Translations under genes and position numbers: made by a program
Shown: positions 1-49,718 of the stretch, piece after piece
How positions within the stretch are numbered: the stretch's first letter is position 1
Layout of the letters: each line of letters begins with the position of its first letter
Assembly: GCA_903881315.1 (NCBI GenBank)
Contig: CAIRSR010000082.1
Span: 1 to 49,718 of the forward strand
Reading direction: 5' to 3'
Origin: an uncultured Thiotrichales bacterium
Lineage (GTDB): Bacteria; Pseudomonadota; Gammaproteobacteria; CAIRSR01
DNA length: 49,718 nt
Notes under the pieces: generated by a model
The model's database searches: none
Seen by the model: the letters and a program-made list of their open reading frames with translations, nothing else
Told to the model about the DNA's origin: nothing

Positions 1-17
1 AATTGGGGTGGTATTAT

Positions 18-62
18 TCCCCTCCCGTGGAGGGGTGGACGGCGAAGCCGGACGGGGTGGTT
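18..62. repeat. GC-rich palindromic intergenic repeat (type C)
   Basis: A short G/C-rich unit. CCCTCC/GGAGGG arms are followed by GGACGGCGAAGCCGGAC and GGGGTGGTT. It has the form of the dispersed palindromic (REP/BIME-like) sequences common between genes in proteobacteria. It is non-coding as far as I can see, and I found one copy in this window. Confidence 0.5.
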
Positions 63-124
63 ACTACGCTAAGATAATATCGCAAGAGCAGGATAAAATG
101 ATTGCCTGATTTTCCGAGTAGCCG

Positions 125-172
125 TCTCTCCGATCTCGGGGAGGGATTTGGGGAGAGGTCTTTACTTTTGAC
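125..172 (+). repeat. Dispersed repeat family A, copy 1 (degenerate)
   Basis: The unit reads CTCGGGGAGGG, then TTTGGGGAGAGG, then a T-rich tail ending TTTTGAC. The same order (G/C palindrome, G-run, tail with TTTTGA) recurs at 15783, 15890 (inverted), 24515, 25383 and 26470 (inverted), always between genes. This copy is among the more degenerate. Confidence 0.5.
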
Positions 173-186
173 CCGCCATCGTTCTA

Positions 187-318
187 TGTGACTTCCGCTA
201 TACAGTACGCCAAGGCTATATTGCGCATCCATGAACCCCTGCCCGGCGGCTTTCCGGAACCACTGGCTTGCCTCATTGTAATCCTGCTCGACGCCAAGAC
301 CATCACGATTCTCGGGAA
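187..318 (-). pseudogene. Sel1-repeat (TPR-like) gene relic
   Basis: Read on the minus strand, this stretch encodes a good Sel1 repeat: NRDGLGVEQDYNEASQWF followed by RKAAGQGFMDAQYSLGVLY. This matches the known Sel1 pattern (G-x-G-V-x-x-D-Y-x-x-A-x-x-W-x-x-K-A-A-x-Q-G, then A-Q-x-x-L-G-x-x-Y). No start codon or further repeat units remain: upstream lies a terminator hairpin and downstream the frame runs into family A repeat sequence. I infer a decayed fragment of a Sel1-repeat protein, not a working gene. Confidence 0.6.
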
Positions 319-320
319 CA

Positions 321-369
321 AAAAAAGCCCCACGCGCTTTCCTTATGAGGAGGCGGGTGGGGCTTTTTT
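321..369. terminator. Bidirectional Rho-independent terminator
   Basis: There is a perfect 13-bp stem: AAAAAAGCCCCAC at 321-333 pairs with GTGGGGCTTTTTT at 357-369 across a 23-nt loop. The A-run on one side and T-run on the other let it work in both directions. It lies about 270 bp downstream of the minus-strand filament cluster that ends with fapA at 636, so ending that transcript is its most likely job. Confidence 0.85.
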
Positions 370-635
370 AGACAGTTGGCGTAGATTTCCAACCGTAAAG
401 CAATTTTACGAAACTGTTTTTCCGGTGTCAACACACCTTTCTGGCATAACAAAGACACTGCAAAATGATGACCTGGTTTTCTGCTCAATCCCTCCACGAC
501 CAGTCGAGAATGCCCGTGCATGACCAACCCCGCCCCATTCAGGTGTGGGGATCATCATGAAGGGGACATCGAATGGGTGGTCAGCAAAGGGGGGGGAAGC
601 GCCTTACTCAGTGGCGCAAAACAGCAGCAAGATCA
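370..635. other. Intergenic, no gene seen
   Basis: Short open frames exist on both strands, but none shows a family motif or a convincing ribosome binding site, and those on the plus strand read through the terminator hairpin. I see nothing else here. Confidence 0.5.
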
Positions 636-2588
636 TTAGCCCTTCGCGGCTTTGAGGCGATCCTTGTAACGCCACGCGACCTTGCCCGCGCTACCAGTGA
701 ACAGGGCATCTTTCCCCGCAATCAAGCCACGCACCTTCGCGATCAGGGCATGCAAGGCATCGCCGGCCAGCGCCTCCATGCTGGTTTCCATGATCATGGT
801 GCGCACGATGGTGTCTCCCGTAACCGCTTTGATGGCGCATTCCACATCACCACCCACCGTGCTCGCCTCCTCTAGGAGGGCGCGCAGGTGCAAATCACTC
901 TCGACATGGGCACGCTGTAGATCATCGATCGCCGCACTCATAACCCGATACTGCTGCATCAGCATGGACATGCGGCTTTCTATCTTAAAAAGATTGTCCT
1001 GCTGGGCCGGAGTGAGTTGTATCTCTCCCCTAGACAGTTTATCTTTTAACAACAGATAATTACCAAAACCCTGCTGACCTTTCAGCGCCTCTTGGGCATC
1101 CATGGTGTTTTCGAGCTTGGTGGTTATCTCGGCCATGCGCTTGCGCGCCTCGGCCTGTTTCTTTTCGTTCGCCGCCTGATTGGGGACAAGCATAGTGACC
1201 GAGGTTCCCTCGTGTCTATAGTCCTTAGAGACATCGAGCTTGACCACCTGCGCGATGATCGTACAACCCGTCGCCGTCCCAACCTCGACGCGCTTGCCGA
1301 TGAGCTGGCACTTTGTCGCGACCTCAATGATGATATGTCCGCCCGAGATGATGCACCCCTCTGCGCGGTGGACACGAACCGTCGCGCCACAGCCCTCGAT
1401 CGTTGCCGCCGAGGCCAGGCCGCGAATGTTGGTCTCGCCACCTGGGTTGATTACCTTTCCCTTCATGAGGTTCTTGTCGAGAACAACGACCCCACCCCGC
1501 GAGACGATGCTGCCATAGACATCGGCGTGGATGGTAATGTTCTTACCCTCCACCGCACGGCGCTCTTGGATCTCGCCAAACTCCTCGTAGTCCTCGCCGG
1601 CAAGCTGCAAGTCGCCGGTCGTGCGCATACTGACACCGGCACGATTGACGATCTTGGCCGCGATCGAGAACTGGTTAGAGGCCTTGTCGATACTCACAAA
1701 GCCGGTCATGGCGGCGACGATAAACTGGCCCTCGGGCCGTTCCTCGACGCGCGTACCGGCACCCGCAAGCCTAGTAAAATCAAAATCGGTGGGGATCTCG
1801 GGCTCGATAATGTCCCCGTTGATCCGCCGCCCAGGCACCCCCAGGACACGCGGGGTCTTGCGAACCAACAGCTCACCCTTTTCTACCTGGGGGAAATGGT
1901 TCTGGTACATGCCAAGATCAACGCCACCACCCCGCAGCACTCGCGGGGTATGGTCGCGGCGCAGCAGCTTACTCTTTTCTTCGATGCCGGCATTCTTGCC
2001 TGGGACTGGCTCAATCCAGCGCGCCACCCTCAGACGGCTCGCCACACCCCCCTTAGCGATGATCTGGCGTACCTGTGATTCATCGACACCAGCCCGCACC
2101 CCATTCACCCAAAGGTGGGCAATGAACTCATCAAAATCAAGCTTGACCGCCGCAGAGGGGGGCGGAACTTTCTTTTTGGCACCCGCCGCGTCAACCACCA
2201 CGTCATCAAGGCTCTCGAGGTAGACGGTCTCGAAGAGGTAATCCGCACTTGTCCCCTCAACGCTTGCTTGAACCGCCCGATAGAGGGTACGCCGTGCAGG
2301 TGTAAAGATAAGCACATCGGCAGCAAGCCGCACTGGTATCGGCGGGGCGGCCCCCTGATCGACCCCAAACAGCAGACGATTAAAGTTTGGAAAATCTAGG
2401 CCCGAAAAAAAGGCCCCATCCGCAAATACCGCCTCGACAAAGCGCAGTAGCCGACCCTCACCAAAGGCACCGGAGACAAAGACACCATCCGTGCGGCGAG
2501 TAATAAAGGAAGGGATGCCTTCCCCGCCAGCGACATACAACGGGTGGCACAGATCGTGAGGCGGTGTGATGGATGGAGGTGCTGCCAT
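636..2588 (-). CDS. fapA: FapA family (DUF342) flagellar assembly protein
   Basis: The 650-residue protein matches the FapA/DUF342 family. A variable N-terminal part of about 230 residues is followed by a long glycine-rich beta-helical core (about 230-470). The core has the repeated pattern of short strands seen in the family, for example GKNITIHADVYGSIVSRGG and GCIISGGHIIIEVATKC. A coiled coil (about 480-570, rich in K/E/Q/R) and a short C-terminal tail complete it. FapA proteins are cytoplasmic and have been linked to flagellar assembly and polar localisation. It is the last gene of the filament cluster, 9 bp after fliT, so co-transcription from the fliC side is likely. The exact molecular role is not visible. 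Confidence 0.85.
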   Translation of the reverse strand: MAAPPSITPPHDLCHPLYVAGGEGIPSFITRRTDGVFVSGAFGEGRLLRFVEAVFADGAFFSGLDFPNFNRLLFGVDQGAAPPIPVRLAADVLIFTPARRTLYRAVQASVEGTSADYLFETVYLESLDDVVVDAAGAKKKVPPPSAAVKLDFDEFIAHLWVNGVRAGVDESQVRQIIAKGGVASRLRVARWIEPVPGKNAGIEEKSKLLRRDHTPRVLRGGGVDLGMYQNHFPQVEKGELLVRKTPRVLGVPGRRINGDIIEPEIPTDFDFTRLAGAGTRVEERPEGQFIVAAMTGFVSIDKASNQFSIAAKIVNRAGVSMRTTGDLQLAGEDYEEFGEIQERRAVEGKNITIHADVYGSIVSRGGVVVLDKNLMKGKVINPGGETNIRGLASAATIEGCGATVRVHRAEGCIISGGHIIIEVATKCQLIGKRVEVGTATGCTIIAQVVKLDVSKDYRHEGTSVTMLVPNQAANEKKQAEARKRMAEITTKLENTMDAQEALKGQQGFGNYLLLKDKLSRGEIQLTPAQQDNLFKIESRMSMLMQQYRVMSAAIDDLQRAHVESDLHLRALLEEASTVGGDVECAIKAVTGDTIVRTMIMETSMEALAGDALHALIAKVRGLIAGKDALFTGSAGKVAWRYKDRLKAAKG

Positions 2589-2597
2589 GGTGACCTG

Positions 2598-2963
2598 TTA
2601 CAAGTTCCGATACGCTTGACCGTAGGCACGCTGTGCCCGTTGCCCAATCTGGAAAGATCGGATCTTTTCGGCCAATTCTCGCTGGCCAATCTCACAGAGG
2701 TCAATGACCTTTCTGTCGGTATCGAGTATCTGCTGAACGGCGCACTTCACCGCCTCCTGGCCTTGCGGGTCGGCGGGCAGAACGGGAAGGTCGGTATAGA
2801 TCAAGGCCCGACGCTCCTCTTCAAGCTGCACCAACTCATCCCACGCCGCCGTCTCTGCGGTGCGCAACATCCGCTCGGTGAGTTCGATAATCCGAGGCCA
2901 CTGTATAGTTGAGTCTTTTACCATGGAATCGGTCGACAGGGCAAGCTTGGCTTCCGTTGACAC
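2598..2963 (-). CDS. fliT: Flagellar export chaperone FliT-like protein
   Basis: This is a 121-residue all-helical protein. The N-terminal half has the FliT-type pattern (W-x-x-I-x-x-L-x-x-M, W-x-x-L-x-x-L-E-x-x-R-x-x-L). FliT binds the filament cap protein FliD and keeps it export-ready; in enterobacteria it also restrains FlhDC, but no FlhDC is seen here. Family sequences are poorly conserved, so the call rests on size, helix pattern and position directly after fliS (stop at 2973, 9 bp gap). An internal ATG at 2924 is a possible alternative start. Confidence 0.75.
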   Translation of the reverse strand: MSTEAKLALSTDSMVKDSTIQWPRIIELTERMLRTAETAAWDELVQLEEERRALIYTDLPVLPADPQGQEAVKCAVQQILDTDRKVIDLCEIGQRELAEKIRSFQIGQRAQRAYGQAYRNL

Positions 2964-2972
2964 CCGCGCCGA

Positions 2973-3434
2973 TTATTCCCCGGCAGATTGGGCAGCGGCG
3001 GCAAAGGACTGTGCCCCGCCCACTTGATGAGCAATGGCCTCCCATCCCGCCTTGATCTCTTCGAGTAGGTTCGTGACCTCGTCTAGGATCGTCACCGCGC
3101 TATCCGGGTCGGGGCTGCGCGGAGAACTCGCTATATTGGCCTGGACAAGGCGACGCGCCATATAGTCGTAGAGGGCGGCCAGGTTATCGGCGATCTCCCC
3201 ACCCGCCTCAAGGTCGAGGCTGGCCGATAGCCCATCCAGGATGGTCATGGCGAGCGAGATGTAGTGGCACTTTTTGGCGACATCGCGCCTCGCAATCGCA
3301 CCCTTCGCCTTGGCAATGCGATCGATCCCACCTTCTAGCAGCATCTGCACCAGTTGGTGGGGGTTCGCATCCTCAACCGAGGTCTGCACTTCGACCTCTT
3401 GGTACTGCCGCGCACGACCACTCATTCGATTCAT
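2973..3434 (-). CDS. fliS: Flagellin export chaperone FliS
   Basis: The protein has 153 residues, slightly longer than the usual 130-140. It has the hallmark N-terminal YQEVEVQTSVEDANPHQLVQ (Y-x-x-x-x-v-x-T-A/S-x-P-x-x-L-v-x-x-L), the LLEGGIDRI and AKGAI helices, and the LDGLSASLDLEAGGEIADNL and LYDYMARRL motifs. FliS caps the C-terminal helix of flagellin in the cytosol and delivers it to the export gate. AGGA lies 7 bp before the chosen ATG. It follows fliD by 37 bp in the filament cluster. Confidence 0.93.
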   Translation of the reverse strand: MNRMSGRARQYQEVEVQTSVEDANPHQLVQMLLEGGIDRIAKAKGAIARRDVAKKCHYISLAMTILDGLSASLDLEAGGEIADNLAALYDYMARRLVQANIASSPRSPDPDSAVTILDEVTNLLEEIKAGWEAIAHQVGGAQSFAAAAQSAGE

Positions 3435-3471
3435 AATGTATCCTACGTTATCGTTAGAAACACACAGGCTG

Positions 3472-5502
3472 CTACCCCGAGGACGAGCTACTGAACTGTT
3501 TGGTCAAGAAGGCCCCGGTATTTTTCAGGGACGAAACCAACGTATCCATCGCGTTAAACTGTTTCAGATACTGCTGCTGTAGTGTCACAAGATTAGCATT
3601 AACCGTGGCTCGTCTGGTATCAATATTACTTATGTTCGTATTCAATTCATTGGTGCGATCGGTCAGCGAGCCGGTTTTTGTGTCTAAGAAGCCGGTGATC
3701 AGGGTATTCAATTGATCCGCAACCCCACGACTAAACGAAACCGTCCCGCGATCGCCACTCACGCCACCCTGAACCTGCACCTGCAATCCAGTAACACCAC
3801 CCGAAGCACCGGTGAGAAGCTGACCAAATCCGGTCGCCGTATGGCCACCAATGGTGCCCGCCACATCTAAACCAGCGGTGCTCGTTCCGCTATTGTACGC
3901 AAGCCCAAGCGCATCGGTAACACCCGCACTCGCCGAGCTGATATTCACCTTTGAAACCGAGCCATACGCCGAAGACGCGAACACAAAGTGATCCGTATCA
4001 TATTTCACCGAGACATTCAAGTTTGCCGCTTTTAAAGTAGCATCACTGTTGATGCTGGTCTGCATCGCCGTCGCGAGTTCGTCGTTGCTCGTGTAGGTCT
4101 TTTGCGGAATCGTGATCGTGCTACTGGTCACCCCGTTGACGGTAATCCCAAAGGTATTGTTGGTGCCATCGATCTGCAAGGTCGGTGCCGTCGGTACAGC
4201 GCCAGCATAAACCCCTTGCGTCGCCACCTGGCTGATATGCAGGGCGTAATCCCCGGCCACGGTGGCACTGGTCGATGCGTTGTAGGACACCTGCGCATCG
4301 CTCGCGGTGCCGCCCACCGCAAAGATGCGCCCGACCGAACTCGGATCCTGATTCAACGCGCTCGCCAGCGCCGTAGAATCGAGCGCGAGCGAGCCATCCT
4401 TCTGGGTGGTGATCCCGATGGCAGCGAGCGAGTTAAAACTACCACCGCCAATCCCTGCCACCATATTGCCGATGGTCGTTTGCACCTGGTTTTTAATGGA
4501 CAACATCGTCGAGTCGCCGAGCAACGGGCCCGCCGTCTTGGTCGCGGCATCGTAGCTCGAGAGGCCCTTCATCGTGGTATAGAGCGAATTGTAGGCGGTC
4601 ACAAACCCCTGCAGGTTGTTCGTGACCGCAGAGGTGTCCGTGGCTACCGAAAGTGTTGTGGGCGTATTGGCGGGACTAGAGAGCAGGTTCAGGGTGACGT
4701 TGGGGATAGCGCCGCTCACCGTGTTGGTGCTACTCGTGACCGCAATGCCATCGACGAGTACGCTGGCATCAGCCGCCGCCGTGGTCTGCGACAGATTCTT
4801 GCCAGCGCCAGCAGTCGCGGTCGGATCATAGGCAAGCTGCGATAGACCAAGATTATCGGTATTGTTGCTGTCCGCATCCCCACTCACCGTGACCTTCAGG
4901 CTGTTCGCGGCCCCAGTATTCTGCGAGGAAAAGACCAGGCGACTGCCGGTGCCATCGTTGACGATACTTGCCGTCACGCCGATATTGGCGCTGTTGACCG
5001 CGCCAACGATGCCCTGCAAAGAATTATTCGAGGCGTCAATGGTTACTGATTTTGCCGTAGCCGCCTTGGGATTGGACGTAAAGGTATTGCCGGTCGCATC
5101 ATAGGTGCCAAGCTGAAAGGTGAGCGTACCCGTGCCAACCGTGGTCGTGCTGTTGGTAAAGTCTTGCGAGGCAAGCTGTTGCGCCGCCGCAAGGTTGTTT
5201 ACCTCTACGCGGTGGGTGCCCGCAGTAGCACCAGCCGTCGCCGTGGCGGTGTAGACTGCCGGGTTGCTAGAAGATGCCGTGCGCGTCTGAAAACTCGTGA
5301 GGCTGCTGAGATTGCTAAGAGAGGTCTGCAAGCCGCTTAAAGCGCCGCTGAGCGATCCAACGGCGGTCAACTGTGTCGTGAGTTTGGCTTCTTGGGTCGC
5401 AAGGAGAGTAAGCTGCGGCTGCCCGGTGGAGGCCACCAACCCCGAGACTAGGCTTGTGATGTCGAGTCCCGATCCAATGCCTGCTGAGATGATTCCGGCC
5501 AT
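3472..5502 (-). CDS. fliD: Flagellar filament cap protein FliD
   Basis: At 676 residues this is longer than the roughly 470-residue E. coli protein. The N-terminal FliD_N domain is clear: ISAGIGSGLDITSLVSGLV, then a QPQLTLLATQEAKLTTQLTA helix. FliD_C follows, with LNTLITGFLDTKTGSLTDR and a terminal amphipathic helix ending in QQQYLKQFNAMDTLVSSLK. The centre (about 100-560) is enlarged and rich in S, T, A and G, and contains hook-IN-like segments (IDGTNNTFGITVNGV; ISSASAGVTDALGL). FliD caps the growing filament and folds incoming flagellin. There are no cysteines, as expected for an exported axial protein. A 6-bp hairpin lies just upstream (5516-5530). Confidence 0.93.
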   Translation of the reverse strand: MAGIISAGIGSGLDITSLVSGLVASTGQPQLTLLATQEAKLTTQLTAVGSLSGALSGLQTSLSNLSSLTSFQTRTASSSNPAVYTATATAGATAGTHRVEVNNLAAAQQLASQDFTNSTTTVGTGTLTFQLGTYDATGNTFTSNPKAATAKSVTIDASNNSLQGIVGAVNSANIGVTASIVNDGTGSRLVFSSQNTGAANSLKVTVSGDADSNNTDNLGLSQLAYDPTATAGAGKNLSQTTAAADASVLVDGIAVTSSTNTVSGAIPNVTLNLLSSPANTPTTLSVATDTSAVTNNLQGFVTAYNSLYTTMKGLSSYDAATKTAGPLLGDSTMLSIKNQVQTTIGNMVAGIGGGSFNSLAAIGITTQKDGSLALDSTALASALNQDPSSVGRIFAVGGTASDAQVSYNASTSATVAGDYALHISQVATQGVYAGAVPTAPTLQIDGTNNTFGITVNGVTSSTITIPQKTYTSNDELATAMQTSINSDATLKAANLNVSVKYDTDHFVFASSAYGSVSKVNISSASAGVTDALGLAYNSGTSTAGLDVAGTIGGHTATGFGQLLTGASGGVTGLQVQVQGGVSGDRGTVSFSRGVADQLNTLITGFLDTKTGSLTDRTNELNTNISNIDTRRATVNANLVTLQQQYLKQFNAMDTLVSSLKNTGAFLTKQFSSSSSG

Positions 5503-5515
5503 AGCCCGCTCGCTT

Positions 5516-5530
5516 GAGGGAGTTTCCCTC
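5516..5530. other. Small hairpin in the fliD leader
   Basis: GAGGGA and TCCCTC form a perfect 6-bp stem with a 3-nt loop. It ends about 14 bp before the fliD start on the minus strand, close to where the ribosome would bind. It could reduce fliD translation, but this is inference from position only. Confidence 0.4.
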
Positions 5531-5572
5531 TAGGTGAAGAAATACCGTGCTCGCGGGAAAAAGTTTAGTGGT

Positions 5573-6028
5573 TCAGGCCTTTTCCTCGACAAGCCAACCC
5601 TTGGTCTTGCCAACATTGTCCGCAAGATTCAGAAGGTACTCTGGCGGGATCTGTCGAACCATTGTTTTTGTATTAGTGTCCATCAGACGGATCACCATAT
5701 GCCCGCTCTGATCGTCGGTGGTAAACTCCAACTGCAAGGCACGCAATTGGTTGAGGTGATCATTGACCGAAGAAACCGCCTTCTCTACCTGATCCTTGGT
5801 GGGTGGGGTCTTGGTCTGCTGACCCTTGCCGTCAGTCCCCGCAGTCTGCTGCGCGGCATTAGCCGCCTGTGTGGTAATGCTATTGCTGGTCTGCGCCGCT
5901 TGAGCGGCTCCGCTAGCACCCGGCACCTGCTGATTCTGGGCCGAATTCTGGGTCTGTTGGCTCGCTGGGGACAGCGTGGGGGGTAACCCCGCGCTCGCGC
6001 CCACCGCTGCCACTGCATTAGTACTCAT
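5573..6028 (-). CDS. flaG: FlaG family flagellar protein
   Basis: The first ~75 of 151 residues are low complexity (A, Q, T, S). The C-terminal half is the FlaG domain: AVSSVNDHLNQLRALQLEFT, then VIRLMDTNTKTMVRQIPPEY and LLNLADN. FlaG proteins affect filament length in Vibrio, Pseudomonas and Campylobacter; mechanism is uncertain. A strong GGGGGAG lies about 7 bp before the ATG. It sits between fliC and fliD, the usual place in polar flagellates. Confidence 0.9.
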   Translation of the reverse strand: MSTNAVAAVGASAGLPPTLSPASQQTQNSAQNQQVPGASGAAQAAQTSNSITTQAANAAQQTAGTDGKGQQTKTPPTKDQVEKAVSSVNDHLNQLRALQLEFTTDDQSGHMVIRLMDTNTKTMVRQIPPEYLLNLADNVGKTKGWLVEEKA

Positions 6029-6114
6029 GTCACGCTCCCCCTGATACTACCTGCCAAACTGCCTACTGACCGCCCCCAAACTACCAAGGCACCGCACCGC
6101 CACCATCGCCACCA

Positions 6115-6146
6115 ACAGGGCTGGGGCTAACCTACCCCAGCCCTGT
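6115..6146. terminator. Stem-loop after fliC
   Basis: ACAGGGCTGGGG (6115-6126) pairs perfectly with CCCCAGCCCTGT (6135-6146) over an 8-nt loop, starting 10 bp past the fliC stop on the minus strand. There is no U-tract. It could be a Rho-independent-like terminator, or a 3' structure that stabilises abundant flagellin mRNA while letting some transcription pass into flaG-fliD. Confidence 0.6.
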
Positions 6147-6155
6147 CCGATAAGA

Positions 6156-8339
6156 TTACCGCAACAGGCTCAACATCTGCTGCGGGAGCTGATTGGCCTG
6201 GCCCAACATCGCTACACCAGCTTGTTGCAGGATCTGGTTGCGGGTTAGGTTGGCCGTTTCCGCCGCGAAGTCTGCGTCTTGGATACGCGAACGGGCAGCG
6301 GTCATGTTGTTGTCACTCGAATTTAGGTTCGAGATGTTCGAGGTGAACCGATTCTCGGTGGCACCCAAGGCCGCCAACTGGGTGTTGACGGTTGCGAGCG
6401 CGTTGTCAATCGACGAAAGCGCACTGGTCGCACCAGACGCCGTGCTGAGATCCACGTTAGACAACGCCGAGCCGGTACGGGTACCACCGTAGGTGCCCGC
6501 CCCCAAGCCAAGGTGATCCAAACCATTGACATTGGTCGCACCATCGACCGCATCCGAAGTATTGTTGCGGCCTGCCCCAATGGTGAACGCCTTGCCTGAA
6601 GACAGGGTGATAGAGCCGTAGTAGGAGCCGTTCACGGTACCCAAACCGGTGGCGGCAGAGGTAAGGCCACTACCAGCCCCATTACTGATCATAATGTTAC
6701 GACCATCTGCGGCTACCAACTTCACGCCGTAGGTATCGCTACCGGTATCAACGGCAGTAACACCAGATTGCGCAGCAACCGCGTTAATGGCAGCGACAGT
6801 ATTCTGCCGGGCCGTAGCGTTGCTTACCCCATCTGTGGTAATGGTGTTGGTCTGTACCCCGTTGATGGTAAGCGTACCGCTCAACGCGGCGGCGGCCATC
6901 ACCGTACCACGCACGGCAGTCGCGTTGGCGGTGGCCGTCACCTGGGTGAGAGAGGTGAGCCGATTGATAGCAGCCGCCTTGGCAATCGCGCTACCCGCGA
7001 CGTTACTGCCGACGTGAGCGCCGGTCAGGCCCGCATAGGAGGCAGTGTCGTCGGTGGAAACGGAGGAACCAATAGTCACGCCATTGATGGTGAAATCACC
7101 GGCAGAGAACGCCGAGCGCCGCTCGGGCGCATTGCCGGGCGTGATGGTGTCGCTCCCCGAATCGGTGACTTCCACGTTGGAGGCGTAGGCGGTCTGGGTG
7201 CTGTAGGTACCGGACGCGAAACCGGAATGAGCAATGTTACCAGAGCCTTCTGAGACGGTTATCTGACTCGACGAAGACAGGGTGTAGCCACCAATGAAGA
7301 GACCGCTCTTGACACCGGTGAGGGCGCTGTTCTGACTCGCGCTGGTGACAACGATATTGCGCCCATCCGAAGAGGAGAGGACAACCCCTTGGTTCGCATC
7401 GCCGGAATCGGTCGCCGTCACCCCAGTCTGGACAGACACGGCGTTGATGGCCTTGACCACAGACTGGCGGGTAGAGGCAGAATCGGTACCCCCCGCAGTA
7501 GCGGCAAGGATGGTGATGCCATTGATGACGAAGCTCGCGGAGGTTGCCGCCTGCAAGGCAGTCGCAGCCGCCATCCCCACCCCCCGCGCCGTGTTCGTGT
7601 TCACGGTTGCGGTCACGCCGGTCTGGCCGGAGACCTTGTTGATCGCTGCCGCCTTCGCAATGGCCGACAGGCTCTTGTTGGACGAAGAAGCGGTATCATC
7701 AGAGATCGAGGGCGCACTGATGGCCGTGCCGTTGACAACCAGGTCACCGATCCCCAGCGTGACGCCGGTCGCCGTCGAGTTCGAGCAGCCCAGATACTGC
7801 TGCCTGGACGAAACCGAGGCGGTGTTGGTCGCACCCAACTTGCTGATGGTCGCATTCCCCATCGTCACGGTGATGGTCTGATTGGCGTCCGCCCCAACCT
7901 GGAATTTTTGGGTACCGAAAGAGCCATCCAGCAGGCTGATGCCGTTGAAGTTGGTCTGGCCCGCGACACGGCTGATCTCGGAGGTGAGCTGACTTGCTTC
8001 GGTCTGGATTGCGGTTCGGTCAATGGTCGTGTTGGACGCATTGGCAGACTGCACCGCCAGGGTGCGCAAGCGCTGCAACGAGGTCGTGATGTCGTTCAGG
8101 CCACCCTCTGCGGTTTGGGCGAGTGAGATACCGTCATTGGCGTTGCGCGTGGCCTGCTGGATACCGTTGATCTGGGAGGTCATACGGGATGCGATAGAGA
8201 GGCCCGCCGCATCGTCGGCAGCACTATTGATACGCAAACCAGAAGACAGGCGTTGTAATGATGTCGCCAAGGAAGACTGGGTCGCGCTTAGGGTGCGTTG
8301 CGCAAACATTGAGGCAACGTTGGTGTTAATGACGCTCAT
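6156..8339 (-). CDS. fliC: Flagellin, enlarged with duplicated central modules
   Basis: The start is the ATG that gives MSVINTNVASMFAQRTL, with GGAG 9 bp upstream; an in-frame ATG 27 bp earlier lacks support. The conserved N-terminal D0/D1 domain (SGLRINSAADDAAGLSIASR, then ANDGISLAQTAEGGLNDI) and C-terminal D1/D0 domain (RIQDADFAAETANLTRNQIL, ending LPQQMLSLLR) are intact. The protein has about 727 residues, well above a typical 270-500. Two related blocks (about 198-335 and 414-557) fill the middle. Each has an SAIAKAAAIN helix, an INGV/I strand and a DGRNI segment, resembling hook-IN repeats. Cys185 is unusual in a flagellin. It is probably expressed from the sigma-28 promoter at 8474-8500. 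Confidence 0.95.
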   Translation of the reverse strand: MSVINTNVASMFAQRTLSATQSSLATSLQRLSSGLRINSAADDAAGLSIASRMTSQINGIQQATRNANDGISLAQTAEGGLNDITTSLQRLRTLAVQSANASNTTIDRTAIQTEASQLTSEISRVAGQTNFNGISLLDGSFGTQKFQVGADANQTITVTMGNATISKLGATNTASVSSRQQYLGCSNSTATGVTLGIGDLVVNGTAISAPSISDDTASSSNKSLSAIAKAAAINKVSGQTGVTATVNTNTARGVGMAAATALQAATSASFVINGITILAATAGGTDSASTRQSVVKAINAVSVQTGVTATDSGDANQGVVLSSSDGRNIVVTSASQNSALTGVKSGLFIGGYTLSSSSQITVSEGSGNIAHSGFASGTYSTQTAYASNVEVTDSGSDTITPGNAPERRSAFSAGDFTINGVTIGSSVSTDDTASYAGLTGAHVGSNVAGSAIAKAAAINRLTSLTQVTATANATAVRGTVMAAAALSGTLTINGVQTNTITTDGVSNATARQNTVAAINAVAAQSGVTAVDTGSDTYGVKLVAADGRNIMISNGAGSGLTSAATGLGTVNGSYYGSITLSSGKAFTIGAGRNNTSDAVDGATNVNGLDHLGLGAGTYGGTRTGSALSNVDLSTASGATSALSSIDNALATVNTQLAALGATENRFTSNISNLNSSDNNMTAARSRIQDADFAAETANLTRNQILQQAGVAMLGQANQLPQQMLSLLR

Positions 8340-8473
8340 GACGGCTACTCCACTTTGGTGCCCCACTCGCCATACTCAGAGGGGGGCGATGAAACTGTTT
8401 TTGCGTGTCAAAACCGACACGTTCCGCGTACAACTATAGGGGAATTCCGCAATCCACCTTGTACCTGCCACTG

Positions 8474-8500
8474 TTATCGTATTGCCGAGGTGAAACTTTA
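8474..8500 (-). promoter_or_regulatory. Sigma-28 (FliA) promoter of fliC
   Basis: On the minus strand the sequence is TAAAGTTT, 11 bp, TACGATAA. The consensus for FliA is TAAAGTTT-N11-GCCGATAA. The -35 box is perfect, the spacing is exact, and the -10 box differs at two of eight positions. Transcription would start near 8466, giving a leader of about 125 nt before fliC. Confidence 0.85.
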
Positions 8501-8709
8501 GGGTTTCTACGTAAATTTTATTTCCCCCAACACCCACCCGCAGTGACACCACCCTACCTACAGGCCGGGACGCCCTCCCCTTCGTGAGCCTCCCAACCAC
8601 TACAGCTTTAGCCCTCGCATCGGTTACGCTACTGCGTTACGCTAGCCCGCTCCATTTATACACTACGCCGCACGGCTTGTCCCTCGGCGGCGCACCCGAG
8701 GTCTCGCCA
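8501..8709. other. Intergenic region between fliC and the plus-strand operon
   Basis: This divergent region should hold the promoter for the plus-strand operon. I see a possible weak -10 (TACACT near 8658) with a poorly placed TTACGC upstream, which is not enough to call. The open frame that extends upstream of 8710 has no family similarity in its first 42 codons and is probably not translated. Confidence 0.4.
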
Positions 8710-10152
8710 ATGAGTGACTTGGATCCGAAGGACTGGGCCGCCTTCCGCGCTGAGGGCCACCGCATGTTAGACGACATGCTGGATTACGTCGAGCACATCC
8801 GACAACGCCCAGTGTGGCAGGTCATCCCGCCCGAGGTTCGCGCGAGCATCAACGAGCCACTACCAACCCGCCCCACTGACCTCAGGGACGTGCACGAACT
8901 CTTTATGCGCACAGTTCTACCCTACTCCGTCGGAAATGTACACCCCAGTTTCATGGGTTGGGTGCACGGTGGTGGCACACCGGTCGGGATGTTGGCGGAC
9001 ATGCTGGCCGCCGGACTCAACGCCAACCTTGGCGGACGCGATCAGATGCCAATCGAGATTGAGCGCCAGATAACCCGCTGGATGAGCAGTCTGTTCGGCT
9101 TTCCCGAGACCGCAAGTGGCGTCTTTGTCACCGGCACCTCGATGGCGAATCTCATGGGCATCCTGATTGCGCGGCGGGCGGTGCTCGGCGCTGCGGTGAG
9201 GAGTGAGGGCCTCTGCACCCACAATCTGGTTGCCTACACCTCGACCGACGCACACGGCTGCATCACCCAAGCGATGGATCTCGCTGGTTTTGGTACTTTT
9301 GCACTCCACCTCGTTGCCGTCAACGAGTACCATCAAATGGATGTGGCGGCGCTACAATCCGCGATCACCGCCGATCGGGCGCGTGGCCAGCAGCCGTTCC
9401 TGATCGTTGGCAGTGCCGGAACCGTCAATGTCGGGGCGATCGACGACTTAAGCGCCTTGGCCGCGCTTGCACAGAAAGAATCCTTGTGGTTTCATGTGGA
9501 TGGCGCGTATGGTGCGCTCGGGATGCTGAGCGCCGACATCGCGCCCCGTCTGCAAGGCATTGAATGCGCTGACTCTATCGCCTTCGATTTCCACAAATGG
9601 GGTCAGGTGCCATACGATGCGGGTTTTTTGCTGGTGCGTGATACCATGCGCCACATGGACGCTTTCGCGGCACCCGCTGCCTATCTCCGGCGCGAGGCGC
9701 GGGGTTTGGCGGGCGGGTCGCCGTGGCCCTGCGACCTTGGGCCGGATCTCTCGCGCCGCTTTCGTGCGCTAGCGACTTGGTTTACCCTCAAGGTGTATGG
9801 TAGTGATACACTCGGGCAAATGATCGCCGAGACCTGCCGCCTAGCGCGTTACCTGGCGAGTCAGATAGACGCTCGCCCCGAATTAGAACGCTTAGCGCCG
9901 GTTTCACTGAATATTGTTTGTTTTCGTTTCCGCGCTGCGGATTCTGATGCGGATTCTGATCGGATTAACGCCGAGATTGTTGCTGATCTACAAGAATCAG
10001 GGATTGCTGTGCCGTCAACTACCATAATCAATAACACGCTTGCGATTCGGGTCGCTATCTGTAATCACCGCACCCGCTCACAAGATCTAGACGCATTGCT
10101 TGCGGGCGTTCTCTCATTGGGGACGGCGCACTTGTCATCACTAGTCGAGTAA
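8710..10152 (+). CDS. Group II pyridoxal-phosphate decarboxylase (aromatic amino acid decarboxylase-like)
   Basis: A 480-residue fold-type I PLP enzyme. The ATG at 8710 is preferred over an earlier GTG at 8584, because GAGG lies 11 bp upstream and the extra 42 codons look non-coding. Family marks are HPSFMGWVHGGGTPVGMLAD near the N-terminus, FVTGTSMANLMGILIAR (phosphate-binding loop), HVDGAYG with Asp264, and DFHKWGQVPYDAGF with the PLP lysine at Lys296. Related enzymes remove CO2 from aromatic amino acids, glutamate or aspartate to give amines; the substrate cannot be read here. It opens a six-gene run, 7 bp before the next gene, divergent from fliC. An amine-supplying role for a modification pathway is inferred. 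Confidence 0.85.
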   Translation: MSDLDPKDWAAFRAEGHRMLDDMLDYVEHIRQRPVWQVIPPEVRASINEPLPTRPTDLRDVHELFMRTVLPYSVGNVHPSFMGWVHGGGTPVGMLADMLAAGLNANLGGRDQMPIEIERQITRWMSSLFGFPETASGVFVTGTSMANLMGILIARRAVLGAAVRSEGLCTHNLVAYTSTDAHGCITQAMDLAGFGTFALHLVAVNEYHQMDVAALQSAITADRARGQQPFLIVGSAGTVNVGAIDDLSALAALAQKESLWFHVDGAYGALGMLSADIAPRLQGIECADSIAFDFHKWGQVPYDAGFLLVRDTMRHMDAFAAPAAYLRREARGLAGGSPWPCDLGPDLSRRFRALATWFTLKVYGSDTLGQMIAETCRLARYLASQIDARPELERLAPVSLNIVCFRFRAADSDADSDRINAEIVADLQESGIAVPSTTIINNTLAIRVAICNHRTRSQDLDALLAGVLSLGTAHLSSLVE

Positions 10153-10159
10153 GGATCTT

Positions 10160-11389
10160 ATGCACCAAGAACCCACACCCCAGGCCCTACCCCCGCTGCT
10201 CGGCATGGCGAATTTGATGCGCCGCTGTTACCACGGCGAAAATCTCGTCCCCTTAGGCCAAGCGCTTTTGTCACGCGCCCTCGACAACCCACTAGATGCC
10301 CACGCCTATCTCGATTTCTCTACGGTGTTACAATTAACCGGCAATCGTGCGCACGGCCTGGCGGTTCAGTCCGAGGCGATGAAGCTCCAATTATTGTATG
10401 ACCTCCCGAGTGGGCATGAGGAAACACAATTGCGCCTCTTGGTGATTATGGCCCCCGGCGACTTTATGGCCAATACCCCTGTCGATTTCTTGGTCGAAAA
10501 CTCGACGGTTGCTGTGCAACTGCTCTATCTGCCGGCCAATTATGAATGGCTTGAGATTGTTCCCGAACACGATGTCATGATGGTAGCGGTTGGTGAATCC
10601 AATGAAAACCAGTTTCTTTTACAACGCCTAGCCCGTTATATCACCGATTGGCCACGTCCGGTCATCAACCATCCGGAAAACATTGCTAAACTCGCGCGTG
10701 ATAGCGTATTCCAGAATCTGCAAGGGATTACGGGGGTTGATATACCAATGTCCGTGCGTATCGACCGGGTGGATCTCGAGGCCATCGCCAGCGGACAGAA
10801 GAACCTTGCTGATTTCCTGCCCGAAAGTAGCTTTCCCATCATTGTCCGCCCCATCGACTCTCATGCCGGCAAGAATCTCGTAAAGATAAACGCAGCGACT
10901 GAGATTGTCGGCTATCTACAGCGGGTGCCCAATCTCTTATTCTATCTCTCTCACTATGTTGATTACCAAAGCAGCGATGCAAAGTTCCGTAAATACCGGA
11001 TTGCGCTGATTGATGGCAGGCCTTATCTCTGCCATCTCGCCATCTCTGAACATTGGCTGGTGCATTATGCCAGTGCTGGCATGGAAGAGGATGGCGCAAA
11101 ACGTGCAGAAGAAGAACGCTGTATGGAGAATTTCGCTACAGATTTCGCCACTCGCCACAGCAGCGCATTGCAGGCTATCACCGAGCGTGTGGATCTCTCC
11201 TATTTTGCGATAGACTGCGCGGAGAACCAGCAAGGGGAATTGCTACTGTTTGAGGTAGACAATGCAATGGTCGTCCACTCCCTCGATTCTGGAGCGCTGT
11301 TCCCCTATAAAAAGGTAGCCATGGAGAAGATATTCAAGGCATTTCAGCAAATGCTGGCGAATACCAGCCAAGCAGGAACCATCCGCTAA
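10160..11389 (+). CDS. TPR-like plus ATP-grasp-like ligase candidate
   Basis: 409 residues, no signal peptide. The N-terminal ~90 residues are helical and TPR-like (LGQALLSRALDNPLDAHAYL, then TGNRAHGLAVQSEAM). The rest looks like an ATP-grasp enzyme: FPIIVRPIDSHAGKNL resembles the lysine/glycine-rich nucleotide loop, FRKYRIALIDGRPYLCHLA the central strand, and LLLFEVDNAMVVHS the metal-binding acidic/Asn end. ATP-grasp enzymes join a carboxylate to an amine or thiol through an acyl phosphate. Here it lies between two PLP enzymes (gaps of 7 and 17 bp), so it may link the decarboxylase product to an acid. The fold call is by motif only. Confidence 0.6.
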   Translation: MHQEPTPQALPPLLGMANLMRRCYHGENLVPLGQALLSRALDNPLDAHAYLDFSTVLQLTGNRAHGLAVQSEAMKLQLLYDLPSGHEETQLRLLVIMAPGDFMANTPVDFLVENSTVAVQLLYLPANYEWLEIVPEHDVMMVAVGESNENQFLLQRLARYITDWPRPVINHPENIAKLARDSVFQNLQGITGVDIPMSVRIDRVDLEAIASGQKNLADFLPESSFPIIVRPIDSHAGKNLVKINAATEIVGYLQRVPNLLFYLSHYVDYQSSDAKFRKYRIALIDGRPYLCHLAISEHWLVHYASAGMEEDGAKRAEEERCMENFATDFATRHSSALQAITERVDLSYFAIDCAENQQGELLLFEVDNAMVVHSLDSGALFPYKKVAMEKIFKAFQQMLANTSQAGTIR

Positions 11390-11406
11390 CCTTGCGGGGA
11401 TCATTG

Positions 11407-12906
11407 ATGGTTGCCACGCTGGCGCTGCCCACGACCGAGTGCTTGCTGATTTCTGGAGGCGATGCGCGGATTCAACCCGACCCGGTGTCTGGGGTTTCGG
11501 TCTATGGTTGTCTGCCCCACCCCGATCCAACATTGATTGCGCTCGGCTCTTCGACTGCCTCGACAATCTCTGCGGCGGGATTTGCCGCAGCCGACGCATT
11601 GCGCAATTCCTGCGCGGAGAGACTGCGTCATCAATCCGCGTTCCGGGTATACGCCGACGAGACCGAACGACTCCGTGCGACGTTACCCCGCCTCGCAATT
11701 GCGCCTTTTAGCGACTCGGTGCGGGTAGTGCTGGCCGCTTCTGGAACCGACCTCCACCTTTTGGTCGCGCAGTGGTTAGTGCCCAATAGAATTATCACCG
11801 TCGCCCCCACCGAGACCGGCAATGGGGTTTCCGCAGCGCTCTCTGGGCGGCATTTTAATGATCGCACCGCCTACGGTGGCGTCTTTACGGTTGGCGATGC
11901 GTTGCACAGCCAATGCAATACTTCCTTGGTAACATTGTCGCCGCGTCATCCGGATGGTGAACTGCGCACAACCGATGAATTTAACGCCGAATACGCAGCG
12001 CACGTTGATCAGGCAGTAACAGCAGGCGAGCGGGTACTATTGGTGCTCACTGATGTCAGCAAGACCGCCCTGATTCTGCCCGACATAACCCTGGTGCGCT
12101 CTTTAAAAGGGCGCTGGCCGGATCAGGTTGAGGTACTGGTCGATGCCTGTCAATTCCGCCTCGCCCCACCAACAATTGCCGCCTACCTCGCAGAAGGATG
12201 GATGGTAGCACTCACCGGATCTAAATTTATTGCAGGCCCGGCCTTTTGCGGTTGCCTCTTGGCACCACACTCGGTAAGCGAACGCTACCGCGATCGGGTA
12301 TTGCACCCGTCGGTTGGCGTTTATTCTAGCGCCGCCGACTGGCCAAGCGACTGGAGCGTTACCCGCGAATTACCGGAGAGCGTGAATTTTGGGTTATTGT
12401 TACGCTGGGAAGCCGCCGTTACCGAGTTGAATGCCTTCTATGAAGTGCCAAATCGCGCTGCCGCCGACTTCTTGCGCCAATTTGGGCAAGCGGTACGCCA
12501 ACACATCGCAACCGACGAGTGTTTGCAAGCCCTGTCGGTTCGTGAGTTATCGCGCCCATGGCCAGAAAGTGGCGATGGCGAATTACCCTGGGACAGGGAA
12601 CAGACGATATTCCCCTTTCTTTTGTATCAACCAGGTAATGATGGTATAGCACGTCCGCTTGGTTATGATGAAACCATGCAGATATACCAAGCATTTTTAC
12701 ATCAGACGCAACAAACCCAGCCCCGTTTCCAGTTCGGCAAGCCGGTGCCTTTTCGACAGAGTGACGGAACCCCAATCGGTGCATTACGCCTGGCCGTCAG
12801 CGCACCGATGGTGGTTTCCGCCTGCCGTGATGGTAAACTTTCCCAGATGATTGGCAACGCTTTGGCTGCGCTAGACGAGGTTGCCCGTTTCGTGAAAACC
12901 ATGTAA
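11407..12906 (+). CDS. Class V aminotransferase-fold PLP enzyme, unknown reaction
   Basis: 499 residues. The ATG at 11407 has GGGGA 6 bp upstream; a TTG 15 bp earlier is less likely. The centre shows the class V (NifS/kynureninase) arrangement: VLVDACQ with Asp246 and Gln249, then TGSKFIAGPAFCGCLL with the probable PLP Lys273 27 residues on. The rest diverges from cysteine desulfurases and I see no obvious catalytic-cysteine loop. Possible roles are transamination, C-S or C-C lyase or hydrolase activity. It overlaps no neighbour and sits 45 bp before gmd in the same run. I do not recognise a characterised orthologue. Confidence 0.65.
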   Translation: MVATLALPTTECLLISGGDARIQPDPVSGVSVYGCLPHPDPTLIALGSSTASTISAAGFAAADALRNSCAERLRHQSAFRVYADETERLRATLPRLAIAPFSDSVRVVLAASGTDLHLLVAQWLVPNRIITVAPTETGNGVSAALSGRHFNDRTAYGGVFTVGDALHSQCNTSLVTLSPRHPDGELRTTDEFNAEYAAHVDQAVTAGERVLLVLTDVSKTALILPDITLVRSLKGRWPDQVEVLVDACQFRLAPPTIAAYLAEGWMVALTGSKFIAGPAFCGCLLAPHSVSERYRDRVLHPSVGVYSSAADWPSDWSVTRELPESVNFGLLLRWEAAVTELNAFYEVPNRAAADFLRQFGQAVRQHIATDECLQALSVRELSRPWPESGDGELPWDREQTIFPFLLYQPGNDGIARPLGYDETMQIYQAFLHQTQQTQPRFQFGKPVPFRQSDGTPIGALRLAVSAPMVVSACRDGKLSQMIGNALAALDEVARFVKTM

Positions 12907-12951
12907 TTCACGAATGCGCTGCCCTCTCGAAGGATGACGGAGACAATCGCA

Positions 12952-14034
12952 ATGAAACGAGCACTGATTACCGGCATCACCGGCCAAGATGGTGCCTACC
13001 TGGCCGAGTTTCTTTTAGAGAAGGGCTATGAGGTACATGGCATTAAACGGCGCTCCTCGCTCTTTAATACTGACCGCATCGATCACCTCTATCAGGGCCC
13101 CCAAGAGGACGGGAGGCGCTTTATTTTGCATTATGGCGACCTCACTGATTCTACCAACCTCATCCGCATTGTGCAGCAGGTTCAGCCCGACGAATTATAT
13201 AATCTCGCCGCACAGAGCCACGTTGCGGTTTCTTTTGAAAGCCCAGAATATACCGCCAATGCGGATGCGCTCGGCACCCTGCGCCTACTTGAGGCCATCC
13301 GCATCCTCGGGCTTGAGCGCAAGACCAGGATCTATCAGGCATCAACCTCCGAGCTTTTCGGCAAGGTACAAGAGATTCCACAACGCGAGACCACACCCTT
13401 TTATCCGCGCTCGCCCTATGCGGTAGCAAAGCTTTATGCCTACTGGATTACGGTAAATTATCGTGAGGCCTATGGGCTGTATGCGTGCAACGGGATTCTA
13501 TTCAATCATGAATCCCCGATACGCGGCGAGACCTTTGTCACGCGCAAGATTACCCGGGCGTTGGCGCGTATTCATCTTGGCCTTCAAGAGCGCCTCTATC
13601 TCGGCAATATGAACTCAAAGCGTGACTGGGGTCATGCCCGCGATTATGTAGAGATGCAGTGGCTCATGCTGCAACAAGAAACCCCAGAGGATTATGTCAT
13701 TGCCACCGGCGAGCAATACTCGGTGCGTGAGTTTGTGACAGCGGTCGCCAACCAACTCGGCATTGACATCACCTGGGTTGGCGAAGGCCTCGACGAAAAA
13801 GGCATCGACGCGAATGGGCGGTGTATTGTTGCCGTGGATCCGCGTTATTTCCGGCCAACCGAGGTAGAAACATTACTCGGCGACGCCACCAAGGCGCGTG
13901 AGAAACTCGGCTGGGTGCCGCGCATTGGCTTTAAAGAACTCGTCTCGGAAATGGTTTCCGCCGACCTCGAGACCGCACAACGCGATTCTCTATGTATCCG
14001 CGAGGGATTCCGCGTCTATCGCCACCACGAATAA
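12952..14034 (+). CDS. gmd: GDP-mannose 4,6-dehydratase
   Basis: 360 residues from the ATG at 12952 (GGAG 9 bp upstream; an ATG at 12934 adds only six codons). The Rossmann motif [17 protein letters not shown] opens the protein. Catalytic STSELFG and [10 protein letters not shown] (Tyr-x-x-x-Lys) and the [17 protein letters not shown] substrate loop are present, and length is normal. It converts GDP-D-mannose to GDP-4-keto-6-deoxymannose in the cytosol. fcl follows 11 bp later, and the GDP-mannose source, manC, lies at 22956 in the same window. Confidence 0.97.
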
Positions 14035-14045
14035 GGGGGGTTGGA

Positions 14046-14987
14046 GTGGAACTTTCCGCACGCATCTATGTTGCTGGTCACAATGGCCTGGTGGGGGCGG
14101 CTATGCTGCGCGCTTTACAGGCGCGTGGACACGAGCAACTGATTACCCACCGCCACGCCACACTTGACCTCACCAATCAATTGGCGGTAGACAACTTCTT
14201 TTCACGCGAGCATCCTGACTATGTGTTTCTCGCAGCCGCCAAGGTGGGAGGGATTCACGCCAATGATACCTTTCCGGCAGATTTTATCCGCGACAATCTG
14301 CTAATCCAGACCCACGTCATCGATGCAGCCTATCGCTTTGGCGTCAAGAAACTATTATTTCTTGGTTCCTCCTGCATTTACCCAAGACACGCGCCCCAGC
14401 CAATCCCCGAGGACGCCCTACTCACCGGCCCACTCGAGCCAACCAACGAATGGTATGCCATCGCCAAGATCTCGGGCATTAAGATGTGTCAGGCCTATCG
14501 TCGCCAATATGGCTTCTCGGCAATTGCGCTGATGCCGACCAATCTGTATGGGCCGGGTGATAATTTCCACCCGACCAATTCGCATGTCGTGCCCGCCTTG
14601 ATTCGCCGTTTCCATGAAGCCAAAGAGGCAGGGTTACCACAGGTGGTGGTCTGGGGCACCGGTACGCCTTTGCGGGAATTCTTACATGTGGACGATCTCG
14701 CCGAGGCGGCCTGCTTTTTGATGGACAATTATGATGACGAACGGATTATTAATATAGGCACTGGCGACGAACTCTCGATAGGCGCATTGGCCGCACAGGT
14801 CGCGGAGGTGGTGGGATATCGCGGCGAGATTATTTTTGATGCCACCAAGCCAGATGGTATTCCTCGCAAGCTGGTTGATACCTCGCGCCTGTCCGCGCTG
14901 GGCTGGCAGGCGCGGATTGGGCTCCGCGAGGGGATTACGGACACCTACCGTTGGTTCTTAGACCACCTTGAGATATTTCGCAAATAG
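14046..14987 (+). CDS. fcl: GDP-L-fucose synthase
   Basis: 313 residues from a GTG at 14046, with a run of six G ending 5 bp upstream. An ATG at 13992 would lie deep inside gmd and adds nothing conserved. It has the Rossmann start [19 protein letters not shown], the LGSSCIYP motif, and [20 protein letters not shown] with the catalytic Tyr-x-x-x-Lys. It epimerises and reduces the Gmd product to GDP-L-fucose. It is immediately followed by the SDR gene (1 bp gap), so co-translation is likely. The end use of the fucose (flagellin, LPS or exopolysaccharide) is not shown. Confidence 0.95.
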
Positions 14988-14988
14988 T

Positions 14989-15729
14989 ATGGACAGTATT
15001 TCCTCCATTCCAGTCGTGTTGATTACGGGTGCGGCGCGGCGCGTCGGTGCGGTAATTGCCCGCACCTTACACGCGGCGGGGATGAATGTGGTATTGCATT
15101 ATCGCTCCTCGGCGGATGAGGCCCGTGCCCTGCGGGATGAATTGGTAGCGGCGCGTACCCATTCGGCGATTACGCTGCAAGCGGATCTATTGGATTTTGA
15201 TCATCTGCCTGCTTTGGTAGAACAGGCAGCGGCGTCCTGGGGACGGCTCGATTGTTTGGTGAATAACGCCTCCTCGTTTTATCCGACCGCCGTTACCGGG
15301 ACTTCTGCGGCGGCGTGGGACGATCTCATGGGCACGAATCTCCGCGCCCCTTATATCTTATCGGCGGCGGCGACACCGTGGTTGCGGATTGCGCGGGGCT
15401 GTATTGTAAATATCGTCGATATCTATGCGGAACGTCCGCTTAAGGGGTATCCGGTTTATAGTATTGCCAAGGCGGGGCTTGCGATGTTGACCAAAGCGCT
15501 GGCACAGGAATTGGGGCCGGAGATTCGGGTGAATGCAGTGGCACCTGGGATTATTCTGTGGCCAGACCAGGCCATTAACGATGGATATAAGGATGGGTTG
15601 CTGGGACGTACGGCGTTGCGGCGGATTGGATCACCGTTGGAGATTGCGCAGGCGGTGCGGTTTTTGGTGCGCGAGGCCACTTATACTAGTGGACATATCT
15701 TGAACGTAGATGGTGGGCGATTGTTGTAG
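14989..15729 (+). CDS. Pteridine reductase-like short-chain dehydrogenase
   Basis: 246 residues. The coenzyme motif is TGAARRVG, the T-G-x-x-x-R-x-G form typical of pteridine reductases instead of the usual T-G-x-x-x-G-x-G. NNASSFYPTAVTGT and the catalytic YSIAK follow, with a VNAVAPGIILWPDQ loop and a terminal YTSGHILNVDGG segment. Family members (PTR1, FolM) reduce dihydropterins or dihydrofolate with NADPH. The gene is nearly fused to fcl, so it ends the six-gene run; a sugar or other ketone substrate cannot be excluded. Confidence 0.82.
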   Translation: MDSISSIPVVLITGAARRVGAVIARTLHAAGMNVVLHYRSSADEARALRDELVAARTHSAITLQADLLDFDHLPALVEQAAASWGRLDCLVNNASSFYPTAVTGTSAAAWDDLMGTNLRAPYILSAAATPWLRIARGCIVNIVDIYAERPLKGYPVYSIAKAGLAMLTKALAQELGPEIRVNAVAPGIILWPDQAINDGYKDGLLGRTALRRIGSPLEIAQAVRFLVREATYTSGHILNVDGGRLL

Positions 15730-15782
15730 GGCGCGCCCCTCTCCTCTTGCGACAATTCGATGACGCCTCGTTCTGTTTTATA

Positions 15783-15852
15783 TTAAATCCCTCCCCGAGA
15801 TCGGGGAGGGGCTGGGGGAGGGGTTGAGATTTTGATTTGATATTTTGACTTG
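15783..15852 (+). repeat. Dispersed repeat family A, copy 2
   Basis: The unit begins TTAAATCCCTCCCCGAGATC and continues GGGGAGGGGCTGGGGGAGGGG, then TTGAGATTTTGA and a T/G/A-rich tail with TTTTGACTT. It lies between the convergent ends of the SDR gene and flgH, facing copy 3. Confidence 0.75.
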
Positions 15853-15889
15853 ATACGTTGATTTGCCATCAAACCCCACAGAAGATTGT

Positions 15890-15945
15890 CTCCCCCCTCC
15901 CCCTTCCCCCAGCCCCCTCCCCATTCATGGGGAGGGGATTTATAA
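15890..15945 (-). repeat. Dispersed repeat family A, copy 3 (inverted)
   Basis: On the minus strand this reads TATAAATCCCCTCCCCATGA followed by ATGGGGAGGGGGCTGGGGG and a G-run. With copy 2 it forms an inverted pair with about 40 bp between, able to fold into a long stem. It lies 20 bp past the flgH stop, so it may act as the 3' end structure of the flgB-H transcript. Confidence 0.75.
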
Positions 15946-15964
15946 TAATAAAGCAAAACATCCC

Positions 15965-16624
15965 CTAAAACGGAAAGATCGCACTGATAAAGAAACGCCC
16001 CAACCAGCCCAAAGAATTCGCATCGGCAAGTGCTCCCTTACCACCGTAGGAAAAGGTCGCATTCGCTATCGAGGTCGATAGTACCGTATTGCTAGAACTG
16101 ACATCAGCCGGTCGCACAATCCCCGATAGCCGCACATATTCACTCCCTTGATTCAACCCAATCACCTTATCGCCACGGATCATCAGATAACCATTCGGTA
16201 ACACCTCGGTTACTGTTACGCTAATGTTTCCGGAAAGACTGTTGCTTTGCACACTATTACCCGCACCATCAAACGAGGTATTACTCGCAATGGTGCTATT
16301 CGGCCAGGTCGGCTTGTTCCCAAACAAAGTCGCCGAGGTGCTAATAGCATCCGCTTTACTGAGTTTGGTCTCCGCATTCTTGCTCGCATCCGTTTTCTCG
16401 ACAAGCGTCACGGTGAGAATGTCACCAACCCGTCGCGCCCGATCGTCTTCAAACAACACGATATCATAACCCGCATGATAGATTGCGCCATCCTGTGGCG
16501 GCGGGGTGTGAGAGGCAAGCGGTAATGTCGGCGCATAGGTTGGGTCATGCTGCGGTGTTTCCGCACAACCACCCAGCAACAAAACAACCGCTGCGATTCC
16601 AACATTTCTAATTATGCGGCTCAT
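15965..16624 (-). CDS. flgH: Flagellar L-ring lipoprotein FlgH
   Basis: 219 residues from the ATG at 16624, which has GAGGTG 5 bp upstream. An ATG at 16636 overlapping the flgG stop would add four residues. The N-terminus is a lipoprotein signal with lipobox LLGGC, so the mature protein is lipidated and sits in the outer membrane. FlgH motifs include LFEDDRARRVGDILTVTLVE, KTDASKNAETKLSK and the C-terminal ADANSLGWLGRFF, close to the family's usual ending. Last gene of flgBCDEFGH. Confidence 0.95.
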   Translation of the reverse strand: MSRIIRNVGIAAVVLLLGGCAETPQHDPTYAPTLPLASHTPPPQDGAIYHAGYDIVLFEDDRARRVGDILTVTLVEKTDASKNAETKLSKADAISTSATLFGNKPTWPNSTIASNTSFDGAGNSVQSNSLSGNISVTVTEVLPNGYLMIRGDKVIGLNQGSEYVRLSGIVRPADVSSSNTVLSTSIANATFSYGGKGALADANSLGWLGRFFISAIFPF

Positions 16625-16632
16625 GACACACC

Positions 16633-17421
16633 TCATACATTCGTCGAGAGGTAGCCCAGCATCTGGTCGGTGGTAGAAATGGCCTTAGAATTCATTTCGT
16701 AGGCGCGTTGCACCTCAATCATATTGATCATTTCTTCCACCACATTTACGTTAGAACTTTCCACCGCTCCCTGCATCAGACTACCCATTCCATTCAGGCC
16801 CGGCGCACTGGTTTGCGGAGCACCACTTGCCGTCGTCTCTTGGAATAGATTATTACCAATGGCCTGCAGCCCTGAGGGATTCACAAAATCGGCAAGCTGC
16901 AAGGTCCCAAGCTGTTGCGCCGCGACCTGGCCTGGCATTTGCACCGAAACAATGCCGTCCGAACCAATCGTAACGCTCTGCGCATTCGTCGGGATATTGC
17001 CGACCTGCGGCTGTAAGAGTAAACCATTGGCCGTCACAATCTGGCCCTGATTATTGAGCTGCAAAGAACCATCACGGGTATAGGCAACCGTTCCGTCTGG
17101 TTGGAGGATTTGCAGAAAACCACGGCCATTGATGGCAACATCCATTGAATTGCCGGTCTGGACGATATTCCCCTCACTAAAAAGCTTTTCGGTTGCGACA
17201 GTACGCACCCCAGTACCGAGAGAAAGCCCCGAAGGCAGCGTCGTGGTCTGTGAGGATTGGGCACCGGACTGACGGATATTCTGGTAGATGAGATCCTCGA
17301 ATATCGCCCGATCCCGCTTAAAACCCGTGGTGCTAACATTGGCCAGGTTGTTAGAAACAACCGCCATGTTGGTTTGCTGGGCATCAAGACCCGTTTTTGA
17401 GATCCACAGAGCACGATTCAT
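16633..17421 (-). CDS. flgG: Flagellar distal rod protein FlgG
   Basis: 262 residues, the family's standard length. It starts [19 protein letters not shown], then [19 protein letters not shown], the universal rod/hook N-terminal motif. It ends with [20 protein letters not shown] and [14 protein letters not shown], the matching C-terminal helix. FlgG forms the stiff outer rod in the periplasm. GGGAG lies 8 bp before the ATG. The flgH start overlaps or abuts its stop. Confidence 0.97.
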
Positions 17422-17485
17422 GGGGCTTACTCCCTAAATTTGCCGGAATTGTTTTCCGGACGAGAACACTGGTAGTTTTGATCAA

Positions 17486-18226
17486 CTACTGTATCTGAAG
17501 CAATTTCGATGCCGCCGAGGAGTTATCCTCACCGCTACGCATCAATTTAACCTGCATCTCGTACTGACGTTGCAGATTGATCATGGTCACCAACGATTCC
17601 ACCGGATTGGCATTACTTCCCTCGATGGTGCCCGAGGCAACCGACACACTGGCGTCCGGGGGCGCGACACCGCCCCCTTGCAGGCGAAAAAGCCCATCAA
17701 GGCCCTTTTCTAGTTGTGAGGTGTCGGGGTTGACGAGCTTGATTCTATCGACCACCACCATGGCATTGGCTGCCTGGCCCAGCGGGCGCGCAGTAATTGT
17801 CCCATCTTGGGCAATCTCGACTTTCTCATAGGGGGGAAGCGCAATCGGGCCGTTATTACCGAGGACATAATGACCCGCGCCATTGGTCAATACGCCACCC
17901 GTCCCAAGGTGGAGATCCCCCGCACGAGTATAAGCCTCGGTGCCATCAGCGCCTTGTACAGCGATAAATCCCTTTCCGTGGATGGCAACGTCGAGATCGT
18001 TTCCCGTCGTCACCAAGGCACCTGGCGTAAAATCGACACCAGGGCGCTCCGTCATTCCATATACCCGCGAGGCGTAGCCATCGCCAAAGACCGGCATCGC
18101 GCGAAACTCATTGAGATCGGCGCGAAACCCCGTAGTGCTCACATTGGCCAGGTTATGGGTATTCGATTCCTGGGCCTGCATGATCTGCTTGACCCCAGAC
18201 ATGGCAACATAAAGCATACGATCCAT
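17486..18226 (-). CDS. flgF: Flagellar proximal rod protein FlgF
   Basis: 246 residues. N-terminus MDRMLYVAMSGVKQIMQAQE, then [21 protein letters not shown]-terminus GSNANPVESLVTMINLQRQY and EMQVKLM. FlgF differs from FlgG by the -LYVAMSG- start and the shorter middle. It is part of the proximal rod. GAGGAG lies 8 bp upstream of the ATG. It lies between flgE and flgG in the conserved order. Confidence 0.96.
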   Translation of the reverse strand: MDRMLYVAMSGVKQIMQAQESNTHNLANVSTTGFRADLNEFRAMPVFGDGYASRVYGMTERPGVDFTPGALVTTGNDLDVAIHGKGFIAVQGADGTEAYTRAGDLHLGTGGVLTNGAGHYVLGNNGPIALPPYEKVEIAQDGTITARPLGQAANAMVVVDRIKLVNPDTSQLEKGLDGLFRLQGGGVAPPDASVSVASGTIEGSNANPVESLVTMINLQRQYEMQVKLMRSGEDNSSAASKLLQIQ

Positions 18227-18258
18227 GGCGGCTACTCCTCGGGATAATTCAACTTACC

Positions 18259-20466
18259 TTAGCGTAGATTCACAATCGTCTGTAACAGGGTATCCACCGC
18301 CGAGATTACCTGTGCGTTCGATTGGAAATTACGCTGCGATACAATCATCTTGACCAATTGCGCAGTAAGATCCACATTCGAGCCTTCTAATGCGCCGGCC
18401 TGAACCGTACTACCCGTGGCTGGAATTGGCGCACCCGAAGCGGTACTCTGCGCCCACTCGGTATTTCCCACCGGCGTCAGGCCTTGCACGGAGGGAAAAT
18501 CGACAAGGGCGACCTGTCCATTGTTTCTGGTTTTTCCATTGCTAAAGGTACTCATGACCGATCCATCCGTGCCAATATTGATACCGGTAATCTGACCGCT
18601 GCTGCAACCATCCTGGGTTAGGCTCGAGACACTATACGGACTGCCGAATTGGGTGCTCTTGCTTAAATCCATGGTAAAGGTCACGGGGTTGGACTGGGCA
18701 TTGATTGCCGATGTACCATTGGCAGTCACCGGCCCAACCAGGGTAAATTGCCCCGAGGTATAGGGCGGCACTGGTGCCGGCACTGTTCCAATCAACGCAC
18801 CATTGGTATTAAAGGTGAGGGAAACACCCTTGGTATTATTACTGTTCGTCAGTTCCTGGGCATTCGGCGCAGAACCGACAAAGGTATGGACATCCCAGGT
18901 ATTGATGCCGGTCTTGACGAAATACAGCGAAGCAAGCTGTGGATTGCCCTGCGAGTCGTAGATCGTCGTTGACGTGGTATAATCATAGGTGGGCGGATTG
19001 GTCGAAGGCAGTTTGCCATTCGCGGGCGTTACCCAGGTCGTTCCGGCATTACCATCCTGGGTTATTGTTGGAGAAATATCCCCATTGTTGTTTAATTCCG
19101 GGATAGAAAAGTTCAACGCACTGGCCCCACCCCCAGGATTGAGAAGGGTATATTGGAACGAGGCGGGCTGCGTACTAAAGATCCCCTGTGAATCGACCGA
19201 TATCTGCGCGGGCGTTGTCGTTCCATTGGGGAACACCTCTTGCGCACCAACCACAAGTCCGCTGCTATTTACCTCATCGACCAGGGTGTGTAACGTCCAA
19301 CTGTTGGTGCTTAGCCCGTTTGACACAAAATAGAGGTGCGCGGTATGAGCGACACCATTAGAATCGGTGATCAGTTTCGGTAGATCAAACGCCGCGCTAT
19401 AGCTGGATGGGTCGGTATCACTGGGGAGCGAACCCACCGGATAGAATGGACTACCCAAGGCATCGGTTCCAGACGGTGCCGGAAAGGGATTTCCTGGTAA
19501 GGCCTGTTTGGTGTCGAGGGTAATCGAGGATTGCGTCGCGCCATTGACAACGCCATTCAGGCTAAAATTGAGCGGGGCAGAACCAACACCATATTCGTAG
19601 GCGAGCGACCAAGGGATAGTGCTTTGGCAAACGCAGGGGGCACCACTAACCAGATTATCGGCAGCGTTAACGGCAGGAGCAAAGACAATCCTGCCAGGTG
19701 CCGTACCAATGCCCGCCGCTCCTGGATAAACCTCGTGGCCATCAATGACTACATGGGTATCCCAGGCATTTGGCGGGCTCCAGGTAAGACCATCTTGGGC
19801 GTCATTTGCCTTGGCGAAATACATGGTCACTGAATGCGGAATCCCCGCCGTATCATAGATGGTCGTGGAGTTCTTAAAGTTATAGCTATTGGCGTTGGTG
19901 GTGCTAAATGGAAATGCCGGTGGCACTGGATCTTGGGCATTCAGGCGCAGATTGGTCAGGTTGACCGAACTGGTTGCGACTGGGGCAACCTCAGCGGCAT
20001 TCAGATTCATTGCCGCACTCACGGTTGCTGTCGCAGAGGCCGGATAATCGCCCTGATCGACCAGGATGGGCGCTTGCCCAGTAGAGCTTAGATACTGGCC
20101 CTGGGCATTGACGATATAATTCGTGTTATTCAGGTGAAAGGCACCATCCCGCGTATAAAGCGGATTCAGGCTGTTTTTATCGGTGACACGAAAGAAGGCA
20201 CCACCAGAAATCGCCAAGTCCATATTGTTGTTGGTGGTGGTCGCCGTGCCCTGGGTGAATTGCTGGGCAATATCGGTTACCTTAACGCCGGCTCCCGCCT
20301 GGGCACTGCTTGCAGTTTTGAGGGTGGCCGTGTAGAGATCGGCGAACTCGGCGCGCGAGAATTTAAACCCCACGGTATTAGAGTTCGCGACATTGTTACC
20401 GATCACCGAAAGATCGGTGGAGGCTGCGTTTACACCACTTAATGCGGTGTCGAAGGACATGGTCAT
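18259..20466 (-). CDS. flgE: Flagellar hook protein FlgE, enlarged
   Basis: 735 residues against about 400 in E. coli. N-terminus SFDTALSGVNAASTDLSVIG, then NNVANSNTVGFKFSRAEFAD; C-terminus GSNVDLTAQLVKMIVSQRNF, then QSNAQVISAVDTLLQTIVNL. The extra length is in the surface region, where three FlgE D2-like modules begin near residues 203, 368 and 502. Each has the pattern D-x-x-G-x-x-x-x-x-x-x-Y-F followed by a W-x-x-H-T strand. FlgE polymerises into the hook outside the cell. AAGGAG lies 6 bp before the ATG. Two cysteines lie in PCVCQ near residue 280, unusual for an axial protein. Confidence 0.94.
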   Translation of the reverse strand: MTMSFDTALSGVNAASTDLSVIGNNVANSNTVGFKFSRAEFADLYTATLKTASSAQAGAGVKVTDIAQQFTQGTATTTNNNMDLAISGGAFFRVTDKNSLNPLYTRDGAFHLNNTNYIVNAQGQYLSSTGQAPILVDQGDYPASATATVSAAMNLNAAEVAPVATSSVNLTNLRLNAQDPVPPAFPFSTTNANSYNFKNSTTIYDTAGIPHSVTMYFAKANDAQDGLTWSPPNAWDTHVVIDGHEVYPGAAGIGTAPGRIVFAPAVNAADNLVSGAPCVCQSTIPWSLAYEYGVGSAPLNFSLNGVVNGATQSSITLDTKQALPGNPFPAPSGTDALGSPFYPVGSLPSDTDPSSYSAAFDLPKLITDSNGVAHTAHLYFVSNGLSTNSWTLHTLVDEVNSSGLVVGAQEVFPNGTTTPAQISVDSQGIFSTQPASFQYTLLNPGGGASALNFSIPELNNNGDISPTITQDGNAGTTWVTPANGKLPSTNPPTYDYTTSTTIYDSQGNPQLASLYFVKTGINTWDVHTFVGSAPNAQELTNSNNTKGVSLTFNTNGALIGTVPAPVPPYTSGQFTLVGPVTANGTSAINAQSNPVTFTMDLSKSTQFGSPYSVSSLTQDGCSSGQITGINIGTDGSVMSTFSNGKTRNNGQVALVDFPSVQGLTPVGNTEWAQSTASGAPIPATGSTVQAGALEGSNVDLTAQLVKMIVSQRNFQSNAQVISAVDTLLQTIVNLR

Positions 20467-20541
20467 GATTTTCTCCTTGGTCTCATTCCGCGTAGCGGAT
20501 TCTGTATTCTTATCAAACTGGGGGTGCGTTTTTATCCAACA

Positions 20542-21243
20542 TCACATGATCATGGACACCTGGCTTAGGTTCATCTTCCCGACATCCTGTATATCGAGCA
20601 TCAGGCCCGACGATCCGAGTGCCACACTATTGACCCGCGCTGCTACCTGCGTGCTTGCCGCAACCGCTTGGTTGTTTTGGAGGTAGCTCGCACTGATCTG
20701 GTAGGTTCCGGACGGCGCTTGTTTGCCATTGGCCTGTGTACCGTCCCACGAGAACGGGATTTGGCCAGCATTTTGGGTACCGAGTGAAATGGTTTGCACC
20801 GAATTTCCCGAGGCGTCGGCAATCTGTACCGTCACGCCACTCGCCGAGGCGGGCAAAGTTACTGCCCCCATCAGTGGGGTTGTGCTCGACAATTCGGCGC
20901 TGCTGCCCGGGGCCAATACCTGCTGACCCACCAAGAGTGCGCCCTGTAATAGCTGGCTCGACTGCATACTCTGCGCCACACCCGTCATCGTGGTATTCAG
21001 CGAGGTGATCCCCGACAACGAACTAAATTGGGCCATCTGCGAAACGAATTGGGTGGAGTCCATCGGCTTGGTCGGGTCTTGGTTCTTTACCTGCGTCACC
21101 AACAATTGCAAGAAGTCGCTCTGGCTTAAGGATTGGCTACTACCAAGCGCTGAGCTAACCGACTGATCGGTGGCCTTGGTCTTGGTGGCGCTGGTGGGGG
21201 TCGTCACTCCCGCAGTATTATTGGACGTATTGATGGTGCTCAT
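20542..21243 (-). CDS. flgD: Hook assembly scaffold FlgD
   Basis: 233 residues from the ATG at 21243 (GAGGA 7 bp upstream; an ATG two codons earlier is also open). The FlgD N-terminal motif SQSDFLQLLVTQVKNQDPTK, PMDSTQFVSQMAQFSSLSG is intact. A FlgD Ig-like/Tudor domain follows, with PFSWDGTQANGKQAPSGTY. FlgD caps the growing hook and leaves when it is finished. The usual flgC-flgD-flgE order holds. Confidence 0.95.
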   Translation of the reverse strand: MSTINTSNNTAGVTTPTSATKTKATDQSVSSALGSSQSLSQSDFLQLLVTQVKNQDPTKPMDSTQFVSQMAQFSSLSGITSLNTTMTGVAQSMQSSQLLQGALLVGQQVLAPGSSAELSSTTPLMGAVTLPASASGVTVQIADASGNSVQTISLGTQNAGQIPFSWDGTQANGKQAPSGTYQISASYLQNNQAVAASTQVAARVNSVALGSSGLMLDIQDVGKMNLSQVSMIM

Positions 21244-21270
21244 ACACAATCCTCAGTTGTAGATTCTGTT

Positions 21271-21681
21271 TTAACGCCCAAGCTCTAGGGTGCGGGACAT
21301 CAATTGTTTGGAGGTATTCATTACTTCCACGTCGTCTTGATACGAACGCGAGGCAGAGATCATGTTGGCCAGCTCTTCTGCTGGATTAATATTGGGCAGA
21401 TAGATATATCCTTGGGCATTGGCAAGTGGATGGTCGGGGCGATATTCCATGCGCACCGGTGCCGGACTCTCGACAATTGCGCTTACCTGTACCTCGGCAC
21501 CCGCCGGATCTTTGGCCTTATCAAGGAGCGCAGAAAATATCGGGTGGCGTCCGCGGTAGGTCTGGTTGACGCTGCTGCTCACGCTATCGGCGTTGGCCAT
21601 GTTGCTCGCGGTGGTGTTTAACCGTACCGTCTGGGCGCTCATGCCCGAGCCCGCAACATCAAAGATGCGATAGAGAGACAT
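21271..21681 (-). CDS. flgC: Flagellar proximal rod protein FlgC
   Basis: 136 residues, normal length. N-terminus RIFDVAGSGMSAQTVRLNTT and ASNMANADSV; C-terminus PNINPAEELANMISASRSYQ, DDVEVMNTSKQLMSRTLELG. It forms part of the proximal rod. The start is 3 bp past the flgB stop, with GGGGAA in the end of flgB, so the two are translationally linked. Confidence 0.97.
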   Translation of the reverse strand: MSLYRIFDVAGSGMSAQTVRLNTTASNMANADSVSSSVNQTYRGRHPIFSALLDKAKDPAGAEVQVSAIVESPAPVRMEYRPDHPLANAQGYIYLPNINPAEELANMISASRSYQDDVEVMNTSKQLMSRTLELGR

Positions 21682-21684
21682 GGG

Positions 21685-22083
21685 TTATTCCCCTTTGATC
21701 GCCGTGAGCAGGGAACTAAAGCGCCCACTCAAAAAGGTGAGGCTCGCCTCGTAGCCCAGTGCGTTGCTCGCAAATTCCGTGCGCTCGCGGTCGGCATCGA
21801 CGGTGTTGCCATCCACCGAGGGCTGACTCGGGATCCGGTACTTGAGGCCCGGCGGCGGGTCGATTATGGTGCCCGCAATGTGCAGGGACGCAGTACGGCG
21901 CATCGCAAGCTGCGGATCATCGTTTTGCGCACCGGCCAACAGCGCCTTAAAATCAATGTCACGCGCCTTGTAGTTGGGGGTGTCGGCATTCGCCATGTTC
22001 GCCGCCAAAACCTCGGCGCGTCGGGCGTGCAGCGACAGGGACTCAGGGTGAATCCCCAGTGCTTGATTGAAGGTGATTGGCAT
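21685..22083 (-). CDS. flgB: Flagellar proximal rod protein FlgB
   Basis: 132 residues from the ATG at 22083, with GGAGG 7 bp upstream. An upstream ATG at 22158 would start before the sigma-54 core and is rejected. N-terminus FNQALGIHPESLSLHARRAE, VLAANMANADTPNYKARDID; the C-terminus has NTVDADRERTEFASNALGYE. First gene of flgBCDEFGH. Confidence 0.96.
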   Translation of the reverse strand: MPITFNQALGIHPESLSLHARRAEVLAANMANADTPNYKARDIDFKALLAGAQNDDPQLAMRRTASLHIAGTIIDPPPGLKYRIPSQPSVDGNTVDADRERTEFASNALGYEASLTFLSGRFSSLLTAIKGE

Positions 22084-22110
22084 GGGACAGCCTCCGGTTT
22101 TACTTGCACT

Positions 22111-22129
22111 CGATACTAAGCAAGTATCG
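22111..22129. promoter_or_regulatory. Palindrome overlapping the flgB sigma-54 promoter
   Basis: CGATACT (22111-22117) and AGTATCG (22123-22129) form a perfect inverted repeat with a 5-nt gap. It covers the -12 element and the spacer of the promoter at 22119-22134. A protein bound here would block sigma-54 RNA polymerase. Operator function is inferred; the palindrome itself is plain. Confidence 0.45.
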
Positions 22130-22134
22130 GGCCA
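22119..22134 (-). promoter_or_regulatory. Sigma-54 (RpoN) promoter of flgB operon
   Basis: On the minus strand: TGGCCC, 5 bp, TTGCT, against the RpoN consensus TGGCAC-N5-TTGCW. The invariant GG and GC are correctly spaced, and one base of the -24 box differs. Transcription should start near 22108, about 25 nt before flgB and upstream of its ribosome site. Such promoters need an AAA+ activator; FlrC/FleR-type proteins do this for flg genes in vibrios and pseudomonads. Confidence 0.8.
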
Positions 22135-22354
22135 CCTTAGTATCTTGTTATTGTTCAAGCAATTGCGGCAGGGATTCGGGGTTTAACGCAGGACTTAGGG
22201 CGGGGATTAGAGCGGGGTTGACAGGCTTTTGGCGTACCGTCAAAAAGGGTAGTGACGGAAAAGTGCCAGTTGTTGGCACCATCAGTGGCACGGCTTGGGC
22301 GCGACGGTATGCAAGTCTCGCGCCGCGTGGGTGGGGCGAGGCATCATGGCGCAC
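22135..22354. other. Intergenic, upstream of flgB promoter
   Basis: No gene seen. Activator sites for the flgB promoter would be expected here. TGCCA and TGGCA half-sites recur near 22263-22290 (GTGCCA, TTGGCACC, GTGGCACG) and could be binding sites, but I cannot assign them. Confidence 0.35.
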
Positions 22355-22468
22355 AACCATTCAGACCCCTCCCCCCACTGGGGGGAGGTTGGGAGGAGGG
22401 AGGAGAACTTTTCAATATATTCCCTCCCCCTGACCCCCTCCCAGCAGGAGGGGGAGCGAACGGTTACC
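22355..22468. repeat. MITE-like repeat family B, copy 1
   Basis: About 114 bp. It starts AACCATTCAGACCCCTCCCC and ends GAACGGTTACC, so the ends are inverted repeats of the form GTAACCRTTC. The inside holds facing C-rich and G-rich tracts and AGAACTTTTCAATAT. Copy 2 at 30869 is nearly the same; copy 3 at 38142 keeps the ends. Confidence 0.8.
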
Positions 22469-22659
22469 ATGGCGCAGGGTTGCGGGGTTGATCGTAAGGG
22501 ACAGGTTTGATCGTGGAGAAAGGGGTTATGGGTCAGCGCCCCCTGCCCTCGGCAGTGGGTGGCGAGGTGGGCGTTGGCATCCTCTTTGCGAGGGGTTGCA
22601 TCGCACGGGTGATACGAGGCGGGTGGGAAAAGAGACCTCGCCCACCCACTCGTACCCGA

Positions 22660-22890
22660 TCAGACCTCCCATTCTTCTACCGGGGAGCTTGGGGTACGCC
22701 TTTCGAGCACGAGTCGTTCGGCCTCGGACGGTTCGGCGGCGTGTATCACCTTGATGTAGGCGTTTTCAGCGACGACCAGGGTGGTGCGCAGGATCTTGGC
22801 CTGTTTCGAGGCGTCAGGGAAGCGCTCGAAGGTTTCGAGCAGGATTGCAGCGGTTTTGTCTTGTTTTACCTTAAAAACATAGTAGGGCAT
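22660..22890 (-). CDS. Small conserved hypothetical protein
   Basis: 76 residues, starting MPYYVFKVKQDKTAAILLET. A short basic N-terminal strand is followed by a helix containing ASKQAKILRTTLVV and a charged tail. The MPYYVYK-type start, followed by a helix that ends K-x-L-R, is a form I know from small conserved gammaproteobacterial proteins of unknown function. It diverges from manC with about 65 bp between the starts. A GGGTGGG/CCCACCC hairpin lies just past its stop (about 22621-22651) and may end the transcript. Confidence 0.65.
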   Translation of the reverse strand: MPYYVFKVKQDKTAAILLETFERFPDASKQAKILRTTLVVAENAYIKVIHAAEPSEAERLVLERRTPSSPVEEWEV

Positions 22891-22955
22891 TGCGGCTTTC
22901 TCGTTATATTGTCTTAGAAATGACTGCGTTTTTTAACCTTGGAAACCATATCACC

Positions 22956-24449
22956 ATGCACATCCAACCCATTATTCTCTCCGGCGGTGCTGGCACCCGT
23001 CTGTGGCCTTTGTCGCGTGAGCATTATCCCAAACAATTGCTACCGCTCGTCTCTGAGCAGAGTCTTTTGCAACAAACGCTGACCCGTCTACGGGGTTTGG
23101 AGAAGGCGAAGGATTGCAGTTTGGCCGCGCCGTTGGTGGTGTGTAATGAGGAGCATCGCTTTCTCGTCATGGAACAGTTGCGAGCGATTGACCATGCGCC
23201 GTGGTGCGTCATCCTCGAGCCGATTGGGCGCAACACAGCACCAGCGCTCACCCTCGCGGCCCTTGCCCTAGAGGAGAAGGACAACGACGCGGTGATGCTG
23301 GTGATGCCCGCCGATCATGTCGTGACCGATCATGCGGCGTTTCATGCGGCGATCGTACGCGGGGCGCTGGCCGCTGTGAAGGGCCGGGTCGTGACCTTTG
23401 GCATTGTACCCACCTCGCCGCACACTGGGTATGGCTACATTGAGGTCGGTACCAGCCTTGCGGACGACGAGCCCTCGTTACCTGCGCCCCCCCTGCCGCA
23501 CCGGATTGCCCGCTTTGTCGAGAAACCGAACGCCGCGACGGCGCAGGAATATCTCGCGGCGGGAACGTATCTATGGAATAGCGGCATGTTCATGATGCGC
23601 GTCGATGTTTGGTTGCGCCTTATCGAACGGCTCGAGCCTGCCATCATGGCGGCTTGCCGGGCGGCTTATAGCAAGGGGCAGCGCGACAATCATTTTTATC
23701 GGGCGGATGGTGCGCTCTTTGCGGCTTGCCCGGCGAATTCTATCGACTATGCCGTCATGGAGCGCATTACTGGGGCTCATAGCGTCGCGGAATATGAGGC
23801 GCTGGTCATTCCGTTGGATGCGGGCTGGTCGGATGTGGGCGCGTGGCCGGCCTTGTGGGAGATTAGCCCACAGGATGCGGCGGGTAATGTCTTGCGTGGG
23901 GATGTATTAGCCCGTGATACACGGAACTCTTTGGTATTGGCCGAGCACCGTTTGGTTGCGACGGTGGGATTAAAAAACGTGGTGGTGATTGAGACCGCAG
24001 ATGCGGTATTGGTGGCGAATAAGGAACAGGCGGAAGAGATAAAGGGTGTTGTGAGCCAACTGAAACGTGATCATCGCAAGGAGGGTATTGAACACCGCAG
24101 GGTGTACCGACCGTGGGGCACCTATGAGGGCATTGATCGCGGGGAGCGATTCCAGGTAAAACGGATTGTGGTGAACCCGGGCGCGAAACTCTCGGTGCAG
24201 ATGCACCATCATCGGGCGGAACATTGGGTAGTGGTCAAGGGAACGGCGCGGGTAACGAAGGGGGATGAGAGCTTTTTGCTTACCGAGAATCAATCGACGT
24301 ATATCCCACTCGGTGTGCTGCACCGCTTGGAGAATCCGGGGAAATTGCCGCTCGAGATTATTGAGGTACAGTCGGGGAGTTATTTGGGGGAGGATGATAT
24401 TGTGCGGTTTGAGGATGTGTATGGACGGGAACAGGGGGATGGGAAATAG
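22956..24449 (+). CDS. manC: Mannose-1-phosphate guanylyltransferase / mannose-6-phosphate isomerase
   Basis: 497 residues from the ATG at 22956; an ATG at 22920 is open but adds unconserved residues. The nucleotidyltransferase motif is ILSGGAGTRLWPLSREHYPK, then FVEKPNAATAQEYLAAGTYL and WNSGMF. The C-terminal cupin (about 365-490) has RPWGTYEGIDRGERFQVKRI, the metal-binding MHHHRAEHW and YIPLGVLHRLENPG, the type II PMI signature. It makes GDP-mannose, the substrate of Gmd, so manC-gmd-fcl form one pathway split by the flg operon. Confidence 0.96.
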   Translation: MHIQPIILSGGAGTRLWPLSREHYPKQLLPLVSEQSLLQQTLTRLRGLEKAKDCSLAAPLVVCNEEHRFLVMEQLRAIDHAPWCVILEPIGRNTAPALTLAALALEEKDNDAVMLVMPADHVVTDHAAFHAAIVRGALAAVKGRVVTFGIVPTSPHTGYGYIEVGTSLADDEPSLPAPPLPHRIARFVEKPNAATAQEYLAAGTYLWNSGMFMMRVDVWLRLIERLEPAIMAACRAAYSKGQRDNHFYRADGALFAACPANSIDYAVMERITGAHSVAEYEALVIPLDAGWSDVGAWPALWEISPQDAAGNVLRGDVLARDTRNSLVLAEHRLVATVGLKNVVVIETADAVLVANKEQAEEIKGVVSQLKRDHRKEGIEHRRVYRPWGTYEGIDRGERFQVKRIVVNPGAKLSVQMHHHRAEHWVVVKGTARVTKGDESFLLTENQSTYIPLGVLHRLENPGKLPLEIIEVQSGSYLGEDDIVRFEDVYGREQGDGK

Positions 24450-24514
24450 GGGCGGGGATGGACTTAGGAATACGCCATCTGTAATCGGCCCACTCCCCCA
24501 CACCTAATCACCGC

Positions 24515-24578
24515 CTTTGTTATAAACCCCCTCCCCATGAATGGGGAGGGGACTGGGGGGTGGGTTGATGTTTTGACT
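24515..24578 (+). repeat. Dispersed repeat family A, copy 4 (best copy)
   Basis: CCGCCTTTGTTATAAA, then CCCCTCCCCATGAATGGGG, AGGGGACTGGGGGGTGGG and TTGATGTTTTGAC. This is the clearest copy: a TATAA-type lead, a CCCCTCCCCAT/ATGGGGAGGGG palindrome, a G-run and a TTTTGA tail. It lies 65 bp past manC. Confidence 0.8.
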
Positions 24579-24679
24579 GGGCGCTCTAATGGTGGGATGG
24601 CTGGTCAATCGCAGGCCGAACAAGACAAGACCGCTGCACTAATAAGGAGTGCTCGTTCTGCCGTCATTCTGCCGACAAG

Positions 24680-24696
24680 CACGCCTCAAAGGCGTG
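24680..24696 (+). mobile_element. Possible IS200/IS605-type right-end stem-loop (relic)
   Basis: CACGCCT and AGGCGTG form a perfect 7-bp stem with a 3-nt loop, followed by GGTAGTTAC. Many IS605/TnpB elements end in a hairpin of this kind with a G-T-A-G-T-T-A-C-like flank. No tnpA or tnpB remains next to it, so at best this is a remnant end. It could also be an ordinary terminator. Confidence 0.35.
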
Positions 24697-24728
24697 GGTA
24701 GTTACAGAGTATCCGAATGATGAAGCTC

Positions 24729-25166
24729 TTAGGCGCTGGTTCTCCATTTTAGCAGCCGTTTATGTTCCTCCAACAACTGGAGTGTCTCTTCTACATATTG
24801 CTGAGAACCAATTTTTTTCTCGATATACTGCTGTAGTAGATCTAGCCATTCCTGGTGAATTTGACACGCATATTCGGATCGATTGGTAAGTGGACAATCG
24901 TCGCATTTTTTCTGCTGCAACTCACGGGCAATCATCTCGTTTTCCCAGCGCTCACGATAGGTTTTTGCATATCGCTCGATCCAGACCAAGGCCTGGTAAT
25001 TCTGTTCTTCGGTTGGGAATTGCTTGATATAGGCTTGGATATCGTTAATCTGCTGTTGTACAAACGCATTGTCGCACAATTTAATATCGTGGTTGCCGCC
25101 CACAAAGCGAACAATCAACGCAAGCAAGGCATCATTTACCACAGAATAGGTATGACGATTTTCCAT
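24729..25166 (-). CDS. Conserved-looking hypothetical protein with a C-x2-C...C-x-I-H motif
   Basis: 145 residues, mostly helical, no signal or membrane segment. The middle has CDDCPLTNRSEYACQIH: three cysteines and a histidine that could bind a metal, followed by QEWLDLLQQYI. The C-terminus is a charged helix. I do not recognise a named family. Codon use looks like its neighbours and AAGGCG lies 10 bp upstream of the ATG. It stands alone between two repeat-rich gaps. Confidence 0.6.
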   Translation of the reverse strand: MENRHTYSVVNDALLALIVRFVGGNHDIKLCDNAFVQQQINDIQAYIKQFPTEEQNYQALVWIERYAKTYRERWENEMIARELQQKKCDDCPLTNRSEYACQIHQEWLDLLQQYIEKKIGSQQYVEETLQLLEEHKRLLKWRTSA

Positions 25167-25382
25167 TGGATCAAACGCCTTCAGGGAGAAAGAGGTGGTG
25201 TAGCAGAGCGGATACCCAGCGCCTCAGCGGATTAACCCGCAAACACGACGCCACATGGTCAGGGGTTAGGGGGTATACCCCCCATCATTCGGGAAATGAT
25301 TGTCTCTTCGTGGCGCATGTGTCAAGGGTGCGCGACCGTCCACCTGCGGGAAGCGTTCGGCCCGCCCCCGCCTACGCCTGGC

Positions 25383-25445
25383 CGCCTTTGTGATAAGCCC
25401 ACTTCCCATGAATGGGGGGTTGGGGATTGGGTTGAGGTTTTGGGT
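25383..25445 (+). repeat. Dispersed repeat family A, copy 5 (degenerate)
   Basis: CCGCCTTTGTGATAAGCCC, ACTTCCCATGAATGGGGGG, then TTGGGGATTGGGTTGAGG and TTTTGGG. It keeps the order of copy 4, including the CCGCCTTTGT lead, but the palindrome has mismatches. Confidence 0.65.
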
Positions 25446-25608
25446 GGGTGGTTTGATTTGTTGGTTTGACTGGTGTTTTGACCGCGCCCTTGATTGCGAT
25501 TCACAGCATACCTCGGAAGGGATATTGTTCCGTGAATAAGCCGCCGTACAATCCGGCCACGACTCACCCCTTGACCGTCCGGTTTGGCCGAATGCTCTGG
25601 GGGCGGCG

Positions 25609-25626
25609 GGCCGCCTTCGGGCGGCC
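25609..25626. other. Hairpin with TTCG tetraloop before the NYN gene
   Basis: GGCCGCC, TTCG, GGCGGCC: a perfect 7-bp stem closed by C(UUCG)G, a very stable RNA loop. It ends 20 bp before the ATG at 25647, just ahead of GGAGG. It may shape the leader of the gene or end upstream transcripts; there is no real U-tract. Confidence 0.5.
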
Positions 25627-25646
25627 TTGTCATTTCTGGAGGGCTG

Positions 25647-26386
25647 ATGCGGACGATTGTCTCTATTGATGGATACAATCTCTACTATGGCCTCCTGCGG
25701 GGAACGAAACTCAAATGGCTGGACGTGGTTGCCCTTTTCAGGGATCACGTTCTGGATGACGCCACTAATTTAGTTAGTGTTCGGTATTACACCGCCCCAG
25801 TTCTTGGACGCATGTCGGATGATCCGAGATCTCCACAGCGACAACGCAACTACCTACAAGCCCTGCGCAAGATGTATCCAACCGAGTTGGAAATAATCGA
25901 GGGTAGAATCTCGGCGACCACGCCGTATCAACGACTGGTCGAACCAATCACGGCAGCACCTCACCTACAGAAGGTGCAGGTGTATCACTTCAGCGAGAAG
26001 AAAACGGATGTAAACATTGCATCCGATCTCATTGCTGGGGCATGGACTGGCGCATACGATCAGGCGGTTGTTTGCAGCAATGACTCTGATCTTGAAGGGG
26101 CGCTAGCCACCGTCAGGAAATACCACCGCACTCTGCGGATTGGCATTGTAGCGCCAATTGCCAGCAGAGATCATCGGCAATCTCCCGCGATCTAGCGCAA
26201 TACGCTGATTGGACAAAGGCATTGAGCCAGATCCATATTGCAGCGGCACAACTACCCGACCGCATCCCCCACTCCGCCATTAGGAAGCCGGATGAGTGGC
26301 AATCGTTAGCCGGGTTGTTGTGGTTACCGACACTTTACCCCTACCTCACAAGGCCAATCAAGAGATATTTATCGGAACTGTGGTAA
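25647..26386 (+). pseudogene. NYN-domain protein, frameshifted near 26180
   Basis: The ATG at 25647 has GGAGG 5 bp upstream. The first ~177 residues are a NYN (LabA/PIN-like) domain: MRTIVSIDGYNLYYGLLRG with its Asp-Asn pair, KKTDVNIASDLIAGAW, and VVCSNDSDLEGAL. NYN domains are metal-dependent RNases. The frame ends at 26195, but in another frame the expected tail follows at once: ISRDLAQYADWTKALSQIHI, AAAQLPDRIPHSAIRKPDEW, to a stop at 26384-26386. One lost base near 26180 explains this. Causes are true decay, sequencing error or, less likely, programmed -1 shifting. The catalytic part is complete. Confidence 0.8.
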
Positions 26387-26425
26387 GGGAATACGATCAG
26401 GAAGCACCGCAAAGGAATTATTCAG

Positions 26426-26465
26426 ATTCAAAGCACTACATCAAAATTCAAAGCACTACATCAAA
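26426..26465 (+). repeat. Two perfect 20-bp tandem copies
   Basis: ATTCAAAGCACTACATCAAA occurs twice in direct succession (26426-26445, 26446-26465) just past the broken NYN gene. It looks like a replication-slippage duplication. Confidence 0.9.
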
Positions 26466-26469
26466 TACT

Positions 26470-26517
26470 CCACCCCATCCCCCAGCCCCTTCCCCTTCCA
26501 GGGTAAGGGGTTTATAA
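26470..26517 (-). repeat. Dispersed repeat family A, copy 6 (inverted)
   Basis: On the minus strand: TTATAAACCCCTTACCCTGG, AAGGGGAAGGGGCTGGGGG. It has the TTATAAACCCC lead and G-run of the family but an imperfect palindrome. Confidence 0.65.
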
Positions 26518-26563
26518 CCAAAATCAAATGATCAATCTGCTGGGCTTATAAAAAACCAGCGCT

Positions 26564-26578
26564 TGGCTCCATAATTGC
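26564..26578 (+). promoter_or_regulatory. Sigma-54 (RpoN) promoter of flgI operon
   Basis: TGGCTC, CATAA, TTGC followed by A. It fits TGGCAC-N5-TTGCW with one mismatch in the hexamer and exact GG/GC spacing. The start would be near 26590, about 80 nt before flgI. It probably drives flgI-flgJ-flgK, in step with the flgB operon. Confidence 0.8.
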
Positions 26579-26670
26579 ATATCCCCTAGCACCGCGCCAA
26601 GCAAGCCGATCAACCGGACAAAGGTTTTGCAAAGCGCACCCGAACAAAGTCCGTACTCCGGAGGTACATC

Positions 26671-27771
26671 ATGAACAGGTTACTCGTCGCCATCCTCACC
26701 ACACTCTGCCTCGTCACCAGCGCCGCAGCCGAGCGCATCAAAGACATCGCCTCGGTACAAGGGGTGCGCATCAACCAATTGGTCGGCTACGGTCTCGTCG
26801 TCGGTCTGAACGGAACCGGCGACCAAAGCACCCAAACCCCCTACACCATCCAAAGCCTCGAAAGTATGCTCTCGCGTCTCGGGGTCAAAATAGCCCCCGG
26901 CACCAACCCACAGCCGAAGAACGTCGCCGCCGTCTCACTCAGCGCCGACCTCCCCGCCTTCGCCAAGCCCGGTCAGACCATTGATGTCACCGTCTCCTCC
27001 ATCGGCAACGCCTCCAGTCTGCGCGGCGGTGCGCTCATGCTCGCCCCCCTCAAAGGTGCCGACGGCAACACCTACGCCATGGCCCAAGGCAATCTCTTGG
27101 TCGGCGGGCTCGGCGTACAAGGCCAAGACGGCTCTAAGATAACCATCAACATCCCGAGTGCCGGTCGCATCCCGGGTGGGGCCACCGTCGAGCGCACCGT
27201 CTCGAATAGCTTTCACGATGGTAACCTCGTGATCCTAAACCTAAACGCCCCCGATTTTACGACCGCCCAGCACATGGCCGAGGTCATCAACAAGACCCTC
27301 GGTGCCGACACCGCCGCCCCACTCGACGCCACCTCGGTGCGGGTACGCTCGCCGCTTGATGCAAGCCAGAAGGTCGGGTTTGTCTCGGTGCTAGAAAACC
27401 TAGAGGTCACCCCAGGCGAGACCGCCGCCCGCGTTATCGTCAACTCGCGCACCGGCACAGTCGTGATCGGCAGCCATGTGCGCGTCCTACCCGCCGCTGT
27501 CTCACACGGCAACCTCATCGTCACCATCACCGAATCGCCCGAAGTGAGCCAACCCGGCCCACGCTCACCAGGCCAGACCGCCATCGTGCCGCGCTCTAAC
27601 ATCAAGGTAGAACAAGAGAAAAACCGCATGTTCCTCTTCGACCCGGGCACCAGCCTCGATGCCCTGGTACGCGCCGTCAATCAGGTAGGTGCCGCCCCCG
27701 GCGACCTCGTCGCCATCCTCGAAGCGCTCAAGGAGGCCGGAGCACTCCGCGCCGAATTGATCATCATCTGA
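26671..27771 (+). CDS. flgI: Flagellar P-ring protein FlgI
   Basis: 366 residues, the standard length. The signal peptide is [20 protein letters not shown]. The mature protein starts [32 protein letters not shown], nearly invariant in the family. It ends [40 protein letters not shown]. FlgI forms the ring around the rod in the peptidoglycan layer. GGAGG lies 7 bp before the ATG. flgJ follows 10 bp later. Confidence 0.97.
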
Positions 27772-27781
27772 GTAGGCCGCC

Positions 27782-28735
27782 ATGTCCGCAAGCCCCGCCA
27801 TCTACAACGATCTGAACGGCCTGACTAGCCTCCGTAGTCAGGCCCACCGCGATCCGAGTAAGAATCTGCGCGAGGCGGCTACCCAGTTCGAAGCGCTTTT
27901 TATCCAAAACATGTTAAAAGGTGCCCGTGCCGCCAGTCTCGCCCCAGGGGCGCTCGATGGCCCCCACAGCGACACCTACAAAGAGATGTACGACCAACAA
28001 CTCGCCCTAACCCTCGCCAAAGGCCGAGGTATCGGTATCGCCGATATGCTGGTGCGCCAACTCCAAGGCCCAGTAAACCACCAGCACAACACCGGGCACA
28101 GCATGGCACCACCACTGCATGTCATAAGAACGACACCAGCCGCCTATAGCGCCACAAACTCGTCACCCTCCCCCACCGACCCGTCAGAAGGGGTTCGAGA
28201 CGCCTCCGCCTCAGCACCCCCCCAGAAAGCACCATCGCCAACCCACTACCGCACCCCAGAGGAATTTGTCGCCTCGGTCTGGCCAGCGGCTTGCGATGCC
28301 GCCAACAAATTGGGGGTAGACCCCAAGGTGCTGGTGGCCCAGGCTGCGGTCGAGAGTGGTTGGGGGCGATCGGTCGCCCACCGCAACGACGGCACAAGTA
28401 GCCACAACCTGTTTGGGATCAAGGCCGATGGGCGCTGGAGTGGGGCGCGCACCATCGTCTCGACCCTTGAGTACGAAGACGGAGTCGCCGTGCGTCGCCA
28501 AGACCCCTTTCGGTCGTACGACTCGTTCAGCGACAGCTTCGCGGACTACGCGCATTTTCTGCAATCCAACCCGCGCTACCAAACCGCACTGGATCAGGCC
28601 AAGAGCCCCGAGGCCTTCTTACAAGGGCTGCAACGCGCCGGTTATGCCACCGACCCCGCCTACGCCAAAAAGGTGGCCTCTGTTTTGCATGGAAGCACCT
28701 TACAAACCGCGCTTGCCAATCTCAATAATGCCTGA
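27782..28735 (+). CDS. flgJ: Rod-assembly peptidoglycan hydrolase FlgJ (two-domain)
   Basis: 317 residues. The N-terminal rod-binding domain has REAATQFEALFIQNMLKGAR and DMLVRQL. A linker rich in P, S and T (about 105-160) follows. The C-terminal glucosaminidase-type domain has PKVLVAQAAVESGWGRSVAH with the likely catalytic Glu in AAVESGWG, and NLFGIKADGRWSG. The enzyme cuts peptidoglycan so the rod can pass. The fusion is typical of beta- and gammaproteobacteria; other groups have only the rod domain. Confidence 0.95.
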   Translation: MSASPAIYNDLNGLTSLRSQAHRDPSKNLREAATQFEALFIQNMLKGARAASLAPGALDGPHSDTYKEMYDQQLALTLAKGRGIGIADMLVRQLQGPVNHQHNTGHSMAPPLHVIRTTPAAYSATNSSPSPTDPSEGVRDASASAPPQKAPSPTHYRTPEEFVASVWPAACDAANKLGVDPKVLVAQAAVESGWGRSVAHRNDGTSSHNLFGIKADGRWSGARTIVSTLEYEDGVAVRRQDPFRSYDSFSDSFADYAHFLQSNPRYQTALDQAKSPEAFLQGLQRAGYATDPAYAKKVASVLHGSTLQTALANLNNA

Positions 28736-28755
28736 ATGCTGCGGGGAGAAACGCC

Positions 28756-30861
28756 ATGCCCGACCTACTCGGTATAAGTAGCTCTGCACTGACTGCGGTC
28801 GATCAGTGGCTCAGCACCACCAGCCATAATATCTCGAACGTAAACACCCCCGGGTATTCTCGAGAAACGGTCAACCTCAGCGCCAAACACCCGACCCTCA
28901 TGGGTAATCAGTTCGTGGGTAATGGGGTGCAGGTTGATTCGGTAAAGCGCGAATACAATACCTTTCTGACGAATAATGTCTGGGGCACGACCGCGCAGCA
29001 GGGCCAGGCCCAAACGCTTTCGGATATGGCGACCCAGGTGGATAATCTCCTGGCCAATTCCACGACCGGACTTTCTCCAACCCTCGACAAGTTTTTCACT
29101 GCCGCGCATGGGGTTGCCAACGACCCAACCTCGGCTGGTGCCCGCCAGCAGGTACTCTCGACGGGGGAAACCGTCGTACAAACCTTTCAGATGCTCTCGA
29201 CCCAGATGCAGGGCATCGGCAATAATGTCAATACCCTGATGACGACCCAGGTGACCCAGATCAATAATCTGGCCTCTAGTATTGCAAAATACAATGTCAA
29301 TATTGCAACCGACACCGCCAAGACCGACGGCCTGGGATCACCAAACGATCTCGCGGATTCTCGAGACGAAGCGGTTCGTCAATTGTCTGCCATCGTTGGG
29401 GTAAACGTCTTTCAGCAACCCGATGGCACGCTGAATGTATCGATTGGGAATGGGCAGAATCTGGTCGCGGGGAGTCAGGTTCGCTATCTCAATGTCGTCA
29501 ACAATCCCTATGACCCAGCACAAAACGAGGTCGCCTTGGGGGATTCGGCCAATGCCGCCGACCCCGCGAATGTCAAGGCCCACGTCACCGCCGTAAACCC
29601 CGCCAGCAGCAGCGCAGACATTATCTCGGGGCAGATTACTGGTGGATCGCTGGGGGGACTATTACAGTTTCGCAATAACACACTGCAACCCGCGCTGAAT
29701 GGCTTGGGACGGGTCGCCATCGGGCTTACCGCCACGATGAACCAGCAGCAACAAAAGGGCATGGATCTCAATGGGAATCTCGGCACGAATCTGTTTAGCA
29801 CCTTATCGCCCAAGGTCTATATCAATGTGGGGAATACGAGCGACCTGCAGGTAAATGCCAGCGTAAGCGACGCAACCGCCCTCACCACCAGCAACTATCG
29901 CCTCGACGTTACCCTGGGTGGTTATACGCTAACCAATCTGAGCGACGGCACCACCACCAACATGACCGTCAAACCGAATAGCGCAAGCGGCTCTTCCCTC
30001 ACCCTTGCCCCGCCGGTGGATGGGATCACACTCACCATGAGTAGCATGGTCGGGATCTATGGAAAACCAGGCGACAGCTTTTTGATCCGCCCAACCCAAA
30101 ACGCCGCAAGCCAGATTGCACTCGCCACCGACGACCCGACCAAATTGGCAGCAGCAAGCCCAATCCGCGCCAACGCCACCAGCGGCAATACCGGCAATGG
30201 GGCGCTCAGCGTCAATCAGGTGGTTGACCCAACCAATCCCGCCTTTGCAACCCCCGGGCAATTAAAGCCCCCACTCCTGATTCGCTTTGATAACCCACCG
30301 CCAGCGGGGGGTGGTATTACCTATTCGGTGTACGACAATACCAATCCATCGAATCCGAGCTTGGTTCTCGACAGCACGGTGCCGAGCAGACCGACCCTAT
30401 TGCAACACATCCCGTATGATCCTTCTCAGGATAAGCCGCTATTCCCGCAGGGGGGTATCGATTATGGCTATCGGGTAACGCTCTCGGGCACACCGAAACC
30501 AGGCGACAGCTTTACCATTGGCTATAACTCCAATGGCGTGGGCGACAACAGCAATATGTTGGCGCTAAGCCAGCTACAGAATACCAATCTCTTGGCAGGG
30601 GGCACGACCACCTTCCAGGGTGCCTACGGACAGCTCGTGTCGGATGTCGGCAGTGCGACCCAACATGCCGGAGACGATAATACCGCTGCAACTGCCATGT
30701 TGGCCCAGGCAAAGAGTGCGCAACAATCGCAGTCGGGGGTCAATCTGGACGAGGAGGCGGCCCATCTCCTGAATTATCAGCAGGCCTATCAGGCCGCAGC
30801 GCAATTGGTCTCGACAGCGAACACCCTATTTAATAGCATCCTTGGGGCAGTAGCCAAGTAA
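28756..30861 (+). CDS. flgK: Hook-filament junction protein FlgK
   Basis: 701 residues, longer than the 550 or so of E. coli. N-terminus MPDLLGISSSALTAVDQWLS, TTSHNISNVNTPGYSRETVN; C-terminus SGVNLDEEAAHLLNYQQAYQ, AAAQLVSTANTLFNSILGAV. Both terminal helices are diagnostic. The extra middle has beta-domains with a G-x-P-x-x-G-D-S/F-F pattern (GKPGDSFLIRPT; GTPKPGDSFTIGY), also seen in FlgL. FlgK joins the hook to the filament. GGGGAG lies 8 bp upstream of the ATG. Confidence 0.96.
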   Translation: MPDLLGISSSALTAVDQWLSTTSHNISNVNTPGYSRETVNLSAKHPTLMGNQFVGNGVQVDSVKREYNTFLTNNVWGTTAQQGQAQTLSDMATQVDNLLANSTTGLSPTLDKFFTAAHGVANDPTSAGARQQVLSTGETVVQTFQMLSTQMQGIGNNVNTLMTTQVTQINNLASSIAKYNVNIATDTAKTDGLGSPNDLADSRDEAVRQLSAIVGVNVFQQPDGTLNVSIGNGQNLVAGSQVRYLNVVNNPYDPAQNEVALGDSANAADPANVKAHVTAVNPASSSADIISGQITGGSLGGLLQFRNNTLQPALNGLGRVAIGLTATMNQQQQKGMDLNGNLGTNLFSTLSPKVYINVGNTSDLQVNASVSDATALTTSNYRLDVTLGGYTLTNLSDGTTTNMTVKPNSASGSSLTLAPPVDGITLTMSSMVGIYGKPGDSFLIRPTQNAASQIALATDDPTKLAAASPIRANATSGNTGNGALSVNQVVDPTNPAFATPGQLKPPLLIRFDNPPPAGGGITYSVYDNTNPSNPSLVLDSTVPSRPTLLQHIPYDPSQDKPLFPQGGIDYGYRVTLSGTPKPGDSFTIGYNSNGVGDNSNMLALSQLQNTNLLAGGTTTFQGAYGQLVSDVGSATQHAGDDNTAATAMLAQAKSAQQSQSGVNLDEEAAHLLNYQQAYQAAAQLVSTANTLFNSILGAVAK

Positions 30862-30868
30862 AACCAGT

Positions 30869-30976
30869 GTAACCATTCAGACCCCTCCCCCCATTGGGGA
30901 GAGGTTGAGAGGAGGGAGGAGAACTTTTCAATATCTTCCCTCCCCTGCCCCCCTCCCAAAGGGGGGAACGGTTACC
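30869..30976. repeat. MITE-like repeat family B, copy 2
   Basis: About 108 bp between flgK and flgL. It starts GTAACCATTCAGACCCCTCC and ends GGGGGGAACGGTTACC. The inside matches copy 1 closely, including GGAGGGAGGAGAACTTTTC and AATAT. Inserted in a tight operon, it separates flgL from flgK by 150 bp. Confidence 0.8.
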
Positions 30977-31011
30977 AACCAGTTTTTTAGATCTTTGACG
31001 AGGAGGATGGT

Positions 31012-32460
31012 ATGCGTATCTCTACTACGATGTTCCAACAGATGAACATTGATTCGATCCAGAACGCGACCGGAACACTCCAGCACACGCAGGATCAGCT
31101 CGCGACCGGGCAACGCATGATTACCCCCTCTGACGACCCGGCTGCCGCAAGCCGAGTCTTGGCGCTGCAACAGGCCATTGTCACGAGTGGGCAATACCAG
31201 AGCAATGGTAACGCCGCGACCGCTCGCCTGAATCTCGAAGATTCGGCGCTTTCCAATACCAGCACACTACTCACCAGTGTGCGAACGCTGGCCTTACAGG
31301 CAAACAATCCAAGCCTGTCCAGCACCGATCGCCAGGCCATCGCTGTGCAGATGCGCCAAGATTTTAGTCAAATGCTGAGTCTCGCCAATACCCAAGACGC
31401 CAATGGCGAATACCTGTTTGCTGGCAATAGCACTTCTATCCAGCCCTTTACTGTCAACGCCAACAAGGTCACCTATCATGGCGACCAAGGCAATCGCGCC
31501 CTCCAGGTCGGGAATTCCGACCAGATCGAGACCAGCGATTCGGGCTTTCATGTCTTTATGGACATCCCCTCCGGCACCAACAACGGCTACTTCGTCACCT
31601 CTAGTTCGGCCAATAACAGTGGCGGCGGCACCATCGATACCGGCACGGTCGTTGATCGTGGCCAGTGGATCCCAGGCACCTACAGCGTCACCTTCCCAAC
31701 CACCGATACCTACCAGGTGCTCGACAGTAGCGGCGCTTTGATCGCGAATGGCACCTACACCAGCGGTTCCGCCCTCTCGTTTCGTGGCATTGAGACCACG
31801 ATCAGCGGGACACCCGCAGTTGGCGACACCTTTAAGATAACCTCTGTCGGCGCAAGCCCAAGCAATACCGGCACCGGTGCGCTGGAGCATTGCACGGTCG
31901 TGGATTCTACGGCGCTAAAACAAGATAGCTACAACATCTCCTTTCCCACTGCAACCCTTTATCAGGTGACCAACACCGCCGGCAACGTCGTCGCCAGCGG
32001 CAATTTCCAAAGCGGCCAACCGATCCGCTTCGAGGGGATCCAGACCGACGTGATCGGCGCACCCAGCCCGGGGGATAATTTTGTCGTCACCCCACCCGCT
32101 CGGCAGGATATCTTTTCGACGCTAAACACACTCGCCACAACCCTCGAAGATCCGACGACCTCCCAAGATCCGAAGGTCGTCGCCAGTACCGTATCAGCGG
32201 CGCTAAAAAACATTGATAATGCCGAGGCGCGTATCTCCGATACCCGAGCGGCGATCGGCGGACGCCTGAACCGCGTCAGTAGCGCACAGGACAGCGAAAA
32301 TTATTTCTCCCTACAACTCACCCAAGCCAAGTCCACCCTATCGGATGTGGATTACACAACAGCGGTCTCGTCTCTCAACCTCCAAACGGTGGGGCTACAA
32401 GCCGCCCAACAGGCCTATGTAAAGGTATCCAATCTCTCCCTGTTCAATTATCTACGCTAG
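31012..32460 (+). CDS. flgL: Hook-filament junction protein FlgL, with internal duplication
   Basis: 482 residues. N-terminus MRISTTMFQQMNIDSIQNAT, GTLQHTQDQLATGQRMITPS, DDPAAASRVLAL; C-terminus STLSDVDYTTAVSSLNLQTV, GLQAAQQAYVKVSNLSLFNY. It links FlgK to flagellin. The surface region has two copies of a ~55-residue module (about 224-278 and 305-360), each with a Y-x-x-x-F-P-T start, a G-I-E/Q-T strand and G-x-P-x-x-G-D-x-F. AGGAGG lies 7 bp before the ATG. A single cysteine sits between the modules. Confidence 0.95.
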   Translation: MRISTTMFQQMNIDSIQNATGTLQHTQDQLATGQRMITPSDDPAAASRVLALQQAIVTSGQYQSNGNAATARLNLEDSALSNTSTLLTSVRTLALQANNPSLSSTDRQAIAVQMRQDFSQMLSLANTQDANGEYLFAGNSTSIQPFTVNANKVTYHGDQGNRALQVGNSDQIETSDSGFHVFMDIPSGTNNGYFVTSSSANNSGGGTIDTGTVVDRGQWIPGTYSVTFPTTDTYQVLDSSGALIANGTYTSGSALSFRGIETTISGTPAVGDTFKITSVGASPSNTGTGALEHCTVVDSTALKQDSYNISFPTATLYQVTNTAGNVVASGNFQSGQPIRFEGIQTDVIGAPSPGDNFVVTPPARQDIFSTLNTLATTLEDPTTSQDPKVVASTVSAALKNIDNAEARISDTRAAIGGRLNRVSSAQDSENYFSLQLTQAKSTLSDVDYTTAVSSLNLQTVGLQAAQQAYVKVSNLSLFNYLR

Positions 32461-32835
32461 CCCCCACACCGGATAACCCCAAGGTAGCGGCGTCCACTCT
32501 GTGCCAAGCAGTAACGTCCCCATGGCCCTCCTAACCACCCACGCTCGTTCGTTTTGAAAACGCCAAACCCCACCTCATGCGTCCATGGTCACTACAGGCG
32601 TCCTGTCCACGTACCTTATGGGGCGGATCAGTCCGTGCGGGAGATCCCAAAGGGGACATTGCCATTCTGCAGAAATGGGGACATCTCTATTTTGGGTTGA
32701 CAGGAGCCGAACACCCCGCCCGCAATAGCAAAAAATTTGGCGCTTAAATCTATCTCCATTCCGTGATGTGGTTATTGCAGGCGTGGCGAGATTCGTGCTA
32801 TATGTAGAGGATAGTAGGGCTGTGAGAATCGTACG
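32461..32835. other. Intergenic region, possible insertion-sequence scar
   Basis: No gene seen in 375 bases. Near 32656-32702 the stretch AAAGGGGACATTGCC, then AAATGGGGACATCTC and TATTTTGGGTTGACA, has the look of insertion-sequence termini, but no transposase remains. A candidate promoter for the ParA-like gene is at 32775-32804. Confidence 0.4.
32775..32804 (+). promoter_or_regulatory. Possible sigma-70 promoter for the ParA-like gene
   Basis: TTGCAG, 18 bp, TATATG, about 30 bp before the gene start. The boxes are fair matches to TTGACA and TATAAT. Confidence 0.4.
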
Positions 32836-33513
32836 ATGATCGTAGCGTGTGGGGGAATCAAGGGCGGGGTGGGGAAAACCACCGTCGCCGTTCATCTTGC
32901 TGTTCTGGCTGCCGCAGCAGGGCGTGAGGTGTTGTTGATCGACGGTGATAGTCAGGGGAGCGCCTCCGATTTCACCGCCATCCGCAGAGAGGCTCGCGGC
33001 GGCGATGCTGGTTACTCCAACGTACAATTGTTCGGTGCCTCTATCCGCGCCGAAGGGCTGCGGCTCGCCCCCAAATACGATGAGTTGATCATCGACGTTG
33101 CCGGGCGTGACAGCGCAGGACAACGGGCGGCGATAGCCATTGCCGATATCGTGATCCTGCCCTTCCTGCCAGGCTCCTTTGATATCTGGGGACTAGAGCG
33201 AACGATTGATATCATCGAAGAGGCGCGTGCGTACAATGAAAACCTGCGCACGTTTGCCCTACTAAACCGCGCCGACCCCTCCGACCGAGACAACATCGCC
33301 GCGATTAATACCGTCGATGCGATCAATACCATAGAAGGTGTTGGCGGTATCCAGGTGTTACGATCGCGTCTTGGTAACCGTAAGGCGTTTCGATCGGCCT
33401 CTGGACAAGGGCTCATCGTGACCGAGATGAAACCACGCGACGAGAAGGCTGTCGCTGAGATACGGCACCTTTTTTCTGAAATCTTCCCTGAAATCCATGC
33501 TGCTGTGAAATAA
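32836..33513 (+). CDS. ParA/MinD-type P-loop ATPase
   Basis: 225 residues. The deviant Walker A is KGGVGKTT at 9-16, with the signature first Lys9. DGDSQGSASDF (A' motif) and LIIDVAGRD (Walker B-like) follow. Such ATPases position DNA, chemoreceptors or protein machines. The D-S-Q-G sequence and short length match stand-alone ParA-like proteins, not the chromosomal ParA with an N-terminal DNA-binding domain. No ParB or centromere-like repeats are nearby. The next gene starts 2 bp later, so they probably work together. Confidence 0.85.
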   Translation: MIVACGGIKGGVGKTTVAVHLAVLAAAAGREVLLIDGDSQGSASDFTAIRREARGGDAGYSNVQLFGASIRAEGLRLAPKYDELIIDVAGRDSAGQRAAIAIADIVILPFLPGSFDIWGLERTIDIIEEARAYNENLRTFALLNRADPSDRDNIAAINTVDAINTIEGVGGIQVLRSRLGNRKAFRSASGQGLIVTEMKPRDEKAVAEIRHLFSEIFPEIHAAVK

Positions 33514-33515
33514 CA

Positions 33516-34514
33516 ATGACGACTAGCCCGCAACCCCGTGCACCGCGCCCCTCCGCGATCCGACGACGCCCCCAACCTAGCCCCTCCCTAGATGAGTTTA
33601 TCCATGCCGGCACGGCTGGCGATACGGCCCACGCCGAGGCGACACCCGAGGTTGCTGTGGCGGTCGTAGAACCCGCGCACCACGCCCATCACCGCAGTGG
33701 GCTCATCCATTTCGCCATCTTCATTGGCCTCTGCGCCTTGGGTGTGGCCTTATTCAACGTCTATCATTCGCTAATCGAGCCAATCCCGCCCGTATCACAG
33801 GTGGCACCGTCTGCCGCCCCCTCTGCGACGAACATGCGGCCCGAGAGCGTACTACCTCCCGCTACCGCCCCACTGCCCACCACCATTCCGGCCTCCGTCC
33901 AGACCATGTCGGCGGTTCAGGGGGTACAGTGGCTTGCCCTCACCGATCTCCAGTTTGCACGCCATGATCTGCTGTTGGGGATGAACGCCACGGCCATGGC
34001 CTCGTTGGTGCTCGCCAAGATCCACCTCAATTTTCTCGGCAAGCCCTTCGCCCCCGAGGTCACCGAACTCGATCGCATCATCGCGGGCCTACAAAGTGCG
34101 CCGATATTGTCGCTTGGGGATCTCGATCGCGACATCGAACAACTCAAAGGTACCTGGGCGCGCATAACCTTCGGCCCCTCGTTAGGCGACGGCAGCCTGC
34201 TTGGTTGGCTCACCCCGTGGCGGCACCCGAGCGCCCCAGACTCGCGGCCCGAACTAGAGACCACCGATGCGGGACGGTATCTCGTGGCGCGTCTCGATCG
34301 CCTAAAATGGCTCGCACTCTGGGGCGATGAGGCGGGCCTGCGCAAGGCAAGCGCCACTTTAGAGGATCTGTTGGGGGAAAAATTCTTAAAGAGCCCCGAG
34401 GCAAAGCCTTGGCTGCTCTGGATCCGCGCCCTACAACGCACCCCACTGCGGCATGATGTCACCGAGGTCAACACACTGATTGTGCGGCTGTCGCGCCTAG
34501 AGCTACAGCCCTAA
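33516..34514 (+). CDS. Single-pass membrane protein with HemX-like periplasmic part
   Basis: 332 residues. A P/R/H-rich cytoplasmic N-terminus (about 1-65) leads to one membrane helix, [20 protein letters not shown] (about 68-88). A P/A/S-rich stalk and a helical C-terminal domain follow. The latter has [26 protein letters not shown] and spaced L-x-x-L repeats, which resemble HemX-type proteins only loosely. The start is 2 bp past the ParA-like stop, so the two are probably translationally coupled. A membrane anchor or partner for the ATPase is inferred. Its last 12 bases overlap the end of mtnA. Confidence 0.6.
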
Positions 34515-35564
34515 GTACTCGGGTGACTGCAGGAGTGCGGTCATCCGTGCTTGGTTTGGCGTATGCACAACCCCGCGCTCGGTGACAATGGCATCGATAA
34601 GCGAGGCGGGCGTGATATCAAAGGCTGGGTTCCAGGCTAACGCGCCCGTTGCGGCAACGGGGGCCCCAGCAAACGAGAGTATTTCGTGGGGAGAACGCTC
34701 CTCAATGGGGATGAGCCTGCCCTCCGCAAGCCCCATATCTATGGTAGAGGTTGGGGCGACGACCATAAAGCGGATGCCGTGATAACGCGCCGCAACCGCG
34801 AGCTGATAGGTGCCTATCTTGTTTGCGGTGTCGCCGTTCGCCGCGATACGGTCGGCACCGACCACCACCCACTGGATGGGTTTGGTGGCCATGAGGTAGG
34901 CGCTCGCGCTATCGGTGATGAGGGTGACGGGGATATTGTCGCGAACCAATTCCCAGGCGGTGAGGCGAGCGCCTTGTAACCACGGGCGGGTTTCACTGGC
35001 ATAGACCTTGGTGATGCGTTGAGACTGGTAGGCCGTGCGGATCACGCCGAGTGCGGTGCCAAAACCGCCGGTGGCGAGTGAACCGGTATTGCAATGGGTC
35101 AGCACATCCCCCACGCCATCGAACAACTGGGCACCGAGTTCGCCCATGTGGCGGTTTGCGGCAATATCCGCCGCGTGGATGCGCCGAGCAATCGCAAGCA
35201 GTGCGCCTGGGTCGGTATCTGGGTGCTGGATGGCGGTGCGTAGGGCATTGATGGCCCAAAATAGGTTTACCGCCGTGGGACGACTCTCGGCAAGTAGTGC
35301 TAAGTCTTCTTCCACATCGGTGCGCCATGTGGCGGGGGCTTTTTGGTAGCGTTTGCGTGCGGCGAGCACCACACCATAGGCGGCGGTAATGCCAATGGCC
35401 GGAGCACCGCGCACAACCATGTCACGGATTGCTTGGGCTACTGCAGAAACATCATAGAGATCTAGGTACTTCTCGTGATGAGGTAGACGGCGTTGGTCAA
35501 GGAGACGGAGGCAGTCATCGCGCCACGCAATGGATGGAAAGGCAGGTTCTGCTGTTGTTTTCAT
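34503..35564 (-). CDS. mtnA: S-methyl-5-thioribose-1-phosphate isomerase
   Basis: 353 residues from the ATG at 35564; a TTG seven codons earlier is less likely. It has the IF2B-fold motifs [50 protein letters not shown] and [18 protein letters not shown], with the catalytic Cys (HCNTG) and Asp (GADRI). It converts methylthioribose-1-phosphate to methylthioribulose-1-phosphate in methionine salvage. It is divergent from ompA, and the mtaD gene beyond it acts on the same pathway's starting compound. Confidence 0.95.
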
Positions 35565-35615
35565 GATACAAGCGCCTATTTTCAAACAACGATATTTTTC
35601 TTATAATTACAGATA

Positions 35616-35644
35616 TTGTGTACTGAGCGCAACGAGTGTAGAAT
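35616..35644 (+). promoter_or_regulatory. Sigma-70 promoter of the OmpA-domain gene
   Basis: TTGTGT, 17 bp, TAGAAT. The spacing is ideal, and the boxes match TTGACA at 4 of 6 and TATAAT at 5 of 6. The start would be near 35651, about 40 nt before the ATG, with AGGAG 9 bp upstream of it. Confidence 0.6.
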
Positions 35645-35690
35645 GTTTTGTACTATTCTTACAACTAACCTTGATTAGGAGTTTTTAACC

Positions 35691-36275
35691 ATGAAAAATG
35701 TTTCTAAAATTGTGCGTTTCGCGGCCATCCCGGCCTTGTGCCTGGGGCTCGGTGGGTTTGCCTATGCTGACGGTGGCTACGTCATGGACGGCACTGGTGT
35801 TGCCGTTCGCGATATGGCCACAAACGGCTGTGTCCGTACCGGCTACGCTGAGGGTGCTGCACCCGCAGAGTGTGGTGGCATGGTTGCCGCTGCTGAGCCA
35901 GCACCAGCCCCCGTGGCCATGCGTGCTGCAAAGCCAGTACACAAGACCACGCTTGAGAGCAAGGCGCTGTTCGACACCAACAAGTCCGTGATCAAGCCTG
36001 CTGGTCGGTCCTCGCTGGACAAGCTGGTGCGTGAGATCAAGAGCACCCCAGACGTTAAAGAGGTGCATGTGGTCGGTTACACCGACATCCGTGGCACCAA
36101 GGCCCACAACCAGGTTCTCTCCGAGCACCGCGCCCAGTCCGTCAAGACCTACCTGACGCACAAGGGTGTTCATAACGTAACCGCCGAAGGTCGTGGTATC
36201 GCTGATCCAGTCGGCGACAACAAGACCGCCGCTGGTCGCGCCATGAATCGCCGTGTCGAGGTCGAGGTTCGCTAG
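35691..36275 (+). CDS. OmpA-domain outer-membrane-associated protein
   Basis: 194 residues. Signal peptide to about residue 26 (cut after AYA), then a short region with CVRTGYAEG and AECGG, the two-cysteine motif common before the OmpA domain in gammaproteobacteria. The C-terminal OmpA domain has LFDTNKSVIKPAGRSSLDKL, HVVGYTDIRGTKAHNQVLSE, HRAQSVKTYL and NRRVEVEV. The domain binds peptidoglycan. There is no N-terminal beta-barrel, so it is a periplasmic linker form. Codon use looks highly biased, suggesting strong expression. Confidence 0.9.
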   Translation: MKNVSKIVRFAAIPALCLGLGGFAYADGGYVMDGTGVAVRDMATNGCVRTGYAEGAAPAECGGMVAAAEPAPAPVAMRAAKPVHKTTLESKALFDTNKSVIKPAGRSSLDKLVREIKSTPDVKEVHVVGYTDIRGTKAHNQVLSEHRAQSVKTYLTHKGVHNVTAEGRGIADPVGDNKTAAGRAMNRRVEVEVR

Positions 36276-36318
36276 TCCTCTGCCTTTCGGTTAAACCAAA
36301 GGTCTGGGTCTGCTCGGT

Positions 36319-37668
36319 ATGCAGGCATCAGACCTTTTCTTGCTCCGTGCCCGCTGGGTTCTTCCGATAGAACCTGCGGGCGTGGTTCTTTCTGATCACA
36401 GTGTCGTTATTCAGGGCGACCGCATCCTAGACATCCTGCCCTCAGCGGTCGCACCGACGCACTACCCCTCTGCTGTTGTTGTCCCTCTCGAAGATCATGT
36501 CCTGATCCCAGGACTCGTCAACGCCCACACCCATGCGGCGATGACCCTTTTACGCGGACTCTCCGACGACCTGCCGCTCATGACCTGGCTCACCGAGCAT
36601 ATCTGGCCTGCCGAGGCGCGTTTTGTCGGGCCTGAATTCGTACGCGACGGCACGACACTGGCCGCCGCCGAGATGTTGCTTAGTGGCACCACCTGTTTTA
36701 ACGATATGTATTTCTTCCCCGAGGAAGCGGCGGAAGCGGCTGTTGCGACCGGCATCCGCGCCTCTATTGGCCTCATCGTGCTGGATCTCGGTACGCGCTG
36801 GGCGAGAAACGCCAAGGAATATCTCGAACGCGCAACTGTCATGCACGAGCGCCTCGCCAATCGCCCGCTCATTCGGACGACCCTCGCCCCCCACGCCCCC
36901 TACACCGTCTCGGACACGGCACTCCTGCAGGTGCGCGAACTCGCTGCCGAGTGGGATGTACCCATCCACATGCACGTCCATGAAACGGCCACCGAGGTCA
37001 CGCAGTCCTTGGCTACCCACAACGAGCGCCCGCTTGCGCGTTTGCAACGCCTCGGTCTCTTGTCGTCGCGTCTCTTGGCGGTGCATATGACACAACTCAC
37101 CCCTGCCGAGATTGTGCTGTGTGCGCGCAGTGGCGTGCAGGTCGTACACTGCCCCGAATCGAATCTAAAACTCGCGTCGGGTTTTTGTCCGGTGATGCGG
37201 CTCCGTGCCGCCGGGATCAAGCTCGCAATCGGCACCGATGGCGCGGCCAGCAACAACGACCTCGACATGCTAGGCGAGCTGCGCACCGCAGCCCTGTTGG
37301 CCAAAGCAGTCTCAGGCGACCCCCGGACGCTCAGTGCCGACGACGCCCTGCGCCTCGCCACCCTCGGCGGCGCAGAAGCGCTCGGGATGGGCCGCGAGAT
37401 TGGCTCGATCGTGCCCGGCAAGGCCGCTGACCTCGTGGCGGTCAACCTTGCCCATGTCGCGACCACACCCGTCTACCGGGCCGTCTCGGCGTTGGTGTAC
37501 GCGGCGAACCGCTCGGCAGTGAGCGACGTGTGGGTTGCCGGACAGCGGGTGGTGCAAGATGGGGCGTTGACGACGATGGATATAACGGATGTGTTGGCGC
37601 GGGCACACGCCTGGGGGGAGCGTATCGCGGAGAAGGATGGGCATAATCCCCACGGCTCCATGAAATAG
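36319..37668 (+). CDS. mtaD: 5'-methylthioadenosine / S-adenosylhomocysteine deaminase (TRZ/ATZ family)
   Basis: 449 residues. Amidohydrolase metal site: NAHTHAAMTLLRG (His70, His72), HMHVHETATE, HMTQL and GTDGAASNNDLDML (metal Asp). It ends with the composite beta-domain, IGSIVPGKAADLVAVN. It deaminates methylthioadenosine to methylthioinosine in the salvage pathway. Only the OmpA gene (43 bp gap) separates it from mtnA's divergent start. The ubiG gene that often follows mtaD in gammaproteobacteria is absent here. Confidence 0.92.
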   Translation: MQASDLFLLRARWVLPIEPAGVVLSDHSVVIQGDRILDILPSAVAPTHYPSAVVVPLEDHVLIPGLVNAHTHAAMTLLRGLSDDLPLMTWLTEHIWPAEARFVGPEFVRDGTTLAAAEMLLSGTTCFNDMYFFPEEAAEAAVATGIRASIGLIVLDLGTRWARNAKEYLERATVMHERLANRPLIRTTLAPHAPYTVSDTALLQVRELAAEWDVPIHMHVHETATEVTQSLATHNERPLARLQRLGLLSSRLLAVHMTQLTPAEIVLCARSGVQVVHCPESNLKLASGFCPVMRLRAAGIKLAIGTDGAASNNDLDMLGELRTAALLAKAVSGDPRTLSADDALRLATLGGAEALGMGREIGSIVPGKAADLVAVNLAHVATTPVYRAVSALVYAANRSAVSDVWVAGQRVVQDGALTTMDITDVLARAHAWGERIAEKDGHNPHGSMK

Positions 37669-37757
37669 AACGATCCATTGGCGAATGCGCCACCGAAGAA
37701 AGGTGCCTCTACTTCCCGAGAACAATCCATCACCGATGGTCAATACTGGCAGAGACA

Positions 37758-38061
37758 TCAATGGGCAGTCGGCAATGAGATCGCCACGCGCCCTAGCAGC
37801 GTGAGTGTGGCGGCAGACAGTGCAATGGCGAGCCCAACCATCCACTTCAACGCACGGATCAGGTCGTCTACGCGCTGGATTTCTCCCTTCAAGGACGACT
37901 CCAAGCGGAACATGTCACCCTTGGTTGCAACTGGGGATTCCAGCACCTCAGAGAAGGACTCCTTATTGGGCCTCGACTATCGCGGTGGCTTGTTCACGCG
38001 GTAACCCGGCTTTTTCTAATCGCTCGACGAACCTCAGCGTATCGAAGGTAACGGTCGTCAT
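37758..38061 (-). pseudogene. DUF1640 (MCUR1/CCDC90-like) protein, frameshifted
   Basis: The ATG at 38061 follows AGGGGG. The first frame gives MTTVTFDTLRFVERLEKAGL, PREQATAIVEAQ, then a TAA at about 37961. One base on, the second frame gives the expected remainder: KESFSEVLES, TKGDMFRLESSLKGEIQRVD, DLIRALKWMVGLAIALSAAT, TLTLLGR. An extra T between the CAA and AAG codons explains the break. Intact members are small coiled-coil proteins with one C-terminal membrane helix, of uncertain role in bacteria. The leader is shared with the relic at 49209. Confidence 0.85.
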
Positions 38062-38098
38062 GCAGCCCCCTAGTCGAATGACCAATACTACCGCATCC
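38062..38098 (-). promoter_or_regulatory. Leader block shared with the DUF1640 relic at 49209
   Basis: On the minus strand it reads GGATGCGGTAGTATTGGTC, ATTCGACTAG, then GGGGCTGC before the ATG. The same block (GGATGCGGTAGTATT, CATTCGACCAGG) precedes the gene at 49209. TAGTAT may be a -10 box. Conservation of non-coding sequence between copies 11 kb apart suggests duplicated regulation or recent common origin. Confidence 0.6.
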
Positions 38099-38141
38099 AG
38101 CCACGCAGACACACCGCCAGAATAGCGCCTCACGCCGCGAA

Positions 38142-38255
38142 GGTAACCGTTCACTCCCCCTCCGAGCCGAGAGGGAGCCGACAGAGGAAAGACATTGCAT
38201 AACCTGCAACCCCCTCGGAACCTCCCCCCTCTGGGGGGGAAATCTGAACGGTTAC
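38142..38255. repeat. MITE-like repeat family B, copy 3 (divergent)
   Basis: About 114 bp. It starts GGTAACCGTTCACTCCCCC and ends CTGAACGGTTAC, so the terminal inverted repeats are at their best here (GTAACCGTTC / GAACGGTTAC). The inside differs from copies 1 and 2 apart from the C-rich and G-rich tracts. Confidence 0.7.
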
Positions 38256-38313
38256 TCGCAAAGCAGCCTGCTCTCCCGATTACCAGCCTTCTCTCTGTTT
38301 TTGTGAATGACGC

Positions 38314-38345
38314 AAAAAAAAGCCTGCGTAGTTTCTCGCAGGCTT
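38314..38345 (-). terminator. Rho-independent terminator of the glycosyltransferase gene
   Basis: On the minus strand a perfect 9-bp stem, AAGCCTGCG with CGCAGGCTT, and an 8-nt loop are followed by a T-run. It starts about 50 bp past the stop codon at 38396. Confidence 0.9.
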
Positions 38346-38395
38346 GTTGTGTTGGAAGGGTTGACCCAGTAGATTGAACCACCACACCGTCGGCG

Positions 38396-39556
38396 CTATT
38401 CCCCCCCAAGCGCAAGGATCCTCTGCACCAACTGCTGGTGCTGCTCATCCACGGTGCGCTGCCGAACCGTCGCAAATTCATAGGCCGCTTGGCGGCGATT
38501 GGGTGCTTCCGCAAAGGCGTCAGCGAACGCACTGCACCAGGCCTCGGCGTTACCGTAATCCGCGACCGTCCAAGAAGGGTCAGGCACCGTCTCGGGGAGG
38601 CCACCGACCCGACTCACCAACGCGGGCACCCCAAAGCCAAGGGCCTCTAGCGCAACCCGACCATAGGCCTCGGCGACCTGCGAGGGCACCAACATGAGGC
38701 GCAAGCCCTGGTATAGCCGCGCCGGATCGCTCTCCCAGCCCGCAAAGACGACATTACTGGGGAGCGCCGACAAGGCACTCGCCCGGGCATGGACGCGGAA
38801 GGTAATCTCGGGGAAACGCAAGGCCAAGGCACGTAACACATGCCCGCCCTTGTCGGCACCATCGCCGACCATCCCGACCACCGCCCCCGCCTCGGGTAGC
38901 GGCAGAGTAGCCAGCGGGGTACGCGGATAGACGACCAGCGCCTCGCGGCCCGAGAAGGCGCGTAGGCGCTCAGCCATAAAATTCGAGTTTGCGACAACGA
39001 GATTGGCACGCGACAGCGCCCGCTGTACGTCGCGCCGGTACAACGCGACCAGCGGGGCTTGGGCCAATTGATACAGGCCCTTGACGGCGCGGCGGATCCC
39101 TCGCTCGTGGTTACACCACTCCCCCCAATAGCGCACGTCTCGCGCAAAGTAGACCGCCAGCACCGACCGTGGCAAGGCATTCAACAGCGTTGGCCCGACC
39201 AGCGACTGCACCAACGCCAGTCGCCCCCGAAAGTTCGCCGCCGACTCCTGCAACTCGCGCCGCCGCAACACCAACTGGAGCAGCGGCAGCCTGCGCAGGG
39301 TATGCGGCGGGTCGAAGCCGCCATCAGAGACCGACCAAGTCCAACTGGGGCGCACTGTGCGCAACTCGTCGAGAATTGCCGCCAACGAGTGCTCAGCACC
39401 TCCCCAGCGCAAAGCAAAATGCCGCGTCACTACTAAGATGTCGGCATCTTCCGCAGGGGTGCGGAGGGTCGCGTCACGCAGCGTCACCCGTCCGCCCCCT
39501 GCCATACCACCACAAAACACACTGTTTCGTCGCACACCGTAGGCAGAAGCGTTCAT
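38396..39556 (-). CDS. Glycosyltransferase, GT4-like (GT-B fold)
   Basis: 386 residues, no signal peptide. The N-terminal half begins with ILVVTRHFALRWGGAEHSLA, the GGAE loop of GT-B enzymes. The C-terminal half has VVGMVGDGADKGGHVL, a LMLVPSQVAEAYGRVALEAL, GFGVPALVSRVGGLPETVP segment with the E-x7-E-type donor-binding region of GT4. It should transfer a sugar from a nucleotide donor to a glycan or protein at the inner face of the membrane. GGAGG lies 10 bp before this ATG. An ATG at 39505 is an alternative. It is alone, with its own terminator. GDP-fucose or GDP-mannose as donor is possible but unproven. Confidence 0.82.
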   Translation of the reverse strand: MNASAYGVRRNSVFCGGMAGGGRVTLRDATLRTPAEDADILVVTRHFALRWGGAEHSLAAILDELRTVRPSWTWSVSDGGFDPPHTLRRLPLLQLVLRRRELQESAANFRGRLALVQSLVGPTLLNALPRSVLAVYFARDVRYWGEWCNHERGIRRAVKGLYQLAQAPLVALYRRDVQRALSRANLVVANSNFMAERLRAFSGREALVVYPRTPLATLPLPEAGAVVGMVGDGADKGGHVLRALALRFPEITFRVHARASALSALPSNVVFAGWESDPARLYQGLRLMLVPSQVAEAYGRVALEALGFGVPALVSRVGGLPETVPDPSWTVADYGNAEAWCSAFADAFAEAPNRRQAAYEFATVRQRTVDEQHQQLVQRILALGGE

Positions 39557-39648
39557 CAGTTGCTAACCTCCTGCCGTCACCCGCCACCGGCAAAGCCCTG
39601 TAGGCAGAAGCGTTCATTGGTTACTAACCCCTGCCCTTGGCCGCCACC
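39539..39648. repeat. Imperfect tandem duplication spanning the glycosyltransferase start
   Basis: GTAGGCAGAAGCGTTCAT followed by CAGTTGCTAACCTCCTGCC at 39539 recurs as GTAGGCAGAAGCGTTCAT, TGGTTACTAACCCCTGCCC at 39600, a 61-bp period. It duplicates the ATG, ribosome site and first codons of the gene. The upstream copy is out of frame with the gene (61 is not a multiple of 3). Confidence 0.8.
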
Positions 39649-39649
39649 C

Positions 39650-39958
39650 TTAATGGTGGTGACGCGCTAGCTCAGCCTCGCTCTCCTCGACCACCTTGAG
39701 GTTGTTTTCCTCAGCAAAGGAGGCCAGGAACTCATAGCCCTGCGGGTTGGTCTCCCACAGCGCTGGCTCCACGACCAGCGCCTTTACACCGTGGTCATAA
39801 TTGATGTAAACATGCGGAGAGAAATGCTGCTTACGCTGTGGGCCAAAGGTGGTCACGCAGCACTGCAGGCGCTCTGCCCAGTTGCTGGGACGGAAGGCGC
39901 GACCCTGATTGGTTACGCCCTCAATAACGAAACCAGTATGTTTGTGATGTGACATCAT
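39650..39958 (-). CDS. DUF3579 family protein
   Basis: 102 residues from the ATG at 39958 (GAGG 9 bp upstream). Hallmarks are FVIEGVTNQGRAFRPSNWAE, RLQCCVTTFGPQRKQHFSPH, VYIN, GVKALVVEPALWETNPQGYE and FLASFAEENNLKV. DUF3579 proteins are small cytosolic proteins of beta- and gammaproteobacteria without assigned function. The histidine-rich ends (SHHKH; ARHHH) are specific to this copy. Confidence 0.9.
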   Translation of the reverse strand: MMSHHKHTGFVIEGVTNQGRAFRPSNWAERLQCCVTTFGPQRKQHFSPHVYINYDHGVKALVVEPALWETNPQGYEFLASFAEENNLKVVEESEAELARHHH

Positions 39959-40256
39959 GACAGTATTCCTCAAGGTGGCTCAGTTGTAGTGTTCGGTGTA
40001 GATTGTTCGGTAGTGTTGCTAGATGACTAAGGGTTATCCCTTATGTGGTTCGCATTTTACCCGCATCCGCTCGGGTGTCAATACTAAATTTTATCCCTGC
40101 AACCCCTAAAACGAAAATAATTCTGATAGGTGAAATTATTGATTTATGTCTTCACAATGCCCCCATAGATGACAAAAACAGTACACTAAAAGACCCGAGC
40201 CGTTTACACTATGTCCCTTCATACCTCCCTCCATTGATACAGAGGCAGCCATCTCC
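39959..40256. other. Divergent intergenic region between the DUF3579 gene and panD
   Basis: AT-rich in its right half, where promoters for panD would be expected. AATAATT and AATTATT form a 7-bp inverted repeat near 40117-40141. No gene or recognised regulatory site beyond that. Confidence 0.35.
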
Positions 40257-40637
40257 ATGCAGTGCACAATGTTGAAGGCGAAACTGCACCGCGTTACCGT
40301 CACCCACGTCGAATTGCAGTACGAAGGGTCTTGCGCCATTGACGGACGTTTGCTCGACGCCTCCGGGATCCGCGAGTACGAACAGATCCACATCTACAAC
40401 GTCGACAACGGGGAACGCTTCATCACCTACGCCATCCGCGCCCAAGAGGGATCCGGCATCATCTCGATCAACGGCGCTGCCGCGCACAAGGCAAATACCG
40501 GCCACATCGTCATCATCTGCGCCTATGTCGCTGTCCCTGTGCAAGACTTGGGCCAATTCAAGCCAACCCTGGTGTATGTCAATAACGACAACAGTATCAA
40601 GAACATCCGCAACACCATCGCAACCCAAGATGCTTGA
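40257..40637 (+). CDS. panD: Aspartate 1-decarboxylase (pyruvoyl enzyme)
   Basis: 126 residues, normal length. [29 protein letters not shown] holds the self-cleavage site Gly24-Ser25; Ser25 becomes the pyruvoyl group. [16 protein letters not shown] and [19 protein letters not shown] complete the family. It makes beta-alanine for pantothenate and CoA. The start matches family length; the ribosome site is weak (GAGG 12 bp upstream). Confidence 0.97.
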
Positions 40638-40688
40638 ACCCCAGGCCAGGCGACGGCTACCTAACACCAAAGCGGTGGCGTCGTAATC

Positions 40689-42755
40689 ATGGCGCACCAG
40701 GGCAGTCCTGCCGACCAGGTGCAGACCGCGAAAACACCAGGGAACTATCCATCCGGCCCAGTAAAGGAACTCTTTTCGTACCCACGCTTTTGGGCCGAGT
40801 GTTACGGGGCCGCCCCCTTTTTGCCCATGTCGCGCACCGAGATGGACGCCCTTGGCTGGGATGCCTGCGACATCATCCTCGTCACCGGCGACGCCTATGT
40901 GGATCACCCAAGCTTTGGCATGGCGCTCATCGGGCGCTTACTCGAGGCACAGGGCTACCGCGTTGGCATCCTCGCGCAACCGGACTGGCAGCAAACCGAC
41001 TCGTTTTGCGCCTTGGGCGAGCCCACCCTGTTCTTTGGGGTGACAGCCGGCAACATGGATTCGATGGTCAACCACTACACCGCCGATCGTCGCCTGCGCA
41101 GTAACGACGCCTACACCCCAGACGGTGCCACCGGACGCCGCCCAGACCGTGCGGTTATCGTCTACTGCCAACGTCTGCGCGAGGCCTTCCCCAAAACCCC
41201 ACTCATCATCGGCGGGATCGAAGCAAGCCTGCGCCGCGTCGCCCACTACGACTATTGGTCGGACAAGGTACGCCGCTCGCTCTTGTTGGACGCCAAGGCC
41301 TCTCTCCTCCTCTATGGGAACGCCGAACGCGCACTGGTAGAACTCGCGAGCCGTCTTGCCGCAGGCGAGGCGATTACAAGCATCCACGACCTACGCGGCA
41401 GCGTCTTTTTGCAGCACGTAAGCAGAGACTCGCCTGTGTTTACGTCGCAGCCAATTGTCCGTCTGCCTTCTTATGAGGAGGTACGTGACGATCCCGTGCA
41501 ATACGCGCAAGCGTCACGGCTGCTGCATCGCGAGAGCAATCCCGGCAACGCGCGGATACTGGTACAGGCCCACGGCGCAAGAGAGATCCTCGTCAACCCG
41601 CCCCCGTTCCCGCTCACCACGAGAGAACTCGACCAGGTCTACGAACTCCCCTACGCCCGTCGCCCGCACCCGAGCTACGGCGCTGCCCGCATCCCCGCCT
41701 ACGAGATGGTGCATTGCTCGGTGACTATTCTGCGCGGCTGTTTTGGTGGGTGTTCCTTCTGTTCTATCACCGCCCACGAGGGGCGCATCATCCAATCCCG
41801 CTCCGAAGGATCCGTCCTCCGCGAGATAGAACAGGTGCGTGATACGGTGCCGGGTTTTACTGGCGTTATCTCGGACATCGGCGGGCCAACCGCCAATATG
41901 TATCGGATGCGCTGCCGTGACCAAACCATCGAAGCGGCTTGTCGTCGCCTCTCGTGCATCTACCCAAGCGTCTGTCCGCGCCTCAACACCGACCACGAGC
42001 CACTCATTGCGCTCTACCAGAAGGCCCGTGCAGTGAGCGGGGTGCGGCGGGTGCTGGTGGCCTCGGGGGTACGCTACGACCTCGCGGTACTCTCCCCAGG
42101 CTATGTGCGCGAACTCGTCACCCACCACGTTGGCGGCTACCTCAAGATTGCCCCCGAACATATCGCGCCCGGCGTCCTCACCAAGATGATGAAACCCGAG
42201 ATCGACATCTACGAGCGCTTCAAGACGCTGTTCGAGCAGTTTTCGCGGGCCGCCGACAAAGAGCAGTACTTAATCCCCTACTTTATCGCCGCCCACCCGG
42301 GCACCCGCGATGAGGACATGCTGAACCTCGCCTTGTGGCTCAAACACAATCACTACCGACTCGACCAGGTACAGACCTTTTTACCCTCCCCCATGGCGCT
42401 CGCAACGACCATGTACCACACCGGACACAACCCACTCCATCCGCTGGTGGCGGGCCGCGAGGCGGTCTATATCCCCAAGGGCGGTAGACAACGACGCCTC
42501 CACAAGGCCTTCCTGCGCTGGCACGACCCCGCCAACTGGCCATTGCTACGCAGTGCGCTCTACGACATGGGACGCGCCGACCTCATCGGGCGCGGCAAGG
42601 CAGCACTCATCCCCCCTGACCCGAACGAGAGTTACGCACAAACACAGGCCCTTGCACGAAAAGCACGGACGAAAATAACCCACGCAGGCACAAAATCGGA
42701 TAGGATCCGACTGGAAAGAGAAGTACGGCGCAAGATCACCAAGAAGCGGCGCTAG
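40689..42755 (+). CDS. ygiQ: YgiQ family radical SAM protein
   Basis: 688 residues. The UPF0313/YgiQ N-terminal domain has [40 protein letters not shown]. The radical SAM cluster motif is CFGGCSFC, Cys351, Cys355 and Cys358. The C-terminal region includes [39 protein letters not shown] and [19 protein letters not shown]. The enzyme should bind a 4Fe-4S cluster and SAM; the reaction is not known. It follows panD by 51 bp with a weak ribosome site, and ends in a basic tail. Confidence 0.95.
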
Positions 42756-42906
42756 TCTGTGTGCGGCCTCATGAGGCGCTCGCGCCTTGGCTCTTGCTTT
42801 TGGATGATCGCCACCGCCTGAAACGATTATCGTGATACCGACTTGCCTCTTGGCGCAGAAACAAGAACGCCAAGCACACTGTTCCCTAAACTGAACTGGA
42901 GGATCT

Positions 42907-43566
42907 GTGTACCGTTTCATTGCCAGCCTGTTCCTGCTCCTACCCCTGACAGTCGTTGCTGAGCAAGTACGTTATGTGACAGACAACCTCACAATCCCAA
43001 TGCGTACTGGCACAACCCTGCAGCACAAGATCCTGAAGATGATCCCGAGTGGCACCGCTGTCGAGGTGCTAGAGGGCGACAGCGACAATAGCCGCGTCCG
43101 CGTCCAGGGGGTTGAGGGCTGGGTGCTCACCCGCTTTCTCGATAACAATCCCATCGCCCGCGACCGCCTCAACCTTGATGAGCAGAAGATTGCCACCCTT
43201 GAACTCGAGAATACCCGCCTGAAGTCGGAGCTAAAGGAGATGAATGATCAGCGCGGTCAGACCGACAACACGGTGCAGAAGCTGCGCGAGGACAATCAAC
43301 ATATCCAGACCGATCTCAACAATCTCCGCCAGACTGCGGCAAACGCCATCGAGATCGACAAACAAAACCGCCGTTACAAGACCCAACTCCTTGAGCTGGA
43401 TCGCACCATTCAGTCGTTGCGGCAAGAAAACGCCGTCTTGCGCGACCGCACCGCCCGCGATTGGTTCATGGCCGGCGCAATGGTGGCGCTCACCACCCTC
43501 GTCGTCAGTCTGTTCCTCCCGAAGATGGTGAACTGGCGTCGCCGCTCGCAGTGGAAGACCCTCTAG
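42907..43566 (+). CDS. TIGR04211-type SH3 domain protein (YgiM-like)
   Basis: 219 residues from a GTG with GGAGG 5 bp upstream. Signal peptide (to about residue 19), SH3b domain (VTDNLTIPMRTGTTLQHKIL, VEVLEGDSDNSRVRVQGVEG, WVLTRFL), a long coiled coil (about 95-180) and a C-terminal membrane helix, WFMAGAMVALTTLVVSLFL, with a basic RRRSQW end. This order matches E. coli YgiM. It should be periplasmic and anchored by its C-terminus in the inner membrane, with the SH3b domain probably near peptidoglycan. Confidence 0.92.
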   Translation: MYRFIASLFLLLPLTVVAEQVRYVTDNLTIPMRTGTTLQHKILKMIPSGTAVEVLEGDSDNSRVRVQGVEGWVLTRFLDNNPIARDRLNLDEQKIATLELENTRLKSELKEMNDQRGQTDNTVQKLREDNQHIQTDLNNLRQTAANAIEIDKQNRRYKTQLLELDRTIQSLRQENAVLRDRTARDWFMAGAMVALTTLVVSLFLPKMVNWRRRSQWKTL

Positions 43567-43578
43567 CGGGTCGGCAAC

Positions 43579-44778
43579 ATGGCACCTCTCTCGCCGTTTT
43601 CTGTCCCCGCCGGACTCCCTCCCCTCACCCCAGAGGAATCGGCGCGGGTAGAGGAGATGCTGGCCCTACTGCGCTCGCGTATCGCACAAGCAGGCGGCTC
43701 GCTCTCGTTTGCCGACTATATGGAAACGGCGCTCTATACCCCAAACCTTGGCTATTACACCGGCGGACTACATAAGTTTGGGCATAGCGGCGATTTTGTT
43801 ACCGCCCCCGAGATCTCGCCACTCTTCGGGCGCTGCCTCGCCCGCCAGGTCGGTGAGATCCTCCAGCAGATCGGCGGCGGAGAAATCCTTGAGGTCGGCG
43901 CGGGCAGTGGAGCGCTCGCCGTCGATCTCCTCACCACCCTTGAGGCAATGGGGGCCGCACCACGCCGTTACCTGATCCTCGAGCGCTCGGTGGAACTGAA
44001 AACCCGCCAGGCCGAAACCCTCGCCGCACGCCTACCGCACTGGCTGGGACGGGTCGAATGGAGCCGCGACCTCCCCGCCCCAGGCTGGGATGGGGTGGTC
44101 GTCGCGAACGAACTCCTCGACGCCTTGCCGGTGCACCGCTTTGCGCAAACGGCAGCGGGCCTGTCTGAACAGCGGGTGGGCTGGGAGGACGGGTGCCTCG
44201 TCTGGAAGCTGCAACCCGCCGGAGGACACCTGGCCGCCGCGCTGGCTGCCTGGCGCGAGGAATACGGCGGCGAGATTGAGGGGGATTACGTCTCGGAACT
44301 CGCCCTCGCGGCACCGGCCTGGCTCGCCACCATGGGGGGGCGCTTGCGGCGGGGTGGCGTACTACTCATTGATTATGGCTATCCTGGACATGAGTACTAC
44401 CACCCCGACCGCTCCGGTGGCACCGTGAGCTGTCACTATCGCCACCGTTGTCATTTCGACCCACTCATCCTGCCCGGCCTGCAGGATATTACCGCGCATG
44501 TGAATTTTACCGCACTCGCCGAGGCTGCCTTTGATGTTGGGCTCTCGATCGCGGGCTACACCACCCAGGCCCACTTTCTGCTCGCGACTGGGATTATGGA
44601 GGGCTTTGCGCTCATCGACCCGAGTGACGCTGCAGCACAACTGTCGCTCGCAAACCAGGTGCGACGCCTCACCCTCCCGCAAGAAATGGGGGATATCTTT
44701 AAGGTAATGGCGGTGACCCGTGGCCTAGAGGATGGGCTGCTGGGGTTTCAGGGGCTTGACCTGCGTGGGCGGCTGTAG
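43579..44778 (+). CDS. MidA/NDUFAF7 family SAM-dependent methyltransferase
   Basis: 399 residues. The family start is FADYMETALYTPNLGYYTGG, LHKFGHSGDFVTAPEISPLF, GRCLARQ. The SAM-binding loop is EILEVGAGSGALAVDLL, and VVANELLDALPVHRF and LLIDYGYPGHEYYHPDRSGG follow. NDUFAF7 dimethylates an arginine in a mitochondrial complex I subunit; bacterial members are not defined. The start is 12 bp past the SH3 gene, so the pair is probably one transcript. Confidence 0.93.
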   Translation: MAPLSPFSVPAGLPPLTPEESARVEEMLALLRSRIAQAGGSLSFADYMETALYTPNLGYYTGGLHKFGHSGDFVTAPEISPLFGRCLARQVGEILQQIGGGEILEVGAGSGALAVDLLTTLEAMGAAPRRYLILERSVELKTRQAETLAARLPHWLGRVEWSRDLPAPGWDGVVVANELLDALPVHRFAQTAAGLSEQRVGWEDGCLVWKLQPAGGHLAAALAAWREEYGGEIEGDYVSELALAAPAWLATMGGRLRRGGVLLIDYGYPGHEYYHPDRSGGTVSCHYRHRCHFDPLILPGLQDITAHVNFTALAEAAFDVGLSIAGYTTQAHFLLATGIMEGFALIDPSDAAAQLSLANQVRRLTLPQEMGDIFKVMAVTRGLEDGLLGFQGLDLRGRL

Positions 44779-45030
44779 ACGACGGGTGGGGTGTTTTGGC
44801 TTCCCTCTCCATGGGACAACCAACGGAACTAGCACAATAAGTGGCACTGCGCTTGCGCGGCAACCCGCCTCCCCGTCGGTTGATACTCGTGCATAGCCGT
44901 AGTTCATCACGGCATTTTTCACCCGAGTTTTGCACAGGAAAAGTCCTTTGTTTTCAAGGATCGGATGCTTGTGCAGAATTCCTGGATATGCGCGAAGGTT
45001 ACTCCACGAATAAGGGTACTACATAGAAAA
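44779..45030. other. Border of the AT-rich island
   Basis: No gene. Base composition changes near 44930, from G/C-rich chromosome to clearly AT-richer sequence that continues to about 46870. Confidence 0.5.
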
Positions 45031-46737
45031 ATGAGCATTAAATATCTAATATACTTTTTCTCGATTCTATACTTTTCTTCCATACAAGTAAGCATGTCTG
45101 CGTCCGACACATTGGAAGATATTAAACAATCCAAGCAAATTAACATCGGGTACAGAGGCTCATCTATCCCATTATCTTTTATAGATAACACGAGAAGTGA
45201 GCCACTTGGTTATAATATCGACGTATGCCTGTCGATCATAAAGAACATTAAGACCGAATTGAATATCTCCGATCTGAGAGTAAACTTTATAAAAGTTGAT
45301 GGCGCGTCCCGCATCCCAATGCTGACTGACAAGAAAATTGATCTTGAATGCGGTTCCACCACGCATACCCTCGATCGAGACAAGTTTGTATCGTTTTCGG
45401 TCAGTACTATTATTGATGAAGATCAAGCCATCACCAAAAAGAGTCTAGGCATTAAGTCGATAGCCGATTTAAATGGAAAGATGATCGCCGTGAACCCATC
45501 GTCATCTATCACACTTAAGATCCGGGCGATAGAAATTAAGGATGGTTATAAATTTAGCAGGATTTACGTTCCGGATCACAAGGAAGGTTTTGAAATGGTT
45601 CAGAATGATACCGCCGTTGCCTACATTGAATTGAGATCCGTACTGGCCGGGCTCGCATACAAATCAAAGGAACCAGAAAATTACACGTTCTTAGAAGAAC
45701 CTTTCGATGAGCAACCAATTGCAATCATGATGAGAAAGGGGGAGCAAAATCTTAAATCAATCGCCGATCGAACAATCGTCGGTATGGCAAGGAACGGAGA
45801 ACTTGATAAGCTGTACGCTAAATGGTTTTTCTCTGATATCTCTTCACTAGGAGGATCTCTCCATTTAGCTAAGAATACCGCCACTATCCGCCAATACCGT
45901 GACCCAACGGATCAGCCCGCAGCCGAGGAGGGAATTATTATCGGCTCCATATTTAATTTACCGGTCTGGTTATGGGGTGGAGTGCTTGTGTTTTCCTATT
46001 TGTTTTTATCGCTGACCGGACTATATTTCTTCATCAAGATATTTCGGAAATACCCAATAGAGGACAAGCATCAGCTTGAATTCTCCAATATGGGGCTAAG
46101 CGCGGTAGGCGGGATGACATCACTGATATTTGGTTTTACCCTGGTCGTCACCCTAACCGCTTACAACACCGCAGCGAATCTCGTGATAGAAGAGGCAAAC
46201 TCCATTGGGGTAATGCAGAAGAATTCTGTTGGCATTGATGCCGCAGATAAAGAAAGAATTAAGCAGGCGCTTACAAAATATACTAAAATCGTCATTGACC
46301 GTGAATGGCAAGATCAAAGAGAAGGTTTACCAGTATTTAGCTTCTCAGGAAATGCGGCGATCAATGATTTGCATCAGATAATCTTAAACCTGGATACGAC
46401 AGACAAAAAAACCGCGACCATTGCCCAATCCGCACTTCTGCAAGGAATAAACGCTATTTATAAAGCGAGAATGAATCGATTATTCGCGGCAACGCCAAAG
46501 TCAAAGATTCCTTTGATTCTTTGGATCATGCTTTTCACGAGTTCAGTAGTTACCATTACTTGCTCATTTCTAATAGGATATAGAAACAGGCTACTGCATT
46601 ACGTGACAGTATCTATTATTTCTCTTACGCTTTCTCTGTTTCTGGTTCTTATTCTCTATATCGATAGACCCTACATTGGAAATAAGGGCGTATCTTCCGA
46701 ACCCTACCAAATTACTCTCGAGAATTTCGTGCTCTGA
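45031..46737 (+). CDS. Solute-binding domain fused to DUF4239 (bestrophin-like) membrane domain
   Basis: 568 residues from the ATG at 45031, which gives a good signal peptide (MSIKYLIYFFSILYFSSIQV, SMSA); an ATG 22 codons earlier lacks one. Residues ~25-290 form a type 3 solute-binding domain: KQINIGYRGSSIPLSFID, GYNIDVCLSIIKNI, DLECGSTTHTLDRDKFVSFS, GELDKLYAKWF. From 310 there are four membrane helices (about 310-338, 356-383, 493-518, 523-548). EEANSIG at 387-393 and the terminal YIDRPYIG are DUF4239 signatures; DUF4239 has been likened to bestrophin anion channels. The binding domain should face the periplasm. AT-rich codon use unlike its neighbours suggests transfer. Confidence 0.8.
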   Translation: MSIKYLIYFFSILYFSSIQVSMSASDTLEDIKQSKQINIGYRGSSIPLSFIDNTRSEPLGYNIDVCLSIIKNIKTELNISDLRVNFIKVDGASRIPMLTDKKIDLECGSTTHTLDRDKFVSFSVSTIIDEDQAITKKSLGIKSIADLNGKMIAVNPSSSITLKIRAIEIKDGYKFSRIYVPDHKEGFEMVQNDTAVAYIELRSVLAGLAYKSKEPENYTFLEEPFDEQPIAIMMRKGEQNLKSIADRTIVGMARNGELDKLYAKWFFSDISSLGGSLHLAKNTATIRQYRDPTDQPAAEEGIIIGSIFNLPVWLWGGVLVFSYLFLSLTGLYFFIKIFRKYPIEDKHQLEFSNMGLSAVGGMTSLIFGFTLVVTLTAYNTAANLVIEEANSIGVMQKNSVGIDAADKERIKQALTKYTKIVIDREWQDQREGLPVFSFSGNAAINDLHQIILNLDTTDKKTATIAQSALLQGINAIYKARMNRLFAATPKSKIPLILWIMLFTSSVVTITCSFLIGYRNRLLHYVTVSIISLTLSLFLVLILYIDRPYIGNKGVSSEPYQITLENFVL

Positions 46738-47131
46738 GCGTCTGTTTCCGCCAACACCGATCGCCCCGCGTAAGAACATCAACCCGTATGTACGACAAGC
46801 CATTGTCATGGGAGTGGAAATGCTCGGCAACTTCACATAGTATACATGATGTATTTTATACGACTTTTCTACTAATAGCGCGTGTCATTTTGGAGGGTAC
46901 CGCCGAGGGGACAACGTGGCCATACGGATACCCCACTCCGTATTCCCCTGTAGATGTGACAATCGCAGGTTTGTTTCCTGCCGCCATTACGGGCATCATT
47001 GACACCCCTACCACCATTTCCATAACCGGTGTAAGCAGACCAGCGCTGATTCCCGTTCAGCACTGGCCTCGTCTTTGGCCCAGAAAGCCGCACAGTTGCC
47101 GTGAATGGCAAAGGGGACTAGATTCCTGTTC
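46738..47131. other. Intergenic region between convergent island genes
   Basis: 394 bases with no family I can recognise on either strand. Right of about 46890 the composition returns to G/C-rich. One open frame on each strand spans it, but both lack ribosome sites, and the plus-strand frame runs into the opposing gene. Confidence 0.4.
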
Positions 47132-48667
47132 TCATTTTTGGGGTTCTTTCCCAAACTTGAAGGCGTTAGCGATACCTTGCAAAGCCTCTTTCACTACCGA
47201 CCCCCATGGCGCGGACGCCTCCGTTTGCATGGTCGCAAAGGCATTACCTCTGGATACATTCCATTCAAATGCCTTTTCCAGTTCATCAATGCTCACCTTA
47301 CCCTCATTTAGGTGGATGAAAAGCCGCCCCTGCCGCAAAGAGTGGCGACGCTCCTTCAAACGCTCGAGCTGATCCATCATTACCTTGGTGTGTCTCCAGC
47401 AACTAACCGACACCAGCACAAGAAAGCCATAGAAAGTAAATGCTGCCACGAACTTAGAAACAATTCCTGGCCAATCTGAGTTATTTAGTTGAATAAAGCA
47501 CACGATCCCCGCGAGACACTCCGACAACTTATCTGGTGAGGGGGGTGGGGGGGGAGAGGGGAGTGGAAAGAACTGTGAAAGGACGTGTGGAAAATAAAGA
47601 TAGTAGCCGATAAAGGCCGAAACTAAGACTCCAATAACTAACGGAAGAAAACTAAGCTTTGTCAGGCTCTTACCCCAGGACTTATAATCTTCATAGTCTT
47701 TTTCAAGATAGATTATTGCCTTCTCAACAAACAAGTCCGTAGTTGCAAGCCTGTATGCTAGTGAATTGTGATCCTGATCGGGTTTATTTACGCAGCAACA
47801 TTCTAACGATTTACCGTCATCCTTGGCTTTCTTTATTATATAAGTACTTCCAGGCGCACCTAACTCAATATTTGACGCGGACTGTGCGCCCTTACCATTT
47901 AGTTCACGATGAAAAAGATACTGTTTCTCCAGGTGTTCCATTCTAGATAATATCGCATACCGGAGCATCAGTCGCTCATACACAGCCACAGAAACATCAT
48001 TGTTTTCTGATGTTTCTCTCCTCTTTGGAGATATGAATAGAATAGGTGCTAATATCCTTTCAACATAGGAGAGGAGAAAGGATCCTACTCCTCCTTTAAT
48101 CCCTGAACATCCAAGAGCTATTTTCGCCCTCTTTATGTGCCCAACCACTTCATTAAAGTGTGCTTCTGTTTTTTCAGCAAATGCCGCGAAATCAGAATGT
48201 TTTCCAACCATCAGATTCATATTATTGAAAGCGGCCTTCGCTTCCCATATGTTCTGGCTAACTTCCGCAAGGCCTTTTGTTATTTCTCTAGCAAAGCCTA
48301 CGAAATGAGGAGTTGGATGAGGTCGCAAAGTCTGATTGTCGAGTTCAGTTTCCGCATCCTGCACGAGCGTATCCACTTCGTTAAAGCTCGTCTCTGTCTC
48401 ACTAAAAAATTTAGTGAAATCAGAATATTTTCCGCTCGTCAAGTTCTGATTATTGAAAACCTCTTTCACCTCCTGTATGCGCCTAACCACTGCATTAAAG
48501 TACACACCTGTTTCGCTAACAATCCCCTTGAAATCAAGGTAATTAGCGCTCGTCAGATTCGGATGACCGAGAATCGCTATCACATCCTTCATGCGATCCT
48601 TCACTTCCTTAAAGGATTCTTTTGTTTTTCGAGAAAATTCTTCGAAATCAACTTTATTCTCACTCAT
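47132..48667 (-). CDS. Membrane protein with five N-terminal helical repeats, unknown function
   Basis: 511 residues; the start is the second ATG after a GGAAGGGGGGG run. Residues ~7-195 hold five repeats of about 38 residues. Each has the form D-F-x-x-F-x-x-x-T-x-x-x-F-N-E-V, a charged helix, then N-x-N-L-x-x-x-K-x-S. The middle is helical and polar, with CCCVN near 295. Two membrane helices follow (about 336-357 and 401-424), separated by an outward or inward loop with FFPLPSPPPPPSPDK. The last ~85 residues are soluble and helical. I recognise no family. It converges on the solute-binding/DUF4239 gene and is also AT-richer than the chromosome around it. Confidence 0.65.
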   Translation of the reverse strand: MSENKVDFEEFSRKTKESFKEVKDRMKDVIAILGHPNLTSANYLDFKGIVSETGVYFNAVVRRIQEVKEVFNNQNLTSGKYSDFTKFFSETETSFNEVDTLVQDAETELDNQTLRPHPTPHFVGFAREITKGLAEVSQNIWEAKAAFNNMNLMVGKHSDFAAFAEKTEAHFNEVVGHIKRAKIALGCSGIKGGVGSFLLSYVERILAPILFISPKRRETSENNDVSVAVYERLMLRYAILSRMEHLEKQYLFHRELNGKGAQSASNIELGAPGSTYIIKKAKDDGKSLECCCVNKPDQDHNSLAYRLATTDLFVEKAIIYLEKDYEDYKSWGKSLTKLSFLPLVIGVLVSAFIGYYLYFPHVLSQFFPLPSPPPPPSPDKLSECLAGIVCFIQLNNSDWPGIVSKFVAAFTFYGFLVLVSVSCWRHTKVMMDQLERLKERRHSLRQGRLFIHLNEGKVSIDELEKAFEWNVSRGNAFATMQTEASAPWGSVVKEALQGIANAFKFGKEPQK

Positions 48668-49208
48668 CATCCCCCCCTTCCGCCTTGTCAAGGACAACCC
48701 ATTCAGCCTAACAACTACGCACCCCTTATTCGGTGGCTATTGCGTCAGGCATGAACAACCCGTTCTGAACCACATACCGCTTTGGCGAGAAGGGTCTTTG
48801 TCTGCCCTGTCAACGCGCAACGACCCCTCTCGGGAACCAAAAGGGTAGCTAACCCATTTCTTTACACAGAACCAGGGTAGCTGTACGGTTTCGTTGCACT
48901 GTACTACACACCTACCACCCTCTGTCAATCAGTTATCTACTGTTGTTAGCAATATATTCCCCACTCTCGGCGACACGCGCCCACGCCCGGGACAACACAA
49001 CGACCACCCATGAGGGCACGCTGGAGAAAACACCGGACTACAACCGGATGATGCCGAGGGGCCGACCGAGAAGGCGCTCGCCCCCCTCCTCGACTCCGAG
49101 GCGCAACGGAGGAAAACGCACCCTCTTAAGAAAGGGGACAGCCACCAGACCATGGTGCTTCATCACCAGCGGATGCGGTAGTATTCGCCATTCGACCAGG
49201 AGACCACG
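48668..49208. other. Intergenic region, no gene seen
   Basis: 541 bases. The octamer GGGTAGCT occurs twice (48843 and 48879) and may belong to an insertion-sequence end, but no transposase is visible. The right part, 49171-49197, is the leader block shared with the DUF1640 relic at 38061. Short open frames lack support. Confidence 0.4.
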
Positions 49209-49440
49209 ATGAGCGCAGTCACCTTTGATACGCTGAAGTTCTCTCAACAAGGCCGCCGGAGTTACCATACAGTGGGCTAACGCAGTGGCCGACGCCTTCC
49301 AACAAACAGGGGCATTACCGGTCAACCGGGACTATCTTGACGTCCGTCTGCTGGGGATGGAGAACCGCTTGATGAAATGGGGGATTGATCTCGCTCTGGG
49401 ACAGATCACCTTACTCACGGCGATCATCAAATTGCTTTGA
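49209..49440 (+). pseudogene. DUF1640-like gene, frameshifted
   Basis: The ATG at 49209 gives MSAVTFDTLKFSQQ and then leaves frame. The expected continuation is in another frame: KAAGVTIQWANAVADAFQQT, GALPVNRDYLDVRLLGMENR, LMKWGIDLALGQITLLTAII, KLL and a TGA at 49438-49440. A small deletion or insertion near 49240 explains it. The form is that of a short DUF1640-type protein with a C-terminal membrane helix. Its stop overlaps the next start as TGATG, so the pair was once translationally coupled. Confidence 0.75.
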
Positions 49441-49580
49441 TGAGGGGAACACGCATCACCACCGCCCCCTTCGATACCCTCGCCTACGTCAAAACCCTGC
49501 GTGGTGCTGGCTTTACCGAGCCCCAGGCGGAGGCGCAGGCCAGTGCGCTAGCCACTGTGCTGAAGTCAGGCACCGACTGA
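49440..49580 (+). CDS. Short DUF1640 N-terminal domain protein
   Basis: 46 residues: MRGTRITTAPFDTLAYVKTL, RGAGFTEPQAEAQASALATV, LKSGTD. The FDTLAYVKTLRGAGFTEPQA segment is the conserved DUF1640 N-terminus. The coiled coil and membrane helix that should follow are missing, so it is truncated by a stop at 49578-49580. It may be a fragment or a small protein partnering the upstream gene, whose stop it overlaps. Confidence 0.6.
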   Translation: MRGTRITTAPFDTLAYVKTLRGAGFTEPQAEAQASALATVLKSGTD

Positions 49581-49646
49581 TCCGCCACCGATTCTTTTGG
49601 ACACAGATTTGGTGTTAAATCGTGTTTATAAGATGAGGATTTGGCA

Positions 49647-49718
49647 ATGTTGAGAGAATCAAATGTGGCTGCAGATGCGCCATGCTTACCCCCTGTTCCG
49701 TCATGCGCTTCTGCCAGC
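49647..49718 (+). CDS. Possible gene start cut by the window edge
   Basis: An ATG at 49647, with GAGG 8 bp upstream, opens a frame that runs to the end (MLRESNVAADAPCLPPVPSC, ASAS). Too short to name. Confidence 0.3.
   Translation, partial: MLRESNVAADAPCLPPVPSCASAS

Follow-up and report, generated by a model that had tools for sequence, protein, structure and literature searches.

The window analysed here is the whole stretch of 49,718 nucleotides, near the end of which a single gene on the forward strand (45031..46737, 568 aa plus stop) codes for a solute-binding protein (SBP) domain fused to a bestrophin-like membrane domain. An alternative in-frame ATG upstream at 44965 would give a 590-aa product. 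Both domains proposed for this protein in the earlier note scored above their Pfam cut-offs, SBP_bac_3 at residues 37-266 (59-288 in the 590-aa numbering; E 2e-22, 79.8 bits against a cut-off of 26.4) and PF14023, formerly DUF4239 and described as "Bestrophin-like", at residues 353-559 (375-581 in the 590-aa numbering; E 6.5e-36, 124.5 bits against a cut-off of 32), that is, inside the tract 310-568 where it had been placed. Pfam matches to NMT1 and OCD_Mu_crystall were weak, below cut-off, and were discarded. The signal peptide and four membrane helices that had been read from the letters also agree with the hydropathy of the 568-aa protein, which has an N-terminal hydrophobic segment at residues 6-24 and four later ones at 317-335, 355-373, 493-511 and 526-544, and the two motifs that had been taken as DUF4239 marks, EEANSIG and DRPYIG, are present. 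What we find is a complete GltI-type SBP joined end to end to a complete DUF4239 domain by a flexible linker of ca. 17 residues (residues 300-316, 45928..45978; pLDDT <50 over 300-317).

The gene is contained in an AT-rich stretch running from ca. 44.8 to 48.7 kb, and its two halves are closely alike in composition, with a GC content of 41.7% in the SBP half and 41.0% in the membrane half (64% in the upstream gene) and a GC3 of 46 and 44%, respectively (71% in the upstream gene). The SBP half keeps the C-terminal tail of its family up to "DPTDQP", aligned with "EPND" of relatives, and the membrane half starts at the native DUF4239 N-terminal motif (F/Y-N/D-LPxWL), FNLPVWLWG here compared with YDLPNWLVG in stand-alone proteins. 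Because both halves share this unusual composition and are joined cleanly in frame, within a single open frame, an assembly or annotation artefact that misjoined two unrelated genes seems to us very improbable. It would have required a gene end without its stop and a gene start in frame with it and of matched composition, and a random in-frame misjoin rarely brings a native SBP tail up to a native DUF4239 N-terminal motif; what speaks for it is that the fusion comes from a single genome in 221 contigs, with no second example found. The same solitary occurrence, together with a composition unlike that of the neighbourhood, would also fit a fusion that arose by chance or is decaying, whose halves have no function in common and which drifts in an AT-rich stretch gained by horizontal transfer. 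However, the frame is unbroken over 568 codons, neither domain has lost its motifs and the SBP retains its pocket arginines, and we regard this explanation as very improbable.

Other reading frames close to the fusion gene were also inspected. The AT-rich ORF at 47132-48697 on the reverse strand (521 aa) contains a helical unit repeated imperfectly some four times (e.g., "NLTSANYLDFKGIVSETGVYFNAVVRRIQEVKEVF") and, further on, two TM helices, with no Pfam family above cut-off. Short or frame-broken pieces at 49200-49580 (forward strand) and 37963-38604 (reverse strand) have a common start, "TVTFDTLRFVERL / SAVTFDTLKFSQQ / TAPFDTLAYVKTL", and resemble decayed members of a single small protein family flanking the region.

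A second SBP-DUF4239 fusion was found neither in the order of the source genome (4 genomes) nor in samples of its class (369 genomes), its phylum (399 genomes, searched with PF14023 and with the full protein) and the Alphaproteobacteria (289 genomes), samples that overlap and amount to ca. 1,000 genomes altogether. None was detected either in 72,556 plasmids, in 50,697 phage records or in viral contigs. Scanning 84,980 species genomes twice also gave no fusion; both scans relied on short conserved peptides and have little sensitivity for a domain that has diverged so far, its closest DUF4239 relatives being only ca. 22-30% identical. PF14023 itself is widespread, with matches in 49 of the 399 genomes of the phylum sample, and the source genome codes for one such protein, the fusion. 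The DUF4239 proteins that we inspected share with the fusion the full domain, four TM helices, the E-A motif, DxPFxG and the N-terminal LPxWL. Unlike it, they stand alone, mostly with ca. 250-330 aa, and none carries an SBP, nor was an SBP gene found within ca. 1.5 kb of DUF4239 among roughly 90 genes inspected. Several candidates had to be rejected. The long frames around DUF4239 in five genomes (G491, G605, G650, G670, and G460) and around an SBP match in another (G312) were reading-frame noise or unrelated upstream sequence, a plasmid match (H18) that seemed to be an SBP with a membrane extension turned out to be an SBP with an ABC permease encoded separately behind it, and frames of 560-640 aa in the MAG family f215 were SBP-ABC permease fusions. 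In the literature searched DUF4239 is nearly absent, with incidental mentions only and no experiment or pore activity found for any member, and the pairing with an SBP appears to be undescribed there, in keeping with the earlier note, which knew of no described protein with this pair.

The SBP half begins with a signal-peptide-like hydrophobic segment (residues 1-24, 45031..45102) that has low pLDDT and ends where the mature domain of relatives starts. The GltI-type domain follows (residues 25-298, 45103..45924) with its native C-terminal tail. The nearest protein of solved structure is Shigella DEBP/GltI (PDB 2ia4; E 1.9e-40), and the model of residues 25-298, which is confident (block pLDDT mostly ca. 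80-97), superposes on it with a TM of 0.92. Among NCBIfam models the glutamate/aspartate binding protein subfamily came closest (E 9e-45), although its 153 bits fall short of the cut-off of 375; the other NCBIfam models near this half were further amino-acid SBPs. By alignment with GltI (PDB 2ia4, 2vha), the conserved pocket residues R24, R75, S90, T92, and R97 correspond to R42, R94, S109, T111, and R116 of the fusion (45154..45378), T140 corresponds to S159 and H164 to H183, so that the three pocket arginines and the histidine are kept, and R75 and R97 are near-invariant across 46 homologues. Two positions differ: S72 is replaced by G91, and D182, which we take to be the contact for the alpha-amino group of the ligand, by L201 (H183 and L201 lie within 45577..45633). 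An aspartate occupies the latter position in 42 of the 46 homologues. Since the Glu/Asp pocket of GltI is not retained in full, we do not class this domain, as judged from the alignment, as a glutamate binder. Since the conserved Asp182, the presumed amino-group contact, is absent, the ligand would be anionic but need not be an alpha-amino acid, and may instead be some other carboxylate. The earlier assignment to the type 3 amino-acid-binding domains holds for the SBP_bac_3/GltI fold, while the "amino-acid-binding" part may be wrong given the loss of D182. In GltI, S72 and S27 touch the ligand carboxylate, and changes at S72 shift the Glu/Asp preference of GltI sensors (PMC10942590). Another pocket-altered relative was detected in a viral contig (L160 in IMGVR_UViG_2933705211_000004), a GltI-like SBP with Arg at the D182 position and Ala at that of H164.

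GltI works with an ABC permease, whereas the SBP described here is attached to a membrane domain and no cognate permease was found. The contig carries none of the nine BPD_transp_1 and 32 ABC_tran matches of the genome, in line with the earlier remark that no ABC permease or ATPase gene is nearby, and the HEQRo polar-amino-acid permease family (TIGR01726) has no match in the genome (ca. 94% complete). A cognate HEQRo permease with its ATPase, as expected for an amino-acid ABC transporter, was found neither in the genome nor near the gene. Because the genome lacks a polar-amino-acid permease match and the contig any ABC part, we consider it unlikely that this SBP serves an ABC importer. Along other lines, seven MAGs of family f215 (G401, G422, G441, G445, G455, G469, and G489; loci L137-L143) consistently code for a GltI-type SBP and an ABC-permease-like domain in one chain. 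As in our protein the SBP is N-terminal to a membrane domain, but the latter resembles an ABC permease and is not bestrophin-like. The source genome also codes, on contig C81 of G000, for an SBP-type sensor kinase (L150) in which SBP_bac_3 is followed by one TM helix, by several domains resembling PAS and by the beginning of a histidine kinase.

The membrane half comprises TM1 (residues 317-335, 45979..46035), a continuous helix (346-401, 46066..46233) that includes TM2 (355-373) and ends in the EEANSIG region, a central helical domain (374-492, 46150..46506), TM3 (493-511, 46507..46563), TM4 (526-544, 46606..46662) and a C-terminal tail with DRPYIG (46663..46734). Its AF2 model is of medium confidence (pLDDT 76.8, pTM 0.65, from an alignment of six sequences) and contains a helix of 56 residues that bears TM2. 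When this model was compared with the PDB by Foldseek, the best 50 matches were all to the Klebsiella bestrophin KpBest (probability 1.00, TM 0.40-0.52, E 2e-3 and above). Profile-profile comparison by HHalign, between 61 DUF4239 sequences and 25 bacterial bestrophins, gave 92.8% (E 4e-7) over 193 collinear columns spanning TM2, the vestibule, TM3, TM4 and DxPFxG, and reversed controls gave 0.1-0.5%. We took E. coli YneE as the seed of the bestrophin profile because the search with PF01062 at E 1e-20 in 120 genomes, including the source genome, gave no match anywhere, the controls being equally without match. PF01062 is also not among the Pfam matches of the fusion protein, a search of PDB sequences with the 61-sequence DUF4239 profile retrieved no bestrophin, and a fold search among viral models returned nothing useful; the kinship is seen by profile-profile and fold comparison only. 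As these two approaches agree, they indicate that DUF4239 shares the fold of bestrophins and is kin to them by descent, which backs the "bestrophin-like" label of the earlier note.

By this homology the TM2 helix would line the pore and the central domain would be equivalent to the bestrophin vestibule. The fusion shares with KpBest and YneE the GF of the neck helix, where F70 of YneE pairs with F369, and the C-terminal DPFG, with bestrophin EDPFG pairing with DRPYIG. However, V62 and I66 of YneE pair with G361 and L365, so that instead of the canonical hydrophobic neck (I-I/F-F) the protein would have G361-L365-F369, the F70 equivalent alone being kept. Animal bestrophins have an acidic Ca2+ clasp, and its acidic residues are absent from the C-terminal tail of the fusion. 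The neck of KpBest is formed by I62, I66, and F70, the middle one of which affects ion selectivity (PMC8496536).

Charge counts gave a further difference between the two families. The K+R content per residue of DUF4239 proteins was 0.172 in the TM1-TM2 loop, 0.198 in the TM3-TM4 loop and 0.085 at the N-terminus, compared with 0.103, 0.000, and 0.159 in the same regions of bestrophins, and positive charge was higher on the side of the short loops in 56 of the 61 DUF4239 proteins against 5 of the 25 bestrophins. In bestrophins the vestibule is cytosolic (PMC8496536). A fused SBP must be periplasmic to work, so TM1 is predicted to run from outside to inside. Because charge patterns and a periplasmic SBP both point the same way, we predict that DUF4239 is inserted upside down relative to bestrophins, with the vestibule in the periplasm and facing the SBP. 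This orientation and the bestrophin descent go beyond the earlier note. The fusion would act in this sense as a natural topology reporter and a functional hint for the DUF4239 family: the vestibule side would lie in the periplasm, and one member at least appears to be coupled to a receptor for small molecules.

There are several possible explanations for such an arrangement. We tentatively favor, at somewhat below even chances and in line with the ligand-opened pore suggested in the earlier note, a homo-oligomeric pore with the mouth of its vestibule facing the tethered SBPs and its conduction regulated by their closure on the ligand. The signal peptide would send the protein across the inner membrane, leaving the SBP in the periplasm, TM1 would lead back inward, and the vestibule would lie in the periplasm beneath the SBP. 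The chains would assemble as in KpBest, into a ring that is probably pentameric and has TM2 lining its pore. A small anionic ligand would then induce the Venus-flytrap closure of the SBPs, and ion flow would be controlled by the resulting change in how tightly TM1 is pulled or how the vestibule is covered. The Pfam scores of both domains, the fold match to KpBest and a GltI pocket kept except for D182 and S72 are consistent with this proposal, and there are precedents for a periplasmic-binding-protein-like domain outside a pore domain. In bacteria, PBP-I domains occur in fusions with pentameric ligand-gated channels (PMC549065), and ionotropic glutamate receptors are thought to combine an SBP with an inverted K+ channel pore (PMC6385376). 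The pore folds of the PBP-I channels and of the prokaryotic glutamate receptor GluR0 are, however, unrelated to this one, and in GluR0 the pore is inserted within the SBP, whereas here the SBP is simply N-terminal. Against a gated pore, the neck is G-L-F and not I-I-F, the linker is predicted to be disordered, so that the SBPs could pull only loosely on the pore unless they are seated against the vestibule, the membrane model is of medium confidence, and the fusion is known from one genome only.

The main rival, in our opinion unlikely, is that the tethered SBP hands a scarce anionic nutrient to the bestrophin-like channel, which would act as a single-chain permease without ATP. SBPs of the GltI-type family normally feed transporters, the close relatives in f215 are examples of tethered SBPs in transport, and the predicted opening of the vestibule is on the SBP side. 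On the other hand, no energy coupling is visible, as the contig lacks an ABC ATPase and bestrophins are passive channels, and the pocket has lost a residue that nearly all relatives conserve. Still less probable is a membrane sensor that does not conduct, in which the bestrophin fold would be a scaffold relaying ligand binding to a partner. SBP_bac_3 is common in sensors, as in the SBP-PAS kinase of the same genome, but a DUF4239 domain in this orientation would expose to the cytoplasm only two short loops, with little to signal with, and no evident partner gene adjoins.

The SBP-regulated pore can be extended to a broader picture, possible although doubtful, in which DUF4239 would form, within the inner membrane of bacteria, a large bestrophin-superfamily branch inserted upside down, with this gene as an SBP-gated member, an independent coupling of SBP and pore parallel to that of ionotropic glutamate receptors. 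If true, bestrophins would have an inverted sister family and SBP-gated receptors a new type of pore. DUF4239 proteins can also be numerous within single genomes, since four genomes of genus g287 (G502, G553, G641, and G731; 1.7-2.1 Mb) code for two to four of them each, which is many for their size.
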